A stretch of DNA of 64,000 nucleotides from Sulfurimonas lithotrophica (GCF_009258225.1 NZ_CP043617.1:186001-250000), one strand, 5' to 3'; shown: positions 1-64,000, counted from the stretch's first letter. The notes: generated from the letters alone by a model not told the origin. Program-made: numbers and translations.

Positions 1-66
1 ACAGATATCTTTATAGACTCAAAAAGCCTCAAGAACATGATAATTTTATTTAAGGGATATAGATGA
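1..66 (+). CDS. C-terminal fragment of an upstream gene (partial)
   Basis: Frame 1 is open from the first base and stops at a TGA that overlaps the next gene's ATG in an ATGA arrangement. Only 21 residues are visible, ending in ILFKGYR, so no family can be assigned. The overlap suggests it belongs to the same glycan operon and is translationally coupled to the epimerase gene. It could be a chance open frame, but the exact ATGA junction argues for a real gene end. Confidence 0.5.
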   Translation, partial: TDIFIDSKSLKNMIILFKGYR

Positions 67-1046
67 AAGCAGTTGTAACAGGTGGAGCAGGCTTTATAGG
101 TTCACATATGGTTGACTTGTTGGTCTCTAAAGATTATGAAGTTATAGTTATAGATAATCTCGCTAACGGAAGATTGGATAATATTGAGCATCATAAGGGA
201 AAAGTCAAGTTTGTTCAAGCTGATATAGGTGATTATGACATCTCTTTAGATGAGTATTTTTCTGATGTTGACTATGTCTTTCATTATGCTGCTCTTGCTG
301 ATATCGTGCCATCTATAAACAACCCTGTAAAATATCACAAAGCAAATGTAGATGGAACTATAAACGTTTTAGAAGCTGCAAAAAAATCTAAAAATCTAAA
401 GAAGTTTGTATATGCAGCATCTAGTTCTTGTTATGGTATCCCTGATATTTATCCTACCCCCGAGACAAGCCCGATAGCTCCTGAATATCCTTATGCTCAT
501 ACAAAAACAGTAGGTGAGCAGTATGTTATGCATTGGGGGCAGCTTTACAATATGCCGGTAGTGTCAATGAGGTTTTTTAATGTATATGGTATTAGACATC
601 GTACAAGCGGTACGTACGGTGCAGTATTTGGAGTATTTTTAGCTCAACTTTTAAACAACAAACCACTTACAATTGTTGGTGATGGCGAACAGACAAGGGA
701 TTTCACTTATGTTACAGATGTAGTAGATGCTTGTTATATTGCAGCACAGAGTAATGTAACTAATGAGATATTTAACGTTGGAAGCGATAACACTTATAGT
801 ATTAATTATTTGGTAGAACTACTTGGTGGTGAGAAAAAGTTCATACCAAAAAGACCTGGTGAACCGGATTGTACATATGCAGATATTACAAAGATTAAAA
901 AGGTTCTCGGCTGGACTCCAAAGGTCAGTTTTGAAGACGGTGTAAAAATTATGCTTGAAAATATTGAACAGTGGCGTGAAGCACCGGTATGGGATGAAGA
1001 TTCTATCAAAGATGCAACTAAAGAGTGGTTTGAATGTTTAAGTTAA
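63..1046 (+). CDS. NAD-dependent sugar-nucleotide epimerase/dehydratase
   Basis: This is an extended short-chain dehydrogenase that acts on NDP-sugars in the cytoplasm. The N-terminal NAD motif GGAGFIGSH lies at residues 7-15, a catalytic SSS stretch at about 120-122, and the YxxxK pair at Tyr144 and Lys148. The length of 327 residues is normal for GalE/WbpP-type 4-epimerases. An AAGGGA ribosome site precedes the ATG. It heads a run of tightly packed genes for sugar synthesis and overlaps the transketolase gene by 13 bases. The exact sugar cannot be read from sequence; UDP-glucose/GlcNAc 4-epimerase, or a 4,6-dehydratase-like relative, are the main options. Confidence 0.85.
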   Translation: MKAVVTGGAGFIGSHMVDLLVSKDYEVIVIDNLANGRLDNIEHHKGKVKFVQADIGDYDISLDEYFSDVDYVFHYAALADIVPSINNPVKYHKANVDGTINVLEAAKKSKNLKKFVYAASSSCYGIPDIYPTPETSPIAPEYPYAHTKTVGEQYVMHWGQLYNMPVVSMRFFNVYGIRHRTSGTYGAVFGVFLAQLLNNKPLTIVGDGEQTRDFTYVTDVVDACYIAAQSNVTNEIFNVGSDNTYSINYLVELLGGEKKFIPKRPGEPDCTYADITKIKKVLGWTPKVSFEDGVKIMLENIEQWREAPVWDEDSIKDATKEWFECLS

Positions 1047-1831
1047 ACTCACAAGATATTCGTAAAAAAACGATAGCCCTCTCATGCAATAGCGGTGCAG
1101 GACATTTAGCACCTTCTCTATCGTGTGTAGAGATATTAACTACGCTCTTTCGTGATTTTTTGAACTATAATCAAGCAGATTCAAAAGATGAAAGTAGAGA
1201 TAGGCTCATATTTTCCAAGGGTCATGGTGCTTATGCGTATTATGTGATTTTAAACGAGCTTGGTTTTCTTCCAAAAGATGAGTTGGATAACTTCTACAAC
1301 GGTGCAAGTATAAAAGGGTGTTTGACTCAGAATTTGGATTATATGATTGAAGCATCTACGGGCTCTTTGGGACATGGTCTGCCAATATCTGTAGGTATAG
1401 CACAGGCATTAAAGATGCAAAACAAAAAACAAAAAGTCGTGTGTATAGTGGGTGATGGAGAGATGCAAGAGGGGAGTAACTTTGAAGCACTAAATCTTGC
1501 ATATAGATTTAAACTAGATAACTTGCTTTTAATTGTAGATGCTAATAATCTTCAAGCGATGGATAAAGTTTCAGATGTTGGATTAGATAATGATAGACTT
1601 TCTAAAGTTCTAAGTGTATATACCGATAATTTTTCAAGAATAAACGGGCACGATGAAGTTGAGCTGAAAAAAGAGATGGGTAAATTTTTTAATGAAAAAA
1701 ATAATAGTCTGTCTATCATGCTTTGTGATACTCTAAAGGGTAAGGGCGTAGATGTATGTGAGAACTCTATAGCCCATCATTTTAGATGTCCGACACAAGA
1801 TGGATATGTATTAGGTTGTGATGATGAATAG
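1034..1831 (+). CDS. transketolase N-terminal (thiamine-PP binding) subunit
   Basis: This is the pyrophosphate-binding half of a split transketolase. The thiamine diphosphate motif begins with GDGE at residues 140-143 and closes with the Asn-Asn pair near 171, and a conserved SKGHGAYAYY segment near 61-70 forms part of the active site. Its 265 residues match the usual length of the N-terminal subunit in split enzymes. It overlaps the epimerase upstream and its partner downstream. Its position among glycan genes points to a dedicated two-carbon transfer in sugar synthesis and not to central metabolism (inference). A housekeeping transketolase is expected elsewhere in the genome. Confidence 0.85.
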   Translation: MFKLNSQDIRKKTIALSCNSGAGHLAPSLSCVEILTTLFRDFLNYNQADSKDESRDRLIFSKGHGAYAYYVILNELGFLPKDELDNFYNGASIKGCLTQNLDYMIEASTGSLGHGLPISVGIAQALKMQNKKQKVVCIVGDGEMQEGSNFEALNLAYRFKLDNLLLIVDANNLQAMDKVSDVGLDNDRLSKVLSVYTDNFSRINGHDEVELKKEMGKFFNEKNNSLSIMLCDTLKGKGVDVCENSIAHHFRCPTQDGYVLGCDDE

Positions 1832-2312
1832 TCTAGTTTCAAAACAGATGGTAATGAAAGAAATATACAAATATTTTAAAGCTGATGAAACTATGGCATT
1901 ACTTGTAGGAGACATGGGTTTTGCAGTCTTAGATGAGTTTTTTCAAAATCATAAAGGTAGAACGTTTAATACTGGAATTTGTGAACAGGCTACAATAAGC
2001 ATGAGTGCAGGAATGTATCTTGCTGGATTAAAACCAATAGTATATTCACAAGTACCGTTTTTGGTTATGAGAGCTTACGAACAGATACGATATGATCTGA
2101 ATGAGCATAAGATGAATGTTAAATTAATCGGTGTCGGTGCCGATAATTATTTTAGTTCTCTAGGCAGAAGTCATTGTATGGATGATGATGATGTTGATAT
2201 GATGAATATATTTAAAAATTTTAAAATATTTTCACCGACTCAAGATAGTTTAGAAAAAGATATAAAAAATATGTTTGAGTATGATGGACCGACATATTTA
2301 AGATGTTTGTAA
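1821..2312 (+). CDS. short transketolase C-terminal-type subunit (pyrimidine-binding domain only)
   Basis: The protein has the Pyr domain of transketolase-like enzymes: GDMGFAVLDEF, then FNTGICEQATISMSAGMYLAGLKP, shown here only in outline, with the catalytic Glu of the GICEQ stretch. It ends at about 163 residues, while split C-terminal subunits normally run to about 300 because of an extra C-terminal domain. There is no frameshifted remainder: the next gene begins 10 bases later. ATG at 1821 or 1824 is preferred over the GTG at 1818. With the upstream gene it could still form an active alpha2-beta2 thiamine enzyme, since both cofactor-binding domains are present. Confidence 0.75.
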   Translation: MMNSLVSKQMVMKEIYKYFKADETMALLVGDMGFAVLDEFFQNHKGRTFNTGICEQATISMSAGMYLAGLKPIVYSQVPFLVMRAYEQIRYDLNEHKMNVKLIGVGADNYFSSLGRSHCMDDDDVDMMNIFKNFKIFSPTQDSLEKDIKNMFEYDGPTYLRCL

Positions 2313-2322
2313 AGAGGTTAGC

Positions 2323-3432
2323 ATGTCAGAATTAATACTTGATGGATCAAAAATACTGTGGCATCAAGAGAGATTAGAGCAATGGAAACGTGGGGAGAGA
2401 ATAGCTCCAATAACTATAGATATGGCTCTAACACAGGCTTGTCAGTATAACTGTGTATTTTGTTATGCAAATATGCAAAGAAACAAACCTCATAAGATTA
2501 CGATGCCTATTATGAAGAATTTTTTAGATGACTGTGCTGAGGTAGGTGTAAAGGCTATAAGTCTTGTAAGTGATGGTGAAAGTACGGCTAATCCTATATA
2601 TGAAGATGTAATAGTTTATGGAAAAAGTGTAGGTCTAGACATGGCTATGGCTACACATGGAAATACTTTAACAGAAGATGTTTTGAGAAAAATATTACCG
2701 GGTCTTACATATTTGAGATTTAACTTTAGTGCAGGAACACCTGAGAGATACAGTGAAATTATGGGCGTAGCTGTAGAAAAGTTTTACGAAACATGTGAAA
2801 ATATCAAAACGGCTATGAGGATAAAAAAAGAACTTAATCTTGATGTAACAATCGGTATGCAGATGGTACTGATGCCAAAAGACGGTGATCAAATAATACC
2901 GCTAGCAAAACTTGGAAAAGAGTTAAGACCTGATTACCTAGTTATAAAACATTGTAGTGATGACGAAGAAGGAACTCTTGGTGTTGACTATAATAAATAT
3001 GAAGAATTATATGATTTGCTTCATGAAGCCGAGAGTTACAGTGATGATGAGTATCTTGTAAAGGCAAAATGGTCAAAGATAACTTCAAAAGGAATAAGAC
3101 GTTACAATAGATGTTACGGTACACCTTTTCATTTACAGATGTCAGGGACTGGGCTTGTAGCACCGTGTGGAAGTTTTTTCAATGAAAAATATAAGCAGTA
3201 TCATATAGCTAATATTACAGATGAGGGTGTTAGGTTTAAAGATATAATCAAAAGTGACAGGTATTGGGAAGTTATGGATTTCTTGGCATCTGACAAGTTT
3301 GATGCATGTTCAATGTGTGAGACTTTATGTTTGCAAGATAAAACAAATGAAGTATTAGATGCATATAAAAAAGGTAAGCATGATTTGAAAGCTCCGGATG
3401 GCGACTTACCACAGCATCTAAACTTCATTTAG
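2323..3432 (+). CDS. radical SAM enzyme with C-terminal cysteine-rich domain
   Basis: The protein carries a CxxxCxxC cluster at Cys40, Cys44 and Cys47 that binds the [4Fe-4S] cluster and S-adenosylmethionine. Additional cysteines near the C terminus (RCYGT, APCGSFF, and the CSMCETLC stretch) resemble a SPASM or twitch auxiliary-cluster domain. Such enzymes do radical rearrangements, epimerisations or dehydrogenations. Placed between transketolase halves and a sugar kinase-nucleotidyltransferase, it probably modifies a sugar or its precursor, although the substrate is unknown. An AGAGG ribosome site precedes the ATG. The 369-residue length fits single-domain SPASM proteins. Confidence 0.8.
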   Translation: MSELILDGSKILWHQERLEQWKRGERIAPITIDMALTQACQYNCVFCYANMQRNKPHKITMPIMKNFLDDCAEVGVKAISLVSDGESTANPIYEDVIVYGKSVGLDMAMATHGNTLTEDVLRKILPGLTYLRFNFSAGTPERYSEIMGVAVEKFYETCENIKTAMRIKKELNLDVTIGMQMVLMPKDGDQIIPLAKLGKELRPDYLVIKHCSDDEEGTLGVDYNKYEELYDLLHEAESYSDDEYLVKAKWSKITSKGIRRYNRCYGTPFHLQMSGTGLVAPCGSFFNEKYKQYHIANITDEGVRFKDIIKSDRYWEVMDFLASDKFDACSMCETLCLQDKTNEVLDAYKKGKHDLKAPDGDLPQHLNFI

Positions 3433-3440
3433 GAAAGTTT

Positions 3441-4853
3441 GTGAAAAAAGTATTTGTAAGCGGCGATTTTAACATTTTACATCCTGGGCATCTTAGACTT
3501 TTAAAGTTTGCAAAAGGCAGCGGTGATTATTTGATTGTAGGCTTAAACTCTGATGAAATCAATCAAAAGGGTGTTACACAGGATATTAGGTTAGAGTCCA
3601 TAAAAGCCACAAGTTATGTTGATGAAGCTTTTATACTACCTACAAATGCATTAGATTATATTCATGAACAAAAACCGGACATAGTAGTTAAGGGTAAGGA
3701 ATATGAATATTTGGACAACCCTGAGTTAGAGATATTAGCTTCTTATGGTGGAAAACTTCTATTTAGTTCAGGAGAGATAGCTTTTTCATCTATGGATTTA
3801 CTTCAAAAAGAGTTTTTAGAATTTGACTCTAAACCAAAACATTCTTTCGAATATATATCAAGACATAAGTTAGAGTTTTCAGAGTTAAAAGATATAGTTG
3901 AAAAATTTTCTAAACTAAATATATTGGTAATTGGTGATACTATAGTTGATGAGTATATCACTTGTGAGCCTTTGGGAATGAGTCAAGAGGATCCAACAAT
4001 TGTTGTAAGTCCACTTGCCAGAAATAAGTTTATAGGTGGTGCAGCTATAGTAGCATCTCATGCTAGAACTTTAGGTGCGAATGTTAAGTTTATATCTGTT
4101 GTCGGAGATGATGAGAATCATAATTATGTAAAATCCGGACTAGATGACTTGGGAATTGAAACAAAACTTTTTTGTGATAGTACACGCCCAACAACTCTTA
4201 AGCAAAGATTTCGTGCTAACGGTAAAACTCTATTGCGTGTAAACCATCTAAAACAGCATAGCATCTCGAAAGATATACAAAACAATATATTAGAATATGT
4301 TAAAGACTCTATAGATGGTATTAATCTGATTTTATTCTCAGATTTTTCTTATGGGATACTTACAAATAATGTAATAAATCACATCTCTAATCTTGGACTT
4401 GAAAAAAATATTTTTATGTCAGCCGATTCACAAAGTTCATCGCAGGTCGGAGATATATCAAAGTTTAAAAACATGACATTAGTGACACCGACTGAAAGGG
4501 AGATAAGACTCTCTTTAAATGATTTTGAATCTGGTCTTGTAGTATTATCTGACAAGCTATCTAAAAAAACATCTTCTAATTATATTTTTACAACTTTAGG
4601 TGCAGAGGGTATTATGATATATAATAATCCTAATGAAAAACTTTTAACGGATAATATCAGAGCACTTGGATCTAATGTAAAAGATGTAAGTGGTGCGGGG
4701 GATTCATTACTTACTTGTAGTTCTATGGCTTTGGCTGTAGGTTCAAATATTTGGCAGAGTGCATATCTTGGTTCATTGGCAGCTGCAATTCAAGTAAGCC
4801 GTGTCGGAAACATTCCTATAAAAAAAGATGAAATTTTAAGAGAACTTGAGTAA
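3441..4853 (+). CDS. bifunctional cytidylyltransferase-PfkB sugar kinase (inverted HldE order)
   Basis: Residues 1-130 form a nucleotidyltransferase of the RfaE/TagD type with the HxGH motif His14-Pro-Gly-His17. Residues 158-470 form a ribokinase/PfkB kinase with the start motif IGDTIVDEY near 164-172 and the catalytic GAGD at 418-421. HldE proteins carry the same two modules in the opposite order, kinase first. The protein would phosphorylate a sugar and then activate it with a nucleotide. The GTG start has AGGAAA upstream and follows the radical SAM gene after 8 bases; the stop abuts the next ATG. Substrate could be a heptose or a shorter chain from the transketolase (inference). Confidence 0.8.
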   Translation: MKKVFVSGDFNILHPGHLRLLKFAKGSGDYLIVGLNSDEINQKGVTQDIRLESIKATSYVDEAFILPTNALDYIHEQKPDIVVKGKEYEYLDNPELEILASYGGKLLFSSGEIAFSSMDLLQKEFLEFDSKPKHSFEYISRHKLEFSELKDIVEKFSKLNILVIGDTIVDEYITCEPLGMSQEDPTIVVSPLARNKFIGGAAIVASHARTLGANVKFISVVGDDENHNYVKSGLDDLGIETKLFCDSTRPTTLKQRFRANGKTLLRVNHLKQHSISKDIQNNILEYVKDSIDGINLILFSDFSYGILTNNVINHISNLGLEKNIFMSADSQSSSQVGDISKFKNMTLVTPTEREIRLSLNDFESGLVVLSDKLSKKTSSNYIFTTLGAEGIMIYNNPNEKLLTDNIRALGSNVKDVSGAGDSLLTCSSMALAVGSNIWQSAYLGSLAAAIQVSRVGNIPIKKDEILRELE

Positions 4854-5564
4854 ATGAAGGCATTGTTATTAGCTGCCGGATTAGGTACAAGATTAAGACC
4901 TGTTACCGATAAAATTCCAAAGTGTTTGGTTCCGATTAACGGGAAGCCTTTATTGGAATACTGGCTTGATAGTTTATCAAAATCCGGTGTAACTCAATTT
5001 TTGATAAACACTTCATATTTACATGAACAAGTTGAAGAGTTTATAAGCAATAGTAAATACAAAAACATAGTTACTTTGGTTTACGAGAAAACACTTCTAA
5101 ATACGGGGGGTACTCTTTTAGAAAATAGAGATTTCTTTGACGATGAAGCATTTTTTTTGGTTCATGCCGATAATTTATCTTTTTGTGACTTTAAAGGTTT
5201 TATTAATACCCATAAAAATCGTCCAAATAATACACATATTACTATGATGCTTTTTCATACGGATAACCCAAGTAGTTGCGGGATAGTTGAGTTAGATGAG
5301 CAAGGTGTTGTTCAAAAATTTCATGAAAAAGTAGAAAATCCTCCATCAAACTTAGCAAATGGAGCTGTATATATTTGTGAGCCTGATATTTTTAAGTATT
5401 TAAAATCATTAAATAAAAAAAATATCGACTTCAGTAATGATGTGTTACCAAATTATCTTGGAAAGATAAACACTTTCTTAAATGATGCATATCACAGAGA
5501 TATCGGCACTATAGAAAGTTATGCTATAGCACAGATTGAATCTGCAGAGTTTGTAAAATCCTAG
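4854..5564 (+). CDS. NDP-sugar pyrophosphorylase (nucleotidyltransferase)
   Basis: The first residues show the nucleotide-binding signature of sugar-1-phosphate nucleotidyltransferases, LLLAAGLGTRLRP, followed by PKCLVPINGKPLL. The 236-residue length fits the short HddC/RmlA-like class without an extra C-terminal domain. It begins directly after the stop codon of the kinase fusion, so the two are probably co-translated. It would activate a sugar 1-phosphate with GTP, CTP or UTP for surface polysaccharide synthesis. The stop overlaps the end of fliD on the other strand by four bases. Confidence 0.85.
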   Translation: MKALLLAAGLGTRLRPVTDKIPKCLVPINGKPLLEYWLDSLSKSGVTQFLINTSYLHEQVEEFISNSKYKNIVTLVYEKTLLNTGGTLLENRDFFDDEAFFLVHADNLSFCDFKGFINTHKNRPNNTHITMMLFHTDNPSSCGIVELDEQGVVQKFHEKVENPPSNLANGAVYICEPDIFKYLKSLNKKNIDFSNDVLPNYLGKINTFLNDAYHRDIGTIESYAIAQIESAEFVKS

Positions 5565-6931
5565 CTATCAGAATTAACCTCTGCTGAAATCATCATCTGA
5601 AGAGATGAGAACTGAGCATTGATTTTACTAATCATTGCATCATATGCCGTAAATCTTTTAGTCATGATTTCATATCTGTTCTCAAGCATCTCTTTTGCAC
5701 GAGTATAACTTTCATTAAGGTTTGTAGCATCTGACTTTAAACCGGTTTCAAAATTACTTAATAATTTTCCATATCCTGTATAGGAATTTATTTTATCATC
5801 TATAGTTTCAAAAATACCTGTTCTGTCATTTCCGTTACTGTCTGTTCCACCTGAAAAGAAAAGTTTAACAGCGTCGGGATCATCTGCCATTTTTTCTTCA
5901 AGTACACTCTGATCAAAACTCATAATCCCACTTCTGTCAAGATCAAGTCCGTACTGCATTAAAGACTCTCCGTTACTCATAGATGTAATAACACTGTTTA
6001 AGTCACTTCTGATATTTCTAACAAAACTTTCATCGTTAAACACACCTTTTGCTCCGCTATCTTCATCATAAACAGTCATATCATCTAAATTTTGCATAAG
6101 TGAATTATATGAATCTACAAATAATTGCATTTCACCTATTAAAGGTTCAGTATCTTGTTCGATAGTTACATTAGAAAAATCACCCTCTTCTTTTAATGTT
6201 ATATTTACACCGAGAATTAAGTCGCTAACTTCGTTTGTACTTCTTGTAGTCGTAATGCCGTTATACTTAAACTCCGCATCTGAAGCAGTCTGGATTTTTT
6301 GGTAACCGTCAGGATTTGTTACGGCATCATATGCAGTCATAAGAGCCGGTTCCAATAAGCCTGTATCATCAGTGATAGTAAGAGCTTGATCGGCTCCGGT
6401 TTGGTTTGAAGATACGACTAGTGAATATGCACCGTCACCTGTTTGAAGTATTGAAGCTTCTATATCACCGTTTGATTTGTCCGTAATTGCTTGAGCCAAA
6501 TCTGATAAAGTAGTAGTAGCATCATAATCAACAGTGTATGCACCTATAGTTAAGGTACCTGTACCGCTAGCTACGTTAGTTTCTTTTGAAGCCAATGCAC
6601 CAAATTTTGTAATATCTTTTTTTGCTAAAGTTACAGTCTCAAGTGTAAAAGATTCTATATTTGCACCTGATTCTACAGTAACTTCTGCATTTCCGCTTAC
6701 ATCTACTGTTTTGTTGTCAAATATAGTGTCATAACTAAGTGCAGAAGCACTACTTTTGAGAGTTTTCATTAAAGATGATAAAAGTGTATAAGCATCCTGC
6801 TTTTGATTGTTAAGAGTTACTTTGTTTTCTATCGGAGTTAGGATTTGTGCTTCGTCTGCTTCTTTTAACTGATCAATTACGTCAGCAGTCAAAACACCCG
6901 AACCTACACCTAGTGAACTTATACCAGCCAT
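5561..6931 (-). CDS. fliD: flagellar filament cap protein FliD
   Basis: FliD (hook-associated protein 2) caps the growing flagellar filament and helps fold flagellin subunits outside the cell. The N terminus, with GISSLGVGSGV and LKEADE, is the conserved FliD N-terminal domain; the middle is beta-rich and variable; the C-terminal 130 residues form the heptad-rich coiled coil typical of the family. At 456 residues it is within the normal range. It is divergent from fliS and preceded by a sigma-28-type promoter, which agrees with late flagellar gene control. No signal peptide is present, as expected for a flagellar-exported protein. Confidence 0.93.
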   Translation of the reverse strand: MAGISSLGVGSGVLTADVIDQLKEADEAQILTPIENKVTLNNQKQDAYTLLSSLMKTLKSSASALSYDTIFDNKTVDVSGNAEVTVESGANIESFTLETVTLAKKDITKFGALASKETNVASGTGTLTIGAYTVDYDATTTLSDLAQAITDKSNGDIEASILQTGDGAYSLVVSSNQTGADQALTITDDTGLLEPALMTAYDAVTNPDGYQKIQTASDAEFKYNGITTTRSTNEVSDLILGVNITLKEEGDFSNVTIEQDTEPLIGEMQLFVDSYNSLMQNLDDMTVYDEDSGAKGVFNDESFVRNIRSDLNSVITSMSNGESLMQYGLDLDRSGIMSFDQSVLEEKMADDPDAVKLFFSGGTDSNGNDRTGIFETIDDKINSYTGYGKLLSNFETGLKSDATNLNESYTRAKEMLENRYEIMTKRFTAYDAMISKINAQFSSLQMMISAEVNSDS

Positions 6932-6974
6932 GATAAATCCTTTTATCTTATATATTTATATATTCTATGTGACT

Positions 6975-7002
6975 AAAATCGACAGTTTTGTAAAAAACTT
7001 TA
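6975..7002 (-). promoter_or_regulatory. sigma-28 (FliA)-type promoter of fliD
   Basis: On the minus strand a TAAAGTTT box (7002-6995) is followed after exactly 11 bases by GTCGATTTT (6983-6975). This matches the FliA consensus TAAAGTTT-N11-GCCGATAA closely. It lies about 45 bases upstream of the fliD start codon. Late flagellar genes such as fliD commonly depend on FliA, so position and sequence agree. Confidence 0.75.
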
Positions 7003-7060
7003 ATAATATTAAGCACGGATTATTCCAGTAAAAAATTATGAAATTTAGGTCTAAAATCTC

Positions 7061-7087
7061 TAAAGAAAAGAATATTGCTGTCGATAT
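7061..7087 (+). promoter_or_regulatory. sigma-28-type promoter of fliS
   Basis: TAAAGAAA at 7061-7068 is followed after 11 bases by GTCGATAT at 7080-7087, a weaker match to the FliA consensus than the fliD promoter. It lies about 56 bases upstream of the preferred fliS start at 7143. It would sit inside the coding frame if translation began at 7038, which argues against that upstream start. Confidence 0.55.
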
Positions 7088-7142
7088 ACTTAGCATGAAC
7101 GATTCGAAAAATATGAATAATTTAACAACTAAAGGATCTAAA

Positions 7143-7514
7143 ATGTATGGAACTGCCGCTCATAATACTTATGCTCAAAATAATGTAGGAATAGAATCAC
7201 CGACAAGACTTATAGAGATGTTATATGAAGGGGTTCTTCGTTTTAATGCCCAAGCAAAAAAATCTATAAAAGACGGGGATATTGAAAAAAAAGTTTATTG
7301 GATTAACCGTTCTATTGCAATCATAACTGAACTTTTAATTACACTTGATAAAACACAAGGTGATATATCTTTATATCTTGAGGGACTGTACAATTATGAG
7401 ATCACTTTATTGACAAATGCAAGTGTCGATGGAGATGTTGCAAAAATAGACGAAGTTAGTAATGTATTTAAAGGTTTACTTGAAGCTTGGAGAGAGAGTA
7501 CAAATGTGGCTTAA
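7143..7514 (+). CDS. fliS: flagellar export chaperone FliS
   Basis: FliS binds flagellin in the cytoplasm and keeps it export-competent. The N terminus with AAHNTYAQN and the following SPTRLIEMLYEG helix are the FliS signature, and the 123-residue length fits the family. The frame is open further upstream to 7038, but the ATG at 7143 has an AAAGGAT ribosome site at good spacing, gives the standard N terminus, and lies downstream of a sigma-28-like promoter. The stop overlaps the start of the next small gene, which suggests translational coupling. Confidence 0.92.
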   Translation: MYGTAAHNTYAQNNVGIESPTRLIEMLYEGVLRFNAQAKKSIKDGDIEKKVYWINRSIAIITELLITLDKTQGDISLYLEGLYNYEITLLTNASVDGDVAKIDEVSNVFKGLLEAWRESTNVA

Positions 7515-7758
7515 TAAGCTTCAGATTGCCATCGTTGAAAAAGATACGGATAAACTAGACGAACTTTTAAATACCCTTCCTGAATTTAAAAACAAAGAGG
7601 AAATGCAAAAAGCATCGTATCTTTTAAAAGAGGCTATGGTTTTACTTCTTAAGTTAAAAAGTGAGACCTCTGCATCCATGAAACAAATCAAAAAAAATTT
7701 AGAGTTTTTAAACTCTACTCAAAGTAATCCGACAAATAAACTAGATATTAAATCTTAA
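7504..7758 (+). CDS. small helical protein after fliS (FliT-like position)
   Basis: This 84-residue, lysine- and glutamate-rich protein is predicted to be helical, with a heptad-like pattern in the region of LLNTLPEF to MVLLLKLK. The ATG at 7504 overlaps the end of fliS and has GGAGAG upstream. In many bacteria the gene after fliS encodes FliT, a small helical chaperone for FliD, so the position suggests an equivalent role. Sequence alone does not prove homology to FliT. An ATG at 7462 in the same frame is possible but would lie deep in fliS. Confidence 0.65.
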   Translation: MWLNKLQIAIVEKDTDKLDELLNTLPEFKNKEEMQKASYLLKEAMVLLLKLKSETSASMKQIKKNLEFLNSTQSNPTNKLDIKS

Positions 7759-7759
7759 A

Positions 7760-8449
7760 TTACTTTTTTTTAATTCCAAAATTTAAACTTCTAACAGTAT
7801 ATTCACTAACAACAGCACCTTTTCGCATATTTAGTATATGCTCGAGAGCATCGGCAATATCCGAAGTTAAAAGTTTTTCGTTGTCTTTATCGCTTACGTC
7901 AAAACGCAAAGACTCATAAAAGTTACTTTGGGTCATATCCGGATTTATGTTAGTAATACTTAAATTGCTTTTTCTGCTTTCTTCAAACAATGAATCGCTA
8001 AAAGATTTTAGACCTGCCTTAGTGGCTGAATAAACACAGGCAAATTTAGAAGCACGAAGTGCTTCTATTGAACTTATGTTAATTAGATATCCATCATTCT
8101 TCTTTAAACTTCTTAAAGTGGCATTAGTTAAAAGCATAGGTGTAGTTAGGTTTAAAAAACTCATTTGAGTAATTGTTTTTAAGCTTAATTCCTCATGTGG
8201 TTCAAACACTCCTATGCCCGCACAGTTAACTAGAATAAAGATATTTTGCTTTTTTAAATTCTCACAAAGCGAGAGTGTCTGTTTTTCATCTGAGAGGTCA
8301 CACTTTATATGTGTAAAGTTTTTATCTCTTATCAAATCACTAGGAATATTTCTGCTTATACCTATAACTTTATATCCAAGTTTTAGCAATCTTAGAGAGA
8401 TGCCATGACCAATTCCGCTACTACTTCCTGTTACAAGTGCCTGTTTCAT
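7760..8449 (-). CDS. short-chain dehydrogenase/reductase
   Basis: This is a classical short-chain dehydrogenase of 229 residues. It has the NAD(P) motif TGSSSGIGHG near residues 7-16, an NCAGIG stretch, a catalytic Ser in NISSIEAL and the YSATK active-site motif. It reduces or oxidises an unknown small carbonyl or alcohol. The start overlaps the end of the nucleosidase-like gene by four bases, so the two are translated from one message. Family membership is clear; the substrate is not predictable. Confidence 0.87.
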   Translation of the reverse strand: MKQALVTGSSSGIGHGISLRLLKLGYKVIGISRNIPSDLIRDKNFTHIKCDLSDEKQTLSLCENLKKQNIFILVNCAGIGVFEPHEELSLKTITQMSFLNLTTPMLLTNATLRSLKKNDGYLINISSIEALRASKFACVYSATKAGLKSFSDSLFEESRKSNLSITNINPDMTQSNFYESLRFDVSDKDNEKLLTSDIADALEHILNMRKGAVVSEYTVRSLNFGIKKK

Positions 8450-8904
8450 GATATTTTCTCCATTATCTCATCTATATTTTCAAATATAAGTTTTTTAGCC
8501 ATATCTTTTGTAACCTTTTGAGGTTCAAAATAATCGCTTACTATTTTAAATATAAAGCTATTCTTTACATCTTTAGTAGCTTTTATAAAACCTTTGCTCT
8601 CCATATCTACAACATCGTACTTATCGTAATTAACTTCATGTTCAACGCAAGTTAATTTGATATCCTTTGCATCCAACAGTTGACCAATTTTATATTTTTT
8701 ACTTGCTCCGCATATTCCTACATTAACTATTGTGTCAGTTTGGTTCATTTTTTTTACGATTTCGGATGCAGCTTCAAACATTTTTTTTGAACCGATTCCG
8801 CTAATAACTATACTCACGATATCATTTTGCTTATCTTTACCAAGTTGAAATTTATCGACAAAAGCTTGAGCTTCGCTTTTTAGAGCTAATATTATATATA
8901 TCAT
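8446..8904 (-). CDS. nucleoside phosphorylase-like (MTA/SAH nucleosidase fold) protein
   Basis: The 152-residue protein has the late motifs of the PNP/UDP family: a NVGICGAS loop, then VVDMESKGF, where Met-Glu contact the ribose in nucleosidases, and the KIVSDYF segment with the catalytic Asp. It is shorter than the usual 230 residues, lacking part of the N-terminal half of the fold, so it may be a divergent or minimal member. It could act on futalosine, methylthioadenosine or another nucleoside, or be a non-catalytic relative. It is co-transcribed with the downstream dehydrogenase. Confidence 0.7.
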   Translation of the reverse strand: MIYIILALKSEAQAFVDKFQLGKDKQNDIVSIVISGIGSKKMFEAASEIVKKMNQTDTIVNVGICGASKKYKIGQLLDAKDIKLTCVEHEVNYDKYDVVDMESKGFIKATKDVKNSFIFKIVSDYFEPQKVTKDMAKKLIFENIDEIMEKIS

Positions 8905-8928
8905 TTATACCACATTATTTTTTTTTGA

Positions 8929-8934
8929 TATAAT
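8929..8934 (+). promoter_or_regulatory. -10 box of the Hpt gene
   Basis: A TATAAT hexamer lies inside a T-rich run about 30 bases before the ATG of the Hpt protein, with no clear -35 box. Campylobacterota sigma-70 promoters typically show this form. An AAGGA ribosome site follows. Confidence 0.55.
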
Positions 8935-8963
8935 TTTATCAAAATAATATAAGGACTTTTATT

Positions 8964-9299
8964 ATGCCGATAGTTCATGCAGATTACTCAAACTTAGACC
9001 ATGAAGAGATGGCTGCAAGTATAGGTTTAAGTGCCAAACACGTACCTATCTTAATAGCTAGCTATCTTGAAGAAGCAGATGGAGGTTTGGCTAAATTAGA
9101 AGAATCGATTAATAAAAGAGATTATGCTGCTATTAAAGCAGACGCACACTTTATCAAAGGGAGTTCTGGTAATTTAAAATTTAATGAACTTTATGAAATG
9201 TCCAAGGAAATGGAATTCGCAGGAGCAGAAGCCGATGAAAGTTTTGATTACGAAGGCTACCTCAAGGCAATAAAAGAAGCAATCTCTACTATAAAATAA
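8964..9299 (+). CDS. stand-alone histidine phosphotransfer (Hpt) domain protein
   Basis: This 111-residue protein is a single Hpt domain. The phospho-accepting histidine lies in AHFIKGSSGNLKF, close to the family pattern HxLKGxSxxxG. Hpt proteins shuttle phosphate between hybrid histidine kinases and response regulators. No kinase gene is adjacent, so its partner must be encoded elsewhere. The ATG has an AAGGA ribosome site and is preceded by a TATAAT box. Confidence 0.85.
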   Translation: MPIVHADYSNLDHEEMAASIGLSAKHVPILIASYLEEADGGLAKLEESINKRDYAAIKADAHFIKGSSGNLKFNELYEMSKEMEFAGAEADESFDYEGYLKAIKEAISTIK

Positions 9300-9321
9300 T
9301 CTTTGTTTAAATATATTTAGC

Positions 9322-9327
9322 TACAAT
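9322..9327 (+). promoter_or_regulatory. -10 box of the SRP RNA gene
   Basis: TACAAT lies seven bases before the inferred 5' end of the 4.5S RNA at about 9334, which is the expected distance from -10 box to transcription start. No convincing -35 box is visible. Confidence 0.45.
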
Positions 9328-9333
9328 TTCATC

Positions 9334-9438
9334 GCTTCTCTTTAGACCTGTGCAATGGTGATTTAAGGCATCGTGTCAGGGTAGGAATACAGCAGCACAC
9401 CTTGTTTTGCTATGTGCCGCAGGTATCTGGGGGGAGGC
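9334..9438 (+). ncRNA. ffs: 4.5S signal recognition particle RNA
   Basis: The stretch GTCAGGGTAGGAATACAGCA, near 9375-9400, is the conserved domain IV loop bound by Ffh, matching the GUCAGG...GGAA...AGCAGC pattern of bacterial SRP RNAs. The flanking arms can pair: ACCTG (9346-9350) with CAGGT (9420-9424), and GCTTCTC (9334-9340) with GGGAGGC (9432-9438). The size of about 105 bases is usual for small bacterial SRP RNA. The ends are inferred from the pairing and could be off by a few bases. Confidence 0.9.
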
Positions 9439-9628
9439 ACCCTTTCTTATCTTTTAAATCCATCAATAATTAACACATAGTTTTAAACACATTATAAATT
9501 TTTTGCATTTAATTATTGTATATCTTTTTCCATAATAACAAAAATGTTTGTAAATGTTATTTTGCATTAATAATTCTTTAATTGTTAGTAGAGTAAAATA
9601 AATTTAATTTTAAAAGAAGGAAATATTA

Positions 9629-11383
9629 ATGTTTAGTAAAAAAGTAGTTTTAACTATAATAACCGCTATATTAATATTAGGTGGATGCGGGAATTCTAAT
9701 TCAGGTGGATTTGCAGTAAGCCAAATAAGTGGTACAGTAGCTACGGGTGAAGCTGCATCAGCTACGGTAACGATAGTAGGATCAAATGGCGAAACTGTTG
9801 TTACAAATGCGGATTCTCAAGGAAATTATTCGGCAGATACTACATATTTATTTTCACCCATGATGATAAAGGCTGTACTTGATAGAGACGGATCAACGCT
9901 ATATTCTTTTACGGCTACACCGAATAAAAATGTAAATGTAACTCCATTGACATCTTATATTGTAAATCACGCTGCCGTAGCATTGGAGACCTCAGGGGGA
10001 GCAAGTTATATGTTTAATCAGTTTCAAAGTGCAAATTCTCCTTCAAACATAGATGAAAACGTGCAAAATTCTATTACTACGTTAAATAATTATATATCTA
10101 CAACTATGTCAGCAAACGATGTTGATGGTTTTGACCATTTTAGCGATGAATTTTCAGCGAACCATGAAGGCTATGATGCTCTTTTAGATGCACTAGATAT
10201 TGACATATATGAAGATGATGTTATCATTCGCATCAACAGTAATATATTAAATACATTAAATTACAACATTGATGTAAATGAGATAAATGCTTCAGGAATA
10301 ATTTATGATATTACTACAGATAATCCTATAGCTAATGCAAATATCACTGCTACGGATAGAATGGGAAATAGTGTAAGCACTACAACAGATATTAACGGTA
10401 GTTTTACATTGGCAGTTGAGACAGTTCGGGTATATGACTTTACAATAACAGCTACCGGGTATGAAGATCAATTAGTACCAAATATTCCGTCATTTGTTTT
10501 TACTGAAACATCTGTAGGAGATGTCCCTATGTTACCAACAGGAGCTTCAGGGACAACAGCACTTTCGGGTAGGATAATAGATGCTAGAACAGCTGATACG
10601 GGTATATCAGATGCTACACTTATTATAAGAAGCGGTTTTGGTGAAAGGTTGGCAACACCTGTAGCTACTACTTCTACAGATAGCAACGGTACATTTAGTA
10701 TTAATTTACCTTATGGTTTTTATACGGTTGAGATGCAGCACGATTTATATTATAAAGTTTTTAAAAATATAAATATATACGGAGGTTCTACCGAATATGA
10801 TTTTAGTATGTTAGCGGATTTAACAGCAATTAATGCTTCAACAAATTTTTTCGCAACAATCACTTTAAATTGGGATGCCGATCCATCAGATTTAGATTCT
10901 CATTTAACAGGACCAGATTCAGTTTCAGGACGTTACCATCTAAATTTTGCCAATAGGACTATAAGAAGCAGTAACTATTATTCTAGCAACGATGCTTGTT
11001 CTCTTGGAATATTAGCTTCACTAGATCGTGATAGAACATCTTCTACTAACGGTTTACTACCTGAAACAACTACTATATGTAAGGTTGAAAGTGGTGGGAT
11101 GTATAAATATTATGTGCATCATTACTCAGGAACAGGTACAATGAGTCAAGGAAATGCAGAGGTTATAGTAAATACAAAAAATGGTACGGCACGTACATTT
11201 ACCGCTCCTAGTACAAATAGTGTCGGATATCATGATATATGGCATGTATTTAATATGGATTCATATGGAAATATTTATCCTGTAAATGAGATGATAGGTA
11301 ATGATGTTTACGACAGTACAATATTTGCAAGTTCTAGTAGAAGCTCAGAGATAGGTATATTTGAAAATTTACCTTCAAAATAA
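9629..11383 (+). CDS. lipoprotein with carboxypeptidase-regulatory-like repeats and YfaP-like domain
   Basis: An N-terminal lipoprotein signal ends in the lipobox LGGC with Cys20. The 584-residue chain holds at least two beta-sandwich modules of the carboxypeptidase regulatory type (near residues 220-290 and 310-395, each with ITGT-like starts, DxNGxF turns). A C-terminal segment beginning LNWDADPSDLDSHL resembles YfaP/DUF2135 domains that are found on secreted or surface proteins. It likely sits on the outer membrane or is exported. It lies just upstream of the type II secretion operon but has its own leader, so a functional link is only inference. Confidence 0.75.
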   Translation: MFSKKVVLTIITAILILGGCGNSNSGGFAVSQISGTVATGEAASATVTIVGSNGETVVTNADSQGNYSADTTYLFSPMMIKAVLDRDGSTLYSFTATPNKNVNVTPLTSYIVNHAAVALETSGGASYMFNQFQSANSPSNIDENVQNSITTLNNYISTTMSANDVDGFDHFSDEFSANHEGYDALLDALDIDIYEDDVIIRINSNILNTLNYNIDVNEINASGIIYDITTDNPIANANITATDRMGNSVSTTTDINGSFTLAVETVRVYDFTITATGYEDQLVPNIPSFVFTETSVGDVPMLPTGASGTTALSGRIIDARTADTGISDATLIIRSGFGERLATPVATTSTDSNGTFSINLPYGFYTVEMQHDLYYKVFKNINIYGGSTEYDFSMLADLTAINASTNFFATITLNWDADPSDLDSHLTGPDSVSGRYHLNFANRTIRSSNYYSSNDACSLGILASLDRDRTSSTNGLLPETTTICKVESGGMYKYYVHHYSGTGTMSQGNAEVIVNTKNGTARTFTAPSTNSVGYHDIWHVFNMDSYGNIYPVNEMIGNDVYDSTIFASSSRSSEIGIFENLPSK

Positions 11384-11441
11384 AATATACTTAATTTTGT
11401 TTTAACGCTAAATCAGTAACAAATTAGTAACAATAGGATAG

Positions 11442-11447
11442 TATAAT
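11442..11447 (+). promoter_or_regulatory. -10 box of the type II secretion operon
   Basis: TATAAT lies about 30 bases before the gspG ATG, in a short intergenic gap after the lipoprotein gene. It is the only strong promoter-like hexamer before the run of overlapping secretion genes. No clear -35 box is visible. Confidence 0.55.
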
Positions 11448-11475
11448 AACCATTATCAAAAATAAGGTTACATAT

Positions 11476-11910
11476 ATGCAAAACAAAAATTCACGTGCGG
11501 GTTTCTCTTTAATTGAGTTAATGATAGTTATCGTTATTTTGGGTCTTTTAGCAGCTATGGTGATGCCAAGCCTCACAGGGAAAGGCGAAGAAGCTAAAAG
11601 AGATTTGGTGTGTGTTCAGATGAAATCTCTTTATAACGGTGCACTAGATATGTTTAAACTAAATAACTCTCTGTATCCATCAACTGAAGAGGGCTTAGAA
11701 GCGTTAACAAAAAACCCTGATGAAGAAAAATATCCAAACTATTCTAAAAGCGGATATTTAAAAGATAACAAACTTCCAAAGGATTCTTGGGGTAACGACT
11801 TTGTATATATAAATGATGACGGTATTGTAGAGCTTATCTCTTTAGGTGCCGATAGAAAAGAGGGTGGTAAAAATGAAGCTGCCGATATTAAGATGAGTGA
11901 GTGTAAGTAG
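11476..11910 (+). CDS. gspG: type II secretion major pseudopilin GspG
   Basis: GspG builds the periplasmic pseudopilus that pushes substrates through the secretin. The prepilin cleavage site is RAG followed by FSLIELMIVIVILGLLAA, shown in outline, with the conserved Glu5 of the mature protein. The C-terminal part has the GspG signature of a small beta-sheet with DSWGNDFVY and YPSTEEGLEAL. At 144 residues it is of standard length. It leads the operon, which matches its need in high amounts. Confidence 0.93.
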   Translation: MQNKNSRAGFSLIELMIVIVILGLLAAMVMPSLTGKGEEAKRDLVCVQMKSLYNGALDMFKLNNSLYPSTEEGLEALTKNPDEEKYPNYSKSGYLKDNKLPKDSWGNDFVYINDDGIVELISLGADRKEGGKNEAADIKMSECK

Positions 11911-11915
11911 GTTTA

Positions 11916-12446
11916 GTGAAACGCTCCGCATTTTCCCTAATTGAACTTCTTATAGTCGTCGTTATAGTAGGGGTTGTATATACTTTTGCTATATCGAACT
12001 TTGAAAATGTAAAGCAAAACAAAGTAAAACCGACACTATTAAATCTAAAATCTTTGCTAAATAAAATAAGTAAAAATAACTATGCAGAACTCATATGTTT
12101 AGACAAGTGCAAAAGTTGTAATCTTTATGTTGACGGTGTCTTAGATGCAAATGCATCTGCAGAGTTTGAAGATTTTTTAGATGAAGATGTTAAAGTTTAT
12201 AGATACGACGTAAACTATGGCTTGGTAAGTTTACAAAATAAAGTGTTTTTTAATTATGAAAATACACAAGAAGAGATATGTTTCTCTTTAAGTGTAGATA
12301 CAAATGGGGTAAGTGAACAGTTGATAGTCGAATATAAAGATAAGTTTTATGATTTTTCTCCATATTTTACAAATACAAAAGTTTATTTGAGCGCATCTGA
12401 CATAAGTGATGTTAGAGAAGATTTATATCAAGAGGTACTTAGATGA
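11916..12446 (+). CDS. minor pseudopilin, GspH-like
   Basis: A very short leader (MKRSA) precedes a class-III prepilin motif FSLIELLIVVVIVGVVYTF with Glu5. The remaining 150 residues are not conserved enough to name with certainty; two cysteine pairs (CLDKC, KSCN) may form a periplasmic disulphide. The GTG start at 11916 lies five bases after gspG and the stop overlaps gspF. The position after gspG suggests GspH, but GspI is possible. The role is a minor pseudopilin that caps or primes the pseudopilus. Confidence 0.75.
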   Translation: MKRSAFSLIELLIVVVIVGVVYTFAISNFENVKQNKVKPTLLNLKSLLNKISKNNYAELICLDKCKSCNLYVDGVLDANASAEFEDFLDEDVKVYRYDVNYGLVSLQNKVFFNYENTQEEICFSLSVDTNGVSEQLIVEYKDKFYDFSPYFTNTKVYLSASDISDVREDLYQEVLR

Positions 12447-13657
12447 TATTTAAGTACAAGGGTGTAAGTAACGAAGGGAAAAAACTTTCACTTAAAGTAG
12501 AGGCTTCAAGTCTTAATGAAGCAAAGTCAAAACTAAAAGCAAACGGTATAATCCTCCAAAGTATAGAAGAAGACAGCCCGTCTATTTTTGAAAGTATCTC
12601 TGTTTTAGGAAAATATAAAATTCCCTCAAAAGAACTCTCAGCTCTCTCACGGGAACTCTCCATGTATATCCGTTCAGGTATATCTATAGTCTCAGCTATA
12701 AAAATAGTGCAAACACATTATGAAAAAAACAAAAAGATGAAACTCTTTTTAAGCACTGTAAGTACGCATCTGGATGAGGGAAAAAACTTCTATACGGCTT
12801 TAAGCACTCAAGAAGTTGCCCAGCTTCCGAGTTTTTATATAGAGAGTATAAAGGTAAGTGAAAACGGTGGTATTTTAGATGAGGTTTTGATGGAACTTAG
12901 CCGCTTTTTAAAAGAGCAAGATGCTATAAATAAAGAGATAAAAGGTGCATTTGCATATCCTAGTTTTATGATAATCATCTCTTTAGTTATGATATCTTTT
13001 ATGCTCGCTTTCGTAGTACCTGAAATTACAGGAATATTTGAATCAATGGATCAAGAACTTCCTACTCCTACAAAGTTTGTTATAGCGATGGGGGATTTTT
13101 TTAATAATAACTTTACGACACTTTTGGGCTTTTTGTTTGCATTTGTCGTTATATTTTTAATATTGATGAAAAAGAGTAAATCTTTTGCATATATGATACA
13201 TAAACTTCTTCTAAAACTGCCGCTTTTTGGAGAGATAGTTCAAAAAAGCGAGCTGGCACGTTTTTCATACATTGCATCTTTGCTTACACGCTCAGGAGTC
13301 CCTTTTGTCCAGACAATAAACTTAAGTGCGAACATCTTAAATAATCTGGTACTAAAAGATATGTTTGTACTTGCCAGCAAAAAAGTAGTTGAGGGGAAAC
13401 TGCTATCTTCTGCTTTAAACAACTCAAATGTAAAAATCGACAATGCTTTTATTCAGTCTATTGCTTTGGGTGAAGAGACAAGTCAACTTCAAAATGTACT
13501 GACAAATACGAGTGAGCTTTATTTTGAAGAAAACCGCGATAAAATAGGAATGCTTTTAACTCTGCTTGAACCTGCACTTATGTTGTTTGTAGGTGCAAGT
13601 ATCGGGTTTATCGTAGCTGCTATGTTACTTCCTATTTTTTCAATGAGCATCAGCTAA
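12443..13657 (+). CDS. gspF: type II secretion inner-membrane platform protein GspF
   Basis: GspF is the polytopic membrane platform that couples the GspE ATPase to pseudopilus assembly. The 404-residue protein has two repeated cytoplasmic GspF domains (around residues 65-190 and 265-390) and three hydrophobic segments near 170-190, 215-240 and 375-400. The motif SxxxPSFYIESIKVSENGG and its partner later in the chain are typical. It overlaps its neighbour upstream by four bases (ATGA). Confidence 0.92.
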   Translation: MIFKYKGVSNEGKKLSLKVEASSLNEAKSKLKANGIILQSIEEDSPSIFESISVLGKYKIPSKELSALSRELSMYIRSGISIVSAIKIVQTHYEKNKKMKLFLSTVSTHLDEGKNFYTALSTQEVAQLPSFYIESIKVSENGGILDEVLMELSRFLKEQDAINKEIKGAFAYPSFMIIISLVMISFMLAFVVPEITGIFESMDQELPTPTKFVIAMGDFFNNNFTTLLGFLFAFVVIFLILMKKSKSFAYMIHKLLLKLPLFGEIVQKSELARFSYIASLLTRSGVPFVQTINLSANILNNLVLKDMFVLASKKVVEGKLLSSALNNSNVKIDNAFIQSIALGEETSQLQNVLTNTSELYFEENRDKIGMLLTLLEPALMLFVGASIGFIVAAMLLPIFSMSIS

Positions 13658-14580
13658 TGAAAAAAGGTATAGCACTTTTAATAACTCTGTTTTTTATAAT
13701 GGCGATAACTATAAGTATAGGTATCGGTTTTAAGTATGTTAATGAAGCTAAAGCAACCATAAAAGATGAAAATTTTTTGCTTCAGACAAATATAATTATT
13801 GATGATGTTTTAACTTTTTTAAAAAATTCACAGGAATTAAAACTTATTAAAGACGATGATTCTGGCGAAGCATTTGATATTTTTTTGGCACAGAGTGAAT
13901 TTATCCCTTTTGAAATCGAAGATATAAAAGTTGTAATCTCTATAAAAAGTGCCAGAAGAAAAGTAAATTTAAATGATTTGCTAGAGTTAGAAGTAGTTGA
14001 TAATCAGGAAGAACCAAAGCAACTACAACAGTTTAAAAGTTTTTTGAGCGGATACAATGTGAATCTAAGCTATGTGGATATGTTAAGGGATTCGGTTTCA
14101 AAATATGATATTAACTATGCTCCTTCAACAGGTATTTTAGAAGCAAAACCGGATATTTTTCGTGATTATATAGCATCATACGAACATCTTGATGAGATAA
14201 ACGAATATTATAAAAATACTTATTATGAAAACTATTTATCTGCCATAAATTTTAAAGATATTTTTTATGTCGGTAAAACAGGCTCAAAGGATAACAACAC
14301 GACACAAAGTGATTATTGTATAGATAATTTATATATGACAGCGTGGACCAGACATATGCTTGAGGGCATAACACTTGAAGCTGCACAAGAGTATATACCC
14401 GAAGATGCAAATGATTCAAATCTTAGTGAGATACAAGGGTTTAAATTGTGTGATTCAACTGAATCCAGAATGTTTTTAGATGTAGGGTTAGAAATTATTC
14501 AAGGGAAAAAAACAGCGAACATCAGCTTTGAATATGATATAAAACAGACAAAAGGGTATAATTTTTCTTATGAAATTTAA
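13657..14580 (+). CDS. gspK: minor pseudopilin GspK-like
   Basis: The N terminus MKKGIALLITLFFIMAI is that of GspK pseudopilins, which lack the Glu5 of major pseudopilins and start with a GxALL pattern. A central RRKVNLNDLL segment resembles the conserved GspK RxNLN turn. The 307-residue size is large for a pseudopilin, as is usual for GspK, which sits at the tip of the pseudopilus. It follows gspF with a one-base overlap. The assignment rests on N terminus, size and position. Confidence 0.7.
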   Translation: MKKGIALLITLFFIMAITISIGIGFKYVNEAKATIKDENFLLQTNIIIDDVLTFLKNSQELKLIKDDDSGEAFDIFLAQSEFIPFEIEDIKVVISIKSARRKVNLNDLLELEVVDNQEEPKQLQQFKSFLSGYNVNLSYVDMLRDSVSKYDINYAPSTGILEAKPDIFRDYIASYEHLDEINEYYKNTYYENYLSAINFKDIFYVGKTGSKDNNTTQSDYCIDNLYMTAWTRHMLEGITLEAAQEYIPEDANDSNLSEIQGFKLCDSTESRMFLDVGLEIIQGKKTANISFEYDIKQTKGYNFSYEI

Positions 14581-15382
14581 TGTGAAAAAAAATAGAATAG
14601 TCTTTTTAGACCCACACTCATCTATAACTGTAACAAGTGATGAAAAAATAGATTTGATATTGTCACCATCGCTTTACTGGGTTCAAAAGGTGAAATTACC
14701 GGTTAAATATGTCAGAGAAGTAAAAAAATTATTGCCTAGCTTATTTGAAGATATTTTACCTGAGGGTAATTACAGCTATAGTGTTTATAAAGATGAGAGT
14801 TTAGACGGAAGCTATTTTATTTTTGCATATGAAGATAAGCGTATTATAGATTTGGCATCTAGTTTTGGAATAAGCTCTTCAAATATAGCTAGTGTACGTT
14901 TTGCGCAATCTGTTTTACATGATTTGCAAGGTGCGGTTAAAATAAATGAAACTCAAAGCATCTACGTAAAAGACGGTGTTGTTACATTAGTACCTTGTTG
15001 CTGGATAGAAGAGAGCGGGAATATAAACTTAGATTCTATAAAATTATCACGTCATACTATAACTTTAGCTCAGTTTGGACATATTGTCGATAATTCAAGT
15101 TTATACAAAATAGCTGCTGTTTTAGTTGTTTTTTCTTTACTTTTCTTTGCAGAATATTTTATAACAAAACAAAAGATAGCTTCACTGCAAGAGCAAAAAA
15201 GTGAGCTTTTTACAAAGTATGACTTAAAACCTACAATGTTTCAAAATAAAGCACTTTTGAAAAAATATAAAGATATTCATAAAAACCAAACAAAGCTAAG
15301 ACAAGAGCTTGCAAAAAAACTAAAACAAAAAAATATAAAACTTATAACTTATAAAAACAATACCTTAAAGGTTGAATCATGA
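14570..15382 (+). CDS. type II secretion assembly protein GspL-like
   Basis: The 270-residue protein has a cytoplasmic actin-like half without clear nucleotide motifs, one transmembrane helix near residues 182-202 (AAVLVVFSLLFFAEYFI), and a periplasmic lysine-rich coiled coil. This topology and the position between gspK and a small GspM-like gene fit GspL, which holds GspE at the membrane. Sequence similarity is weak and I place it mainly by synteny. It overlaps gspK by 11 bases. Confidence 0.6.
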   Translation: MKFNVKKNRIVFLDPHSSITVTSDEKIDLILSPSLYWVQKVKLPVKYVREVKKLLPSLFEDILPEGNYSYSVYKDESLDGSYFIFAYEDKRIIDLASSFGISSSNIASVRFAQSVLHDLQGAVKINETQSIYVKDGVVTLVPCCWIEESGNINLDSIKLSRHTITLAQFGHIVDNSSLYKIAAVLVVFSLLFFAEYFITKQKIASLQEQKSELFTKYDLKPTMFQNKALLKKYKDIHKNQTKLRQELAKKLKQKNIKLITYKNNTLKVES

Positions 15383-15786
15383 ATCGTATCAACCCATTAT
15401 ATATAGGTGCATTGCTTATAATGGTTTTAGCTTTGTCCATATATTCACTCGGTTCTGCAAAAAAATCTTTAAATGAAGAGAAAGAGAGTTTTAAAGAGAT
15501 TCAAAAAATAGCGAATGAACTTAGCTCTCTTAAAAAAGCATATTCAAATAAAAAAATGAACGAGAGGGCTATAAGAAGACTTTTGGCACACTCTTATTTA
15601 AAATCGGCAGCTATAGATGCAGAGTATCAAAAAAATACTTTAAAACTTAAAAGTAAAAGTATGGATAAAAAAGCACTTGATTTTTTAATGGGCAAACTGC
15701 TTAATTCTACCTACAATATTACAAAAATGACAGTTAAAAGATTAAGTGAACAAAAAGCTAGCTTAGAGTTGGAGATAAAATGGTAA
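15379..15786 (+). CDS. type II secretion GspM-like protein
   Basis: This 135-residue protein has one N-terminal membrane helix (LYIGALLIMVLALSIYSL) followed by a coiled coil and a small C-terminal ferredoxin-like region, the layout of GspM. It overlaps both neighbours by four to seven bases. GspM partners GspL in the inner-membrane assembly platform. No strong sequence signature is visible, so the call rests on topology and gene order. Confidence 0.55.
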   Translation: MNRINPLYIGALLIMVLALSIYSLGSAKKSLNEEKESFKEIQKIANELSSLKKAYSNKKMNERAIRRLLAHSYLKSAAIDAEYQKNTLKLKSKSMDKKALDFLMGKLLNSTYNITKMTVKRLSEQKASLELEIKW

Positions 15787-16310
15787 AGCTGGCTAAAGTG
15801 TTCGGATACTCGCTATTTTTTGTTTTAGCACTTATGTATTTTACTCCAAAAGTTGCACTCTATTATTTTGCAGAGATGCAATTAAAACCATATGGTGTTA
15901 TTGTAACTGATGAGAATGTAGTCGATAATGGTTTTACCTTAGGTGTAAAAGATGCCTTAGTTACTTTTAAAGAGATAGAGAGTGCCAAAATAAAAGATGT
16001 AAACATTGCCCTGTTTGGTATATATAACAAAGTAAGTTTAAGTGATATAACGCTTGCATCTACGGCAGCTTCTTTTGTTCCGACAGACGTAAAAACGATA
16101 GATATTACATACACTATATTAAATCCCCTAAATATAGTCGCAGTATCAAGCGGTGGATTCGGCGAAGTAAAAGCAGAGGTAAATTTACTAGAGAAAAAAA
16201 TGCTTTTGAAACTTGAACCCTCAAAGATAATGAGTCAAAAATATACAAACACCTTGAGAAATTTACAAAAATCAAAAGATGGAGGATATGAATATGCAAA
16301 AACTTTCTAA
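15780..16310 (+). CDS. type II secretion GspN-like protein
   Basis: A single N-terminal membrane helix precedes a 150-residue periplasmic part rich in beta strands and small residues, resembling GspN/AsmA-like proteins. The 176-residue length is shorter than the 250 usual for GspN. It sits between GspM-like and GspC-like genes, overlapping both. GspN is an accessory part of some type II systems. The call depends on position and topology and is moderate. Confidence 0.5.
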   Translation: MVKLAKVFGYSLFFVLALMYFTPKVALYYFAEMQLKPYGVIVTDENVVDNGFTLGVKDALVTFKEIESAKIKDVNIALFGIYNKVSLSDITLASTAASFVPTDVKTIDITYTILNPLNIVAVSSGGFGEVKAEVNLLEKKMLLKLEPSKIMSQKYTNTLRNLQKSKDGGYEYAKTF

Positions 16311-17109
16311 TTCCCCAATCTTAAAAATCATAAGTATGTTGTTGATGTTGTTGGTAGCTGCAAAAGTTATATCTCTTATAGTTTTATACCTTCTTCCTAG
16401 TGACGGGATTGAACTAAGTATAGAGGAATCATACCAGCCAAAATATCAAAGGGTAGATTTTAAAAATATGTTAAACACTGCACAAACTGCACAATCATCT
16501 AAAAAAGAGTTTGTGCAAAGCGGTATAAGTATGACAAATATGATTTTAAAAGGTCTTTACGGTACTCAAAACAGCGGTTTTATAATAGTAGCTTTAAAAT
16601 CAAAACCTAAAGATACTCAAATAGTTGAAGTAGGGGAAGTTTATAAGGGTTATAAACTTGTAGGTATTGAGAAAAAATCTGCAACATTTACAAAAAACTC
16701 AACAAAATATACTTTAAATTTAGAGGCTTTAAAAATCAATACACAAAATGTTAAATCTAAAGTTAGAGATGCAAACGGCGATGAGCAGATAAGTCAAAAA
16801 ATAGTTAGCAAGAACGATATCGAGCATTACGCAAAAAACCCTAAAGATATTTGGAAAGAGATATCTATAATGGAAGTTAAAGATGGTAAAGCGATAAAAG
16901 GTTTTAAAGTTACAAGAATAAAACCAAATTCAAAAATTGCAACTTTGGGACTTAAAAAAGACGATATTATCATTAAGGCAAACAATGTAGTACTAAAATC
17001 TTACAGGGATGCACTTAATATTTACTCAAAAATTAAAGATATAGACGTCGTACAGATTGTAGTAATCCGTAACGGAATTGAAAAGGAGATAGTATATGAA
17101 ATTAATTAA
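16294..17109 (+). CDS. type II secretion protein GspC-like with PDZ domain
   Basis: An N-terminal membrane helix (residues 10-32) is followed by a periplasmic homology region near 85-145 and a C-terminal PDZ-like domain with IKPNSKIATLGLKKDDII. This is the GspC layout, linking inner-membrane platform to the secretin. The frame is open from 16279, but the ATG at 16294 has GGAGG eight bases upstream and is the best start. It overlaps the secretin gene by 14 bases, consistent with coupled synthesis of interacting partners. Confidence 0.75.
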   Translation: MQKLSNSPILKIISMLLMLLVAAKVISLIVLYLLPSDGIELSIEESYQPKYQRVDFKNMLNTAQTAQSSKKEFVQSGISMTNMILKGLYGTQNSGFIIVALKSKPKDTQIVEVGEVYKGYKLVGIEKKSATFTKNSTKYTLNLEALKINTQNVKSKVRDANGDEQISQKIVSKNDIEHYAKNPKDIWKEISIMEVKDGKAIKGFKVTRIKPNSKIATLGLKKDDIIIKANNVVLKSYRDALNIYSKIKDIDVVQIVVIRNGIEKEIVYEIN

Positions 17110-18997
17110 ATCATTATTTATAGGCTTGCTTTTGGTTGTAAGTCTGCAAGCAAGACAAGAGGTAAATATAAACCTTTCAAATTTAGAAATTAAAGATTTT
17201 ATCAAACTTGTTTCAAAAATTACAAATAAAAATATATTAATAAATCACAATATAAACGGTACGGTAGATTTAATAAGCACTGCACCTATTTATGATGACG
17301 AACTTATGGATGTTTTGGTATCCGTACTGGAATCAAAGGGTTATACCATAATCGCAAAAGGTTCTATTTTAGAACTTGTTCGCTCTGTAGATGCAGCAAA
17401 GTACAATGCTAAAGTTATTAAAAAAGGTAAGCGTGCAGACGGTGCGTTTATGGTTACTCAAAGCATCAAGGTTAATGGTGAAAACGTAGATATTGTAGCT
17501 GCAAAAATCCGTTATCTTATTTCAAAAACGGCTAAACTGATGACTATGAAAGAGTCAAACACAATCTTGGTAACGGATTATCCAAGAAATATTGAAACTA
17601 TAAAAAAAGTTGTTAAAGATATAATTGAAAACTCCGCTATGAATGTTCAAGTGCAAAGTATAAAAAATACCGAAGCCAAGACTATAAAAAATAAACTTGA
17701 CTCTATTACAAAGTCACTCTTTAATGAAAAAATCGTATCTCAAAATGTTCAAATAGTCGTAGATGAAAATACAAACTCTTTAATACTTGTAGGTATAAAA
17801 GAAAACATAAAAAAAGTACAAGATTTAATATCTAAACTAGATGTTGAATCTAACTCAGCAAACAACGGTGTACAGATATATTCGCTTAAAAATTCGGATG
17901 CAACGTCTGTTTTAAAAAGTTTAACCGAGATAATATCAAAACAGACATATAAAGACCCTAGCATGAAACCAAACGTAAGTGCATCTGATGAAATAAATGC
18001 CATAATCGCTATGGGTGATCCTATAATTTTAAAAGGTATCAAGCAGATTATAGATGAGCTTGATAAGGAAAAATACCAAGTTTACGTTCAGGCAAGAATT
18101 ATAGAGATTAGTAAAAACGATGCTGAGAATCTAGGAATAAAGTATGGTTTTGACGGGGCATCTTTAACATCTAGCGGACTTTACTCTTTTTCCGGAAACT
18201 TTGGCGGAAGTGCAGTTGCAGGTAGTGTTGGAGCTGCACTAGTAGATAGTATTACAAATGGTGCAATCGGTGATATTGCAGTTGGTTTTGATGCACTTGC
18301 CCTTGGTGCTGCTATAGAGTTTTTAGAAAAAAACGGAGCAAGTAAGTCTATATCCAATCCGTCTATACTTTGTGTAAACAACCAAGAATCATCAATATAT
18401 GTCGGTAAAACGGTATATGTAAAATCAGGTACTACAAACAATTCAGTTAGTGGTATTACCGATAACTTTAAACCTGATGAGATAGGTTTGACACTAAAGT
18501 TAAAACCTCGTGTATCATCAAACGATAAAGTTACTTTAAATGCAGAAGCTGTTTTGGAAAATATAATAGGTGAGAGTGAAAGCGGACATCCTATAACGAC
18601 TAAACAAGAAGTTAAAACACAAGCAATCTTACGTCACGGTGAGAGCATAATAGTTGGAGGTCTTGTAAAGAGTTATGATAAAAATGAGGTCTCTAAAGTT
18701 CCTTTACTCGGTGATATTCCATGGCTTGGAGAGTTGTTGTTTGCTCATAACTCGGTTGAAACCCAACAAGATAATCTAATAGTTATTTTAACACCGTATG
18801 TTGTAAGCAACAGTGAAAAATTATCACAACTGCAAAAAGATTTGGGAATGCTTGAAAATCTTCAACAAAAGTACAATTTAGAAGTTTTTCAAAACATAGA
18901 AAAACAAGGTTTTAATACAGATGCAAAAGAAGAAGATAAAAATAATTCAGATAAAGTAAAAGCTATGAATCAAGCACAAATGCAGGAGATAGAGTAG
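17096..18997 (+). CDS. gspD: type II secretion outer-membrane secretin GspD
   Basis: A signal peptide (cleavage near LQA-RQ, residue 19) precedes N0/N1/N2/N3 periplasmic ring domains and a C-terminal secretin core. The core shows VQARIIEIS near 330 and the closing VPLLGDIPWLGELLF motif. The 633-residue length is normal. GspD forms the outer-membrane channel through which folded substrates leave the cell. The C-terminal tail is rich in Glu, Lys and Asn and may bind a pilotin. Its stop overlaps the GTG of gspE by one base. Confidence 0.93.
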   Translation: MKLIKSLFIGLLLVVSLQARQEVNINLSNLEIKDFIKLVSKITNKNILINHNINGTVDLISTAPIYDDELMDVLVSVLESKGYTIIAKGSILELVRSVDAAKYNAKVIKKGKRADGAFMVTQSIKVNGENVDIVAAKIRYLISKTAKLMTMKESNTILVTDYPRNIETIKKVVKDIIENSAMNVQVQSIKNTEAKTIKNKLDSITKSLFNEKIVSQNVQIVVDENTNSLILVGIKENIKKVQDLISKLDVESNSANNGVQIYSLKNSDATSVLKSLTEIISKQTYKDPSMKPNVSASDEINAIIAMGDPIILKGIKQIIDELDKEKYQVYVQARIIEISKNDAENLGIKYGFDGASLTSSGLYSFSGNFGGSAVAGSVGAALVDSITNGAIGDIAVGFDALALGAAIEFLEKNGASKSISNPSILCVNNQESSIYVGKTVYVKSGTTNNSVSGITDNFKPDEIGLTLKLKPRVSSNDKVTLNAEAVLENIIGESESGHPITTKQEVKTQAILRHGESIIVGGLVKSYDKNEVSKVPLLGDIPWLGELLFAHNSVETQQDNLIVILTPYVVSNSEKLSQLQKDLGMLENLQQKYNLEVFQNIEKQGFNTDAKEEDKNNSDKVKAMNQAQMQEIE

Positions 18998-20517
18998 TGA
19001 TAAAACTTGAACCTCTCCACGATTTAAAACTGGAAGTTTATGAACTAGAAGAGCTGGAGACTGAACTTCTAAGAAAAAACTATCTTCTTTTTTCTCTTGT
19101 AGAGGATGAGGTGACTGCATTAACGTGTGAGCGTTATATGGTAGAGGCTACAAACTTTTACTCAAAACTATCTGTAAAGTATCCATTTAAACTTTTAGAT
19201 GAAGATTCATTTGATCAATTATACAACCGCTTCTTGGAACTCCGCACTGATAAAGCTATAGAGACTATGCAAGAAGACGGTACAAAAAGTGAGGATGAAG
19301 ATGAGGATATCTCACTTACCGATTTTTTACGCACATCCAGCGATATCTTAACAAGTGAAGAATCAGCACCTATCATCAAGTTTGTAAATGCACTTTTTTA
19401 TCAAGCCGTTAAGAAAAAAGTATCGGATATACATATAGAAGTAGGCGAGAGTAAAGGTGAAGTTCGTTTCAGAATTGACGGAATGCTTACAAAAAATGCG
19501 GACTTGGAAAAAAAGGTCGTAAGTCTGATAGTTAGTCGTATAAAAGTTATCTCAAACTTGGATATTTCCGAAAAACGTATCCCGCAAGACGGTCGTACTC
19601 AAATCAAAATAGCAGGTGAGACTTTAGATATACGTGTATCTATTTTACCGACCTTTTACGGGGAACGCGTAGTTATGAGGCTTCTTATGCAAAGTAGCCA
19701 AATACCTCAAATAACTGAACTTGGATTTGATGATTCTATTATAGGGGATGTTAAAAAACTTCTCCGCTCATCTCACGGTATTATCCTTGTAACTGGTCCA
19801 ACAGGAAGCGGTAAAACAACTTCTCTTCACTCGTTTTTGCGTGAAGTAGAGACTCCCGAGAAAAATCTCATAACGGTTGAGGATCCTGTTGAATATAAAA
19901 GCGATAATATCTCGCAAATCCAGGTAAATGAAAAAGTCGGACTTACTTTTGCATCTGCACTTCGCTCAATTTTGCGTCAAGACCCCGATGTGATTATGAT
20001 AGGTGAGATTCGTGATGAAGAAACGGCAAATATTGCAGTTCGTGCCGCACTTACGGGACACCTTGTGTTCTCGACTCTGCATACAAACTCGGCAGCAGCT
20101 ACAATTTCACGTTTAGCCGATATGGGAGTTGAACCGTTTTTAATCTCATCTTCTCTTCTTGGAATTTTAGCTCAAAGACTTGTACGTGTACTTTGTGAAG
20201 ACTGTAAAGAAGAAGATGTTTTGGCTGAGAATTTTGCAGAGGATTATAACCTGCCTCGCGATGCAAAAATTTATAAAGCCTGCGGATGCAGGAGTTGTGG
20301 ATATAGCGGTTATATAGGTAGAAAATCTATAGGCGAACTTTTAGTTATGCAAGACAGTGTAAAAGATTTGCTAAAAACTACGACAGATGAGCATACGATA
20401 AAAACAGCGTTGGAAAAAGAAGGTCTAAAAACTATAGCCAACCAACTCTCAAAAATGCTTTTAGAGGGTAAGACATCTTTAGATGAGGCTATAAGAATTG
20501 GTTTGGGACATTCCTAA
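18997..20517 (+). CDS. gspE: type II secretion ATPase GspE
   Basis: GspE drives pseudopilus assembly. The 506-residue protein has an N-terminal domain, then a core with Walker A GPTGSGKTT near 265-273, an Asp box and Walker B DPDVIMIGEIRDEET, and His-box GHLVFSTLHTN. A tetracysteine zinc module (CEDC and CGCRSC) lies near the C terminus, as in GspE/PilB. The GTG start overlaps the secretin stop. Its own stop (TAATG) overlaps the next ATG. Confidence 0.93.
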   Translation: MIKLEPLHDLKLEVYELEELETELLRKNYLLFSLVEDEVTALTCERYMVEATNFYSKLSVKYPFKLLDEDSFDQLYNRFLELRTDKAIETMQEDGTKSEDEDEDISLTDFLRTSSDILTSEESAPIIKFVNALFYQAVKKKVSDIHIEVGESKGEVRFRIDGMLTKNADLEKKVVSLIVSRIKVISNLDISEKRIPQDGRTQIKIAGETLDIRVSILPTFYGERVVMRLLMQSSQIPQITELGFDDSIIGDVKKLLRSSHGIILVTGPTGSGKTTSLHSFLREVETPEKNLITVEDPVEYKSDNISQIQVNEKVGLTFASALRSILRQDPDVIMIGEIRDEETANIAVRAALTGHLVFSTLHTNSAAATISRLADMGVEPFLISSSLLGILAQRLVRVLCEDCKEEDVLAENFAEDYNLPRDAKIYKACGCRSCGYSGYIGRKSIGELLVMQDSVKDLLKTTTDEHTIKTALEKEGLKTIANQLSKMLLEGKTSLDEAIRIGLGHS

Positions 20518-21002
20518 TGTATTGCTCGAAGAGTACGTGCGGATCTATTTTGAGCTCCCGTAAACATTTTTTTAACAAAAATGTTTCATACGCTCAATCC
20601 GCACGCAATGGATTTACTTTAATTGAGGTTATGATTGCCGTTATGATAATCTCCGTAGTTATCGGTGCTATACTTCAGATGCGAGGGAATTCGAGTTTTA
20701 TCTATGAAAAAATAGATCAAAATGCAAAAATAAATCAATATCTTTCTTTTTTTATAGCTAATAATGATTTTGGTTTAGAGAGAAAAAGTACCACTATGAA
20801 AAACTTGTGCGATGAGTTTGAACTAGACAGTGAGCTTAGACGGGAATTTTCATCTATTAAACTAAATATAGATTATAAAAAATTAGATATATTGGATATG
20901 AGTGAATTTGATGAGGGTGCAGATTTAGTTATTGAAACCGGTAAGAGTATTATCCATACAAAAAACTTGTCTGCATCTCTTATAAGGGTTAGGATACCAT
21001 AG
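20517..21002 (+). CDS. minor pseudopilin with unusually long leader (GspI/H-like)
   Basis: The mature part begins FTLIEVMIAVMIISVVIGAI with Glu5, a clear prepilin motif, and the rest resembles a minor pseudopilin. The leader before the cleavage site is 32 residues, much longer than the usual 6 to 10. A 70-base nested inverted repeat at 20536-20605 lies inside this leader. The ATG overlaps the stop of gspE and no other ATG exists before the pilin motif. The leader could result from a palindromic insertion, or the real start could be a non-ATG codon. Confidence 0.75.
   Translation: MYCSKSTCGSILSSRKHFFNKNVSYAQSARNGFTLIEVMIAVMIISVVIGAILQMRGNSSFIYEKIDQNAKINQYLSFFIANNDFGLERKSTTMKNLCDEFELDSELRREFSSIKLNIDYKKLDILDMSEFDEGADLVIETGKSIIHTKNLSASLIRVRIP
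20536..20605. repeat. nested inverted repeat in the pseudopilin leader
   Basis: Three arm pairs nest: CGTGCGGA (20536-20543) with TCCGCACG (20598-20605), TTGAGC (20550-20555) with GCTCAA (20592-20597), and a 10-base arm at 20562-20571 with 20577-20586. The loop is five bases. The region could form a stable RNA hairpin or DNA cruciform between the gspE stop and the pilin motif. Confidence 0.75.
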
Positions 21003-21520
21003 TGCGTAGCGCCTTTACCCTAATTGAACTCCTAATATCCATAACGATACTCTCTATTTTGATGCTAGCACTATATAAAGCTTACGATGCACTAAATATA
21101 TCAAATGAGATATATAAAGAAAAATCACAAGCAATAAAATCTATAGAGTTAAAAAAAAGAACTATTTATCTCGATTTTGCATTATCTGTAAAAAAAGATG
21201 ATAAAGATAGAGTCACATACCTTGAGAAAGATACAGAAGAAGATATAGTTACATTTGCCGGCTCAAACTCCATTCATAAAAGATACAACCCATATATAAC
21301 TTATCTTGTAAAAAATAAAATACTCTACAGAGTAGAATCTCTGCAAGAGATAAAAGAGTACCCCTTTGCTGCAGATATTAGAGCCGATATAGATGTAATG
21401 GGTGAAGTAAAAAAATTTAAAGTTTTCAAATCAAAAAATAATGACTCATATCTTATAGATGCAAGATTTAAAGATGAAAATAATATACTATTAAAAGTAA
21501 AAGCTTTAAACGAGATATGA
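21002..21520 (+). CDS. minor pseudopilin GspJ-like
   Basis: A four-residue leader (MRSA) precedes the prepilin motif FTLIELLISITILSILMLAL with Glu5. The 172 residues fit GspJ or another minor pseudopilin of the tip complex. The GTG start overlaps the upstream stop by one base. It is the last gene of the secretion operon; the hydrogenase fusion follows after only 12 bases, so transcription may continue into it. No prepilin peptidase lies in the locus. Confidence 0.7.
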   Translation: MRSAFTLIELLISITILSILMLALYKAYDALNISNEIYKEKSQAIKSIELKKRTIYLDFALSVKKDDKDRVTYLEKDTEEDIVTFAGSNSIHKRYNPYITYLVKNKILYRVESLQEIKEYPFAADIRADIDVMGEVKKFKVFKSKNNDSYLIDARFKDENNILLKVKALNEI

Positions 21521-21532
21521 TGAGGTATTTTT

Positions 21533-23938
21533 ATGAGGGTTTTAATAATTGGCGGTGGTATAGCTGCAGTTTATATAGCAAACAATCTTAAAAAACAAGA
21601 TTCTTCAGTAGATATTACAATTTTAAGCGATGAAAAATATCCGCCTTATGACAGGATACATCTTTGCCGTTTAGTTGATGGAAGCTCAGATATAAACGAC
21701 ATAAAACTCCATTTAGACCCAACCGTAAACTTAGAACTAGAACAAAAAATAAATTCTATAGATAAAGAAAAAAAGCGCATCTATTCGGATGACTCTATGT
21801 TTTCTTACGATAAACTAATCATAGCAACGGGATCAGAGCCTTTAAATCTTTTAGATGAAAATATAAAAAATGTAAGTGTTTTTAGAAGTTCAAATGATTG
21901 TTTGGATATTAAACATAATCTAAACGATAGAGAGTTGGTTGTTGTAGGAAGCGGACCTATAGGATTAGAACTCTTAGAGACTCTAAATGATATGGATGAG
22001 GTTAAAAATATAACACTTCTTATCCGCTCCAAACATCTTTATGATAAGAACCTGTCTTTAGAGAGTATAGAGCTTATTAAAAACTGCTATATAAAAGATA
22101 GAAAAATTAAAATATCTTTTGAAGATGAAATAGTTGATACCCTTATAAAAGATAATGAGATAAAAACCCTTAAAACTAAAAAGCTAGAAATTCAAAATCC
22201 ATATATAATCTTTGGTGTAGGAATAAAACCAAATATAGAGCCATTTAAAAAATCACTCAGATGCAACAAGGGGATACTTACAAACAGATATATGCAAACC
22301 GAGGATGATATATATGCAGTAGGTGAGTGTGCAGAGGTTGAAGAACTTGGTTTTATAGCCGGACATGTAAAAGAGTGTACGGCACAAGCTGATGCGGCAA
22401 TATCGCATATACTTCAAAATGATGTTAAAGAGTTTGAACTTGATGTAAGTATAGATATGCTTAAAGTCGGCGAATTTGATTTGGTCGAAGTATCATCTGC
22501 TAAGTTTAGAGACGGGTTTGAGAAAGTCGTAATAAGCTCAAAAGAGTTTAACAGAATCGATGAGTATTTTTTAAACGATAATAAACTAACCCGTTTTATA
22601 GGTATAAACTCAAATGTAGATGTGGGATATATAGAGTCGCTTATAAAAGAGGGCAATGAAGTAGATATAAACTACCTTTATGAAAACCGTGTAGTGGGTG
22701 AACGAGGTCGTCTTGTATGTTCGTGTGAGCATCTTTATCATAAAGATTTAGTTGATATTGTAACCCAAGCAGGTGTACGTGATTTTTCCGAGTTAGCCGA
22801 ATTTTCGAATGCGGGACGGGTTTGTGGTCGTTGTAAAATGATGGTAAGTGATATTATAAAAGATTCTCAAAGTTTGATTGACCCAAATATGCCTAGAAAA
22901 AGTGTAGAGGATATTAAACGTGAGCATGAAATAGCCGAGGTTAAAAGACGTATAGATAAGTTTAACGCCCTGCATCCAAGAAATGAGTTAACACAGGAAA
23001 ATCTTGAAAATGCCATGGAGTCTTTGGATATTGGAAAACATGAGGTAAATTCGTGGATATCAATGGTAACGGCGACAATGAAGTTACATCCAAATTTTGA
23101 ACAGGTAATAGAAGGTGCGGTATGTGCTCTAAATAGAGTCCCTATAATTTGGCTGGAACTTAGTGATTGCAGCGGAAACAGTGAAGCATTTATAAAGTCA
23201 ACCAATCCTGCCATAGAGGATTTGATTTTTGATTATATCTCGCTTGATTATCATGAACTCATTATGGCGGCATCTGGTAATGAAAGTGAGACCATTTTAG
23301 AAGATATTATTAAAACCCAAAAGGGTGAATATATTTTAATAGTAGAGGGTGCAGTACCCTTAGGGCTTGATGGTAAATTTTTGCGTCTTGGTCCAAAAGG
23401 TGAGACGGGGTATGAACTGCTAAAACGTTGTGCAAAAGATGCAACTTTGATTTTGGCCGTGGGTTCATGTGCGTATGACGGAGGGGTTGTGGCAGCTTAT
23501 CCAAACCCTACAGGTGCAGTCGGTGTAGCTGAAGCACTTGGTAGGGATGATGTCATAAACCTATCCGGATGTCCTACAAATCCGACAAACATAGTAGGTA
23601 CTTTACTTTCATACCTCATGTTTGAAGAGTTGCCCGAACTTGATAAATTTAACCGTCCGCTTTGGGCATATGAGGGGCGTGTGCATGATAACTGCGAGCG
23701 TCGCGGACATTATGAACTTGGAGAGTTCGTAAAAGAGTGGGGAGATGCAGGGGCTAAAAAAGGGTGGTGTCTTTTTGAGATGGGTTGTAAAGGTCCTTAT
23801 GCAAATGTAAATTGTCCGACTATGAAGTTTAATTCTGCTACTAGCTGGCCTGTTCAAGCGGGACATGGATGCATGGCTTGTACCGAACATAACTTTTTTG
23901 ATAAATTTGCAAATGAGAGAAAATATGAAGAAGAGTAA
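21533..23938 (+). CDS. fusion: FAD/NAD(P) oxidoreductase + BFD-type [2Fe-2S] + [NiFe] hydrogenase small subunit
   Basis: Residues 1-300 form a FAD-dependent NAD(P) oxidoreductase with GGGIAA at 7-12, a second dinucleotide motif VVGSGPIGLE at 137-146, and YAVGE near 261. Residues 390-440 hold a BFD-like [2Fe-2S] site: Cys396, Cys398, Cys431, Cys434. Residues 500-801 are a [NiFe] hydrogenase small subunit with cluster ligands Cys546, Cys646, Cys680, His719/Cys721, Cys746, Cys752, Cys761, Cys780 and Cys783. The usual second proximal Cys is Asn549, a change I recall from group 2 enzymes. No twin-arginine signal exists, so it is cytoplasmic and probably couples H2 oxidation to NAD(P) or ferredoxin. 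Confidence 0.9.
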   Translation: MRVLIIGGGIAAVYIANNLKKQDSSVDITILSDEKYPPYDRIHLCRLVDGSSDINDIKLHLDPTVNLELEQKINSIDKEKKRIYSDDSMFSYDKLIIATGSEPLNLLDENIKNVSVFRSSNDCLDIKHNLNDRELVVVGSGPIGLELLETLNDMDEVKNITLLIRSKHLYDKNLSLESIELIKNCYIKDRKIKISFEDEIVDTLIKDNEIKTLKTKKLEIQNPYIIFGVGIKPNIEPFKKSLRCNKGILTNRYMQTEDDIYAVGECAEVEELGFIAGHVKECTAQADAAISHILQNDVKEFELDVSIDMLKVGEFDLVEVSSAKFRDGFEKVVISSKEFNRIDEYFLNDNKLTRFIGINSNVDVGYIESLIKEGNEVDINYLYENRVVGERGRLVCSCEHLYHKDLVDIVTQAGVRDFSELAEFSNAGRVCGRCKMMVSDIIKDSQSLIDPNMPRKSVEDIKREHEIAEVKRRIDKFNALHPRNELTQENLENAMESLDIGKHEVNSWISMVTATMKLHPNFEQVIEGAVCALNRVPIIWLELSDCSGNSEAFIKSTNPAIEDLIFDYISLDYHELIMAASGNESETILEDIIKTQKGEYILIVEGAVPLGLDGKFLRLGPKGETGYELLKRCAKDATLILAVGSCAYDGGVVAAYPNPTGAVGVAEALGRDDVINLSGCPTNPTNIVGTLLSYLMFEELPELDKFNRPLWAYEGRVHDNCERRGHYELGEFVKEWGDAGAKKGWCLFEMGCKGPYANVNCPTMKFNSATSWPVQAGHGCMACTEHNFFDKFANERKYEEE

Positions 23939-25592
23939 AATAGTTATAGACCCGATTACTAGAATAGAAGGTCATTTAAGAGCCGAAGTTGAGGTAGATG
24001 ATAAGGGTATAGTTAAAGAAGCTTGGGTTAGCGGACAGCTTTTTCGCGGAATTGAGACTATTTTAAAAGGGCGTGATCCAAGAGATGCAGGACTTTTGGC
24101 AGGACGTATTTGCGGAGTTTGTACAAACTCGCACTTTCGAGGTGCTATTACAAGTGTTGAAGATGCATACTCTATTGAGATTCCAAAAAATGCTGATATA
24201 ATCCGTGACTTAATGGCTATGGCACTTTTTATACAAGACCATGTTGTACATTTTTATCATCTTCATCTTCTTGATTTTGCAGACGTTACATCCGCTTTAG
24301 AAGCAGATGCCAAAAGCGCTACCAAAGAAGCACCTAAATATACAAAAAAACCTTATAGAAATTCTGTGTCTCATTATGAAAATGTTTTAGAAAAACTAAA
24401 TAAATTTGTAAAATCAGGAAGACTAGGACCGTTTGCAAACGCTTATTGGGGTCATAGCGAGTATAAGTTAAGCCCTGAACAAAATCTTATAGTCCTCTCT
24501 CATTATTTGGATGCACTAAGATTTCAAACACAAATATCTAAAGCGGTTGCAATATTCGGCGGTAAGACACCGCATCCTCAAAGTCTGGTAGTAGGCGGTG
24601 TGACAAGCGTCGCAGATATGTTAAATCCTCAGAGGCTGAATGATTATCTTTTTATTATGAAAGAGGCAAAAGAGTTTGTTGAACGTGCATACTTGGCGGA
24701 TATGAAACTGATATCTATGGTTTACAGAGATGAGATAAAACAAGGTGTCGGAAGAGCTAACGGAAACTTTATGTGTGTAGGCGGTTATGAGTTCGAAGGT
24801 GAGAAAAAACTTTTTTGCAGCGGTGTTATATACGGACATGACTTTAAAAATATTGAGGAGTTTGACGAGTCAAAAATAACAGAAGAGGTTGATCGCGCTT
24901 GGTATGATGAAAATGATGAGATATGTTATACGGACCTAAACGAAGACGGTACTTTAAAAACAGAAAAAAAAGATGATAAATACTCTTGGATAAAAGCTCC
25001 AAGGTATGATGGTAAGACTATGGAGACTGGACCGCTTGCACGTGTACTGGTTTCTTACCATAGGGATAATGAGCTTATCAAGTCTTTTGTGGATGAGTTT
25101 TTGGATGAGACAAACTTAGAGATGATGGATTTATCGACAACCATAGGTAGAAACGCTGCAAGAGCTATAGAGAGTAATTATGTATGTGAATATGTTTTTA
25201 AACTTGTTTCACGCCTTATTCAAAATATCAAGTATTACGACACCGATACCTGGAGCAAGTATGAGTTTGAAAAGAAGCCAAAAAATACTAAAGGCAGAGC
25301 ATTTTTAGAAGTACCTCGGGGTGTGTTAGCACACTTGATAGATATTGAAGATGCAAAGATAAAAAACTACTCGGTAATTGCACCTACGACCTGGAATGCC
25401 ACGCCTAAAAACATAGATGGTTTTCGCGGTGCATATGAAGAGGCACTTATAGGTATAAAAGTGCAAGACACTTCCAAACCTTTAGAAGTTTTACGTGTTC
25501 TACACTCATTTGACCCATGTTTGGCTTGTGCCGTGCACATCATAGATACAAAAGGTAAAGAGTTAAGCCGCTATAAAATTAAAACTCTCTAG
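23925..25592 (+). CDS. [NiFe] hydrogenase large subunit (cytoplasmic, group 2-like)
   Basis: The large subunit carries the NiFe(CN)2CO site. The L1 motif RICGVCTNSH has Cys63 and Cys66, and the L2 motif DPCLACAVH has Cys532 and Cys535. After His538 a 17-residue tail follows, which a maturation endopeptidase would cleave. The start ATG at 23925 gives the classical KIVIDPITRIEGH beginning and has a GAGAGA site; the frame is open further upstream within the partner gene. It overlaps the fused small subunit by 14 bases. No maturation genes are in this window. Confidence 0.93.
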   Translation: MKKSKIVIDPITRIEGHLRAEVEVDDKGIVKEAWVSGQLFRGIETILKGRDPRDAGLLAGRICGVCTNSHFRGAITSVEDAYSIEIPKNADIIRDLMAMALFIQDHVVHFYHLHLLDFADVTSALEADAKSATKEAPKYTKKPYRNSVSHYENVLEKLNKFVKSGRLGPFANAYWGHSEYKLSPEQNLIVLSHYLDALRFQTQISKAVAIFGGKTPHPQSLVVGGVTSVADMLNPQRLNDYLFIMKEAKEFVERAYLADMKLISMVYRDEIKQGVGRANGNFMCVGGYEFEGEKKLFCSGVIYGHDFKNIEEFDESKITEEVDRAWYDENDEICYTDLNEDGTLKTEKKDDKYSWIKAPRYDGKTMETGPLARVLVSYHRDNELIKSFVDEFLDETNLEMMDLSTTIGRNAARAIESNYVCEYVFKLVSRLIQNIKYYDTDTWSKYEFEKKPKNTKGRAFLEVPRGVLAHLIDIEDAKIKNYSVIAPTTWNATPKNIDGFRGAYEEALIGIKVQDTSKPLEVLRVLHSFDPCLACAVHIIDTKGKELSRYKIKTL

Positions 25593-25816
25593 TCGTTTCT
25601 ATATTTTGATATTCCACAAGGTTGATTTGGCTTTGGAGGATTATTTTTTAGATATGTCAAATCTTCTAGTGTTTGTGTTAAAACCTTTTTTTGTTGGAGA
25701 ATCGGTAACATTAGGTTATCTTTTTCATTTAAAGGGATATCCCAGTTTGCAAGTATAGTCTGTACCTCTGCATCTAGTTCGTCAAGGGCATTTTGTATAT
25801 GTTTAATAGAATTCAT
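25589..25816 (-). CDS. small conserved-looking hypothetical protein
   Basis: A 75-residue protein with an acidic helical N-terminal half (DELDAEVQTILANW) and a proline-rich end containing one Cys (QPCGIS). It converges on the hydrogenase large subunit with a four-base overlap. I do not recognise the family. A good start and coding-like composition support it as a gene, but its function is unknown. Confidence 0.55.
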   Translation of the reverse strand: MNSIKHIQNALDELDAEVQTILANWDIPLNEKDNLMLPILQQKKVLTQTLEDLTYLKNNPPKPNQPCGISKYRND

Positions 25817-25851
25817 TTTAATATTATAGCGAACTTTAAAAAAAATTTGGG

Positions 25852-25857
25852 TATAAT
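25852..25857 (+). promoter_or_regulatory. -10 box of the rpmI-rplT operon
   Basis: TATAAT within GGGTATAATCCC sits about 160 bases before the rpmI ATG. It is the only strong promoter-like hexamer between the two convergent-flanked regions and would give a long 5' leader. No canonical -35 box is visible, as is common in this phylum. Confidence 0.55.
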
Positions 25858-25864
25858 CCCATCC

Positions 25865-26015
25865 TCAATTTATACTAATTTTTCTGGCTCATAAGAGACA
25901 AGCTTTTCTAAAGAAAGCAAAGCTTTTGTGCCCGAGCGGCTAGCGATTTATTTGCGGACTTGTTCGTAAATAAAATTAAATTAGTGTATGAGAATTTTAC
26001 GCGAAAGGACAATCG
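25865..26015 (+). promoter_or_regulatory. structured 5' leader of rpmI-rplT (candidate ribosomal-protein autoregulatory leader)
   Basis: The leader of about 150 bases contains two hairpins: arms at 25898-25906 and 25919-25929 (ACAA-GCTTT against AAAGC-TTTTGT with a small bulge), and arms 25947-25956 with 25965-25974 around an eight-base loop. No gene fits here and infC, often found before rpmI, is absent. A structured leader before L35-L20 suggests feedback control by L20, as known in other bacteria; this is inference from position. Confidence 0.45.
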
Positions 26016-26207
26016 ATGCCTAAAATGAAATCGGTAAAAGGCGCTGTAAAGCGTTTTAAAGTTAAGAAAAACGGTTCTGTTAAGCGCGGTACTGCTTATA
26101 GAAGTCACATTTTAACTAAACAAGATGCAAACACTCGTCGCAAGCAAAACACTCCAAAAGTGATAGCTAAAGTTGATGAGAAAAGTATTAAGGAAATGAT
26201 TAACTAA
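26016..26207 (+). CDS. rpmI: 50S ribosomal protein L35
   Basis: L35 is a small basic protein of the large ribosomal subunit. The start MPKMKSVKGAVKRFKVKK is the typical N terminus, and the 63-residue length is normal. It is followed after a 97-base structured gap by rplT, the usual partner. The ribosome site AAAGGA precedes the ATG. Confidence 0.96.
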   Translation: MPKMKSVKGAVKRFKVKKNGSVKRGTAYRSHILTKQDANTRRKQNTPKVIAKVDEKSIKEMIN

Positions 26208-26226
26208 GACAGTTAATTTAAAATCT

Positions 26227-26304
26227 CCAGTTAAATAACTGGGCAAGTCCATAAGGGACACCTCGCTTGCATAAGAGCAACTGGGTAAAGTATAAAGGAA
26301 AAAA
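26227..26304 (+). promoter_or_regulatory. rpmI-rplT intergenic element with alternative pairings
   Basis: CCAGTT (26227-26232) can pair with either of two AACTGG copies, at 26237-26242 or at 26279-26284. Between the two copies another stem can form: GCAAG near 26243-26247 with CTTGC near 26266-26270, and TCC with GGA inside. The mutually exclusive pairings lie just before the rplT ribosome site (AAGGA), so they could control L20 translation. Confidence 0.45.
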
Positions 26305-26664
26305 ATGCCAAGAGTAAAAACAGGTGTTGTTCGTAGAAGAAGACACAAAAGATTATTAAAACTAGCAAAAGGTTTCTATAGTGGTCGTCGTAAACACTTT
26401 AGAAAAGCTAAAGAACAATTAGAGCGTTCATTAGTATATGCACACAGAGATCGTAAACAAAAGAAACGTGATTTCCGTAAACTATGGATTATCCGTATCA
26501 ATGCAGCGACTCGTTTAAACGGTATGAACTATTCTACATTTATGAATGGTATTAAAAAAGCCGGTATCGAACTAGACCGTAAAATTCTAGCTGATATGGC
26601 TATGAACGATGCAGCAGCATTTAGTGCAGTTGTTGAAGCTTCTAAAAAAGCTCTATCTAAATAG
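26305..26664 (+). CDS. rplT: 50S ribosomal protein L20
   Basis: L20 binds 23S rRNA early in large-subunit assembly and in several bacteria represses its own operon. The N terminus [19 protein letters not shown] and the [13 protein letters not shown] stretch are diagnostic. At 119 residues it is full length. It follows the structured rpmI-rplT gap and ends before a hairpin that could terminate both directions. Confidence 0.96.
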
Positions 26665-26687
26665 CAAAAATTAGCTAAATAAAACTT

Positions 26688-28397
26688 CTAAGCCTCTTTT
26701 ATGAGGCTTGATTCCTCAATCTTATTTAAATACAAAACAGAATTTCCTTTAGAAGTATAGTAAATACCAAAAGAATTTTTTCTCGAAACAAATACACCGC
26801 GTCCGTGAAACTTCTGTGAATTTCTAAATATCTTACTTAATATTTGAGTATCAAAACCATTACCTTCATCGGTAATTTTTGTAATAATATAATAAACAGA
26901 ACCGTGTTTTATTTTATCTATCTTTATATCTACATATTTATCAACTTCTTTCTCTTTTTTTTCTAAAGTTTCAAAATATATATCATTTTCCATTAAGTAG
27001 TTTTTATAATTTGCATCTATAGCCAAATTTCCGTGTTCATGGGCATTCATATATAATTCCGTAAAGACCATGCCTGCTTGATACAAGGTCTTTGTATCGG
27101 TGCATAGATTATTCCAAAGTGCTTCGTACCATTCATTGGCTATATCTATATTAGCAAGGGTCGATTTAAACTTTTTATGGGCTATATTTTTTGAGTTTTG
27201 CGTTATTCTATTCATAAATATAAGTGTAACGTCGTCCTCTTGTTTGTCTATTTTTTCCATAAACTTATTTTTCATGTCTTCACGGGTAAACGACTCTATA
27301 AAATCTTGTTCTATAAATTCTGAATACGGTCTATTATTGAATTTTGTTTCATTTTCAACTATACCGTCGGAATACATAATAAATTTCGTTACACCGCTTA
27401 TATCATATTTGTCTATATTAAAAGTTTGGGAGTATTTAGACATGGGAGGGTTATTGGATTTTATTTTAACTAATCCACTGTTTTGCATTAAAAGAGGCGG
27501 CATTGCAAATTTTGAATAATAAAGTTGTTCATCTTTATTGTTTACCAATACATAATCTAGCGATAAAGATTCTTCGTCTAAAAGTATAGGTTTGATATAC
27601 TCCATGGTTTCGCTAATGAGAATACTTAAACTAAAATCATCTAAAAAAAGCATTTTATCAATCAAATGGTTAGCAAAAGATATAAATATCATAGCAGTTA
27701 AAGAAGCTGAGAGACCTTTACCCATGCCGTCAACTACAATGTATAAAATTGTATCTTCATCTATTCTTCTTGCACTATAGGCATCACCACTCATAACATC
27801 AAGGGGATGATACAAAAAATCTATAAGCGTGACATTATGATTGTAATCCGTCATTTGGTAATAAAAATCATTTCTTAAGATATTTAATTCTTTCTCAAAA
27901 GCTAAATCTTCCTGATATGTTTTATATTTATCTTTTTCTTGCAGTTCACGTAATTGTTCATTTTTTTGTCTTTGTAAATATTTATTTGCTACAAAAACTT
28001 TTGCCATTTTTTCGATGGAGAGTAGAAGTTCGTTTTGATTTATAGGTTTTCTTATAAATGCACTTATGTCTAAATTTAGCGCTCTTATAAATACTTCTAA
28101 ATCTTCTATCGCAGATACGAGAATTATCGGGACTTCCGTGTCTTTTTCTCTTATTTTTTCTACCATGTCAAGACCGTTGGATTTTGGCATGGCATAGTCG
28201 GTTATTATCAAATCAACTTCATTATCAAGAAATTTTTGATATCCTTCTTCCCCGTCATTTGCATAAATAATCTTATTAACAAGTTTACTTACAATAGACT
28301 CAAACAAGAGTCTGGTAACTTTAGTATCTTCGACATATAAAATATTTAACGATTTTATATGAGAGTAAATTACCTCATTGTCATTAGGATTACTCAT
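26688..28397 (-). CDS. response regulator-PP2C phosphatase-HATPase hybrid (RsbU/RsbW type)
   Basis: The protein has three modules. Residues 10-125 are a receiver domain with the DD pair at the start, phospho-Asp in IITDYAMPKS and a Lys in IRKPINQ. Residues 190-390 are a SpoIIE-type PP2C phosphatase with SGDAYSARR and VVDGMGKGLSASL. Residues 410-560 are an HATPase anti-sigma-type domain with ELYMNAHEHGNL. Together with the downstream STAS protein this is a partner-switching module that would respond to a phosphorelay. The phosphatase dephosphorylates the STAS partner and the HATPase domain phosphorylates it (known for the families; here inferred). Confidence 0.88.
   Translation of the reverse strand: MSNPNDNEVIYSHIKSLNILYVEDTKVTRLLFESIVSKLVNKIIYANDGEEGYQKFLDNEVDLIITDYAMPKSNGLDMVEKIREKDTEVPIILVSAIEDLEVFIRALNLDISAFIRKPINQNELLLSIEKMAKVFVANKYLQRQKNEQLRELQEKDKYKTYQEDLAFEKELNILRNDFYYQMTDYNHNVTLIDFLYHPLDVMSGDAYSARRIDEDTILYIVVDGMGKGLSASLTAMIFISFANHLIDKMLFLDDFSLSILISETMEYIKPILLDEESLSLDYVLVNNKDEQLYYSKFAMPPLLMQNSGLVKIKSNNPPMSKYSQTFNIDKYDISGVTKFIMYSDGIVENETKFNNRPYSEFIEQDFIESFTREDMKNKFMEKIDKQEDDVTLIFMNRITQNSKNIAHKKFKSTLANIDIANEWYEALWNNLCTDTKTLYQAGMVFTELYMNAHEHGNLAIDANYKNYLMENDIYFETLEKKEKEVDKYVDIKIDKIKHGSVYYIITKITDEGNGFDTQILSKIFRNSQKFHGRGVFVSRKNSFGIYYTSKGNSVLYLNKIEESSLIKEA
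26690..26709. terminator. hairpin between rplT and the response-regulator gene
   Basis: AAGCCTC (26690-26696) pairs with GAGGCTT (26703-26709) around a six-base loop. It lies 25 bases after the rplT stop and within the 3' end of the convergent gene. A T-rich loop but no long T tail is present, so termination activity is probable but not certain. Confidence 0.5.
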
Positions 28398-28406
28398 AAA
28401 ATATCA

Positions 28407-28694
28407 TTATTTTTTTCTTACATTAAATACACTAGACAAATTCAAATCATTTAGTAATGAGATAAGATCATCATTTCCCACAGACATGGTAAGTTTAATC
28501 CCGTCTTTTAATATAAGCTTATTTAAATAACCGATTACAGAAGAGGTAATAGAGATAGAATCTTCTATAATAAGATTAATACTTGAGTTATTGACAACTA
28601 CACTGTCTAATGTAGATTTAATAGTTTGAAAATCACTTACGCTTTTAATATTGCCGGTTATTTTTACTTCTGAACCACTTGTTGAAATATCCAT
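28407..28694 (-). CDS. STAS-domain protein, anti-anti-sigma-factor-like
   Basis: A 95-residue single STAS domain. The segment EDSISITSSVIGYLNKL corresponds to the loop that carries the regulatory serine in SpoIIAA/RsbV proteins. It lies 9 bases before the RsbU/RsbW-type hybrid and after the chemoreceptor gene, all in the same direction. It is probably the partner that is switched by that hybrid. Which output it controls is unknown. Confidence 0.75.
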   Translation of the reverse strand: MDISTSGSEVKITGNIKSVSDFQTIKSTLDSVVVNNSSINLIIEDSISITSSVIGYLNKLILKDGIKLTMSVGNDDLISLLNDLNLSSVFNVRKK

Positions 28695-28724
28695 AATTTT
28701 ATCCTTTTATTTTATTATAGTTAA

Positions 28725-30701
28725 CTAAATTTTAAACTTAGCTAACTCGCCCTTCATTTTATGAGCGTCTTGCGTCAATGTCTCAACAGCCGCTTCTACA
28801 CTAACCCTGTGTTCTGAGTTTTCATGAGAAATCTCTATAACTTCATCCATAGTAGATATCAGTTTTTTAGTTTGAGTAGCTATATACGTACTTTGATGCA
28901 TCACGTCTTTTGATTTGTCGGTTGTCTCTAAGAGGTTTGTTTTTGTCTCTTCCGAAGCATCTATCAACTCTTGCGCCGAGCCTGCAATATTATTCATATT
29001 TTGTGATGTTTCATCCGTTTCGCTCGCAATCTCAACTACACTTTGTGTTATTAGATTTACATTTGCACTTATCTCACTTAGAGATTTTTGAGTACGCTCG
29101 GCAAGTTTTCTAACTTCATCCGCAACTACGGCAAAACCACGACCGTGTTCACCTGCACGTGCAGCTTCAATAGCCGCATTTAAAGCGAGCAGATTTGTTT
29201 GGTCTGCTATATCTGAAATAATCGCTAAAACATCTTTAATATTTTTTGCCTGTTCGGTTAATGATGATACTTTTACGGCAAGTTCTTCTTGTTGATGCGT
29301 ACCTTTATCAATTGATTCTACGACTTCATTTAGTTTTGCTACGAAACCATCAAGAACTTTAAACGTCTTATCTAAATCTTCCGTTACCACAACTGCATCT
29401 TCTTCAACTTGGTCTAGTCTTGTACCGACCTCTGAAACAAGCTCATTTATATCAGATATTTTTGTTTCGGATTCTTTAGAATTTATAGTAAGTTTATCTA
29501 CTACGTCATTTAGTTTGTCACTCTGAGAAAGAGTTGCATCCGAGACATCTTGAGCATTGTGGACACTTCCTTTAAATGCTACTATCATGGTATGAATTGC
29601 TTGAGATATCTGAGATATTTCGTCTTTTCCTTCTACGACAACATTACAAGTTAAATCAAGGTCACTCGATACACATTTGATTTTAGTAAGGCTTTCTTTA
29701 ACGCTTCTGTTTATACCCCTGCTTATTATGATCATAATAATAATAATCGCAGAAGCAAAGATAATATTTCCTATAATTGAAGTAAATGCTTTTGTTTTAG
29801 ATTCAGAAGTGAGTTTTTGTAAAAGTTGTGTATTTTGTCTGGCTATCTCGTCATCAACTTTTTTCAAAAGATTTATTTTTTTGGTAATAGTTTTAAACCA
29901 GTGTACGCTATCAACCTCAAAACCACCTTCGTAAGCTTTTTCTTTAGCTATATTTCTCATATTGTTTACTTCATCAACCACAGGAGAATTCATAGTTGAT
30001 TTATAAAAATCTTTAGATTCATCCGTAGCTATACTTTTATAAGCATCTAAAAAAGCATTTTGTTCGGCAATAAGAGTAATCATTTTCGCAAACATCCCGT
30101 CTGCAAACTTGTCAGCCGCAAAAGTATTACTTAAAACTGCTCTTTCTACCCCTGCGCGCTCTTTAGATTTTAAAAAGTTTGTATAAGCGTTAAGCGATTT
30201 TACAAGTTCGGGAGATTTCGCAAGTTTTGCCGTTAGTGATACTATATTGAGTATTTTAGCATTCATATCGGTATAGTATGCTACTTCATCTTTTACGCTT
30301 ATGCTCAGAGAACTTACCCTGTCTCTTATAGAATCTATTTTTGCCATATCTGATTTAAACGCAGAAATTTCGTTTTGTAATTCATTTGAATACTCTGAAA
30401 AATCCAGAGTATTCATATATGTATTTAACTCTTCGTTTCTTTGAGTTGTTAGTTTTCTTTGTTTTGGAAGAATTTCAACAAATTTTTTCCCCTCAGAACC
30501 TAAAAAACCTGCACTAGCCCCTCTTTCTTTTTGCGTCTCGTGAATCAATAACGATAGTTTTTGAGACAATATGTTTAACTCGCTAACTTGTAGTATGGTA
30601 TTTCGCTCGTCTATAGCTTTTGTTGAACTAAGAGCGATGATTATCAGTGAGAATAAAACGACTATAACCGCGATCAGGTTTAACTTGTACTTAATACTCA
30701 T
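28725..30701 (-). CDS. methyl-accepting chemotaxis protein with nitrate-sensor (NIT)-type domain
   Basis: A 658-residue chemoreceptor. An N-terminal membrane helix (residues 7-28) leads to a periplasmic NIT-like domain, recognised by [19 protein letters not shown], followed by a second membrane helix near 305-325, a HAMP-like region and a C-terminal signalling domain with the hairpin tip [23 protein letters not shown] domains sense nitrate or nitrite, which would suit a nitrate-respiring organism. It may share a message with the STAS and phosphatase genes, so it could feed the same control circuit. Confidence 0.88.
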
Positions 30702-30790
30702 GTCGGTTCCTTGGATAAATTGTATTTTATGATTGTAATAAATAAGTTATTAATTTAACCAAAAAGGGGAGTTTTTTTATTTGACTTTAG

Positions 30791-31966
30791 TCAATCTATG
30801 CTGTTTTTAGGGCTTTTTTTTAATTTTTGTAACCAATCTTTCATCTTTGCTTCAAAGCCTATACTTTTAAGCTCCACTAAGTTTAGCTTTTTTGAAAGGT
30901 ACTCTTGTTCTACGTATCCGCCAAAATCGTGTGGATAGAGATAACCTTCGTTTCGCTGGGTTATATTTTTTGGAATATCAAGCATCACACCGTTGTTTAT
31001 CATCTGCTGAGCTTTATTTATAGCCATATATGCAGAGTTTGACTTTGGAGATGCACACAGGTATATAACAGCTTGAGCCAAAGGGATCCTAGCTTCCGGA
31101 TAACCTATGTTTTTTACGGTCGTTAGAGTAGATGTACAAAGAGTTAAGGCCTGAGGATTTGCATTTCCTACATCTTCGCTTGCCAGTATTACAAGGCGTC
31201 TTGCTATAAAATCTGCACTCTCGCCACCGTCAATCAAACGTGCAAGGTAGTATATAGCTGCATCGGCATCGCTTCCTCTGATTGATTTTATCATAGCAGA
31301 TGCCAAATCATAATGCACTCCCGCTTCGCTACTTCCGGCACTCAGTGCATTTGGTCTTAGGGATTTTAGGTTTTGAAGTGTTATATGTTTATCAAGGTTA
31401 GATGCAAACTCTAAAAGTTTAAGCATAGCCCTTGCATCTCCGCCGCTACTTGCAACCAGATACTCTTTTGCATCTGCATCTATAGTTAAATCTTTTAAAA
31501 ATCTCTCTAAAAGTTTATTTAACGAATCGTTATTTATGGGATAAAGTTCAAAAAGCATACTTCGTGAACGAATAGCCGAAGTTAAAGAAAAAAACGGATT
31601 CTCGGTTGATGCACCTATTAAAAGTATGGAATTATTTTCCATAACAGGTAGTAGTACCTCTTGTTGGTTTTTTGCCAAGCGATGAACTTCATCTATAAAA
31701 ATAAGTGGTTTTTGAAGTGCGTTTTTATATTGCTCAAATATTTTTCTGAGTTGGTCTATTTTTATGGAGGTAGCGTTAAACTCATAAAACGGCATATCGA
31801 GAGTTTTTGCTATTATGCGGGCGATGGAAGTTTTTCCACAGCCTGCGGGACCAAAGAAAAAACTATGCCCGAGTGCATTTTTTTCACACAGTACTCTTAA
31901 AGGAGCATCAGGCGAACTTAGATGCTCTTGTCCGACTAAGTCATCAAAACTATTTGGACGTAGCAT
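30791..31966 (-). CDS. rarA: replication-associated recombination protein RarA (MgsA)
   Basis: RarA is an AAA+ ATPase that acts at stalled replication forks. Walker A is GPAGCGKTS and Walker B is FIDEVHRL, and the C-terminal region holds the tetramerisation domain with AIYYLARLIDGGE. The frame is open up to 32011, but the preceding MQNFLKKKKKLKKKK is a poly-lysine stretch inside the overlap with the upstream gene; the Met that begins MLRPNSFDDLVGQ is the normal start. It overlaps rluB by 17 bases and is the third gene of the kdsD-rluB-rarA run. Confidence 0.9.
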   Translation of the reverse strand: MLRPNSFDDLVGQEHLSSPDAPLRVLCEKNALGHSFFFGPAGCGKTSIARIIAKTLDMPFYEFNATSIKIDQLRKIFEQYKNALQKPLIFIDEVHRLAKNQQEVLLPVMENNSILLIGASTENPFFSLTSAIRSRSMLFELYPINNDSLNKLLERFLKDLTIDADAKEYLVASSGGDARAMLKLLEFASNLDKHITLQNLKSLRPNALSAGSSEAGVHYDLASAMIKSIRGSDADAAIYYLARLIDGGESADFIARRLVILASEDVGNANPQALTLCTSTLTTVKNIGYPEARIPLAQAVIYLCASPKSNSAYMAINKAQQMINNGVMLDIPKNITQRNEGYLYPHDFGGYVEQEYLSKKLNLVELKSIGFEAKMKDWLQKLKKSPKNSID

Positions 31967-32741
31967 CTTCTTTTTCTTTAGCTTTTTTTTCTTCTTTAAG
32001 AAATTTTGCAAGTGCTGAATATTCGCTTCTTGTTAAAAATCTACTTTTTCCGGTTGGTAGATTGTTTAGCTCGATTTCTGCAAAACTAAGACGTTTTAAG
32101 TCTGTAACTTCTGCCCCAAAATGTGCAAAAAAGCGTCTAAGTTCACGGTTTTTACCCTCGGATATAGCTACTTTTAAGATGGAATAGTTTGGAGTATTCT
32201 TTTGTATCTGATAACCGATGAATGGTTTAAACGTCATGTGAGTTATTTTTGAGTGGCTGTGAGCACCTGCGCTTGCATCTTCAAGCTCCATACCCTCAAG
32301 CATAGCATTTTCCATGTCTTGAGTTATCTCGCCTTTGATTTTTATCTTATAAGTTCTTTGAAGATCTGACTCCATCAAAGCCGTAGCGACTCTTGATGCG
32401 TCCGTTAAAAGAAGCACGCCCTCGCTCGCAAAGTCAAGTCTTCCCACAGGTATGTAGTGTCTGTATTTTTTCTCTAGTGTATCGTAGATGGTTTTGCGAC
32501 CTTTTGGGTCTTTTTTTGTAACCAACTCACCTTTTGCTTTGTTGTAAACAATAACGGTATATTTATCTTTTGGAGCTACTTTTTTACCGCTTATCCAAAC
32601 ATCCGAGCCATGTTCTTCAACTTGTGTAGCAGGATTTGTTTCAACTTCACCGTTAACTTTTACGTAACCCTCTTGTATAGCACGATCGGCTTCACGGCGT
32701 GAGTAACTAGAATGATGTGCAATATATTTATTGAGTCTTAT
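31950..32741 (-). CDS. rluB: 23S rRNA pseudouridine synthase RluB-like, AUA start
   Basis: The enzyme makes pseudouridine in 23S rRNA. An N-terminal S4 RNA-binding domain begins RLNKYIAHHSSYSRREAD, and the synthase core has the catalytic Asp in VGRLDFASEG with GLLLLT-like strand and the GKNRELRR motif. The S4 domain is only complete if translation starts at ATA (32741-32739), which forms an ATAA four-base overlap with the stop of the upstream gene. The alternative ATG at 32525 cuts into the fold. The total is 263 residues, normal for the family. Its tail is lysine-rich. Confidence 0.85.
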   Translation of the reverse strand: MRLNKYIAHHSSYSRREADRAIQEGYVKVNGEVETNPATQVEEHGSDVWISGKKVAPKDKYTVIVYNKAKGELVTKKDPKGRKTIYDTLEKKYRHYIPVGRLDFASEGVLLLTDASRVATALMESDLQRTYKIKIKGEITQDMENAMLEGMELEDASAGAHSHSKITHMTFKPFIGYQIQKNTPNYSILKVAISEGKNRELRRFFAHFGAEVTDLKRLSFAEIELNNLPTGKSRFLTRSEYSALAKFLKEEKKAKEKEDATSK

Positions 32742-33700
32742 GATATACCCTTTTCAACAAGTGCATGTATATGAAGCACGCCTTTGATTTTGTTTTCTTT
32801 ATCTGTTATAACAAGCAGTTGAATCTTTTTTTCTTCTATCAGTACAAGTGCATCGCTTGCCAGAAGTTCAGAATCCGTGCAAGTCATAGGGTTTTGTGTA
32901 GCATATTTCATCACATCGTCTTCAAGTGAAAAATTTTCGCTCATAAGTGCACGACGAATATCGCCGTCACTAAGAAGTGCTAGAAGTTTATTATCTTCAT
33001 CTGCTACAAGTACATTACCTAAACGTCCCTCACTGATTTTTAAAATTGCATCTTTGAGCTTAGTGCTTGGTAAGACAATCGGTAAGTTTTGAGTTACCAT
33101 CAAGTCACTTACCTTTACAAAAAGTTGTTTTCCAAGTGCACCGCCGGGATGAAAAGAAGCAAAATCGCTCTTTTTAAAATCTCTGGCTTTCATAAGACAA
33201 ACTGCAAGTGCATCTCCCAAAGCTAATGTAAGTGTAGTTGAACTTGTAGGTGCTATATTTAGCGGACACGCTTCTTTTTCAACAACTACGTCTATAACCA
33301 TATCGGAGTATTTTCCAAGTGTAGATTGTTTGTTTCTGGTCATACCTATAAGGGGTATGTTAAAACGTTTTATGTGGGGTAGTATTTGGCTAAGTTCTTC
33401 ACTCTCTCCGCTGTATGAGATGGCAATTACTACATCACCCTCGCTAATCATTCCTAAATCGCCGTGAAGTGCTTCGGTCGGATGCAGGAAAAAACTAGGA
33501 GTCCCCGTAGATGCAAAGGTTGCCGCCATCTTTGCACCTATAAGCCCTGACTTGCCGACACCTGTAACAATAAGTTTTCCTTTTGAGTTTAAAATAAGCT
33601 CAACAGCCGCTTCAAAAACATCATCAATTTTTTTTGCCGCTTCTAAAAGTGTATTTGCTTCAATATTTAAAGTTTCTTGTGCTATTTGTTTAAAATTCAT
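32738..33700 (-). CDS. kdsD: arabinose-5-phosphate isomerase KdsD/KpsF
   Basis: The enzyme converts ribulose 5-phosphate to arabinose 5-phosphate, the first step to Kdo for lipopolysaccharide. An N-terminal SIS domain carries VTGVGKSGLIGAKMAATFASTG, shown in part, with the active-site Lys and the HPTEALHGDLGM stretch. Two CBS domains fill the C-terminal 120 residues. The 320-residue length is standard. The TAA stop overlaps the ATA start of rluB. An upstream -10-like TATAAT may overlap the ribosome site region. Confidence 0.92.
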   Translation of the reverse strand: MNFKQIAQETLNIEANTLLEAAKKIDDVFEAAVELILNSKGKLIVTGVGKSGLIGAKMAATFASTGTPSFFLHPTEALHGDLGMISEGDVVIAISYSGESEELSQILPHIKRFNIPLIGMTRNKQSTLGKYSDMVIDVVVEKEACPLNIAPTSSTTLTLALGDALAVCLMKARDFKKSDFASFHPGGALGKQLFVKVSDLMVTQNLPIVLPSTKLKDAILKISEGRLGNVLVADEDNKLLALLSDGDIRRALMSENFSLEDDVMKYATQNPMTCTDSELLASDALVLIEEKKIQLLVITDKENKIKGVLHIHALVEKGIS

Positions 33701-33724
33701 AAAGACATTATATCCTTATTTTGC

Positions 33725-33730
33725 TATAAT
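33725..33730 (+). promoter_or_regulatory. -10 box (TTGCTATAAT type) of the ATPase-nnr gene pair
   Basis: TTGCTATAAT at 33721-33730 is the extended -10 form usual in Campylobacterota, about 25 bases before the ATPase ATG. It lies in the short divergent gap with kdsD. Confidence 0.6.
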
Positions 33731-33755
33731 TTAGGTAAAAAAGAGAGTGGAGATT

Positions 33756-34493
33756 ATGAGAGATAATATTGGAAAATATAACGATGCATTAGGATCTTTG
33801 GAACTAAAAGAACGCCATTTATATTATAACACGCTTATACTGGGCGAACACGGAGCAGGAAAAACCAACTTGGCTTGCAGGATAAGAGATTATGTAATTG
33901 ACAGTGACGTACCTACATTTTATATAGACTTTTCGGATTCAAACGAAGAAGATATAGAGATGAGATATAAAGATAATCATTTTAACTATATTAAGTATGA
34001 AGAAACAGAAGAGTTTGATGAAAAATTACAGGCTTTAATAGACGCTAAAAAACATATCTATATGTCTGCAAATCCATCTTATTTTGACACATCGAAAAGA
34101 CATGTGAAAAGCAGACTTACAAAAACAATTCAAAAACAGGAACTATTAGATAGTTATTACTATTTTTTCCATGATATTGAAAACCTGAGCGGTTTTTATG
34201 TAAAATTCAGTGATTTTTTACTCTATATGTTAAGCTTTTCAAAGTTGGCAAAATACGGACTTACATTTTTGGCACAACCACATAAAATATTTGAAAATGC
34301 GCACCTTAAACTTATGTTTACATATCTGTTTATAGGCAGATGCTCAAATATTGATTATTTTAATACTGCCAGTCTTAAAAATTTGGTTAAAAACAGATTT
34401 TTGTACCAATACAGAACAGAATATCCTACACTTCTTTTTAACGAGATAAAAACACACAGTGTAGATATCAAAGAAAATATTATAGAAGAATAG
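33756..34493 (+). CDS. P-loop ATPase of unknown role
   Basis: The P-loop is LGEHGAGKTNLA near residues 26-37, followed by a FYIDFSDSN Walker-B-like strand. The protein is about 245 residues and lacks membrane segments. It resembles an ATP-binding protein with a HerA/FtsK-like or AAA core, but I see no helper domain that would name it. The ATG at 33756, with GGAG upstream, is preferred over a GTG nine bases earlier. It shares a message with the NAD(P)H-hydrate repair gene one base later. The function is unknown. Confidence 0.65.
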   Translation: MRDNIGKYNDALGSLELKERHLYYNTLILGEHGAGKTNLACRIRDYVIDSDVPTFYIDFSDSNEEDIEMRYKDNHFNYIKYEETEEFDEKLQALIDAKKHIYMSANPSYFDTSKRHVKSRLTKTIQKQELLDSYYYFFHDIENLSGFYVKFSDFLLYMLSFSKLAKYGLTFLAQPHKIFENAHLKLMFTYLFIGRCSNIDYFNTASLKNLVKNRFLYQYRTEYPTLLFNEIKTHSVDIKENIIEE

Positions 34494-34494
34494 T

Positions 34495-35859
34495 ATGCAA
34501 AAACTTTACGATGAAGTCTCGTCTTTAGACAAAAGATGTTATGAAAATTTTGGATTAAGCGAAGATATACTCATGGAACATGCCGCAGACGGTATGGCAG
34601 ACTTCATTAAAAGTAAATTTTCTAAGGGCTCATCGGTACTTATAGTTTGCGGTAGCGGAAATAACGGGGCTGACGGTATAGCACTTGCGAGACTTTTGCA
34701 TCCGGACTACAATGTAAAAATACTGCATCTTAAAAAACCAAAATCCGATATGGCAAAATTGCAAAAAAAACGTCTGGATGCTATAGGTCTAAAAGAATGT
34801 TGCACTATTGAGAGTTGTGATGTTTTAGTAGATGCAATAGTGGGAACAGGATTTAGAGGAGAGTTTAATCCAGAAATATCATCCGTTATTGATGAAATGA
34901 ACAACTCAGATGCATACAAAATAGCTTGTGATGTTCCAAGCGGATATAAATTCTTTGCAGATGCAACATTGACTATGGGTGCATTGAAAAAAGATATGTA
35001 CCTAGATGCACATAAAGAATATGTAGGTGATATAAAAGTTATAGATTTGGGTGTAGGCAGAGATATTTATGAGTGTGAATCTAATTGGAACCTGCTTGAT
35101 TTAGAAGACTTAAATCTTCCAAATAGAAATAAAAAAGATACCCATAAAGGCAGTTACGGACATCTTGCGTGTGTTGTGGGAGAGAAAATAGGTGCCGGTG
35201 TCTTATGTTCCAAATCAGCTCTTCGCTTTGGAGCAGGACTCGTAAGTGTTGTCGGATACAACACTACAAATATTCCACATTCAATTATGAGTAGCGAACT
35301 TTTGCCGAAAACTACATCTGCCATCGCCATAGGAATGGGTCTTGGAGATTCATACTCAGACATGGATTTAAAATCTTTTCTAAATAATGACTACCCGCTT
35401 ATAGCAGATGCAGATATACTGCATATGGATATTTTACAAGAAATTTTAAAAAGAGAAAATGTAGTTTTAACACCACACGCAAAAGAGTTTATATCTGTCT
35501 TAAGATTATGTAAACTTGCAGATATATCTGTAGATGAGTTACAAAAAAACCGTTTTAAATATGTAGAATTATTTTGTAAAACGTATCCAAAAGTAACATT
35601 ACTTTTAAAAGGTGCAAATGTTATTATTGCAAAAGATGATAAGTTCTTTATAAACCCTCACGGTTCTTCAAAACTTGCAAAAGGCGGCAGTGGAGATGTT
35701 TTGAGTGGTCTTATAGGCTCACTTTTAGCTCAAAGATATACACCTTTGGAAGCAACTTTTAATGCATCGCTTGCTCATGTAAGCCTTGCACTAAACTACA
35801 CAGGTTCTGACTTTTCCCTTACACCTGATGATTTAATTTCGCAAATTGGGAAACTGTAA
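34495..35859 (+). CDS. nnr: bifunctional NAD(P)H-hydrate epimerase/dehydratase
   Basis: The enzyme repairs damaged NAD(P)H hydrates. Residues 1-200 are the epimerase (YjeF_N) domain with VCGSGNNGADGIALAR and the catalytic Asp in AIVGTGFRGEF. Residues 220-454 are the ADP/ATP-dependent dehydratase (carbohydrate-kinase fold) with NPHGSSKLAKGGSGDVLSG holding the catalytic Asp. At 454 residues it is slightly short but complete. It begins one base after the ATPase stop. Confidence 0.92.
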   Translation: MQKLYDEVSSLDKRCYENFGLSEDILMEHAADGMADFIKSKFSKGSSVLIVCGSGNNGADGIALARLLHPDYNVKILHLKKPKSDMAKLQKKRLDAIGLKECCTIESCDVLVDAIVGTGFRGEFNPEISSVIDEMNNSDAYKIACDVPSGYKFFADATLTMGALKKDMYLDAHKEYVGDIKVIDLGVGRDIYECESNWNLLDLEDLNLPNRNKKDTHKGSYGHLACVVGEKIGAGVLCSKSALRFGAGLVSVVGYNTTNIPHSIMSSELLPKTTSAIAIGMGLGDSYSDMDLKSFLNNDYPLIADADILHMDILQEILKRENVVLTPHAKEFISVLRLCKLADISVDELQKNRFKYVELFCKTYPKVTLLLKGANVIIAKDDKFFINPHGSSKLAKGGSGDVLSGLIGSLLAQRYTPLEATFNASLAHVSLALNYTGSDFSLTPDDLISQIGKL

Positions 35860-35907
35860 GAAAGCTTATGTTATAAACTTCGCAATAAAAAATATAGGGA
35901 ATATATT

Positions 35908-36687
35908 ATGGATAATAAATTAAAAATCGGAAAATATGAACTCGGAAGCCGCCTAATCGTGGGTAGCGGAAAATATGATTCGTTTGAGACTACAAAAGAG
36001 GCTACACTTGCAAGTGGAAGTGAGTTAATCACAGTTGCAGTTCGTCGTCTAAACATTACTGACCCTGACAAAGAAAATCTTCGTGATACGTTTGCTGGTA
36101 CAAATGTAAAGTTCTTACCAAATTCTGCAGGATGTGTAACTGCTGAGGAAGCTATAACTACATTTCGTCTTACTCGTGAGGCTACAGGAATAGATTTAAT
36201 CAAATTAGAGGTTATCGGAGATACTGCAAAAACACTTTATCCTGATGTTTTAGAAACTATAGAAGCTTGTAAAATATTAGCTAAAGACGGTTTTACTATT
36301 ATGGCATATACTTCGGATGATCCGATTATGGCTAAACGTCTTGAAGATGCAGGTGCTCATGCTATTATGCCTCTAGCTGCACCAATCGGAAGTGGACTTG
36401 GTATTCAAAATCCTTACAATATAGCATTTATAAAAGATGCAGTTGATGTACCTGTTATTGTTGATGCAGGTATCGGTTGTGCAAGTGATGCTGCATATGC
36501 TATGGAACTTGGGGCTGAGGGAGTGCTTACAAATACTGCAATTGCTCAGGCACAGAATCCTATGATGATGGCAGTTGCCATGAAACATGCAGTTGCTGCA
36601 GGTCGTATGAGTTATTTAGCTGGAAGAATTCCAAAAAAACCATACGCTACTGCATCTAGCCCAATTGATGGATTAATCCAATTTTAA
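35908..36687 (+). CDS. thiG: thiazole synthase ThiG
   Basis: ThiG makes the thiazole part of thiamine from deoxyxylulose phosphate, glycine imine and sulphur carried by ThiS. It shows LIKLEVIGD with the catalytic Lys, [21 protein letters not shown]-like phosphate-binding loop, and [10 protein letters not shown] near the end. The 259-residue length is standard. No other thi genes are beside it. The gene is followed by a strong hairpin that could terminate both thiG and the convergent gene. Confidence 0.95.
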
Positions 36688-36688
36688 T

Positions 36689-36713
36689 AAGGTTATTATT
36701 TCATAATAACCTT
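36689..36713. terminator. bidirectional-type hairpin after thiG
   Basis: A 10-bp arm, AAGGTTATTA (36689-36698), pairs with TAATAACCTT (36704-36713) across a five-base loop, and TTTCTT follows on the plus strand. It lies just after the thiG stop and at the 3' end of the convergent diguanylate cyclase gene. Confidence 0.7.
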
Positions 36714-38309
36714 GTTTCTTCCGGTATTTTTAGCCTCATACAAAGCTTCATCGACTCTTTTTAAAAGTGCCTTATCCGACTCTGTGCTTATATATTGTGT
36801 AACTCCCAATGATATATTTACGTTTTTAACTTTGTCAAATTTATATTCAGAAACTTTTTTACGTAATTTTTCCGCTATTTTTACAGCTTGATTTACAGGT
36901 GTTGATTGCAAGAGAATTATAAACTCTTCACCGCCCCATCTTGATACCGAATCGCCCAAACGCATATTTTCTTTTAATATTTTAGATAAGGATACGAGGA
37001 CTTTGTCGCCTACATCGTGACCATAGTCGTCATTTACTTTTTTAAAGAAGTCTATATCTAAAAATATAACGGATAAAGGCTGCATAGTAGAGTTTGCCAA
37101 AGCCATCTCTTGTATTAGTATCTCTTGAAACTTTCCTCTGTTAAAGAGTCTTGTAAGTGTGTCTTTTGCAGCTTCTTTTTTAAGTTTTTCTATCTGTCTT
37201 AACTCGTTTGTTATATCGTCAAAAATTACTATATGAAGTTTTTTATTGTCTATACTTACCTCTTTAGCCGAAGGTTTAAATATTTTTTGTACGTTATTAC
37301 TTTTTAGCTTAACTTTTAAATTTTTATAAGCTTGCTCACGTTGAAGGTAGTGTATCCAGTGTTCACCGTTCATAAAATGTTGAAGATAGAAACCGGAATC
37401 ATTTTTTTCAAACATATCGGATATATGTTCATGATCTTTTGAAAATTCCTCGACTGTTTTATATCCGAAAAAGTTTAGCATTGTTTTGTTTGCCATAACT
37501 ATTTTTGTATCATCCAGAACAAACAAAAAACTTCTGTCCGCATCTAGTATGTGTTGTAAAATATTTTTCGTATTGTTTATTTCACGGGTACGATTTTGTA
37601 CCTCTAAACCAAGATTGTAAGTTTGTTTTAATTGTTTATGGATTAGTAGTGTTAAAACTATGGCTAATGTTGTAAAAACAATTTTTGCATGAAATGTTTG
37701 GTCTTTTAGAGAATTTATAACTTTATTATATTCCTCGGTACTAAAGCTTATACTAATTCCTCCTCTTATATCTCCAACTTTATAACCTTGGGCTGCATGA
37801 CAGTTTAAACACTCTTTTTTAGTTACCAAAGCCCCAACATATCTAAATTTTTCATTTTCAAACTCATAAAACTCCCTGTCGTTTGTGTTTTCAAAATATT
37901 TTAATGCTTTGGACTCAAAGGCATCACTTTTATTTATGGGGTTTATTGGTTTAAGACTTACGATTCTAAATTTAAAACTCTCAGAAGAAAGTAACTCTGA
38001 GAGTTGTCTGGTCATCCATGCAGGATTTATTTTGATAAGAGTCAGATTGTCATCTACTTTAAGTATATTGTCTTCTAAGTGGGGATTTGGTTTAAGATTA
38101 TTGTGCGGTTTGACATAAATGCCTCCGTGACCTGCATTCCAACGCCTTGTGTTCATTTGTTCTTCATAATGAACTTGAGCTTGTTTTAATAAAATATTTT
38201 CTTGGTGCTTTTTACTTCTTTTAGCAAAATTATCTATGTTTTGATGTATATAAACTATAGTTCCTACAGAAAACATATAAAGGATTATAATTTTATATAT
38301 TGTTTTCAT
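36696..38309 (-). CDS. sensor diguanylate cyclase with c-type haem motif (DUF3365-type) and PAS domain
   Basis: An N-terminal membrane helix precedes a periplasmic DUF3365/Tll0287-like sensor. The segment with NTRRWNAGHGGIYV and the CLNCH motif (CxxCH) indicates covalent haem. A second membrane helix near residue 210 leads to a PAS domain and a GGDEF domain with SRWGGEEFIILL; the GGEEF signature is active. The protein of 537 residues would make cyclic di-GMP in response to redox, gas or haem ligands. A small gene and a sodium transporter precede it on the same strand, but the spacing gives no operon proof. Confidence 0.87.
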   Translation of the reverse strand: MKTIYKIIILYMFSVGTIVYIHQNIDNFAKRSKKHQENILLKQAQVHYEEQMNTRRWNAGHGGIYVKPHNNLKPNPHLEDNILKVDDNLTLIKINPAWMTRQLSELLSSESFKFRIVSLKPINPINKSDAFESKALKYFENTNDREFYEFENEKFRYVGALVTKKECLNCHAAQGYKVGDIRGGISISFSTEEYNKVINSLKDQTFHAKIVFTTLAIVLTLLIHKQLKQTYNLGLEVQNRTREINNTKNILQHILDADRSFLFVLDDTKIVMANKTMLNFFGYKTVEEFSKDHEHISDMFEKNDSGFYLQHFMNGEHWIHYLQREQAYKNLKVKLKSNNVQKIFKPSAKEVSIDNKKLHIVIFDDITNELRQIEKLKKEAAKDTLTRLFNRGKFQEILIQEMALANSTMQPLSVIFLDIDFFKKVNDDYGHDVGDKVLVSLSKILKENMRLGDSVSRWGGEEFIILLQSTPVNQAVKIAEKLRKKVSEYKFDKVKNVNISLGVTQYISTESDKALLKRVDEALYEAKNTGRNKVIMK

Positions 38310-38312
38310 AAC

Positions 38313-38588
38313 TTACACTTTAAACTTCTCAGACAGGTGTGACATAAGTAGAAGTTGTCCCATACCTTCAAAAAATTTATCTATACCCATTTGACCTGCT
38401 TGAGTTGCCTTTTTAAGAGCTGTTACAAAAACCAGTTGTGATTCGTCGCTTGCACTCATATATGTGTCTATAATATACTCAACAGAAAGAGACTCTACCT
38501 CACCGTTTATGTCAAAATCTATTTGTGAAGCAGGATTTACCCCTTTTGATTTTAAAATGTCTAAACATTCTTGCTTGTTCTTATTCAT
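38313..38588 (-). CDS. small hypothetical protein
   Basis: A 91-residue soluble, mixed-charge protein with helical stretches. It lies between the transporter gene (2 bases) and the diguanylate cyclase gene (3 bases) on the same strand, so the three are probably one message. I do not recognise the family. The tight spacing suggests it is real; the role is unknown. Confidence 0.6.
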   Translation of the reverse strand: MNKNKQECLDILKSKGVNPASQIDFDINGEVESLSVEYIIDTYMSASDESQLVFVTALKKATQAGQMGIDKFFEGMGQLLLMSHLSEKFKV

Positions 38589-38590
38589 CT

Positions 38591-39928
38591 TTATAATACC
38601 CCTACTAATGATAACATAACTATAAACATAGCTACGGGAGTAATATAGCGAAGAGAGAAATACCAGATTTCAAATGTGGCTCCAAGTTGAGGTTTTAAAA
38701 TAGATTCTACCCTTTGTTTTTCAACTGCAAAACCTATAAAAAGAGCCATTAGTAATCCACCCATAGGCAACATTATCGCAGCCGTAATATAATCAACCCA
38801 GTCAAAAAAGTTCTTAGACCCAAAAGTCAATGCCTCTTTAAATCCGTCCACATTTGAGAGGAGGGCGATTATACCTATAAGATAAAAAAATAGACCCATT
38901 GACATAGAAGCTTTTAGTCTGCTCCATTTGAATCTGTCTATGAAGTACTGCACCATTGGCTCAACCAGTGATACCGAAGATGTAAGTCCTGCAAAAGCAA
39001 GTGCCAAAAAGAATAAAACCGCAAATATATTTCCTAAAATTCCCATCTCATAAAATGCAGCAGGTAAAGAAATAAATACAAGTCCAGGTCCTTTAGCGGG
39101 ACCCGCACCGTACTGGTAAAGGAAAGTAAATAACATAAGCCCTGCTACTATAGCGATGGACGTATCTAAAAATACAACCCAAAAAGCGTTTTTAACAAGG
39201 TTTGAGTTTTTCTCCATTGAAGCAGAATAGGTCATAATAGCACCCATACCAAGACTAAGAGTAAAAAATGCATGACCTACGGCAGTTACAAATGCATTTG
39301 AATCTATTTTTGACCAATCTGCGGCGAACATAAAGTTTAGTGCTTGAGAGAATGCATCCAGACTTAAGGCATATATAAACATCCCTATAAGTATAATCAT
39401 CAATGAGGGCATTAATATCATATTTATTTTTTCAATACCGCCTTTTATTCCCTTGGTTAAAACATAGGTAATCCAGGTAAACGAAACTGTATGATAAAAA
39501 AGTTGTGTCATGATATCGGTACGAAGCATGGTTGTAAATGTTTTTTCGGCTTCTTCAACAGTTGCAGGCAAGGATATGATAGATGTAACTATATAGTTGA
39601 AAATCCAGCCGATGACAACTGAATAAAATATCATTACGAACAAACCTGCCAGACCCTGAAAACCTGCAAATTTCCAAATATGTTTATGTTTGGGTGCAAG
39701 TTCTTCAAAAGAAGTTACCGTGTCTTTTCTTCCCATGTATCCTATCAGCATTTCCGCTATCATAATAGAGAATCCGATAAGCAAAACGGTAATCAAATAT
39801 ACAAGTACAAAAGCACCACCTCCAAACTCACCCGCTATATATGGAAATTTCCATATATTCCCCAGTCCAACGGCACTTCCCGCTGCCGCTAATATAAAGC
39901 CTATCCTACTAAACCTAGCTATTTTCAT
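38591..39928 (-). CDS. sodium-dependent transporter of the NSS/SNF family
   Basis: An amino-acid or amine sodium symporter. The start has GFILAAAGSAVGLGNIWKFPY, shown in part, the Na-binding helix 1 signature of the family. About 11 to 12 hydrophobic helices fill the rest. The frame is open to 39964, but the Met that begins MKIARFSRIGF has AAAGGAT upstream and gives the usual start. The substrate cannot be read. It begins the transporter-small protein-diguanylate cyclase series. Confidence 0.88.
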   Translation of the reverse strand: MKIARFSRIGFILAAAGSAVGLGNIWKFPYIAGEFGGGAFVLVYLITVLLIGFSIMIAEMLIGYMGRKDTVTSFEELAPKHKHIWKFAGFQGLAGLFVMIFYSVVIGWIFNYIVTSIISLPATVEEAEKTFTTMLRTDIMTQLFYHTVSFTWITYVLTKGIKGGIEKINMILMPSLMIILIGMFIYALSLDAFSQALNFMFAADWSKIDSNAFVTAVGHAFFTLSLGMGAIMTYSASMEKNSNLVKNAFWVVFLDTSIAIVAGLMLFTFLYQYGAGPAKGPGLVFISLPAAFYEMGILGNIFAVLFFLALAFAGLTSSVSLVEPMVQYFIDRFKWSRLKASMSMGLFFYLIGIIALLSNVDGFKEALTFGSKNFFDWVDYITAAIMLPMGGLLMALFIGFAVEKQRVESILKPQLGATFEIWYFSLRYITPVAMFIVMLSLVGVL

Positions 39929-40000
39929 ATGTAACAAATCCTTTGAATTAGGCTTATTATACAAAAAAAATAAAAGATATAAAAGAAATTCAAAAAACTA

Positions 40001-40029
40001 TTGACATTTTAAGTATTTTTGTCTATAAT
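40001..40029 (+). promoter_or_regulatory. consensus sigma-70 promoter of the tRNA cluster
   Basis: TTGACA (40001-40006) and TATAAT (40024-40029) are separated by exactly 17 bases, a perfect consensus. It lies about 43 bases before the first tRNA. Strong promoters before stable RNA genes are expected, and few promoters in this phylum show such a -35 box. Confidence 0.85.
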
Positions 40030-40071
40030 TTCGCCTCATTAATCAGCATTACGTTGGTTTTTGTAACAGGT

Positions 40072-40149
40072 CGGGGTGTAGCTCAGTATGGTTAGAGTAC
40101 TTGGTTTGGGACCAAGGGGCCGAAGGTTCGAGTCCTTTCACCCCGACCA
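40072..40149 (+). tRNA. tRNA-Pro (anticodon TGG)
   Basis: A complete cloverleaf with acceptor arm CGGGGTG pairing CACCCCG, a D arm, TTTGGGA anticodon loop read as TGG, the GGTTCGAGTCC T arm and an encoded CCA. It is the first of five closely spaced tRNA genes. Confidence 0.95.
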
Positions 40150-40177
40150 TCTTTTTTTTATGTTTAATAAGACTTAT

Positions 40178-40255
40178 GGTGAGATTAGCTCAGCTGGTTA
40201 GAGCACTGGTTTGTGGTGCCGGGGGTCGCGGGTTCGAATCCCGTATCTCACCCCA
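40178..40255 (+). tRNA. tRNA-His (anticodon GTG)
   Basis: Acceptor arm GGTGAGAT pairs ATCTCACC; this includes the extra 5' G (G-1) typical of tRNA-His. The anticodon loop TTGTGGT gives GTG. A GGTTCGAATCC T arm and an encoded CCA are present. Confidence 0.95.
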
Positions 40256-40303
40256 TAAATTAAATATAAAAAATAAATAATTGAAAATTAATAAATTTTT
40301 GTG

Positions 40304-40380
40304 GCGTCCGTGGCTCAACTGGATAGAGTTTCGGACTTCGGATCCGACGGTTATAGGTTCGAATCCTATCGGGCGCACCA
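40304..40380 (+). tRNA. tRNA-Arg (anticodon TCG)
   Basis: Acceptor arm GCGTCCG pairs CGGGCGC with a G-T pair. The anticodon arm TCGGA-CTTCGGA-TCCGA gives TCG. A standard T arm and CCA end are encoded. Confidence 0.94.
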
Positions 40381-40395
40381 TTTATTTAAATGTAT

Positions 40396-40472
<77 letters not shown>

Positions 40473-40501
40473 CTTTATTTATGTTAAATTCTACGACGTG
40501 C

Positions 40502-40586
40502 GCGGATGTGGTGAAATTGGTAGACACGCCAGACTTAGGATCTGGTGCCGCAAGGTGTGGAGGTTCGAGTCCTCTCATCCGCACCA
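40502..40586 (+). tRNA. tRNA-Leu (anticodon TAG), host of the island insertion
   Basis: Acceptor arm GCGGATG pairs CATCCGC. The anticodon arm CCAGA-CTTAGGA-TCTGG gives TAG. A long variable arm (GTGCCGCAAGGTGTG region) is typical for leucine tRNAs. Its last 17 bases plus the following T recur at 47087-47104, so an island integrated here and left the tRNA intact. Confidence 0.96.
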
Positions 40587-40587
40587 T
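40570..40587 (+). repeat. attL-like direct repeat (tRNA-Leu 3' end)
   Basis: The 18 bases TCCTCTCATCCGCACCAT include the T-arm end, acceptor strand and CCA of tRNA-Leu plus one flanking T. An identical copy lies at the other island edge. Confidence 0.85.
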
Positions 40588-40724
40588 ACATTCTATATAT
40601 ACTTCAAATCAACCAATATAACGATTAAATAGACAATTTAAGAAAACTACGAAATATTTTTTTCTAACCTATTTCTAACTTTATAATATAAAACTTTGAA
40701 AAAATACCTATCTGATGTTTCTAT

Positions 40725-40751
40725 AGTTAGAGAGCAAAAACATCTCTAACT
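40725..40751. terminator. hairpin at the 3' side of the PAPS-reductase-like gene
   Basis: AGTTAGAGA (40725-40733) pairs with TCTCTAACT (40743-40751) across a nine-base loop. It lies 19 bases past the end of the minus-strand operon and may end its message, although no long T run follows. Confidence 0.45.
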
Positions 40752-40769
40752 GCATCGCTGCACATGACT

Positions 40770-41999
40770 TTAATCTGTACAATTACATGGCAAACTATCA
40801 TCATTCGCCTCTAAGCCACTACCCTCTTTAATAACACTGTAAGACAATTTTTTACCTACTCCAAAGAAGTTTATAAAAGGATTTTCTTCTGTAGAAATTT
40901 CTCTACCTTCTGCTTTTAAATCCCTTTGATACTTTTCTTCAATTCTTACCCACCAATCTATATTTTCGGGTGTTATATCATCATTATTAGACTGAATACT
41001 AGATAATTTTGTAGCACCTTTCATAAAACAATATACACAATTTCCAAGACTTCCATCATAAGGTAGACCTAAATCCCATTCTCTACTATCCCAAAAATCT
41101 TTTATATCTTTTTGTTCAACATTGTATTCTACTAATGGTGCATATACATGTTCATTTTTATCCCGTAAATATGCTACTGATATGTTTTCATTAGATTTGT
41201 CGTCAATTCTTTTTTTCATTTTTTCAAGCCTTAATGGCTCATCTGCCCTAAAACCAATTAGACTACAATATTCTACTATTCCTTTCTTTGTATATAGCGG
41301 TTTATTTTCAATTTGAACACTGGTATAGTCTCTAAAATTTTGTGTACTTCTAAATAAATGTCTGTTTAAAGCGTATTCTTTTTTTTCTAAGTAAATTTCT
41401 TTAGGAACACTTCCACCATGCCTCAGATGCTTTTCGTATAGTAAGTTTTTATCTATCCTACTGGACTCTCCAAAATGTCCTAATCTTACAACTGGAACAT
41501 TAAATTCCTTAAATGCAAACCAATCATTTAAAAAGGCAACTGTAGTATCCATTTTCATATTCTTAGTACATGTTCTACCACTTAACAAACTTGGTAAGTA
41601 CCCTTGCCATGAAATTAGCTCTTCAAAAATTTCTCCCTTTGAATGATAACCATTAGGGTTAGTCTCAGAATATGGTTTATTATTTACTAGTTTATAAGTA
41701 GAAAATCTATCATATGTACCATTTCTACAACTTTCATATGTCTGAAACTCAACTAAGAAAAAAGGAATGTTATATTTACTCTCACATCTTCTTTTACATT
41801 CCATCACAAAGTCATATGTCTTATGATGTTCGGCTGATGTATTATTAAAAACAATTACATCTCCCCTATCAGCATCTAACAAACCATTTTCTAATAATGA
41901 AAAAAGTAAAGCTCCACTCGACCTACCACCAGAAAACTTAACTACATGAGGAACTGATTTATGATATTCCTCTACATAATACGATTCAATTTTTATCAT
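40770..41999 (-). CDS. PAPS-reductase-like PP-loop protein with cysteine-rich region (island cargo)
   Basis: The PP-loop KFSGGRSSGALL (residues 21-32) binds ATP and adenylates a substrate in PAPS-reductase and DndC-like families. GFRADEPLR near 249-257 and the Cys pair of GNCVYCFMKG (Cys321, Cys324) with Cys144, Cys405 and Cys407 suggest a bound [4Fe-4S] cluster. At 409 residues it is longer than CysH but near DndC-type sulfurtransferases. It is the last gene of the operon and overlaps the DUF6339-like gene by four bases. It may act on nucleic acid or nucleotides with sulphur chemistry (inference), but no dndABDE-type genes are present. Confidence 0.75.
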   Translation of the reverse strand: MIKIESYYVEEYHKSVPHVVKFSGGRSSGALLFSLLENGLLDADRGDVIVFNNTSAEHHKTYDFVMECKRRCESKYNIPFFLVEFQTYESCRNGTYDRFSTYKLVNNKPYSETNPNGYHSKGEIFEELISWQGYLPSLLSGRTCTKNMKMDTTVAFLNDWFAFKEFNVPVVRLGHFGESSRIDKNLLYEKHLRHGGSVPKEIYLEKKEYALNRHLFRSTQNFRDYTSVQIENKPLYTKKGIVEYCSLIGFRADEPLRLEKMKKRIDDKSNENISVAYLRDKNEHVYAPLVEYNVEQKDIKDFWDSREWDLGLPYDGSLGNCVYCFMKGATKLSSIQSNNDDITPENIDWWVRIEEKYQRDLKAEGREISTEENPFINFFGVGKKLSYSVIKEGSGLEANDDSLPCNCTD

Positions 42000-42823
42000 T
42001 CAATAAGGCTTTGTATAATTTTTTTATTTTCAATCGGACTCAAACTACCCATTCCTCTCCATGTCGACTCAATACCAATTTTTGCGATGATATCTTTAAA
42101 CTTTTGTGTTTTTGTAATTGATTTCTCCATGATATATAAGAAGAAACCATCTCTAATACTCTTATCTGCTACAACTGTTAATTTTCCACTCATACTTTCT
42201 ACTAATGCGTTGTAGTTGGATTTATTTTCACTTAAATAATTATATGTGACTTGTTCTTTTATACCTGTTTCTCTTTCAATTTCTTTAGCTAAATGCATTC
42301 TCCACCAAGCAACTGCAAACGGAACATCTTGCATTATTCCTTTAATCCCTCTATTTCCAATCCATCCAAACATATGCCGCAGAATAGCATTAGATACTTC
42401 AGTTAAACCACTGTTATCTCCATCAGATGAAAGTCTTAAAGCTTCTATAATATTATTTCTCCCATTTTTATTATTTTTAAAAAAAGCTAAAAAGTGTGGT
42501 TCAATAATATCATTTTCAATTAGTTGATATGTGATTGACAACCATTTTATAGGCTTGATAGCATCTATGGAAGTAAAGCTTTGTTTTTGTAATGTTTTCC
42601 ACAGAATAGGACAATGGTATTTTACATGAATTTGCTGAAATTCATCTTCACTTAGTCTTTCTCTAAAAGCTGAAAAGTTTATTTCATTTAGTAAATCATC
42701 TTTGTGAAAATACTCATTTAAATAGGATAAAAACTCTTTTTTTGATAATGCAGATTTTAATAACTTTATAGATTCTTCTTTATTCTTAGTTATTTTTTTT
42801 AACTTTTTTAATGCGTCATTCAT
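41996..42823 (-). CDS. unknown protein, DUF6339-like (island cargo)
   Basis: A 275-residue, mostly helical, soluble protein. The stretch ILRHMFGWIGNRG followed by VPFAVAWWRMHL resembles, from memory, the RG...ARAWWR pattern of DUF6339 proteins; I could not verify this. It overlaps the PAPS-reductase-like gene by four bases and the upstream gene by eight, so the genes are translated together. No catalytic motif is visible. The function is unknown, and the setting suggests a part of a multi-protein defence or modification complex. Confidence 0.6.
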   Translation of the reverse strand: MNDALKKLKKITKNKEESIKLLKSALSKKEFLSYLNEYFHKDDLLNEINFSAFRERLSEDEFQQIHVKYHCPILWKTLQKQSFTSIDAIKPIKWLSITYQLIENDIIEPHFLAFFKNNKNGRNNIIEALRLSSDGDNSGLTEVSNAILRHMFGWIGNRGIKGIMQDVPFAVAWWRMHLAKEIERETGIKEQVTYNYLSENKSNYNALVESMSGKLTVVADKSIRDGFFLYIMEKSITKTQKFKDIIAKIGIESTWRGMGSLSPIENKKIIQSLIE

Positions 42824-43652
42824 TATCTTCTCCTACTGGTAAAATATGAGGTAAAAAGTAACAAGCTACTTTATTTGGGTCAAACTCATCCTTATCTTTC
42901 CAAGTTTTTAAACCAACTTGTTCTAATTGAAATTCGATACCTTTAAAATTGGTATAACTATCAAAATCTCCACTTCTATATTGCTTTTCTAATTCCATAA
43001 AGCCTACACATAATATATGCGTTATTATGCTTCTCCTATGAGCATCTCTATTAGAAGCTCTTTGCATTGATTCAAATAATGTTGGTTCCATATTTGCGAT
43101 AAACTTTCCACCTTCATCAGAATCTAAACTTACATCGAAACTATATTTAACATTTTCATTCTTTTGAATCGTCAATAAATCACTTGCTGTACTTTCTAAT
43201 TCTCTCCAGCCATCTCTAGCAATTATAGAACCTTTTAAAAGTTGAATTGATACACCATCCCAAAATCCATCTAAACCCATTTTTTGCGATTCTAGAGTTA
43301 TCTCTCTATCTTCTCCAATATAAACAATGCCACAAAAAAAACTTTGAGTTTCAAAGGTTGTTTGTAATGGTATTTTTTGCTTAACATGCAAAGGATTTCC
43401 ATTAATCTTTTCCGCTTCATCTATGGTTTCTCTATACATTGAAGATTTCAAAACAACAGTTGTAATAAATTTTGCCTCTCCTGATTCAATCAATTGTGTA
43501 ATTAAATTATTTCCACTTATCTTATGTTCTAAAACAATATAATTACTTCTTTCAACATCTAATTGGGATACTTCATACAAACAATCTTCATTGTAATCAT
43601 ATCTATCTGCTTCTAAAACTGGAAAAGAATAAGAATTCGTTAATGTATTCAT
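42816..43652 (-). CDS. unknown protein (island cargo)
   Basis: A 278-residue soluble protein I cannot assign to a family. It has beta-rich N-terminal segments and a C-terminal half with alternating charged helices; conspicuous stretches are GLDGFWDGVSIQLLKG and MEPTLFESMQRASNRDAHRR. No membrane helix or known catalytic motif is visible. It lies between the GHKL ATPase gene, which it overlaps by four bases, and the DUF6339-like gene. It may be a structural or specificity subunit. Confidence 0.6.
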   Translation of the reverse strand: MNTLTNSYSFPVLEADRYDYNEDCLYEVSQLDVERSNYIVLEHKISGNNLITQLIESGEAKFITTVVLKSSMYRETIDEAEKINGNPLHVKQKIPLQTTFETQSFFCGIVYIGEDREITLESQKMGLDGFWDGVSIQLLKGSIIARDGWRELESTASDLLTIQKNENVKYSFDVSLDSDEGGKFIANMEPTLFESMQRASNRDAHRRSIITHILCVGFMELEKQYRSGDFDSYTNFKGIEFQLEQVGLKTWKDKDEFDPNKVACYFLPHILPVGEDNE

Positions 43653-45508
43653 TTGCTATCCTTTTTTAATGCACTATTCAAAAATTCATAATCAATAGAG
43701 TAATTACCTTTAATATTTGTTTCATAATCTATCACTAAATCTAAATATTCCCCTCTATCTACTTTACCTACATCAACCGTATCATTATTAATAACTTGAC
43801 ATTTCTTCCCATTACAATATGTATCTTTTATTATTAATCTTTCTGACATACTATAGGTATCACACGTTGGGTCAGTTCCATCATCTAACCTTAGAGACAA
43901 TAGAAGGTTTGTAGCATTTTTATCCATAGTAAACTTCACATATGCCTGCTGTTTTTTTGGATTGTGGCGTGTTCCCATTTTCCCTACTCCATCAAATGGG
44001 TTTCCTACTCTTCTTTTTTCCTGACTCTTTTCCTTTACCCCCTTACCATCTTCTACTTTCCCTGAACCACCATCAACAGCTATTTTCTTTGCCTTAACTT
44101 TGGTAACCTTTGGAGCTTTTCTTTCATTCTTCCTTTTTGCTTTTGCGTCTCCAATCATAGGGATTGATAGTTCTGGAATACTTACATCAAAAGAATCACT
44201 ATCGTTTTTATCTATTATCGACATTAAAAATGATTTAACTTCTTCTAATGCACTTTGAAGTCTTTTTCTTTTTTCTTTACCTGATTTATCATTAGGAAAC
44301 CTATTTAGCTTTAAATCCATATGTAGATTTCCTTCTGCTCCTTTAATTAAAGCTGATAACTCAGTATCTCGTTGTGGTAGAATCAATGCACTAAATGGTT
44401 TATTTCCACTAAAAGAACCCACGTTCAATGGTGTTGGTATTGAATCATTAATCCACATACCATTTCGACAAAGTGCTAACTTTGTATTGGTGTCAGATTC
44501 TAAATAATAAACTTTTACATCCCCTTCTTTCGTTGCTATTAGCTGTTGATGTCCTTTATACAACAGTTTATAAAACCTTTCAGATGTTTGATATATAGGA
44601 TTACTTTTTTCATTTTTAGTTTCGTGAAATATTCTTTCTAAACTATCCTCATTTATAGATACTAAATCATCATCCCATACTATATCTACTTTCAAATGCT
44701 TCTCTGAAATAGCAACAAAAAAATTCCTTATTATTGAACTTGACATTAAATTCAAAATAGCTTCTTTTTCAGGATTTTCCTTACCAAAGAAGTTGAATCC
44801 AACCATTGCTACAACTGCTCCAGAACCTTCAAGATGGGATAACTCTTTTGAAATTATATTTGGTATTAACCCATCTTTTAAAAAGATGTCATTCTCTTCT
44901 ATAATTGGTTCATCTTCTGTCCTTAAAAAACCAGCCCCATTTTTTAAAGTTCCATCATTTCTGTGAGTTCGTAAAAGTGCTTGACCTGAACAAATTATTT
45001 GTCCATCATCTGATTTTCCACCGTAAAGAACATATCGTAAATTAGATATATTAAATGCTGAAAAGTGCCCATTACCATATGAACCACCTGAATTCATTGG
45101 GTCACTTTTTTTACTAATGCCATCACTCAATATACTTACTAAAGTTTCTTGATTAAATCCTATACCGTTATCTATAACATACATAATCGGTATTGTGTCT
45201 TTTGAGAGCTCTTCCTGAATAGCAGACAAAATGTTTTCTTCTTGGCTGGATAGCTCTTCTTTTTCGATTGCTTCAATCGCATCATTGTATTCAGAAATAC
45301 CAGGTATCTCACTTTTATTTATAGTATCAATGACAATCTTTACTTGAGCTTCTTTTTTCTTTGCATCGTCAATTGCTGAATCAAAAGAGTTCTGTAATAA
45401 TTCGCGAATAATAACGGAAGCATCTTTATCGTTTGATGCTGATATAGACGCATTTGTTAATCCACTTTGGCTATCTGCTCTACTAAAAATTAATTTTCCA
45501 CTATCCAT
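43649..45508 (-). CDS. GHKL-fold ATPase (Hsp90/MutL-like) (island cargo)
   Basis: The 619-residue protein has the Bergerat ATP fold: N-box IRELLQNSFDS with Glu36 and Asn40, the D-box IDNGIGF with Asp113, and GGSYGNGHFSAF near 141-152. The middle part is beta-rich and a long basic, lysine-rich linker (about 470-525) precedes a small C-terminal beta domain. GHKL ATPases in defence systems dimerise on ATP binding and can sense DNA ends or act as switches (family knowledge); here the role is not known. It lies 11 bases after a small gene and overlaps the next gene by four bases. Confidence 0.8.
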   Translation of the reverse strand: MDSGKLIFSRADSQSGLTNASISASNDKDASVIIRELLQNSFDSAIDDAKKKEAQVKIVIDTINKSEIPGISEYNDAIEAIEKEELSSQEENILSAIQEELSKDTIPIMYVIDNGIGFNQETLVSILSDGISKKSDPMNSGGSYGNGHFSAFNISNLRYVLYGGKSDDGQIICSGQALLRTHRNDGTLKNGAGFLRTEDEPIIEENDIFLKDGLIPNIISKELSHLEGSGAVVAMVGFNFFGKENPEKEAILNLMSSSIIRNFFVAISEKHLKVDIVWDDDLVSINEDSLERIFHETKNEKSNPIYQTSERFYKLLYKGHQQLIATKEGDVKVYYLESDTNTKLALCRNGMWINDSIPTPLNVGSFSGNKPFSALILPQRDTELSALIKGAEGNLHMDLKLNRFPNDKSGKEKRKRLQSALEEVKSFLMSIIDKNDSDSFDVSIPELSIPMIGDAKAKRKNERKAPKVTKVKAKKIAVDGGSGKVEDGKGVKEKSQEKRRVGNPFDGVGKMGTRHNPKKQQAYVKFTMDKNATNLLLSLRLDDGTDPTCDTYSMSERLIIKDTYCNGKKCQVINNDTVDVGKVDRGEYLDLVIDYETNIKGNYSIDYEFLNSALKKDSK

Positions 45509-45519
45509 AAATTTCCTTT

Positions 45520-45738
45520 TTAAAATTTGAAATCAAACATATCATCTTTGCTTGATGATTCAAATCTTTTTTTTACATTTTTCACTGCATCTTCTAAAGA
45601 AGTAATAATTTTCTTTACTTCTTTATCCGTATATTCATAGTTGTTTTTATTACTTAAATTACCAACCAAGTGAATCATATGCAAGGCCTTTTGCATTCGT
45701 GATTCTGCTAATGATATAAACTTTTCTTTTTTACTCAT
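45520..45738 (-). CDS. small helical protein, first gene of the island operon
   Basis: A 72-residue charged, probably all-helical protein (SKKEKFISLAESRMQKALHM at the start). An AGAGG ribosome site precedes the ATG. It is only 11 bases before the GHKL ATPase gene, so it is co-transcribed. No family is recognised. It could be a regulator or a small subunit of the system. Confidence 0.6.
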   Translation of the reverse strand: MSKKEKFISLAESRMQKALHMIHLVGNLSNKNNYEYTDKEVKKIITSLEDAVKNVKKRFESSSKDDMFDFKF

Positions 45739-45913
45739 TAGAAACCTCTTTTATATGTAAATATAGCAGTATATACATATATATATAATATTTTTATTAA
45801 AAATACTATATTTTTAATATATAGTTATATATTTATTTTTTTTAATATATAGCATTTTTTTATAATATAGTTTATATATAATTAATTATTTCTTTTATAT
45901 GCTAATATATTAA
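45739..45913. promoter_or_regulatory. very AT-rich region before the island operon
   Basis: About 175 bases of almost pure A and T lie before the minus-strand operon. A 14-base direct repeat, TTTTTAATATATAG, occurs at 45811-45824 and again at 45839-45852. Several TATAAT-like hexamers exist on both strands. Such a region would suit a xenogeneic-silencer target or an operator; no protein-binding site can be proven. Confidence 0.45.
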
Positions 45914-46165
45914 GTGTTTAATTTGCAACATATATTGTTTAATCAAATATTTAGTCTCCAAAAACAGAATAATTTCCTCAATAACTTCTTCTTTCAGAGG
46001 TTGTTTATTGATAAATTAGATTATTATTCAACAAAGTTAAAAGCTAAAAAATCTCGCTTAGTAGGTGCATCAATATATCTTACTCATGAGGCAATTCAAA
46101 AAGATTTAGATGGTAGGATTGAAAAGTTGATGAAAGTATTCGTCATCAATGACGGAAGTGACTAA
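45914..46165 (+). CDS. uncertain small open frame, convergent with fic
   Basis: An 83-residue frame with a GTG start and no good ribosome site; it overlaps the fic gene end by four bases. The C-terminal half (LKAKKSRLVGASIYL) has normal-looking composition, while the N-terminal half is rich in Phe, Asn and Gln, as expected of translated AT-rich noise. It could be a remnant of a longer gene or no gene at all. Confidence 0.25.
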   Translation: MFNLQHILFNQIFSLQKQNNFLNNFFFQRLFIDKLDYYSTKLKAKKSRLVGASIYLTHEAIQKDLDGRIEKLMKVFVINDGSD

Positions 46166-46779
46166 GTTTCCGCTTTTTTTAATCCATTGGAGATAATGAT
46201 TTTCATCTTATCACAATCAGCTTCCATACAATCAATAGAAGCGGTAATAAAATCATTGTTTTGTAAAGTTTGTTGATAATCGATATATTCATATCCATTA
46301 TAGGTAACAATCATATCAAAGAAAAGTCTGAGAGACCGTCCATTGCCTTCATTAAATGGGTGTAGAACTATCAATTCACACATATAATAAGAGAGTTTTT
46401 GAGCAAATTCATCTTTTTTTGAAACATCTTCAAAGTCTCTTAGGTAGTTATCATTTTTGAGTTTTGTAAATATCTCTTTTGAGAATGTGTCTAGGTTCAT
46501 GTATGGGCAGAACATACTCTCACTCTTAGAAATATTTACACTTCTGTATTGCCCACCCCATTCAAATAATGATGAAAATATTGAACGATGAATTTTACAA
46601 AGATACACTTCATCAAAAACTGTATTTTCATCTAGTTCATTGTGAAGCTGGTGATAGGCTTCAACTAAAAGCTCTTTTTCAATCTCTGTGATAACTTCTA
46701 AATCTTTGATGTTGAGTTTATTGATTGGAACATCACTATCTTCATAGTAGATGTGGTTTGATGGCGGGTAGTATTTCAT
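46162..46779 (-). CDS. Fic-domain protein (AMP-transferase-type toxin)
   Basis: The Fic core motif HPFNEGNGRSLR, with the catalytic His140, spans residues 140-151, preceded by a helical domain. At 205 residues it is a minimal Fic protein. Fic enzymes attach AMP or other groups to target proteins, often as toxins. A 44-residue gene with the inhibitory S-xxx-E-G motif lies directly upstream, and its stop abuts the fic ATG, which is the known type of FicTA pair. It sits inside the island, next to the defence-like operon. Confidence 0.88.
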   Translation of the reverse strand: MKYYPPSNHIYYEDSDVPINKLNIKDLEVITEIEKELLVEAYHQLHNELDENTVFDEVYLCKIHRSIFSSLFEWGGQYRSVNISKSESMFCPYMNLDTFSKEIFTKLKNDNYLRDFEDVSKKDEFAQKLSYYMCELIVLHPFNEGNGRSLRLFFDMIVTYNGYEYIDYQQTLQNNDFITASIDCMEADCDKMKIIISNGLKKAET

Positions 46780-46914
46780 TTATTTTAATAGAGAAAGATA
46801 CTGTTTAACTTTTTTCAATACTTCTTTATCTTTAGACGGTTTGTAACCCTCTATTTGATTTGATACAGTAGCAGTTTTGATGGCTTTTTGTTGTGAATAC
46901 GGTGGTTTACTCAT
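46780..46914 (-). CDS. small Fic antitoxin (class I-type inhibitory helix)
   Basis: Reading the minus strand from the ATG at 46914-46912 gives a 44-residue protein. It has SNQIEG, which fits the Fic-inhibitory motif [S/T]xxxE[G/N] with Ser18, Glu22 and Gly23. An AGGAG ribosome site precedes it, and its TAA touches the fic ATG. Such short antitoxins block the Fic ATP site by placing the Glu against the nucleotide. The gene is easily missed because of its length. Confidence 0.8.
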   Translation of the reverse strand: MSKPPYSQQKAIKTATVSNQIEGYKPSKDKEVLKKVKQYLSLLK

Positions 46915-47086
46915 AAATTAACTCCTACTTTTATAATTCTCAATTATATCAAAACTATGATTTATAGTATATAAAATATGGATAATTAAGGTGTCGAATA
47001 CTATCATTCCATATGGAAAATATTAGTGAGAAACTTATGGGAAACTCTAAACTACCCACACTTACGGGGTTTGATGGAATTCAGTA

Positions 47087-47104
47087 TCCTCTCATCCGCA
47101 CCAT
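47087..47104 (+). repeat. attR-like direct repeat
   Basis: An exact copy of the last 17 bases of tRNA-Leu plus one T, marking the right end of the island. The upstream bases differ from the tRNA, so this is not a second tRNA gene. Confidence 0.85.
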
Positions 47105-47135
47105 CCCCTTTAAAAATCTTTTAAAACCAGTATTC

Positions 47136-47954
47136 TTATTTAAGTAAATGTTCCAAAGACTTTTCTATTGTTTTATATTTAAATTCAAAACCTGAATTCT
47201 CAAGTGCTTTAGGATATACCTCTTTAGAATCCGTCAATACACTCGAAGCTTCTCCGAAAATAAGTTTTAAAACAAAAGTCGGTATCGGAAAAACTGTCGG
47301 ACGATTTAATGTTTTACCTAAAGCTTTTGTAAACTCATAATTACTTACGGGCTTTGGCGCAGTTGCATTAAAAATACCGGTAAGTTTATTTTCACTCAAA
47401 TATAAATAGATGTTTACCAAATCATCTATATCTATCCAGCTTGTCATCATTTTTCCGTTTCCTATAGTACCGCCCAAGCCAAGTTTAAAAGGTGTCAGCA
47501 TCTGTTTTAGTGCCCCGCCTTCTTTACCTAAAATAACTCCAAAACGTACTATTGCAGTTTTTTTATTGCATTTTAGAGCTTCGGCTTCCCATTCTTTAGT
47601 AAGTGAAGCTAAAAAATCATCTCCGTAGCTTTGAAAACTTTCATCGTATTTTGCGTCATTTGGATATGCGCCGATGGCTGAAGTAGATATGAAGTAACCC
47701 ACATCACTTTTATTTATTGCATTGACGAGTTTTTTTGTAGTATCTATGCGACTTGATACAAGAGTTTTTTTATACTCTTCATTCCACTTTTTTATTATAG
47801 GTGCACCCGCAAGATTAAAAACTGCATCTACGTCTTTAAGCTTTTCTAAAATATCATCTTCGTTGTCATTACGATCTATAATTATATAGTCGTTAAACTC
47901 TTTAATCAGGTGTGAGGCGACAAAACCACTTGCCCCTGTTAGTGCGACTTTCAT
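47136..47954 (-). CDS. TIGR01777-family NAD-dependent epimerase-like protein
   Basis: A 272-residue short-chain dehydrogenase-like protein with the N-terminal motif TGASGFVASHL and a central FNLAGAPI stretch characteristic of the YfcH/SulA-like TIGR01777 family. The DUF1731 C-terminal extension follows after KPVSNYEF. No function has been proven for the family. It sits just outside the right edge of the island and is normal for the host genome. Confidence 0.85.
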   Translation of the reverse strand: MKVALTGASGFVASHLIKEFNDYIIIDRNDNEDDILEKLKDVDAVFNLAGAPIIKKWNEEYKKTLVSSRIDTTKKLVNAINKSDVGYFISTSAIGAYPNDAKYDESFQSYGDDFLASLTKEWEAEALKCNKKTAIVRFGVILGKEGGALKQMLTPFKLGLGGTIGNGKMMTSWIDIDDLVNIYLYLSENKLTGIFNATAPKPVSNYEFTKALGKTLNRPTVFPIPTFVLKLIFGEASSVLTDSKEVYPKALENSGFEFKYKTIEKSLEHLLK

Positions 47955-48129
47955 CCTACACCTCCGTAATTTATATTTTTTTATTTAAGAATATGAAATA
48001 TTATATTAACAATTTTATTAAAGTTGGCATTAGTATATTACTTAATAAGTTTTTTTAACTATGACAACACTCGGTATATCCGAGAAAAACATAAGATGAT
48101 GTAAAGTTGTTTAGGGATAAAATTATTAT

Positions 48130-48495
48130 ATGGAAATTGAAAAACTTATAGAAGAAAAAAACTTAAAATTAACTTCTGCCCGCAAGGAGCTTTTAGAAAT
48201 ATTTTTCAGTGCTAAAAAACCTCTTTCATTTGAAGATGTAAAAGATAAAGTTAGTATGGATAAAGCTACTTTTTACAGAAATATTTCAAAGTTTGAAAGT
48301 GAATCCATTTTAAAGAGTTTTGAGTCAAACGACAAAAAAAGATATTATGAGCTTCAAAAATCTCCACATACCCATTTTATTTGTAATATTTGTAATAATA
48401 TAGAGTGTATCGACAATCTTTTTGATGTAAGAATAGATGGTTATATTATTGAAGATCTGATTCTAAAAGGCGTATGCAAAAAATGTAAAACATAA
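48130..48495 (+). CDS. Fur-family metal or peroxide regulator
   Basis: The 121-residue protein has the winged-helix N-terminal half with KLTSARKELLEIFF and the CxxC pairs CNIC and CKKC that hold the structural zinc of Fur/Zur/PerR proteins. The regulatory-site histidines lie in SPHTHFIC. It is slightly short for the family. A CorA-like transporter gene converges on it. The metal sensed cannot be read with certainty. Confidence 0.85.
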   Translation: MEIEKLIEEKNLKLTSARKELLEIFFSAKKPLSFEDVKDKVSMDKATFYRNISKFESESILKSFESNDKKRYYELQKSPHTHFICNICNNIECIDNLFDVRIDGYIIEDLILKGVCKKCKT

Positions 48496-49287
48496 CTACT
48501 TTTCAATTTTTTTACGCCAAAACTGCACAAGAAAAGCAGTTATTAAAACCAATGCACCCATTATAGATACGGCATATAATGTTCCGCTTGTACCGCCTGT
48601 AAAAGGTAAAGAACTAGTGTTCATACCAAAAAAACCTACAATTAAATTCAGCGGAAGAAAAATTGCAGATATTATGGTTAATATATATATCATTTTATTC
48701 ATTTTATCGTTGGATTTAGCATTATAAAAACTATAAAGATAATCTAACTTAGATAACTGAAGCGTAGCAGAACGCATCGTTCTTTCTATATGTTCGTGTA
48801 AATCCATATAATGGTTTATGGGAAAAGTTTCATCATGTTCATAATAGTCTATAAAGTTTTCTATAGTGTTTGAAGTTTTTAAAAGTATCCGTTCTATTTT
48901 TAAGATTTCAAGTTTTAACTCCAGCCATACATTCATAAAATTTTCTTTTATCTTATTTTCGTATAGAAGTTCTTCTATCTCCGATATTCTGTCTTGATAG
49001 TTTATAAACGATTTTAACATTTTGTCTATATTTTTATCTAGTAATTTATAAGGTTCTTCAAAACGACTTTTTAACTCTTCAAAATTGTTTTGTGTTTTGT
49101 TAAAAAAATAACTTTTCTCTTTGGTAATTATAAAACCAAATGATTTTGTTCCAAGTTCTTTTGCAATAACGGGTATGCGTATAATCAGCATATCATAATC
49201 ATCGTTTTCATCAAAAATTGAGGGGTGCAGTTGGTTTTTTAAATCTTCTAAGTGCAAAGAATCAATTAGGTTTTCAATATTTTGCAT
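48496..49287 (-). CDS. CorA-family divalent-metal transporter
   Basis: The C-terminal two-helix domain contains GFFGMNTSSLPF, the GMN signature of CorA/ZntB transporters. The N-terminal 200 residues form the cytoplasmic funnel with long helices. At 263 residues it is shorter than classical CorA. It is a magnesium, cobalt or zinc channel; the substrate is not determinable. It is two bases from the MscS gene, so they may be co-transcribed. Confidence 0.87.
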   Translation of the reverse strand: MQNIENLIDSLHLEDLKNQLHPSIFDENDDYDMLIIRIPVIAKELGTKSFGFIITKEKSYFFNKTQNNFEELKSRFEEPYKLLDKNIDKMLKSFINYQDRISEIEELLYENKIKENFMNVWLELKLEILKIERILLKTSNTIENFIDYYEHDETFPINHYMDLHEHIERTMRSATLQLSKLDYLYSFYNAKSNDKMNKMIYILTIISAIFLPLNLIVGFFGMNTSSLPFTGGTSGTLYAVSIMGALVLITAFLVQFWRKKIEK

Positions 49288-49289
49288 AT

Positions 49290-50249
49290 CTATACTTTAT
49301 TATTTTGTTTCATATTAACATCAAGCTGAGGGAACGGGATGCTGATGTTATTGGCTCTAAGTGCATTATATATCAGTATTAAAAAATCAGATTTCAAAGG
49401 GATGTTTTTTTGTTTAGGGTCTCTATTTACCCATACGATTAGTTCCAAATCGACACTGCTGTTGTTCATAAGCGTCATTCTTACATCTGGATTTTTATCC
49501 TCATCGCCTCTTATAAAGTTCAAGTCACTTTTTTGCAGTGCATCCAAAACAACTGATTTCACATCTTGAATTTCAGTATCATAAGCTACGCCAAAAGGTA
49601 TGTGGAGTCGTCTTATTCTATCTTCGAGGGTTAAATTTATAACATTGTTTTGAATAAAAGAGGAGTTTGGTACAATAATGTCTATGTTGTCAAAAGTTTT
49701 TATAGTAGTTGAGCGTATTCGCATATCCGTAACCGTACCGCTCAAAGTATCGTTTATCTCTATAATATCTCCGATTCTAATGGTACGCTCAAACATTAAA
49801 ATAATGCCCGCTATCAAGTTTGATACAACCGTCTGTAAGCCAAAACCTATACCTATGGATAAAGCACCCGCAATGAGGGATAATGATTTTAAGTCTATAC
49901 CTATACTTCTAAATGCACTCATAAAGAAAATAAGAATAATTATATAGTACCCGATGTTTGATATAAGACGGATACTCATCATACTCATATCTTTATATTT
50001 TTTAGTAATTTTTAAAATCCATTTTTTATAAATAAAACCGAGCAAAAAACCTGCCAGTACATACAAAAGAGCTTTTATTAAATTGGATAAGCTGATAGGT
50101 TTTTCATTAAATACAAAAAGAGACGACTCAAAAAAATCTTTAGCTTGGGAAGTTATATCCGAAGAAGCAAAAAGATGCGTGGAAAAAAATAAAATACTAA
50201 AAAAAACATATTTCATAATATACTTTTGAGAACTACTTTTATTCTTCAT
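49290..50249 (-). CDS. MscS-family mechanosensitive channel
   Basis: A signal-like first helix is followed by three membrane helices and the MscS beta domain. The pore-lining helix shows the Gly/Ala pattern ALSIGIGFGLQTVVSNLIAG, given here in outline, and RIGDIIEI follows. At 319 residues it fits small MscS proteins. It opens on osmotic downshock. It overlaps the next MscS-like gene, which lies on the same strand. Confidence 0.9.
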   Translation of the reverse strand: MKNKSSSQKYIMKYVFFSILFFSTHLFASSDITSQAKDFFESSLFVFNEKPISLSNLIKALLYVLAGFLLGFIYKKWILKITKKYKDMSMMSIRLISNIGYYIIILIFFMSAFRSIGIDLKSLSLIAGALSIGIGFGLQTVVSNLIAGIILMFERTIRIGDIIEINDTLSGTVTDMRIRSTTIKTFDNIDIIVPNSSFIQNNVINLTLEDRIRRLHIPFGVAYDTEIQDVKSVVLDALQKSDLNFIRGDEDKNPDVRMTLMNNSSVDLELIVWVNRDPKQKNIPLKSDFLILIYNALRANNISIPFPQLDVNMKQNNKV

Positions 50250-51621
50250 CGTTTACTGCCTTTGTAGAAGCTTTTGAGTTTTTTAATTTTATATTCTTAT
50301 CTAAAGTATATATTTGAAGTAATTTTACACAAAGCTCACTTCTAATTTTAGAAACATCTTTAAAATTTACTTCATAAGATATAAGACATATGATACCCGT
50401 TTTTAGATTATTAAGCGTAAAAGTAATTGTATGGTCTATGTTTAAGCTATCAAGTAACTCTCGGGTAACTTTTTTTATATCTTCAAAATTATTATCCGCA
50501 GAAAATTCAAACTCTATTAAATCATTTATCAAGCCGTTTTTCTTTTTAGAATAATTATAAAAAACTTTAGTAAAAACATAGCTGTTTGGTATATATATGG
50601 TTCTACCTACATTCCTGACTTCTTTTAAATTGCTATAATCTTCAATCTCGTTTAATTTAATTTTCATAAGCGAAATATCTTGTATATCTCCTATAGTATG
50701 TTTTGTTTCAAACTGTACCATAACCCTGTCGCCTATTCTTAGCATATTGCTGAAAAATATATAAATGGAAGCGACGATATTTAAGATAATTTCTCTAAGA
50801 GCTATTGTTAATGCCGCTGCTACAACACTTAAAAATGTAATAACGTAGATAAAATCTTCCATATATCTCATAATTAAAGACAAAAAAATCATTATATAAA
50901 ATATGATTGATATAGTCTTTTTGTATATCCCACTCGGATCTTTTTTAAATTTGTATTCCCAAGATAGATATATCATAAAAAATACTCTATATAAGATATA
51001 TACAATTATTAATACTACGAAAGTAATAATATGCTTTTGTAATTTTTCTTGATAATACTCTTCATACTTTTTATCAAGTTCATCTTTTGTATCGAGTAAG
51101 TTAAAATATGTTTTATTTATATTGTCAAAAAATTCATCAAAATATCTTATATCATCTTGGGAAACAATGCCGTTTTGGTTTTTCTTATGATAATTTTTTA
51201 AAAGTGAAAAAGCTTTATTAAACTCATTTTTCATAAAAATAAGTTTTTCAATTTGTTTATTTAGTGTTTTTTTTGAGTTTTTGTATATATAATCATAAGC
51301 CGTTATTTCCGGTATATTAAATTTATAAGCTAAAAGCAGATTATTAAAACTTTTATTTTTTTCATAAAGAGATAATTTTGATTTTTGTATCTCAAGTCTT
51401 CTATTTAAATTCTCTAAAATATGAGTGTTTTTTGTATTGTTTTTTATTTTTTGTTCTATCTTAACAATATTGTTAATGGTAATATAATAATTTTTATTAT
51501 TTATAAAAGTTTTAATCCATATGTTTTTACTGTCAAATATATTTTTTGAAATATCAGCGTCATCTGAATTTAGTGACGAAGTTAGTAAAAAAAAGATAAA
51601 AATTATTTTAAAGTATTTCAT
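50239..51621 (-). CDS. larger MscS-like channel with coiled-coil sensor region
   Basis: A 460-residue protein. A signal peptide and about 190 lysine- and asparagine-rich, coiled-coil residues precede several membrane helices. Its pore region resembles MscS (VVAAALTIALREIILNIVAS, in part), and RIGDRVMVQF follows. It overlaps both neighbouring genes by about ten or four bases. Two adjacent MscS-type genes suggest a need for graded osmotic release. Confidence 0.82.
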   Translation of the reverse strand: MKYFKIIFIFFLLTSSLNSDDADISKNIFDSKNIWIKTFINNKNYYITINNIVKIEQKIKNNTKNTHILENLNRRLEIQKSKLSLYEKNKSFNNLLLAYKFNIPEITAYDYIYKNSKKTLNKQIEKLIFMKNEFNKAFSLLKNYHKKNQNGIVSQDDIRYFDEFFDNINKTYFNLLDTKDELDKKYEEYYQEKLQKHIITFVVLIIVYILYRVFFMIYLSWEYKFKKDPSGIYKKTISIIFYIMIFLSLIMRYMEDFIYVITFLSVVAAALTIALREIILNIVASIYIFFSNMLRIGDRVMVQFETKHTIGDIQDISLMKIKLNEIEDYSNLKEVRNVGRTIYIPNSYVFTKVFYNYSKKKNGLINDLIEFEFSADNNFEDIKKVTRELLDSLNIDHTITFTLNNLKTGIICLISYEVNFKDVSKIRSELCVKLLQIYTLDKNIKLKNSKASTKAVNDEE

Positions 51622-52709
51622 TTAATATCCTCTTGATTAATATTTATATACTCACAATCTTCTATAGCATCTTCACAAAAATAAAGTATTTTTTTATTTG
51701 CAACTTTTAACTGATTAAAGTTTGCTATATGAAACACTGCATCCCCTTCTTGAATAAGAGGAATTTTGGTCTTTCCTATTATTACTCCGTCATAAGGAGC
51801 AGTTAACTTATAAATGTTTTGATCATCCAAAGGCTCGTTTATATAAGCGATAGTTTCACCTTCTTTGACAGTATCGCCCAAATCTTTTAGAGTTCTTAGA
51901 ATTCCGCTTTGGGTGGCTCTTAGCCAACTGCTGTTTCTCGCAACTAAAGGTATGATTTTTCTTTTTCCTGTTTTTGAAGATTTTGGCAGCATCTCATTTG
52001 CTCTAAGAACATTTACAATACCTTTAACACCTATTCGGATGCTTTGTTCATCAAACCTAAGTGCTTCGCCTGCTTCGTATAAAAGTATAGGTACGCCTTT
52101 TTCTTGTGCGACTGAACGAAGTGAACCGTCCCTTAATTCTGAGTGAAGAACGACAGGTGCTTCAAAAGCTTTTGCAAGTCTAAAAGTATTTTCATCATCA
52201 ATATTTGTTCTAATTTGAGGTAGGTTTGATTTATGTATAGATGCAGTATGCAAATCTATTCCCAAATCGCATTTTAATACAATCTCATCAAAAAATATTT
52301 TTGCAATCCTGCTGGTAAGCGAACCTTCCGAAGTTCCCGGAAAATATCTGTTTAAATCCCTTCTATCTGGCAGGTAACGCGAAAGATTCATAACGCCGTA
52401 AATATTTACTATCGGAACTAAGATAATGTTTCCACGAAGCTTGTTTAATATTTTTAAATTTCTAAATCTTCTTATAATTTCTATACCGTTAAGTTCGTCT
52501 CCGTGGATAGCCGCACTTATAAAAATAGTCGGTCCGTCTTCTTTACCGCGTATTACCCTTATAGGTAGTTTAGTAGGCGTATTGTAAAGTTTAGGCAGTT
52601 CTATATTTATTGTTTTTTTTGTTCCTTTTTGAATTTTTATACCGTTAATAATAAATTCATTTGCGTATAAAAAACTAAAACAAAAAATAATAACAAGTAA
52701 AGTTTTCAT
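51618..52709 (-). CDS. aspartoacylase/succinylglutamate desuccinylase-like zinc hydrolase (copy A)
   Basis: An N-terminal signal peptide is followed by a carboxypeptidase-like zinc domain with AAIHGDELNGIEI (His and Glu ligands), then LGIDLHTAS with the second His. A C-terminal beta domain with LIQEGDAVFHIANF resembles a lipoyl-like fold. It is a paralogue of the next gene. This copy is probably exported, while copy B lacks a signal. It may hydrolyse an amide of an amino acid or peptide. It overlaps the MscS-like gene by four bases. Confidence 0.85.
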   Translation of the reverse strand: MKTLLVIIFCFSFLYANEFIINGIKIQKGTKKTINIELPKLYNTPTKLPIRVIRGKEDGPTIFISAAIHGDELNGIEIIRRFRNLKILNKLRGNIILVPIVNIYGVMNLSRYLPDRRDLNRYFPGTSEGSLTSRIAKIFFDEIVLKCDLGIDLHTASIHKSNLPQIRTNIDDENTFRLAKAFEAPVVLHSELRDGSLRSVAQEKGVPILLYEAGEALRFDEQSIRIGVKGIVNVLRANEMLPKSSKTGKRKIIPLVARNSSWLRATQSGILRTLKDLGDTVKEGETIAYINEPLDDQNIYKLTAPYDGVIIGKTKIPLIQEGDAVFHIANFNQLKVANKKILYFCEDAIEDCEYININQEDIK

Positions 52710-52712
52710 AAT

Positions 52713-53762
52713 CTATTCAATAATCTCTTCATTGTTTAATTCGTAAAATTCACTTTGCTCAATAGCATCTTCACTAAAGTACTCCAACTTTTTATCGGCT
52801 ACTTCAAGGTTTTTAAAATTAGCTATATGAAATACTGCATCCCCTTCTTGAATAAGAGGGATTTCTGATTTTCCTATGATTATACCGTCATAAGGTGATA
52901 GTATTTCAAAACTCTCATCACCTAAAGGCTCATCAATGTATGCGATAACTTCATTTTCATAAACGGTCTCACCAAGTGCCTTTATGGTTCTTAGCATCCC
53001 ACTCTCAATAGAGCGTATCCATTTACTTGTTTTAGTGATTATAGGTGTTTTGGCAACTTTTTTGTTTGGTGTTTTTGGCAGCATCTCGTTTGCTCTTAAA
53101 ACATTTACAATACCTTTAACACCTATTCGGATGCTTTGTTCATCAAACCTAAGTGCTTCGCCTGCTTCGTATAGAAGTATAGGTACGCCTTTTTCTTGTG
53201 CGACTGAACGAAGTGAACCGTCCCTTAATTCTGAGTGAAGAACTACAGGTGCTTCAAAAGCTTTTGCAAGTCTAAAAGTATTTTCATCATCAATATTTGT
53301 TCTAATTTGAGGTAGGTTTGATTTATGTATAGATGCAGTATGCAAATCTATTCCCAAATCGCATTTTAATACAATCTCATCAAAAAATATTTTTGCAACC
53401 CTGCTGGCTAGCGAACCTTTGGAACTTCCGGGAAAACTTCTGTTTAAATCCCTTCTATCTGGCAGGTAACGCGAAAGATTCATCATTCCATATACATTTA
53501 CGACAGGTACGAGAATCAAAGTGCCTCTTAGTTTTTTTAGAATATTTAGTTTTCTAAGCCTTCTAATAATTTCTATACCGTTAAGTTCGTCCCCGTGTAT
53601 AGCTGCACTTATAAATACAGTCGGTCCGTTTCTTTTTCCTCTAATTACCCTTATAGGTAGTTTGGTAGGCGTATTGTAAAGTTTAGGCAGTTCTATATCT
53701 ATTTTTGTATTTGTCCCTTTTAGTACTTCATAACCACCTAAAAAAAACTTTTCAGCCGGCAT
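52713..53762 (-). CDS. aspartoacylase/succinylglutamate desuccinylase-like zinc hydrolase (copy B)
   Basis: This 349-residue paralogue has the same zinc ligands (AAIHGDELNG, LGIDLHTAS) and C-terminal beta domain as copy A. It has no signal peptide, so it is cytoplasmic. A stretch of 298 bases (53101-53398) differs from copy A (52009-52306) at only two positions while flanking regions diverge widely, which indicates gene conversion. It lies beside a RimK-type ligase, with which it may act on the same peptide or glutamate conjugate. Confidence 0.85.
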   Translation of the reverse strand: MPAEKFFLGGYEVLKGTNTKIDIELPKLYNTPTKLPIRVIRGKRNGPTVFISAAIHGDELNGIEIIRRLRKLNILKKLRGTLILVPVVNVYGMMNLSRYLPDRRDLNRSFPGSSKGSLASRVAKIFFDEIVLKCDLGIDLHTASIHKSNLPQIRTNIDDENTFRLAKAFEAPVVLHSELRDGSLRSVAQEKGVPILLYEAGEALRFDEQSIRIGVKGIVNVLRANEMLPKTPNKKVAKTPIITKTSKWIRSIESGMLRTIKALGETVYENEVIAYIDEPLGDESFEILSPYDGIIIGKSEIPLIQEGDAVFHIANFKNLEVADKKLEYFSEDAIEQSEFYELNNEEIIE

Positions 53763-53763
53763 C

Positions 53764-54696
53764 TTATGCTCCTATAGAATCTCTTTTTATTCTTTTTTTC
53801 TTTTTTGTCGTATCAGATTTTGGAGTTACGTTTTTTTCTATATACTCCATGATTTTTCCTGCGATATCAAGTCCGGTTGACTTCTCAATACCTTCAAGTC
53901 CGGGAGAAGAATTTACCTCCATTACAAGCGGTCCACGTTTAGATGGAATCATATCGACTCCGCATACCCCTAATCCCATTGCTTTTGCAGCAGCTAGGGC
54001 AGTTGATTTTTCTTTACGTGTGAGTTTATGTGCGGTTGCACTTCCGCCTTGATGCAGGTTTGATCTAAAGTCTCCTTCGGCACCTTGACGCTTCATTGCA
54101 CCTACTACTTCTCCGCCTACAACCAAAGCTCTTATATCGGCTCCTCCTGCTTCTTCGATGAACTCTTGAACAAGTAAGTTAACATCCATTCCGTAAAATG
54201 CGTCCAGTACTGATTTCGCCGCTTTTTGCGTATCTACCAAGACTACACCTACACCTTGTGTACCCTCTAATATTTTTAACACTAAAGGTGTTCCGCCACT
54301 TAAAGCAATAACGTCTTTTGCACTTGATTTATTTGATGCAAAGATAGTCTTTGGCATATCTACGCCGAATTTTGAGAGTACTTGAAGACTTCTAAGTTTG
54401 TCCCTGCTTCTTTTTATAGCAAGATTTCCCGATGTGCTAAAAACATCCATCATCTCAAAGTGTCTTACCATTGCAGTACCGTAAAAAGTACGGCTTGCAC
54501 CTATTCTTGGAATGATTGCATCAGGGACGGGCAACTCTTTGCCTTTGTAGTTTACTTTTAGTTCGCCTTTCATGATCTCAATCGAGCATCTTAAGTAGTC
54601 TATAACCTGAATATCCCAGCCTCTTTGTTCACCTGCTTCTACCAATCTTTTAGTAGAATACAACTCTTTATTTCTTGATAATATATATACTCTCAT
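53764..54696 (-). CDS. RimK-type ATP-grasp alpha-L-glutamate ligase
   Basis: The 310-residue protein has the ATP-grasp fold with [16 protein letters not shown] as the flexible loop, [12 protein letters not shown], and [14 protein letters not shown] with Glu and Asn metal ligands. RimK ligases add glutamate to protein or peptide ends. It ends with a basic tail. It overlaps the retropepsin-like gene by four bases and is followed by the zinc hydrolases. Confidence 0.88.
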
Positions 54697-55121
54697 TTCT
54701 CTTCCTCCTTTGCTATATACTCCTGCGATACGTCAACTAAAAACTTTCCGCTTAAAAACTTTCTGCCAATTAGCATCGGGAATTTCATGTCTGCTCTGTT
54801 TGTTAAAGATATGACGGTTTTATATTTTTTTCCAAAAAAATCGACGGTAACTTTTATTGATGGGCGTGTTTGAAGTTCCCCGTTTGAGCTTCTTACGTTT
54901 TTAACCTTGTGAAGCGGCATTTTCATTTTTCTACCATGATATGATTCATGCACTTCATCAAGAAGTTTAAAATGAACAAAGTTATCATCGTCTATGTATA
55001 TATCATCACAATGAAGGGCATTAGAATCAGCCCCCGTATCGACTTTTGCATCCAAGTCGTATAAATCTAAATCTACGATAGATATAAGTTCTTTTTTACC
55101 AATAATTTTTTTATCAACCAT
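54693..55121 (-). CDS. retropepsin-like aspartic protease partner of RimK (RimB type)
   Basis: A 142-residue protein with the [10 protein letters not shown] motif of single-domain aspartic proteases, and a second glycine-rich end segment [11 protein letters not shown]. Such small retropepsin-like proteins often neighbour RimK-type ligases. It may trim or cleave the ligase product. It overlaps the ligase gene by four bases. The catalytic type is recognised; substrate is unknown. Confidence 0.82.
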
Positions 55122-55189
55122 CCTAAATATTCTCCACAGTTTATGTCAAGTATTATATCCTTTTTTTCAATATTACCTGCAATCACTAT

Positions 55190-55984
55190 CTAGTAAATAT
55201 TTAACTCTATTGCCAATTGTTTAACGCTTTTGTATTCATCATTTGAGATTTGTATAATGTTTGGAATATTTAGTTTTTTAAAAGTTTCTGTAGATATTTT
55301 AAATATACTAGTTTTTAATTTTTTCTGAACATTTTCTGGGAGTTTTGGATTTATGGCTATTGGATGGCTTGGATATTTACTGGTTTTATAAAGTATAGAT
55401 ACCTTGTTTTTAACCTCTTTATCTTTCATATTGTTAAAAGTTCTAACTATACCTCCGCCAAAGTCACCTATGTTTCTGGCTAAACCTTTGTAAACGGAAT
55501 CATGTGAATTTACATACAAAACTTTAGAGTTTTTGTCTATATCTATTCCAAACTTTTTTTTAAGCTCATATTTTGTTAGAAGAGTAGCTGCAAATGCTTT
55601 TGGAGCGGGAAATAAAAAGGTCGAGCCTTGAATACTTTTTTTATTTAACAGCATTTTTTTAGTACCTAAAACTATACCTTGAATCGATTTTTTAGATCTG
55701 GCTACGGCGTTGTAGCCTTTTAATTTATTTGCTATAACAAAGTGGTAGGGATTCATATAAGCTATATCGTATTTTCCTTCATATAACTCTTTTTCAAATT
55801 TTGTTATAGAAGATTCTGTTTTAAAGATAATGTTGTAACCGCTTATCTTGGAGAGTTCTTTTGTTATAGGGAGCCACTTTGTCAGAAGTACGTGCGGACT
55901 TTGCTGAGGAACTACGCCAAAGACAATATCTTTGGCATTTATGTTTATATAAAATAATATAAAAAAGGACAATACAAACTTCAT
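55190..55984 (-). CDS. PhnD-like phosphate/phosphonate-type ABC binding protein
   Basis: An N-terminal signal peptide (cleavage near NINA-KD) leads a 240-residue periplasmic binding fold. FGVVPQQSP and the ELYEGKYDIAYMNPYHFV segment are characteristic of PhnD-like proteins. No ABC permease or ATPase genes lie nearby, so it may act as a sensor or belong to a distant transporter. The ligand is not clear from the sequence. Confidence 0.85.
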   Translation of the reverse strand: MKFVLSFFILFYININAKDIVFGVVPQQSPHVLLTKWLPITKELSKISGYNIIFKTESSITKFEKELYEGKYDIAYMNPYHFVIANKLKGYNAVARSKKSIQGIVLGTKKMLLNKKSIQGSTFLFPAPKAFAATLLTKYELKKKFGIDIDKNSKVLYVNSHDSVYKGLARNIGDFGGGIVRTFNNMKDKEVKNKVSILYKTSKYPSHPIAINPKLPENVQKKLKTSIFKISTETFKKLNIPNIIQISNDEYKSVKQLAIELNIY

Positions 55985-56065
55985 CTTACACCCATTTTTT
56001 ACACTTGATATTTGCTATGATATATAAGTGTATATTAAGCAAAATTTATATGTCTTTAGACTATA

Positions 56066-56383
56066 TTAGTCTGTTATGTAACTACAACAATAATCTGTTA
56101 CAGTTTTTATTTTTAAATCAAAACTTGAATTTGCGGGAACGTTAAAACTCTCAGGCGTGTTCAGTTTTTTAAATTCGCTCTCACCAGGTAATCTTATCTC
56201 AAGTTCACCGCTCATCATTTCCATGATTTCGGCTTCATTTGTATCGAAAGTGTATTCTCCGGGTTGCATTACGCCTAAAGTTTGTTTACTTCCGTCTTGT
56301 AAAAAAATTGTACGACTGTTAACCTTACCGTCAAAATAAATATTTGCTTCTTTTATCATAGATATATTTTCTAATTTTGTCAT
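56066..56383 (-). CDS. ppnP: pyrimidine/purine nucleoside phosphorylase PpnP
   Basis: The 105-residue cupin-like protein matches PpnP (YaiE, DUF1255): ANIYFDGKVNSRTIF near the start, LGVMQPGEYTF, and FNVPANSSFDLK late. The family cleaves nucleosides with phosphate. It is 12 bases from the phosphoglucomutase gene on the same strand, so the two are likely co-transcribed. Confidence 0.9.
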   Translation of the reverse strand: MTKLENISMIKEANIYFDGKVNSRTIFLQDGSKQTLGVMQPGEYTFDTNEAEIMEMMSGELEIRLPGESEFKKLNTPESFNVPANSSFDLKIKTVTDYCCSYITD

Positions 56384-56395
56384 TTTGTGTTTTCC

Positions 56396-58048
56396 TTATT
56401 TTATTACGCTAAGAACTATTTCTTTAGCTTCATTTTGAATTGTAGCTAAATGCTCCTTAGAGATAAAACTCTCGGCATAAATTTTGTAAATATCTTCGGT
56501 TCCTGAAGGTCTTGCTGCAAACCAACCGTTTTTAGTCACGACTTTAAGTCCGCCAATCATTTTATCATTTCCTTTTGCATTTGTAAAAATATCTGTAATC
56601 TCTTCACCTGCTAAAGTTTTTGAACTTATGTCGTTTGGGCTAAGTTTTTTTAGTTTTGCTTTTTGTGTAGAAGTTGCAGGTGCATCACTTCTCTCGTAAT
56701 ATGCTTTGCCAAACTGCTCTTCAAGCTCTTTGTAGATTTGAGAGGGGTCTTTTTTTAATTTTGCAGTTATTTCATATGCTAAAAGGTTTAATATGATGCC
56801 GTCTTTGTCGTTTGACCACTCACTGCCGTCTTTTCTTAAAAACGAAGCTCCCGCACTCTCTTCGCCGCCAAATCCAAGATAACCGTTTTTAAGTCCATCA
56901 ACAAACCATTTAAAACCGACAGGTGTTTCATAAACTTCGGTGTTTATAGATTTTGCAACGCGGTCTATCATAGAGCTAGATACTAAAGTTTTTCCTATTT
57001 TTAAACCTTTACTCCAGCCCTCGCGATTTTGGAAAAGATACCAGATAGCAACAGATAGATAGTGGTTTGGATTCATAAGTCCGTTTTTTGTAACGATGCC
57101 GTGGCGGTCAAAATCAGGGTCGTTTGCAAATGCTAAATCATACTTGTCTTTTAGTGAGATTAGTGAACTCATTGCATAAGGAGATGAACAATCCATTCTG
57201 ACTTTTCCGTCATGGTCGCACGACATAAAAGAAAAAGTTTTATCCACTTTATCATTGACTATGTCAAGTCCAAGCCCATATATCTCGTTGATTTTTTTAT
57301 ATACCTCTATACCTGAACCGCCAAGTGGATCGACACCTACATTTAACTTAGCCCCTTGCAGTAGTTTCATATCTATAACTTCATCCAAAGCTTTTACGTA
57401 AGGTGTTATAAAGTCAAATTTTTGAGCAGATTCAAAGGCAGTTTTTTCATCAACAGTTTTTACACCTTCAAGCTTATTTGCTATATACTCGTTTGCTTTT
57501 GTCTCGATTGTACTCGTAACATCTGTATCTGCAGGACCGCCGTGTATAGCGTTATATTTAAAACCGCCGTCTTGGGGTGGATTGTGCGAAGGTGTTATAA
57601 CTACGCCGTCACTCAGTTCTTTACTTGTTTTATTTGCTTCTATAACGGTAAAAGAAAGAACCGGTGTCGGAGTATAACCGTCATTCTCAGCTACGGCACA
57701 TTTGATACCGTTTGCAATAAAAACTTTTAATGCGGAAATTTCGGCAGGAGTTGAGAGGGCATGAGTATCTTTTGCTATAAAAAGAGTGCCTTTTATGTTG
57801 TTCTCTTTTCTGTAATCACTTAAAGCCTGACTTATAGCTAGGATATGAGTTTCATTAAAAGAGTTTTTAAAAGAACATCCGCGATGCCCCGATGTTCCAA
57901 ACACGACTTTTTGTTCTTCGTTGGATATATCGGGTGTATTTTTATAGTATGCATCTATGAGTGCATCTATATCTACCAAATCATTTTTATCTACTATCTT
58001 TCCTGCTTTTGCATCTGCCAAAGGGTTTCTCCTAAAAAAATTGTGCAA
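56396..58048 (-). CDS. pgm: phosphoglucomutase
   Basis: The enzyme interconverts glucose 1- and 6-phosphate. The active-site serine loop is TPSHNPPQDGG, the metal loop is DPDFDRHG, and the sugar loop is GGEESAGASFLR. The start FGTSGHRG is typical. The 550-residue length matches the alpha-D-glucose-specific class. It supplies glucose 1-phosphate for surface sugars and glycogen-type polymers. Confidence 0.93.
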   Translation of the reverse strand: MHNFFRRNPLADAKAGKIVDKNDLVDIDALIDAYYKNTPDISNEEQKVVFGTSGHRGCSFKNSFNETHILAISQALSDYRKENNIKGTLFIAKDTHALSTPAEISALKVFIANGIKCAVAENDGYTPTPVLSFTVIEANKTSKELSDGVVITPSHNPPQDGGFKYNAIHGGPADTDVTSTIETKANEYIANKLEGVKTVDEKTAFESAQKFDFITPYVKALDEVIDMKLLQGAKLNVGVDPLGGSGIEVYKKINEIYGLGLDIVNDKVDKTFSFMSCDHDGKVRMDCSSPYAMSSLISLKDKYDLAFANDPDFDRHGIVTKNGLMNPNHYLSVAIWYLFQNREGWSKGLKIGKTLVSSSMIDRVAKSINTEVYETPVGFKWFVDGLKNGYLGFGGEESAGASFLRKDGSEWSNDKDGIILNLLAYEITAKLKKDPSQIYKELEEQFGKAYYERSDAPATSTQKAKLKKLSPNDISSKTLAGEEITDIFTNAKGNDKMIGGLKVVTKNGWFAARPSGTEDIYKIYAESFISKEHLATIQNEAKEIVLSVIK

Positions 58049-58107
58049 TTATATCAAAAGGCTTCTGTTTTATAAAATACTTATTAAAAAATGTGTATTC
58101 TTAGTTT

Positions 58108-59859
58108 ATGTACAAAAAATATATATACACTTTGTTTTTGTTGTTTTTAGCTTTTTTAATGTTCTCAAACGAAAATGCAAAAGAGATTATTGCAGGAATT
58201 ACCATATTTTTAATCGGTATGGTTTTTATGGAGGATGGTTTTAAACTCTTTAGCGGAGGCATCTTGGAAGATATACTGAAAAAAAGTACGTCAAACTTGT
58301 TAAAGTCTATATTTTCAGGATTTTTGGCAACGTCCGTTGTGCAAAGCTCATCTCTGCTTACGATAATAGTTATATCTTTTTTAAGTGCAGAGTTAATAAC
58401 TCTAAGCGGTGCAGTCGGTGTAATATTCGGCTCAAACATAGGTACTACTACAACGGCATGGATAGTATCTAGCTTTGGGGTAAAAATAGATATAGCAAAA
58501 TATGCACTGCCGATGATAAGTTTCGGAGTCATTTTTAATTTTAACAAAGATAAAAACTATAAAGGTTTTGGAAATATATTACTTGGACTCGGATTTGTAT
58601 TTTTAGGCATCGCCTATATGAAAAGCGGATTTGAATCTTTAAAAGATGCAATTGATTTGGCATCTTTGGCAATTGATGGTTATCTGGGAGTTTTAGTATA
58701 TGTGTTTATCGGCGCAATAGCTACTATTATAATCCAGTCAAGTTCGGCTACTATGGCACTAATCATAACTGCTTTGGCAGCAGGCCATATAGAATACTAC
58801 AATGCCCTCTCACTTGCTATAGGTGCAAATATAGGTACTACGGTTACGGCAATTATAGGCTCTTTTAACTCAAACAACAATGCCAAAAGATTGGCAGTTG
58901 CGCATCTGATATTTAATATAGTTACCGCATTTGTTGCCGTAGTTTTTTTATATCAACTCTCAGATTTTGTAAAATATCTCTCATCAAATATCGGAATATC
59001 AAAAGAAGATTATATACTGCAACTTGCACTTTTTCATACCCTGTTTAATGTCTTAGGGGTATTACTGGTAGCACCTTTTACTAAATACTTGGTCAAATAT
59101 CTTTTATCTATTTTTAAAGAAAAAGATACAGATGCAAAAGCCAAATATTTAGATGAGACCGTTATAAATTTACCCGAAGCTGCACTAAGTGCAATAAAAA
59201 AAGAGGTAGAGCATCTTTATGATAACTCTGTTGAAGTTATATCGCATGCACTCTCTCTTCATAGGCATAAATATATTGGCAGTAACGACATTATGTGTGT
59301 CGTGGAAGAATCAACGGCAGAGATTTATACCGACATAGACAAGTATTATAATGAAAATATTAAAGGCTTATATAGCGAAATATTATACTTTTCTACACTT
59401 GCCCAAGAGGGGATGGAGAGTGAATTACAAGATGAGGTTTATAGGTTGAAAATATCTTGTAGGCATATAGTTGAAGCTATCAAGAGTGTTAAAGAGTTAC
59501 AAAAAAATATAAACAGGAATCTTCATACTAAAAACAGTTATATAAGAAGCGAATACAATAATTTAAGAAAAAATATTGCTAAAACCATAGATACAATCTA
59601 TGCTATACGAAATACGGAAGATGATTTAGACAGCATCTCTAAAATACAAATTCTCAAAAAGGAGATTGAAGAGTTAGACTATATTCAAAACGGAAAGATA
59701 GATTCACTTATTCGTGAAGATAAAATTGATTCAAAATCGGCTACATCGCTTATAAACGACAATGCGTTTACATATGATATTGCAACAAAGCTTATCGAGT
59801 CTGCTATAACATTGTGGGTAAAAGATAAAGATATAAGAACACTGGGAAGGAGTGTATAA
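58108..59859 (+). CDS. Na/Pi-cotransporter family protein with PhoU-like domain
   Basis: The 583-residue protein has two inverted repeats of membrane helices, each with the QSSS motif (VVQSSSLL and IIQSSSAT) that binds phosphate in NptA-type carriers. The cytoplasmic C-terminal 230 residues form a PhoU-like helical domain. It imports phosphate with sodium or exports it. The stop overlaps the start of the next small gene by one base. Confidence 0.9.
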   Translation: MYKKYIYTLFLLFLAFLMFSNENAKEIIAGITIFLIGMVFMEDGFKLFSGGILEDILKKSTSNLLKSIFSGFLATSVVQSSSLLTIIVISFLSAELITLSGAVGVIFGSNIGTTTTAWIVSSFGVKIDIAKYALPMISFGVIFNFNKDKNYKGFGNILLGLGFVFLGIAYMKSGFESLKDAIDLASLAIDGYLGVLVYVFIGAIATIIIQSSSATMALIITALAAGHIEYYNALSLAIGANIGTTVTAIIGSFNSNNNAKRLAVAHLIFNIVTAFVAVVFLYQLSDFVKYLSSNIGISKEDYILQLALFHTLFNVLGVLLVAPFTKYLVKYLLSIFKEKDTDAKAKYLDETVINLPEAALSAIKKEVEHLYDNSVEVISHALSLHRHKYIGSNDIMCVVEESTAEIYTDIDKYYNENIKGLYSEILYFSTLAQEGMESELQDEVYRLKISCRHIVEAIKSVKELQKNINRNLHTKNSYIRSEYNNLRKNIAKTIDTIYAIRNTEDDLDSISKIQILKKEIEELDYIQNGKIDSLIREDKIDSKSATSLINDNAFTYDIATKLIESAITLWVKDKDIRTLGRSV

Positions 59860-60086
59860 TGGGTATAGAAAAACTTTTTAAAAAAGTTGAAAAATTTTTT
59901 AAAATGGATAAAGATTTGCAAGAGAAAGAATATGAAAAAAAGCAGAAGCTACAAGAGGCTTTGGAGGAAAAAATTGAATCTTTAAAGAAAAAAATCGATG
60001 AAAGTGATAGTCAAACTAAGAAACATGAACATAAAAAACAGATAGAATTAATGAAAGGTTTTTTAAAAGAGTTAGAAGATAACTAA
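59859..60086 (+). CDS. small coiled-coil protein after the phosphate transporter
   Basis: A 75-residue, highly charged protein with almost continuous helix and many Lys and Glu residues (KKVEKFFKMDKDLQEKEYEK). It overlaps the transporter stop by one base and so is translationally coupled. No family is recognised. It may regulate or assemble with the transporter. Confidence 0.7.
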   Translation: MGIEKLFKKVEKFFKMDKDLQEKEYEKKQKLQEALEEKIESLKKKIDESDSQTKKHEHKKQIELMKGFLKELEDN

Positions 60087-60101
60087 AAAGGAGAATAAAC
60101 T

Positions 60102-61370
60102 ATGCCAAAAAAAGCAAAACTAGATAAAGAAGCACTAGATTACCATCAGTTTCCACAACCGGGAAAAATTTCGGTTGAAGTGACAAAACCTGTTAAAACC
60201 CAAAAAGATTTATCTCTCGCATATACCCCGGGTGTAGCCGTGCCGTGTTTAAAGATTGCCGATAATCCATCAGATGCATATAAATACACTGCTAAGAAAA
60301 ATTTAGTAGCCGTTATATCAAACGGTACTGCAGTTTTAGGTCTTGGCGATATAGGAGCACTTGCATCTAAGCCTGTCATGGAAGGTAAAAGTGTTTTGTT
60401 TAAAAGTTTCTCGGCAATAAACAGTTTTGATATAGAAGTAGATACCGATAACGTAGATAGATTTTGCTCTGTCGTATCTGCTATAGCTCCTACATTTGGA
60501 GGGATAAATTTAGAAGATATCAAAGCACCTGAGTGTTTTGAGATAGAAAAACGTTTAGTTGAAGAGTTGGATATTCCGGTAATGCATGATGACCAGCACG
60601 GAACGGCTGTTATATCTGCAGCGGGGATTATAAACGCAAGTAAGATAGCGGGAAAATATACCGAGCATCTTAAGATAGTAATAGTGGGTGCGGGAGCTGC
60701 AGCCATATCATGTGCAAGACTTTACAAAGAGCTTGGTGCGGATGAGATTTATATGCTTGATTCACGCGGATTAATCCATGAGGGAAGAAGTGATTTGAAT
60801 CATTACAAACGTGAGTTTGCTTGTGAGTGTTGGATGGAACATAAAGAGATATTTGAAAATGCAGACGTTGTAGTCGGGCTTTCAAAACCGGGTACTTTTA
60901 CACTTGAGGATATTAAACTTATGGATAAAAACCCAATCATCTTTGCTCTCTCAAATCCAACTCCCGAAGTCTTTCCCGATGAAGTGAAAAAAGTAAGACC
61001 CGATGCTATAGTGGCAACGGGAAGAAGTGACTTTGACAATCAAGTAAACAACGTGCTTGGTTTTCCTTTTATTTTTAGAGGGGCTTTGGATACACAGGCA
61101 AAAGAGATAAATACCCAGATGAAACTTGCAGCTTCAAAAGCTTTGGCACTTTTGACAAAAGAGCCGGTCCCTGAGTATCTAAACGAGATATACGGGAAAA
61201 AACTGGAGTTTGGCAAAGATTATATAATCCCAAAACCTTTTGATAAAAGACTGATAGTTGAGGTTTCATCTGCCGTAGCCGAGGCCGCAATAGAAAGCGG
61301 TTCGTCACCGCTAAAAGATTTTGATATGGATGCTTACAGAGCTGAACTTGCTACTCTTTTAGAAGAGTAG
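60102..61370 (+). CDS. maeB: NAD(P)-dependent malic enzyme
   Basis: The enzyme decarboxylates malate to pyruvate. Its 422 residues form a malic enzyme domain with the Tyr/Lys catalytic region (YTPGVAVPCL and GLGDIGALASKPVMEGK) and a Rossmann domain with IVGAGAAAISCA. MHDDQHGTAV holds the metal ligands. It lacks the phosphotransacetylase-like domain seen in long MaeB proteins. It probably links the reverse TCA cycle to pyruvate (inference). Confidence 0.93.
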   Translation: MPKKAKLDKEALDYHQFPQPGKISVEVTKPVKTQKDLSLAYTPGVAVPCLKIADNPSDAYKYTAKKNLVAVISNGTAVLGLGDIGALASKPVMEGKSVLFKSFSAINSFDIEVDTDNVDRFCSVVSAIAPTFGGINLEDIKAPECFEIEKRLVEELDIPVMHDDQHGTAVISAAGIINASKIAGKYTEHLKIVIVGAGAAAISCARLYKELGADEIYMLDSRGLIHEGRSDLNHYKREFACECWMEHKEIFENADVVVGLSKPGTFTLEDIKLMDKNPIIFALSNPTPEVFPDEVKKVRPDAIVATGRSDFDNQVNNVLGFPFIFRGALDTQAKEINTQMKLAASKALALLTKEPVPEYLNEIYGKKLEFGKDYIIPKPFDKRLIVEVSSAVAEAAIESGSSPLKDFDMDAYRAELATLLEE

Positions 61371-61372
61371 TA

Positions 61373-62029
61373 TCAGTGCTTTAGTTTATCTACTTTTGAA
61401 TAAAAAGCTTTCAGTCCAAGCTGTGCTTTTTTATCAAAGTCGTATGAGATGCATTTTAGATAATTGAGTATATCTTTTTTTGCTATGCCTGTTCTTTTTG
61501 ATGCATCTGAAAGTATATAGTTTGGTATTTTTACTCTTTGCTTTATAAAGTTTTTTTCTATTCGTTTATAAAGTTTTTTATCTTTATGAAAACTAAGAAG
61601 GGCAAACACAAAGGGCAAGTTATATTTTTGATTCCACAGTTTTGCCAAATCTATATGCTCACCTCCACTTAGATAATACCTAAGTGCTCTGTCACCTATA
61701 AGTACTTCGCCCTCTACTCCCAAAATATCTACTAAAATATTTGATGTTGCCGATGCTACATCTTTTATGTTAGTTTTGCTTGGGATTGCTATTACGCTTT
61801 GAACCTCTTTTTTGGCGATAATCCCTAAGTTTACATTGTTGAATTTTCTGGCACGTATGCTTGATATAAACGCCGCATCTACGCGACGGGTTAAAAATTT
61901 TTCATTTACGACAGCGGGTACTCCACTATAGTAACGCATACTCATCTTTTGCTGATTACTTTTAGTAAAATGCTTCATAAATACATGAAAAGGCAATAAA
62001 TTTAAATATTCTATTTTTCCAAAAACCAT
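61373..62029 (-). CDS. mqnA: chorismate dehydratase MqnA (futalosine pathway)
   Basis: MqnA is the first enzyme of the futalosine route to menaquinone, used by Campylobacterota. The N-terminal GKIEYLNLLPFHVF region and the RRVDAAFISSI segment fit the MqnA/D fold. At 218 residues it is slightly short but complete. It converges on the malic enzyme gene with a two-base gap. Confidence 0.85.
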   Translation of the reverse strand: MVFGKIEYLNLLPFHVFMKHFTKSNQQKMSMRYYSGVPAVVNEKFLTRRVDAAFISSIRARKFNNVNLGIIAKKEVQSVIAIPSKTNIKDVASATSNILVDILGVEGEVLIGDRALRYYLSGGEHIDLAKLWNQKYNLPFVFALLSFHKDKKLYKRIEKNFIKQRVKIPNYILSDASKRTGIAKKDILNYLKCISYDFDKKAQLGLKAFYSKVDKLKH

Positions 62030-62104
62030 GGCGAAATTATACTAGATTTAACTTATCTTAGTATAATCACTTTAAGAAATTTAGAACAAATGGAATTATA
62101 AGAG

Positions 62105-62326
62105 ATGGTAAGAATAGAGTTTTTAGGTCCTATACAAAAAGAACCATTAGAGTTGGAAATAACAAATTTAAAAGAACTGGCAACTGTTTTACAAGAAGAT
62201 AAAGATATGAGTGAATGGTTAAAAAATTCCGCCGTGGCAGTGAATGATAACTTAGTGTCTTCACTTGATACAGACTTAAAAGACGGGGATAAAGTCTCAT
62301 TACTTCCTCCTGTTTGCGGTGGATGA
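62105..62326 (+). CDS. moaD: molybdopterin synthase sulfur carrier subunit MoaD
   Basis: A 73-residue ubiquitin-like protein that ends in VCGG, the C-terminal Gly-Gly that carries the thiocarboxylate. MVRIEFLGP opens the fold. It is followed by moaE one base after its stop. Together with moaE and moeA it forms the molybdenum-cofactor group at the right end. Confidence 0.92.
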   Translation: MVRIEFLGPIQKEPLELEITNLKELATVLQEDKDMSEWLKNSAVAVNDNLVSSLDTDLKDGDKVSLLPPVCGG

Positions 62327-62327
62327 T

Positions 62328-62765
62328 ATGTTAGAACTTTATGATGGTTCTTTAGACGTTCCCGCAATTTTAGAGAGATGGTACAAAGAGGAAGAAAAAA
62401 GTAATTACGGTGCATTTATTCCCTTTATCGGGACAATTAGAGATGAAGATGATATAGACGGACTTAGTTTTGACGTGTATGAGCCTATTTTAGAATCTTG
62501 GTATAGCGCGTGGCAAGATAAGGCAAAAGAAAAGGGTGCGAAAATAAAAATGGCACACTCCCGCGGTGATGTGATGCTTCATGAATCATCTTATATAGCT
62601 GCTGTTTTTTCTCCTAAACGTAGAGTTGCATTGGAATTTATAGATGAGTTTGTAGAAGACTTTAAAGCTTCAGCTCCAATCTGGAAATATGATTTAAAAA
62701 ACGGGAAAAGAATATACGCAGAAGATCGCTCAACTGCTATAAAGGGGTCAGGCTTACTATCGTAA
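62328..62765 (+). CDS. moaE: molybdopterin synthase catalytic subunit MoaE
   Basis: MoaE joins two sulphur atoms to precursor Z. The chain shows GAFIPFIGTIRDED, HSRGDVMLHESSYIAAVFSPKR and the catalytic Lys near KYDLKNGKRIYAE. The ATG at 62328 with GGTGGA upstream is chosen over the GTG nine bases earlier. The 145-residue length is standard. Confidence 0.92.
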   Translation: MLELYDGSLDVPAILERWYKEEEKSNYGAFIPFIGTIRDEDDIDGLSFDVYEPILESWYSAWQDKAKEKGAKIKMAHSRGDVMLHESSYIAAVFSPKRRVALEFIDEFVEDFKASAPIWKYDLKNGKRIYAEDRSTAIKGSGLLS

Positions 62766-62770
62766 GCTCT

Positions 62771-62850
62771 TTAGTCGCCTCAGCGGCGCAAGCGAAGCTA
62801 AGGGACTTCGTTCCTTCGCGGACTAATAAATGAAGGGTTCCTTCATTTTA
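62771..62850. repeat. structured intergenic element with hairpin between moaE and moeA
   Basis: Outer arm TTAGTC (62771-62776) pairs with GACTAA (62821-62826), GCGAAG (62792-62797) with CTTCGC (62814-62819), and a smaller stem lies inside. Next comes a clean nine-base hairpin (62828-62836 with 62840-62848) around a three-base loop. The shape suggests a dispersed palindromic element or a terminator, or both. Confidence 0.6.
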
Positions 62851-62876
62851 TGAAATAAAATTAAGGATTTACTATC

Positions 62877-64000
62877 ATGAGTCTATTAAGTTATGAAACA
62901 AGTCAAAATATGCTTTCATTGTTGAAAGTAAATAGTTCTAAAACTCAAAACTTACCTCTAAGTGCATCACTGGGCAGAATATTAGCCGAAGATATCGTTG
63001 CAAAATATAACGACCCGCAATTTCCGACTGCATCTATGGATGGTTACGCTATAAAATATGCAGATCAGGATTTAGAGGGCATCACAATACTTGGAGATAA
63101 TCCTGCCGGAAAAAATGAGACAAGGGTTGTAAACAAGGGTGAGTGTATCAAAACTTTTACGGGTTCAAAAATGCCGGAGGGTGCGGATACATTGATTCAG
63201 ATAGAAAACGTTTCAGTAAATGAAGGTAAGATAAGTATTGATGAGCGTGTAGCTCTTAACTCGTCCGTTCGTCCTGTAGGTGAAGGTTATAAAGCCGGTG
63301 ACGTGCTTATAAAAAAAGGTACAAAGATAGGTTTTGCCGAGATTGGTGTTATGGCTGCACTTAATAAAGTGATGGTAAAAGTAGCACTTAAACCACGTGT
63401 AGGCGTAATATCGACAGGAAGTGAGATACTTGATTTGGGTGAGGAGAGTGATAATCCTGCTCAAATCAGAAGTTCAAACAACTATACTCTAACTGCTTTA
63501 TTTGAACAAGCAGGAGCTGAGTCTTTGCAACTTGGAACGGTGGGTGATGATAAAGACAAAATCATGCAGATTTTCCAAGACGGACTTGAAGGTGTAGATA
63601 TCCTTGTAAGTACGGGCGGAGTTAGTGTGGGGGATTATGACTTTGTAAAAGATATAGTCCCTCGTCTCGGTGCAGAAGTTGTCTTTAAAGGTGTAGCCAT
63701 AAAGCCGGGTCGTCATATACTTGTAGCTCAAAAAGAAAACAAGTTTATCATAGCACTTCCGGGTTTTGCATACTCTTCAACCGTGACGGCTATACTTTAC
63801 GCCCTGCCATTGGTAGCAAAAATGTTAGGTCGTAAAGAGCCGTATAAGATTGTCGAAGCAAAACTTGCACAAGCTTTTAAAAAACGCTCAAAAAATACAG
63901 AATTCACGGCTTGTAACTTAGTTTTAGAAGACGGTGAATACTTTGTAAACTTTAAAGGTAAAAAAGTAGGAAGTTCGGCTATTTTAACAAATATGTTAAA
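62877..64000 (+). CDS. moeA: molybdopterin molybdenumtransferase MoeA (3' end outside the window)
   Basis: MoeA inserts molybdate into molybdopterin. The N-terminal part has FPTASMDGYAIK, and TFTGSKMPEGADTLIQIE; the MoaB-like central part has VISTGSEILD and LVSTGGVSVGDYDF. An AAGGA ribosome site precedes the ATG. About 374 codons are visible with no stop, and the usual 400-residue protein would end soon after the window. It follows moaE after a structured gap of about 110 bases. Confidence 0.93.
   Translation, partial: MSLLSYETSQNMLSLLKVNSSKTQNLPLSASLGRILAEDIVAKYNDPQFPTASMDGYAIKYADQDLEGITILGDNPAGKNETRVVNKGECIKTFTGSKMPEGADTLIQIENVSVNEGKISIDERVALNSSVRPVGEGYKAGDVLIKKGTKIGFAEIGVMAALNKVMVKVALKPRVGVISTGSEILDLGEESDNPAQIRSSNNYTLTALFEQAGAESLQLGTVGDDKDKIMQIFQDGLEGVDILVSTGGVSVGDYDFVKDIVPRLGAEVVFKGVAIKPGRHILVAQKENKFIIALPGFAYSSTVTAILYALPLVAKMLGRKEPYKIVEAKLAQAFKKRSKNTEFTACNLVLEDGEYFVNFKGKKVGSSAILTNML

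Follow-up and report, generated by a model that had tools for sequence, protein, structure and literature searches.

We suggest that the A-B-C-P genes of Sulfurimonas lithotrophica form a defence-type module, in which a GHKL ATPase complex of the kind that accompanies restriction-modification (RM) systems might have had its methyltransferase partner replaced by P, a PAPS-reductase-like enzyme acting as a DNA marker; we put the probability of this reading at about 0.4. The set is only partly described: the pair of A and B, catalogued in PADLOC as PDC-M33, and the link with RM genes were known, and the P-linked form is new. The original prediction had taken the whole set for undescribed, which is correct for A-B-C-P together, a set without a name, but not for A and B.

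The operon consists of five ORFs on the minus strand of the window, i.e. the whole 64,000-nt stretch analysed (GCF_009258225.1, NZ_CP043617.1:186001-250000), within which all positions are counted. In the order S-A-B-C-P these are:

45520..45738, minus strand: S, small helical protein of 72 aa, first gene of the operon; 78% identical in the Sulfurovum contig L018
43649..45508, minus strand: A, GHKL ATPase of 619 aa, PDC-M33A-like (PADLOC PDC-M33A, 2.3e-37); found in five genomes
42816..43652, minus strand: B, PDC-M33B-like protein of 278 aa (PADLOC PDC-M33B, 1.2e-9)
41996..42823, minus strand: C, diverged DUF6339 homologue of 275 aa, predicted all helical (profile comparison)
40770..41999, minus strand: P, PAPS-reductase-like PP-loop enzyme of 409 aa (phrog_424, 9e-28; Pfam PAPS_reduct, 0.0072, under the cut-off)

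S and A are separated by 11 bases, and the following junctions are overlaps of 4, 8 and 4 bases. The coordinates and gaps on which the five genes had been claimed as one unit were reproduced exactly, and their order recurs in other genomes; the G+C content of the operon is 30.3%, against 33.2% for the window. The unit is real and the chance of a spurious one is negligible, because L018, a contig of a Sulfurovum MAG, repeats all five genes in order (junctions +13, -4, -8 and -4; identities to the window's S, A, B, C and P of 78, 54, 54, 52 and 75%), and three genomes repeat genes 2-5.

Searches with the single A and P proteins in 249 genomes of the same phylum matched only the genome of the window, and the relatives emerged with profiles. 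The P profile, run against 397 genomes of the phylum of L018, found full-length P in four (the genome of L018, G553, G587 and G653), plus one spurious weak match, and in all four cases P closes the A-B-C-P order. Beyond the sampled phylum, 398 genomes from the phylum of a Pseudomonas locus gave only weak partial matches to P, and the P and C profiles had no match among viral contigs. Across the five genomes, including that of the window, the A-B-C-P order is kept down to identities of 35, 27, 30 and 48% for A, B, C and P, respectively, with overlaps of 1-14 bases at nearly all junctions and one 21-base gap; the homologues thus recur as a set in four other genomes rather than singly in unrelated contexts. 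S was not found in three of the five P-linked loci (L164-L166), which leaves four genes, A-B-C-P, as the core. A core of five genes was rejected, as S is present at only two of the five loci; in the five-gene set claimed at the outset A-B-C-P is conserved, but S is optional and is common to several other GHKL operons.

Directly past the 3' end of the operon lie five tRNA genes (Pro, His, Arg, Arg and Leu; 40072-40586), with tRNA-Leu(TAG) at 40502-40586. Its 3' end recurs in a congener (G250) as a 58-base repeat at a distance of about 30 kb, next to an integrase-like ORF; on this evidence, tRNA-Leu(TAG) serves the genus as an integration hotspot. Congeners carry different cargo at tRNA-Leu, including an AbiE-like pair in G239. 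The genome of the window has one copy of the tRNA-Leu 3' repeat and no second att copy, so the borders of an island cannot be drawn; the tRNA-borne island predicted earlier therefore holds as regards the position of the operon at a tRNA integration site, but not as regards defined ends. A Fic toxin gene (46162-46779; Pfam, 1e-15; PADLOC PDC-S04, 1.7e-52) is located upstream of the operon, preceded by a 44-aa ORF (46780-46914) with the SxxxIEG-type antitoxin-like motif SNQIEGY, and the toxin pair said to lie beside the operon is thus real. A convergent 83-aa ORF is predicted at 45914-46165. The neighbours of A-B-C-P differ in each of the five genomes: the operon of L018 is adjoined by AbiE genes and an integrase-like ORF, one copy shares four bases with a rimP-like ORF upstream of it, and three of the five copies are found among housekeeping rather than defence genes, which tempers the argument from a defence island.

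As judged from its motifs, A keeps an intact GHKL ATP-binding site, i.e. the N-box ELLQNSFD (residues 36-43; 45380..45403, minus strand), the DxGxG motif DNGIG (residues 113-117; 45158..45172, minus strand) and the GxxGxG-type ATP-lid motif GGSYGNG (residues 141-147; 45068..45088, minus strand). E36, Q39, N40 and D43 are invariant in the five P-linked A proteins (E36, Q39 and D43 are also present in A2), and D113, G117, G142, G145 and G147 are likewise invariant. Pfam returned weak matches of A to sacsin and HATPase_c. The matches to PDC-M33A and PDC-M33B lie side by side, in that order, in the window, where the two genes overlap by 4 bases, and in L018, L164 and L166. PDC-M33 is a predicted phage defence candidate in PADLOC, not a validated system, and a literature search found no paper naming it.

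A, B and S had no matches among the sequences of solved structures. The AF2 model of B (pLDDT 83) comprises a beta-rich domain and a helical C-terminus, and a fold search with it returned low-TM beta sandwiches, mostly antibody domains, uninformative on function. The window's C alone had no significant match and no Pfam match to DUF6339. The profile of the five-member C family, however, matched the DUF6339 proteins of related operons (E 3.4e-6, probability 88%, colinear over residues 72-275), against a probability of 0.1% for an unrelated control profile, and the C homologue of one P-linked locus matches PF19866 at 6.6e-5. At the family level, these profiles make C a diverged homologue of DUF6339; its AF2 model (pLDDT 46) was too poor for use. 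The two middle proteins, unassigned in the original prediction, thus both have relatives, B through PDC-M33B and C through DUF6339.

The wider family of these operons was reached through S. A scan of 84,980 species genomes for S-like proteins gave 226 loci, and among the best 80 of the 226, together with plasmid loci, the gene after S defines three main groups: group I (44 loci) has M33-type A followed by B-like and DUF6339-like genes, group II (27 loci) has another GHKL protein of about 621 aa, and group III (10 loci) has a GHKL protein of about 840 aa. Within the flanks searched, a C5-methyltransferase is located near 37 of the 44 group I loci and a Vsr-like gene near 19, whereas none of the 27 group II loci has a C5-methyltransferase (Fisher p 2e-13 for the methyltransferase contrast, treating as independent loci that are not). 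The methyltransferase motifs PC, ENV and QxRxR are invariant in 36 aligned proteins, and the plasmid records name cytosine methyltransferases. Dam-like ORFs, read from the sequence, adjoin two group I loci (L083 and L097), one parent locus carries a MutH/Sau3AI-type nuclease, and the A-B-C module without S is also found beside type I or other RM genes. By its neighbours, i.e. methyltransferase, Vsr and other RM genes, A-B-C is a widespread RM companion present in dozens of genomes. This agrees with Iyer et al. 2008 (PMC2292703), who describe paraMORC/MORC GHKL ATPase genes that occur sporadically, have moved horizontally and have C5-methyltransferases, Vsr and type II nucleases in their vicinity; A-B-C is paraMORC-like in this sense. 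On an Arthrobacter plasmid, S-A-B-DUF6339 is followed by a Shedu nuclease gene (L004:11625-12770), and a Shedu protein of Vibrio cholerae has a GHKL domain of its own (PMC12137116).

The presence of Vsr at 19 of the 44 parent loci and of a MutH/Sau3AI-type nuclease at one, the kinship of the GHKL family to MutL and the three P-linked copies among housekeeping genes would also suit a function in DNA maintenance instead of defence, with a MutL-like A-B-C clamp and a sulfur/redox enzyme taking part in repair or replication quality control. We consider this quite unlikely in view of the patchy distribution (one of 249 and four of 397 genomes), the mobile-element site, the AbiE or Fic genes that adjoin two of the copies, and the cataloguing of PDC-M33 as a defence candidate. 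A defence role of A-B-C-P, as far as gene content and context can tell, seems reasonably probable.

In a tree of 49 A proteins, the five P-linked ones form one clade (support 100/100) inside the RM-associated family, and no methyltransferase adjoins any of the five P-linked operons. The genomes of the window and of G587 have no C5-methyltransferase anywhere; the three other P-linked genomes have such genes elsewhere, that of G653 being about 6.7 kb off, past housekeeping genes. On the tree and the gene neighbourhoods, P occupies the place of the methyltransferase in the P-linked clade and does so through a single origin; as the swap is one evolutionary event, the absence of a methyltransferase counts only once. 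In type 4 BREX, the methyltransferase is likewise replaced by a PAPS reductase for phosphorothioation (PMC12839542), and it is mainly because of this parallel that we read P as a possible DNA-marking enzyme.

The same association with RM genes, together with the place of P in the PAPS reductase superfamily, would fit A-B-C being a regulator or an anti-self-restriction guard left from an RM system, into whose operon a metabolic PAPS/APS reductase had drifted. This seems very unlikely, as P is always the last gene and overlaps C in five of five genomes, down to 46-48% identity; moreover, a standard gene of the PAPS_reduct family (185 bits) is present elsewhere in the host, and P itself falls under the Pfam cut-off.

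P contains the PP-loop SGGRSS (residues 23-28; 41916..41933, minus strand), of which S23, G24, G25, R26 and S28 are invariant in the five P proteins, and the motif CVYC (residues 321-324; 41028..41039, minus strand). C144, C321 and C324 are invariant in the five P proteins and in seven phage/plasmid relatives, making C144 and CVYC a possible Fe-S or sulfur-transfer site that may hold an Fe-S cluster; a GxRxDE motif is invariant across bacterial and phage P relatives. The PADLOC models nearest to P are BrxP and SspD, both PAPS-reductase-like enzymes from systems of the phosphorothioation type. Four of the five P proteins match BrxP (best 1.7e-7) and two match SspD (best 2.4e-7), with the window's P reaching BrxP at 6e-5 in the PP-loop region only. 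This ranking is biased, because PADLOC contains defence proteins only; APS/PAPS reductases and other PAPS-type models are likewise among the distant matches of P. P alone, or with the P of L018, had no match among solved structures, and a profile including the phage relatives resembled PDB 21fy 'PptA' (3.6e-12) in an alignment that pairs the cysteine and NCxxC sites; a literature search found nothing on the function of PptA.

The phage relatives (L150-L154) are small PAPS-reductase-type genes matching SspD at 1e-13, some of them located by primase, SSB or methyltransferase genes, and their products may modify phage DNA. Their partner genes had no match among solved chains.

We hypothesize that P would use ATP and sulfur to mark host DNA with a backbone phosphorothioate or a thiolated base, the sulfur coming probably from a housekeeping cysteine desulfurase via the conserved cysteines of P. 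A dimer of A, with B and C, would close round DNA in an ATP-dependent, MutL-like manner and distinguish marked from unmarked molecules. Where phage or plasmid DNA carries no mark, the A-B-C complex would block replication or recruit a host nuclease; recruitment is proposed because no recognisable nuclease is encoded in the operon (Pfam, PADLOC and phrog matches). Sensing or gating by A and modification of DNA by P, as first proposed, are plausible predictions. The marking of DNA by P is drawn from context and distant homology, and we hold it tentatively, at somewhat less than even odds. Phosphorothioation systems need DndD/DndE- or SspB/SspC-type partners; the operon has no counterpart of either, and P resembles BrxP and SspD weakly, in the window protein mostly over the PP-loop; both points speak against DNA marking. 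The fuller proposal is of a new type of defence that marks DNA with sulfur, where a GHKL complex with DUF6339, instead of DndDE, SspBC or BREX proteins, partners a thiolating P, and where the change from methyl to sulfur was independent of type 4 BREX; it might hold, but we regard it as rather doubtful.

The lack of a nuclease, which implies that some gene of the operon must act, can also be explained by P being the effector: the GHKL complex would sense infection or foreign DNA and activate P, which as a PP-loop ATP pyrophosphatase would use up a nucleotide or modify tRNA or some other part of the cell, leading to growth arrest. PP-loop ATPases also have uses beyond sulfur metabolism (PMC11437467), and a stretch of P at about residues 159-240, missing from the phage relatives, could regulate it. 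On the other hand, the parent module partners DNA-modifying enzymes rather than toxins, the phage relatives of P occur among DNA replication and methylation genes, and the operon persists amid housekeeping genes, once overlapping a rimP-like ORF. We consider this role unlikely, and retain P as the putative DNA marker.

S itself, for which no fitting Pfam family was found, is often the conserved first gene of GHKL operons, and in the window and loci L010-L097 it precedes at least five different-looking GHKL proteins (the M33A type, the 621-aa and 840-aa proteins, and those of L014, L033 and L051). S proteins of about 75 aa are 40-50% identical across phyla, against 20-25% for their GHKL partners, and since S is so much better conserved than these, its sequence suggests that it binds a conserved host factor. 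As S occurs in several different GHKL operons, defence ATPases of the MORC/MutL-like kind in prokaryotes might commonly have it as a partner, so far unstudied. At alphaproteobacterial-plasmid loci L010, L012, L034 and L037, the 621-aa GHKL gene precedes genes for an AAA/OLD-like ATPase and for a UvrD-like helicase, as annotated for L010 and L012, with no methyltransferases. At L036, L039, L042, L053, L066 and L086, the gene next to the 840-aa GHKL gene is convergent with it, encodes about 410 aa and resembles an N4/N6 DNA methyltransferase.

Among known systems, PDC-M33 is the closest in gene content to the A and B pair, sharing adjacent M33A and M33B homologues, but C and P match no M33 model. 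If P marks DNA, PDC-M33 would gain a testable function, and the methyltransferase-linked and P-linked forms of one complex could be compared. The operon resembles the paraMORC/MORC group in having a GHKL ATPase of a family found by RM genes, and differs in that P-linked operons have no methyltransferase, helicase or RM nuclease; a PAPS-reductase-like partner is not described in the part of PMC2292703 consulted. Membership of mza/Tiamat was rejected, as there is no Z1, AIPR or TmtA-size protein, and the match to TmtA (6e-4) covers the ATPase motif only.

Pfam and PADLOC detected no PglZ, DndB/D/E, helicase or methylase in the operon, and with the motifs described above they bear out the predicted combination of a GHKL ATPase and a PAPS-reductase-like enzyme in the absence of these proteins. 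Membership of Dnd, Ssp and type 4 BREX was rejected on gene content. There is no match to DndB, DndD or DndE, and the desulfurase of Dnd and Ssp is not in the operon. The P family and its phage relatives (1e-13) share the SspD match with Ssp, but the operon lacks SspB, SspC and SspE. With type 4 BREX it shares a PAPS-reductase-like enzyme where relatives carry a methyltransferase, and it differs from it in having no PglZ, BrxC, BrxL or BrxHII (PADLOC), in using a GHKL ATPase instead of BrxC and in a P without a DUF4007 fusion. Should P mark DNA, the operon would represent the second independent methyl-to-sulfur swap in methylation-linked defence, after that of type 4 BREX, and the first known to us that is driven by a GHKL protein.
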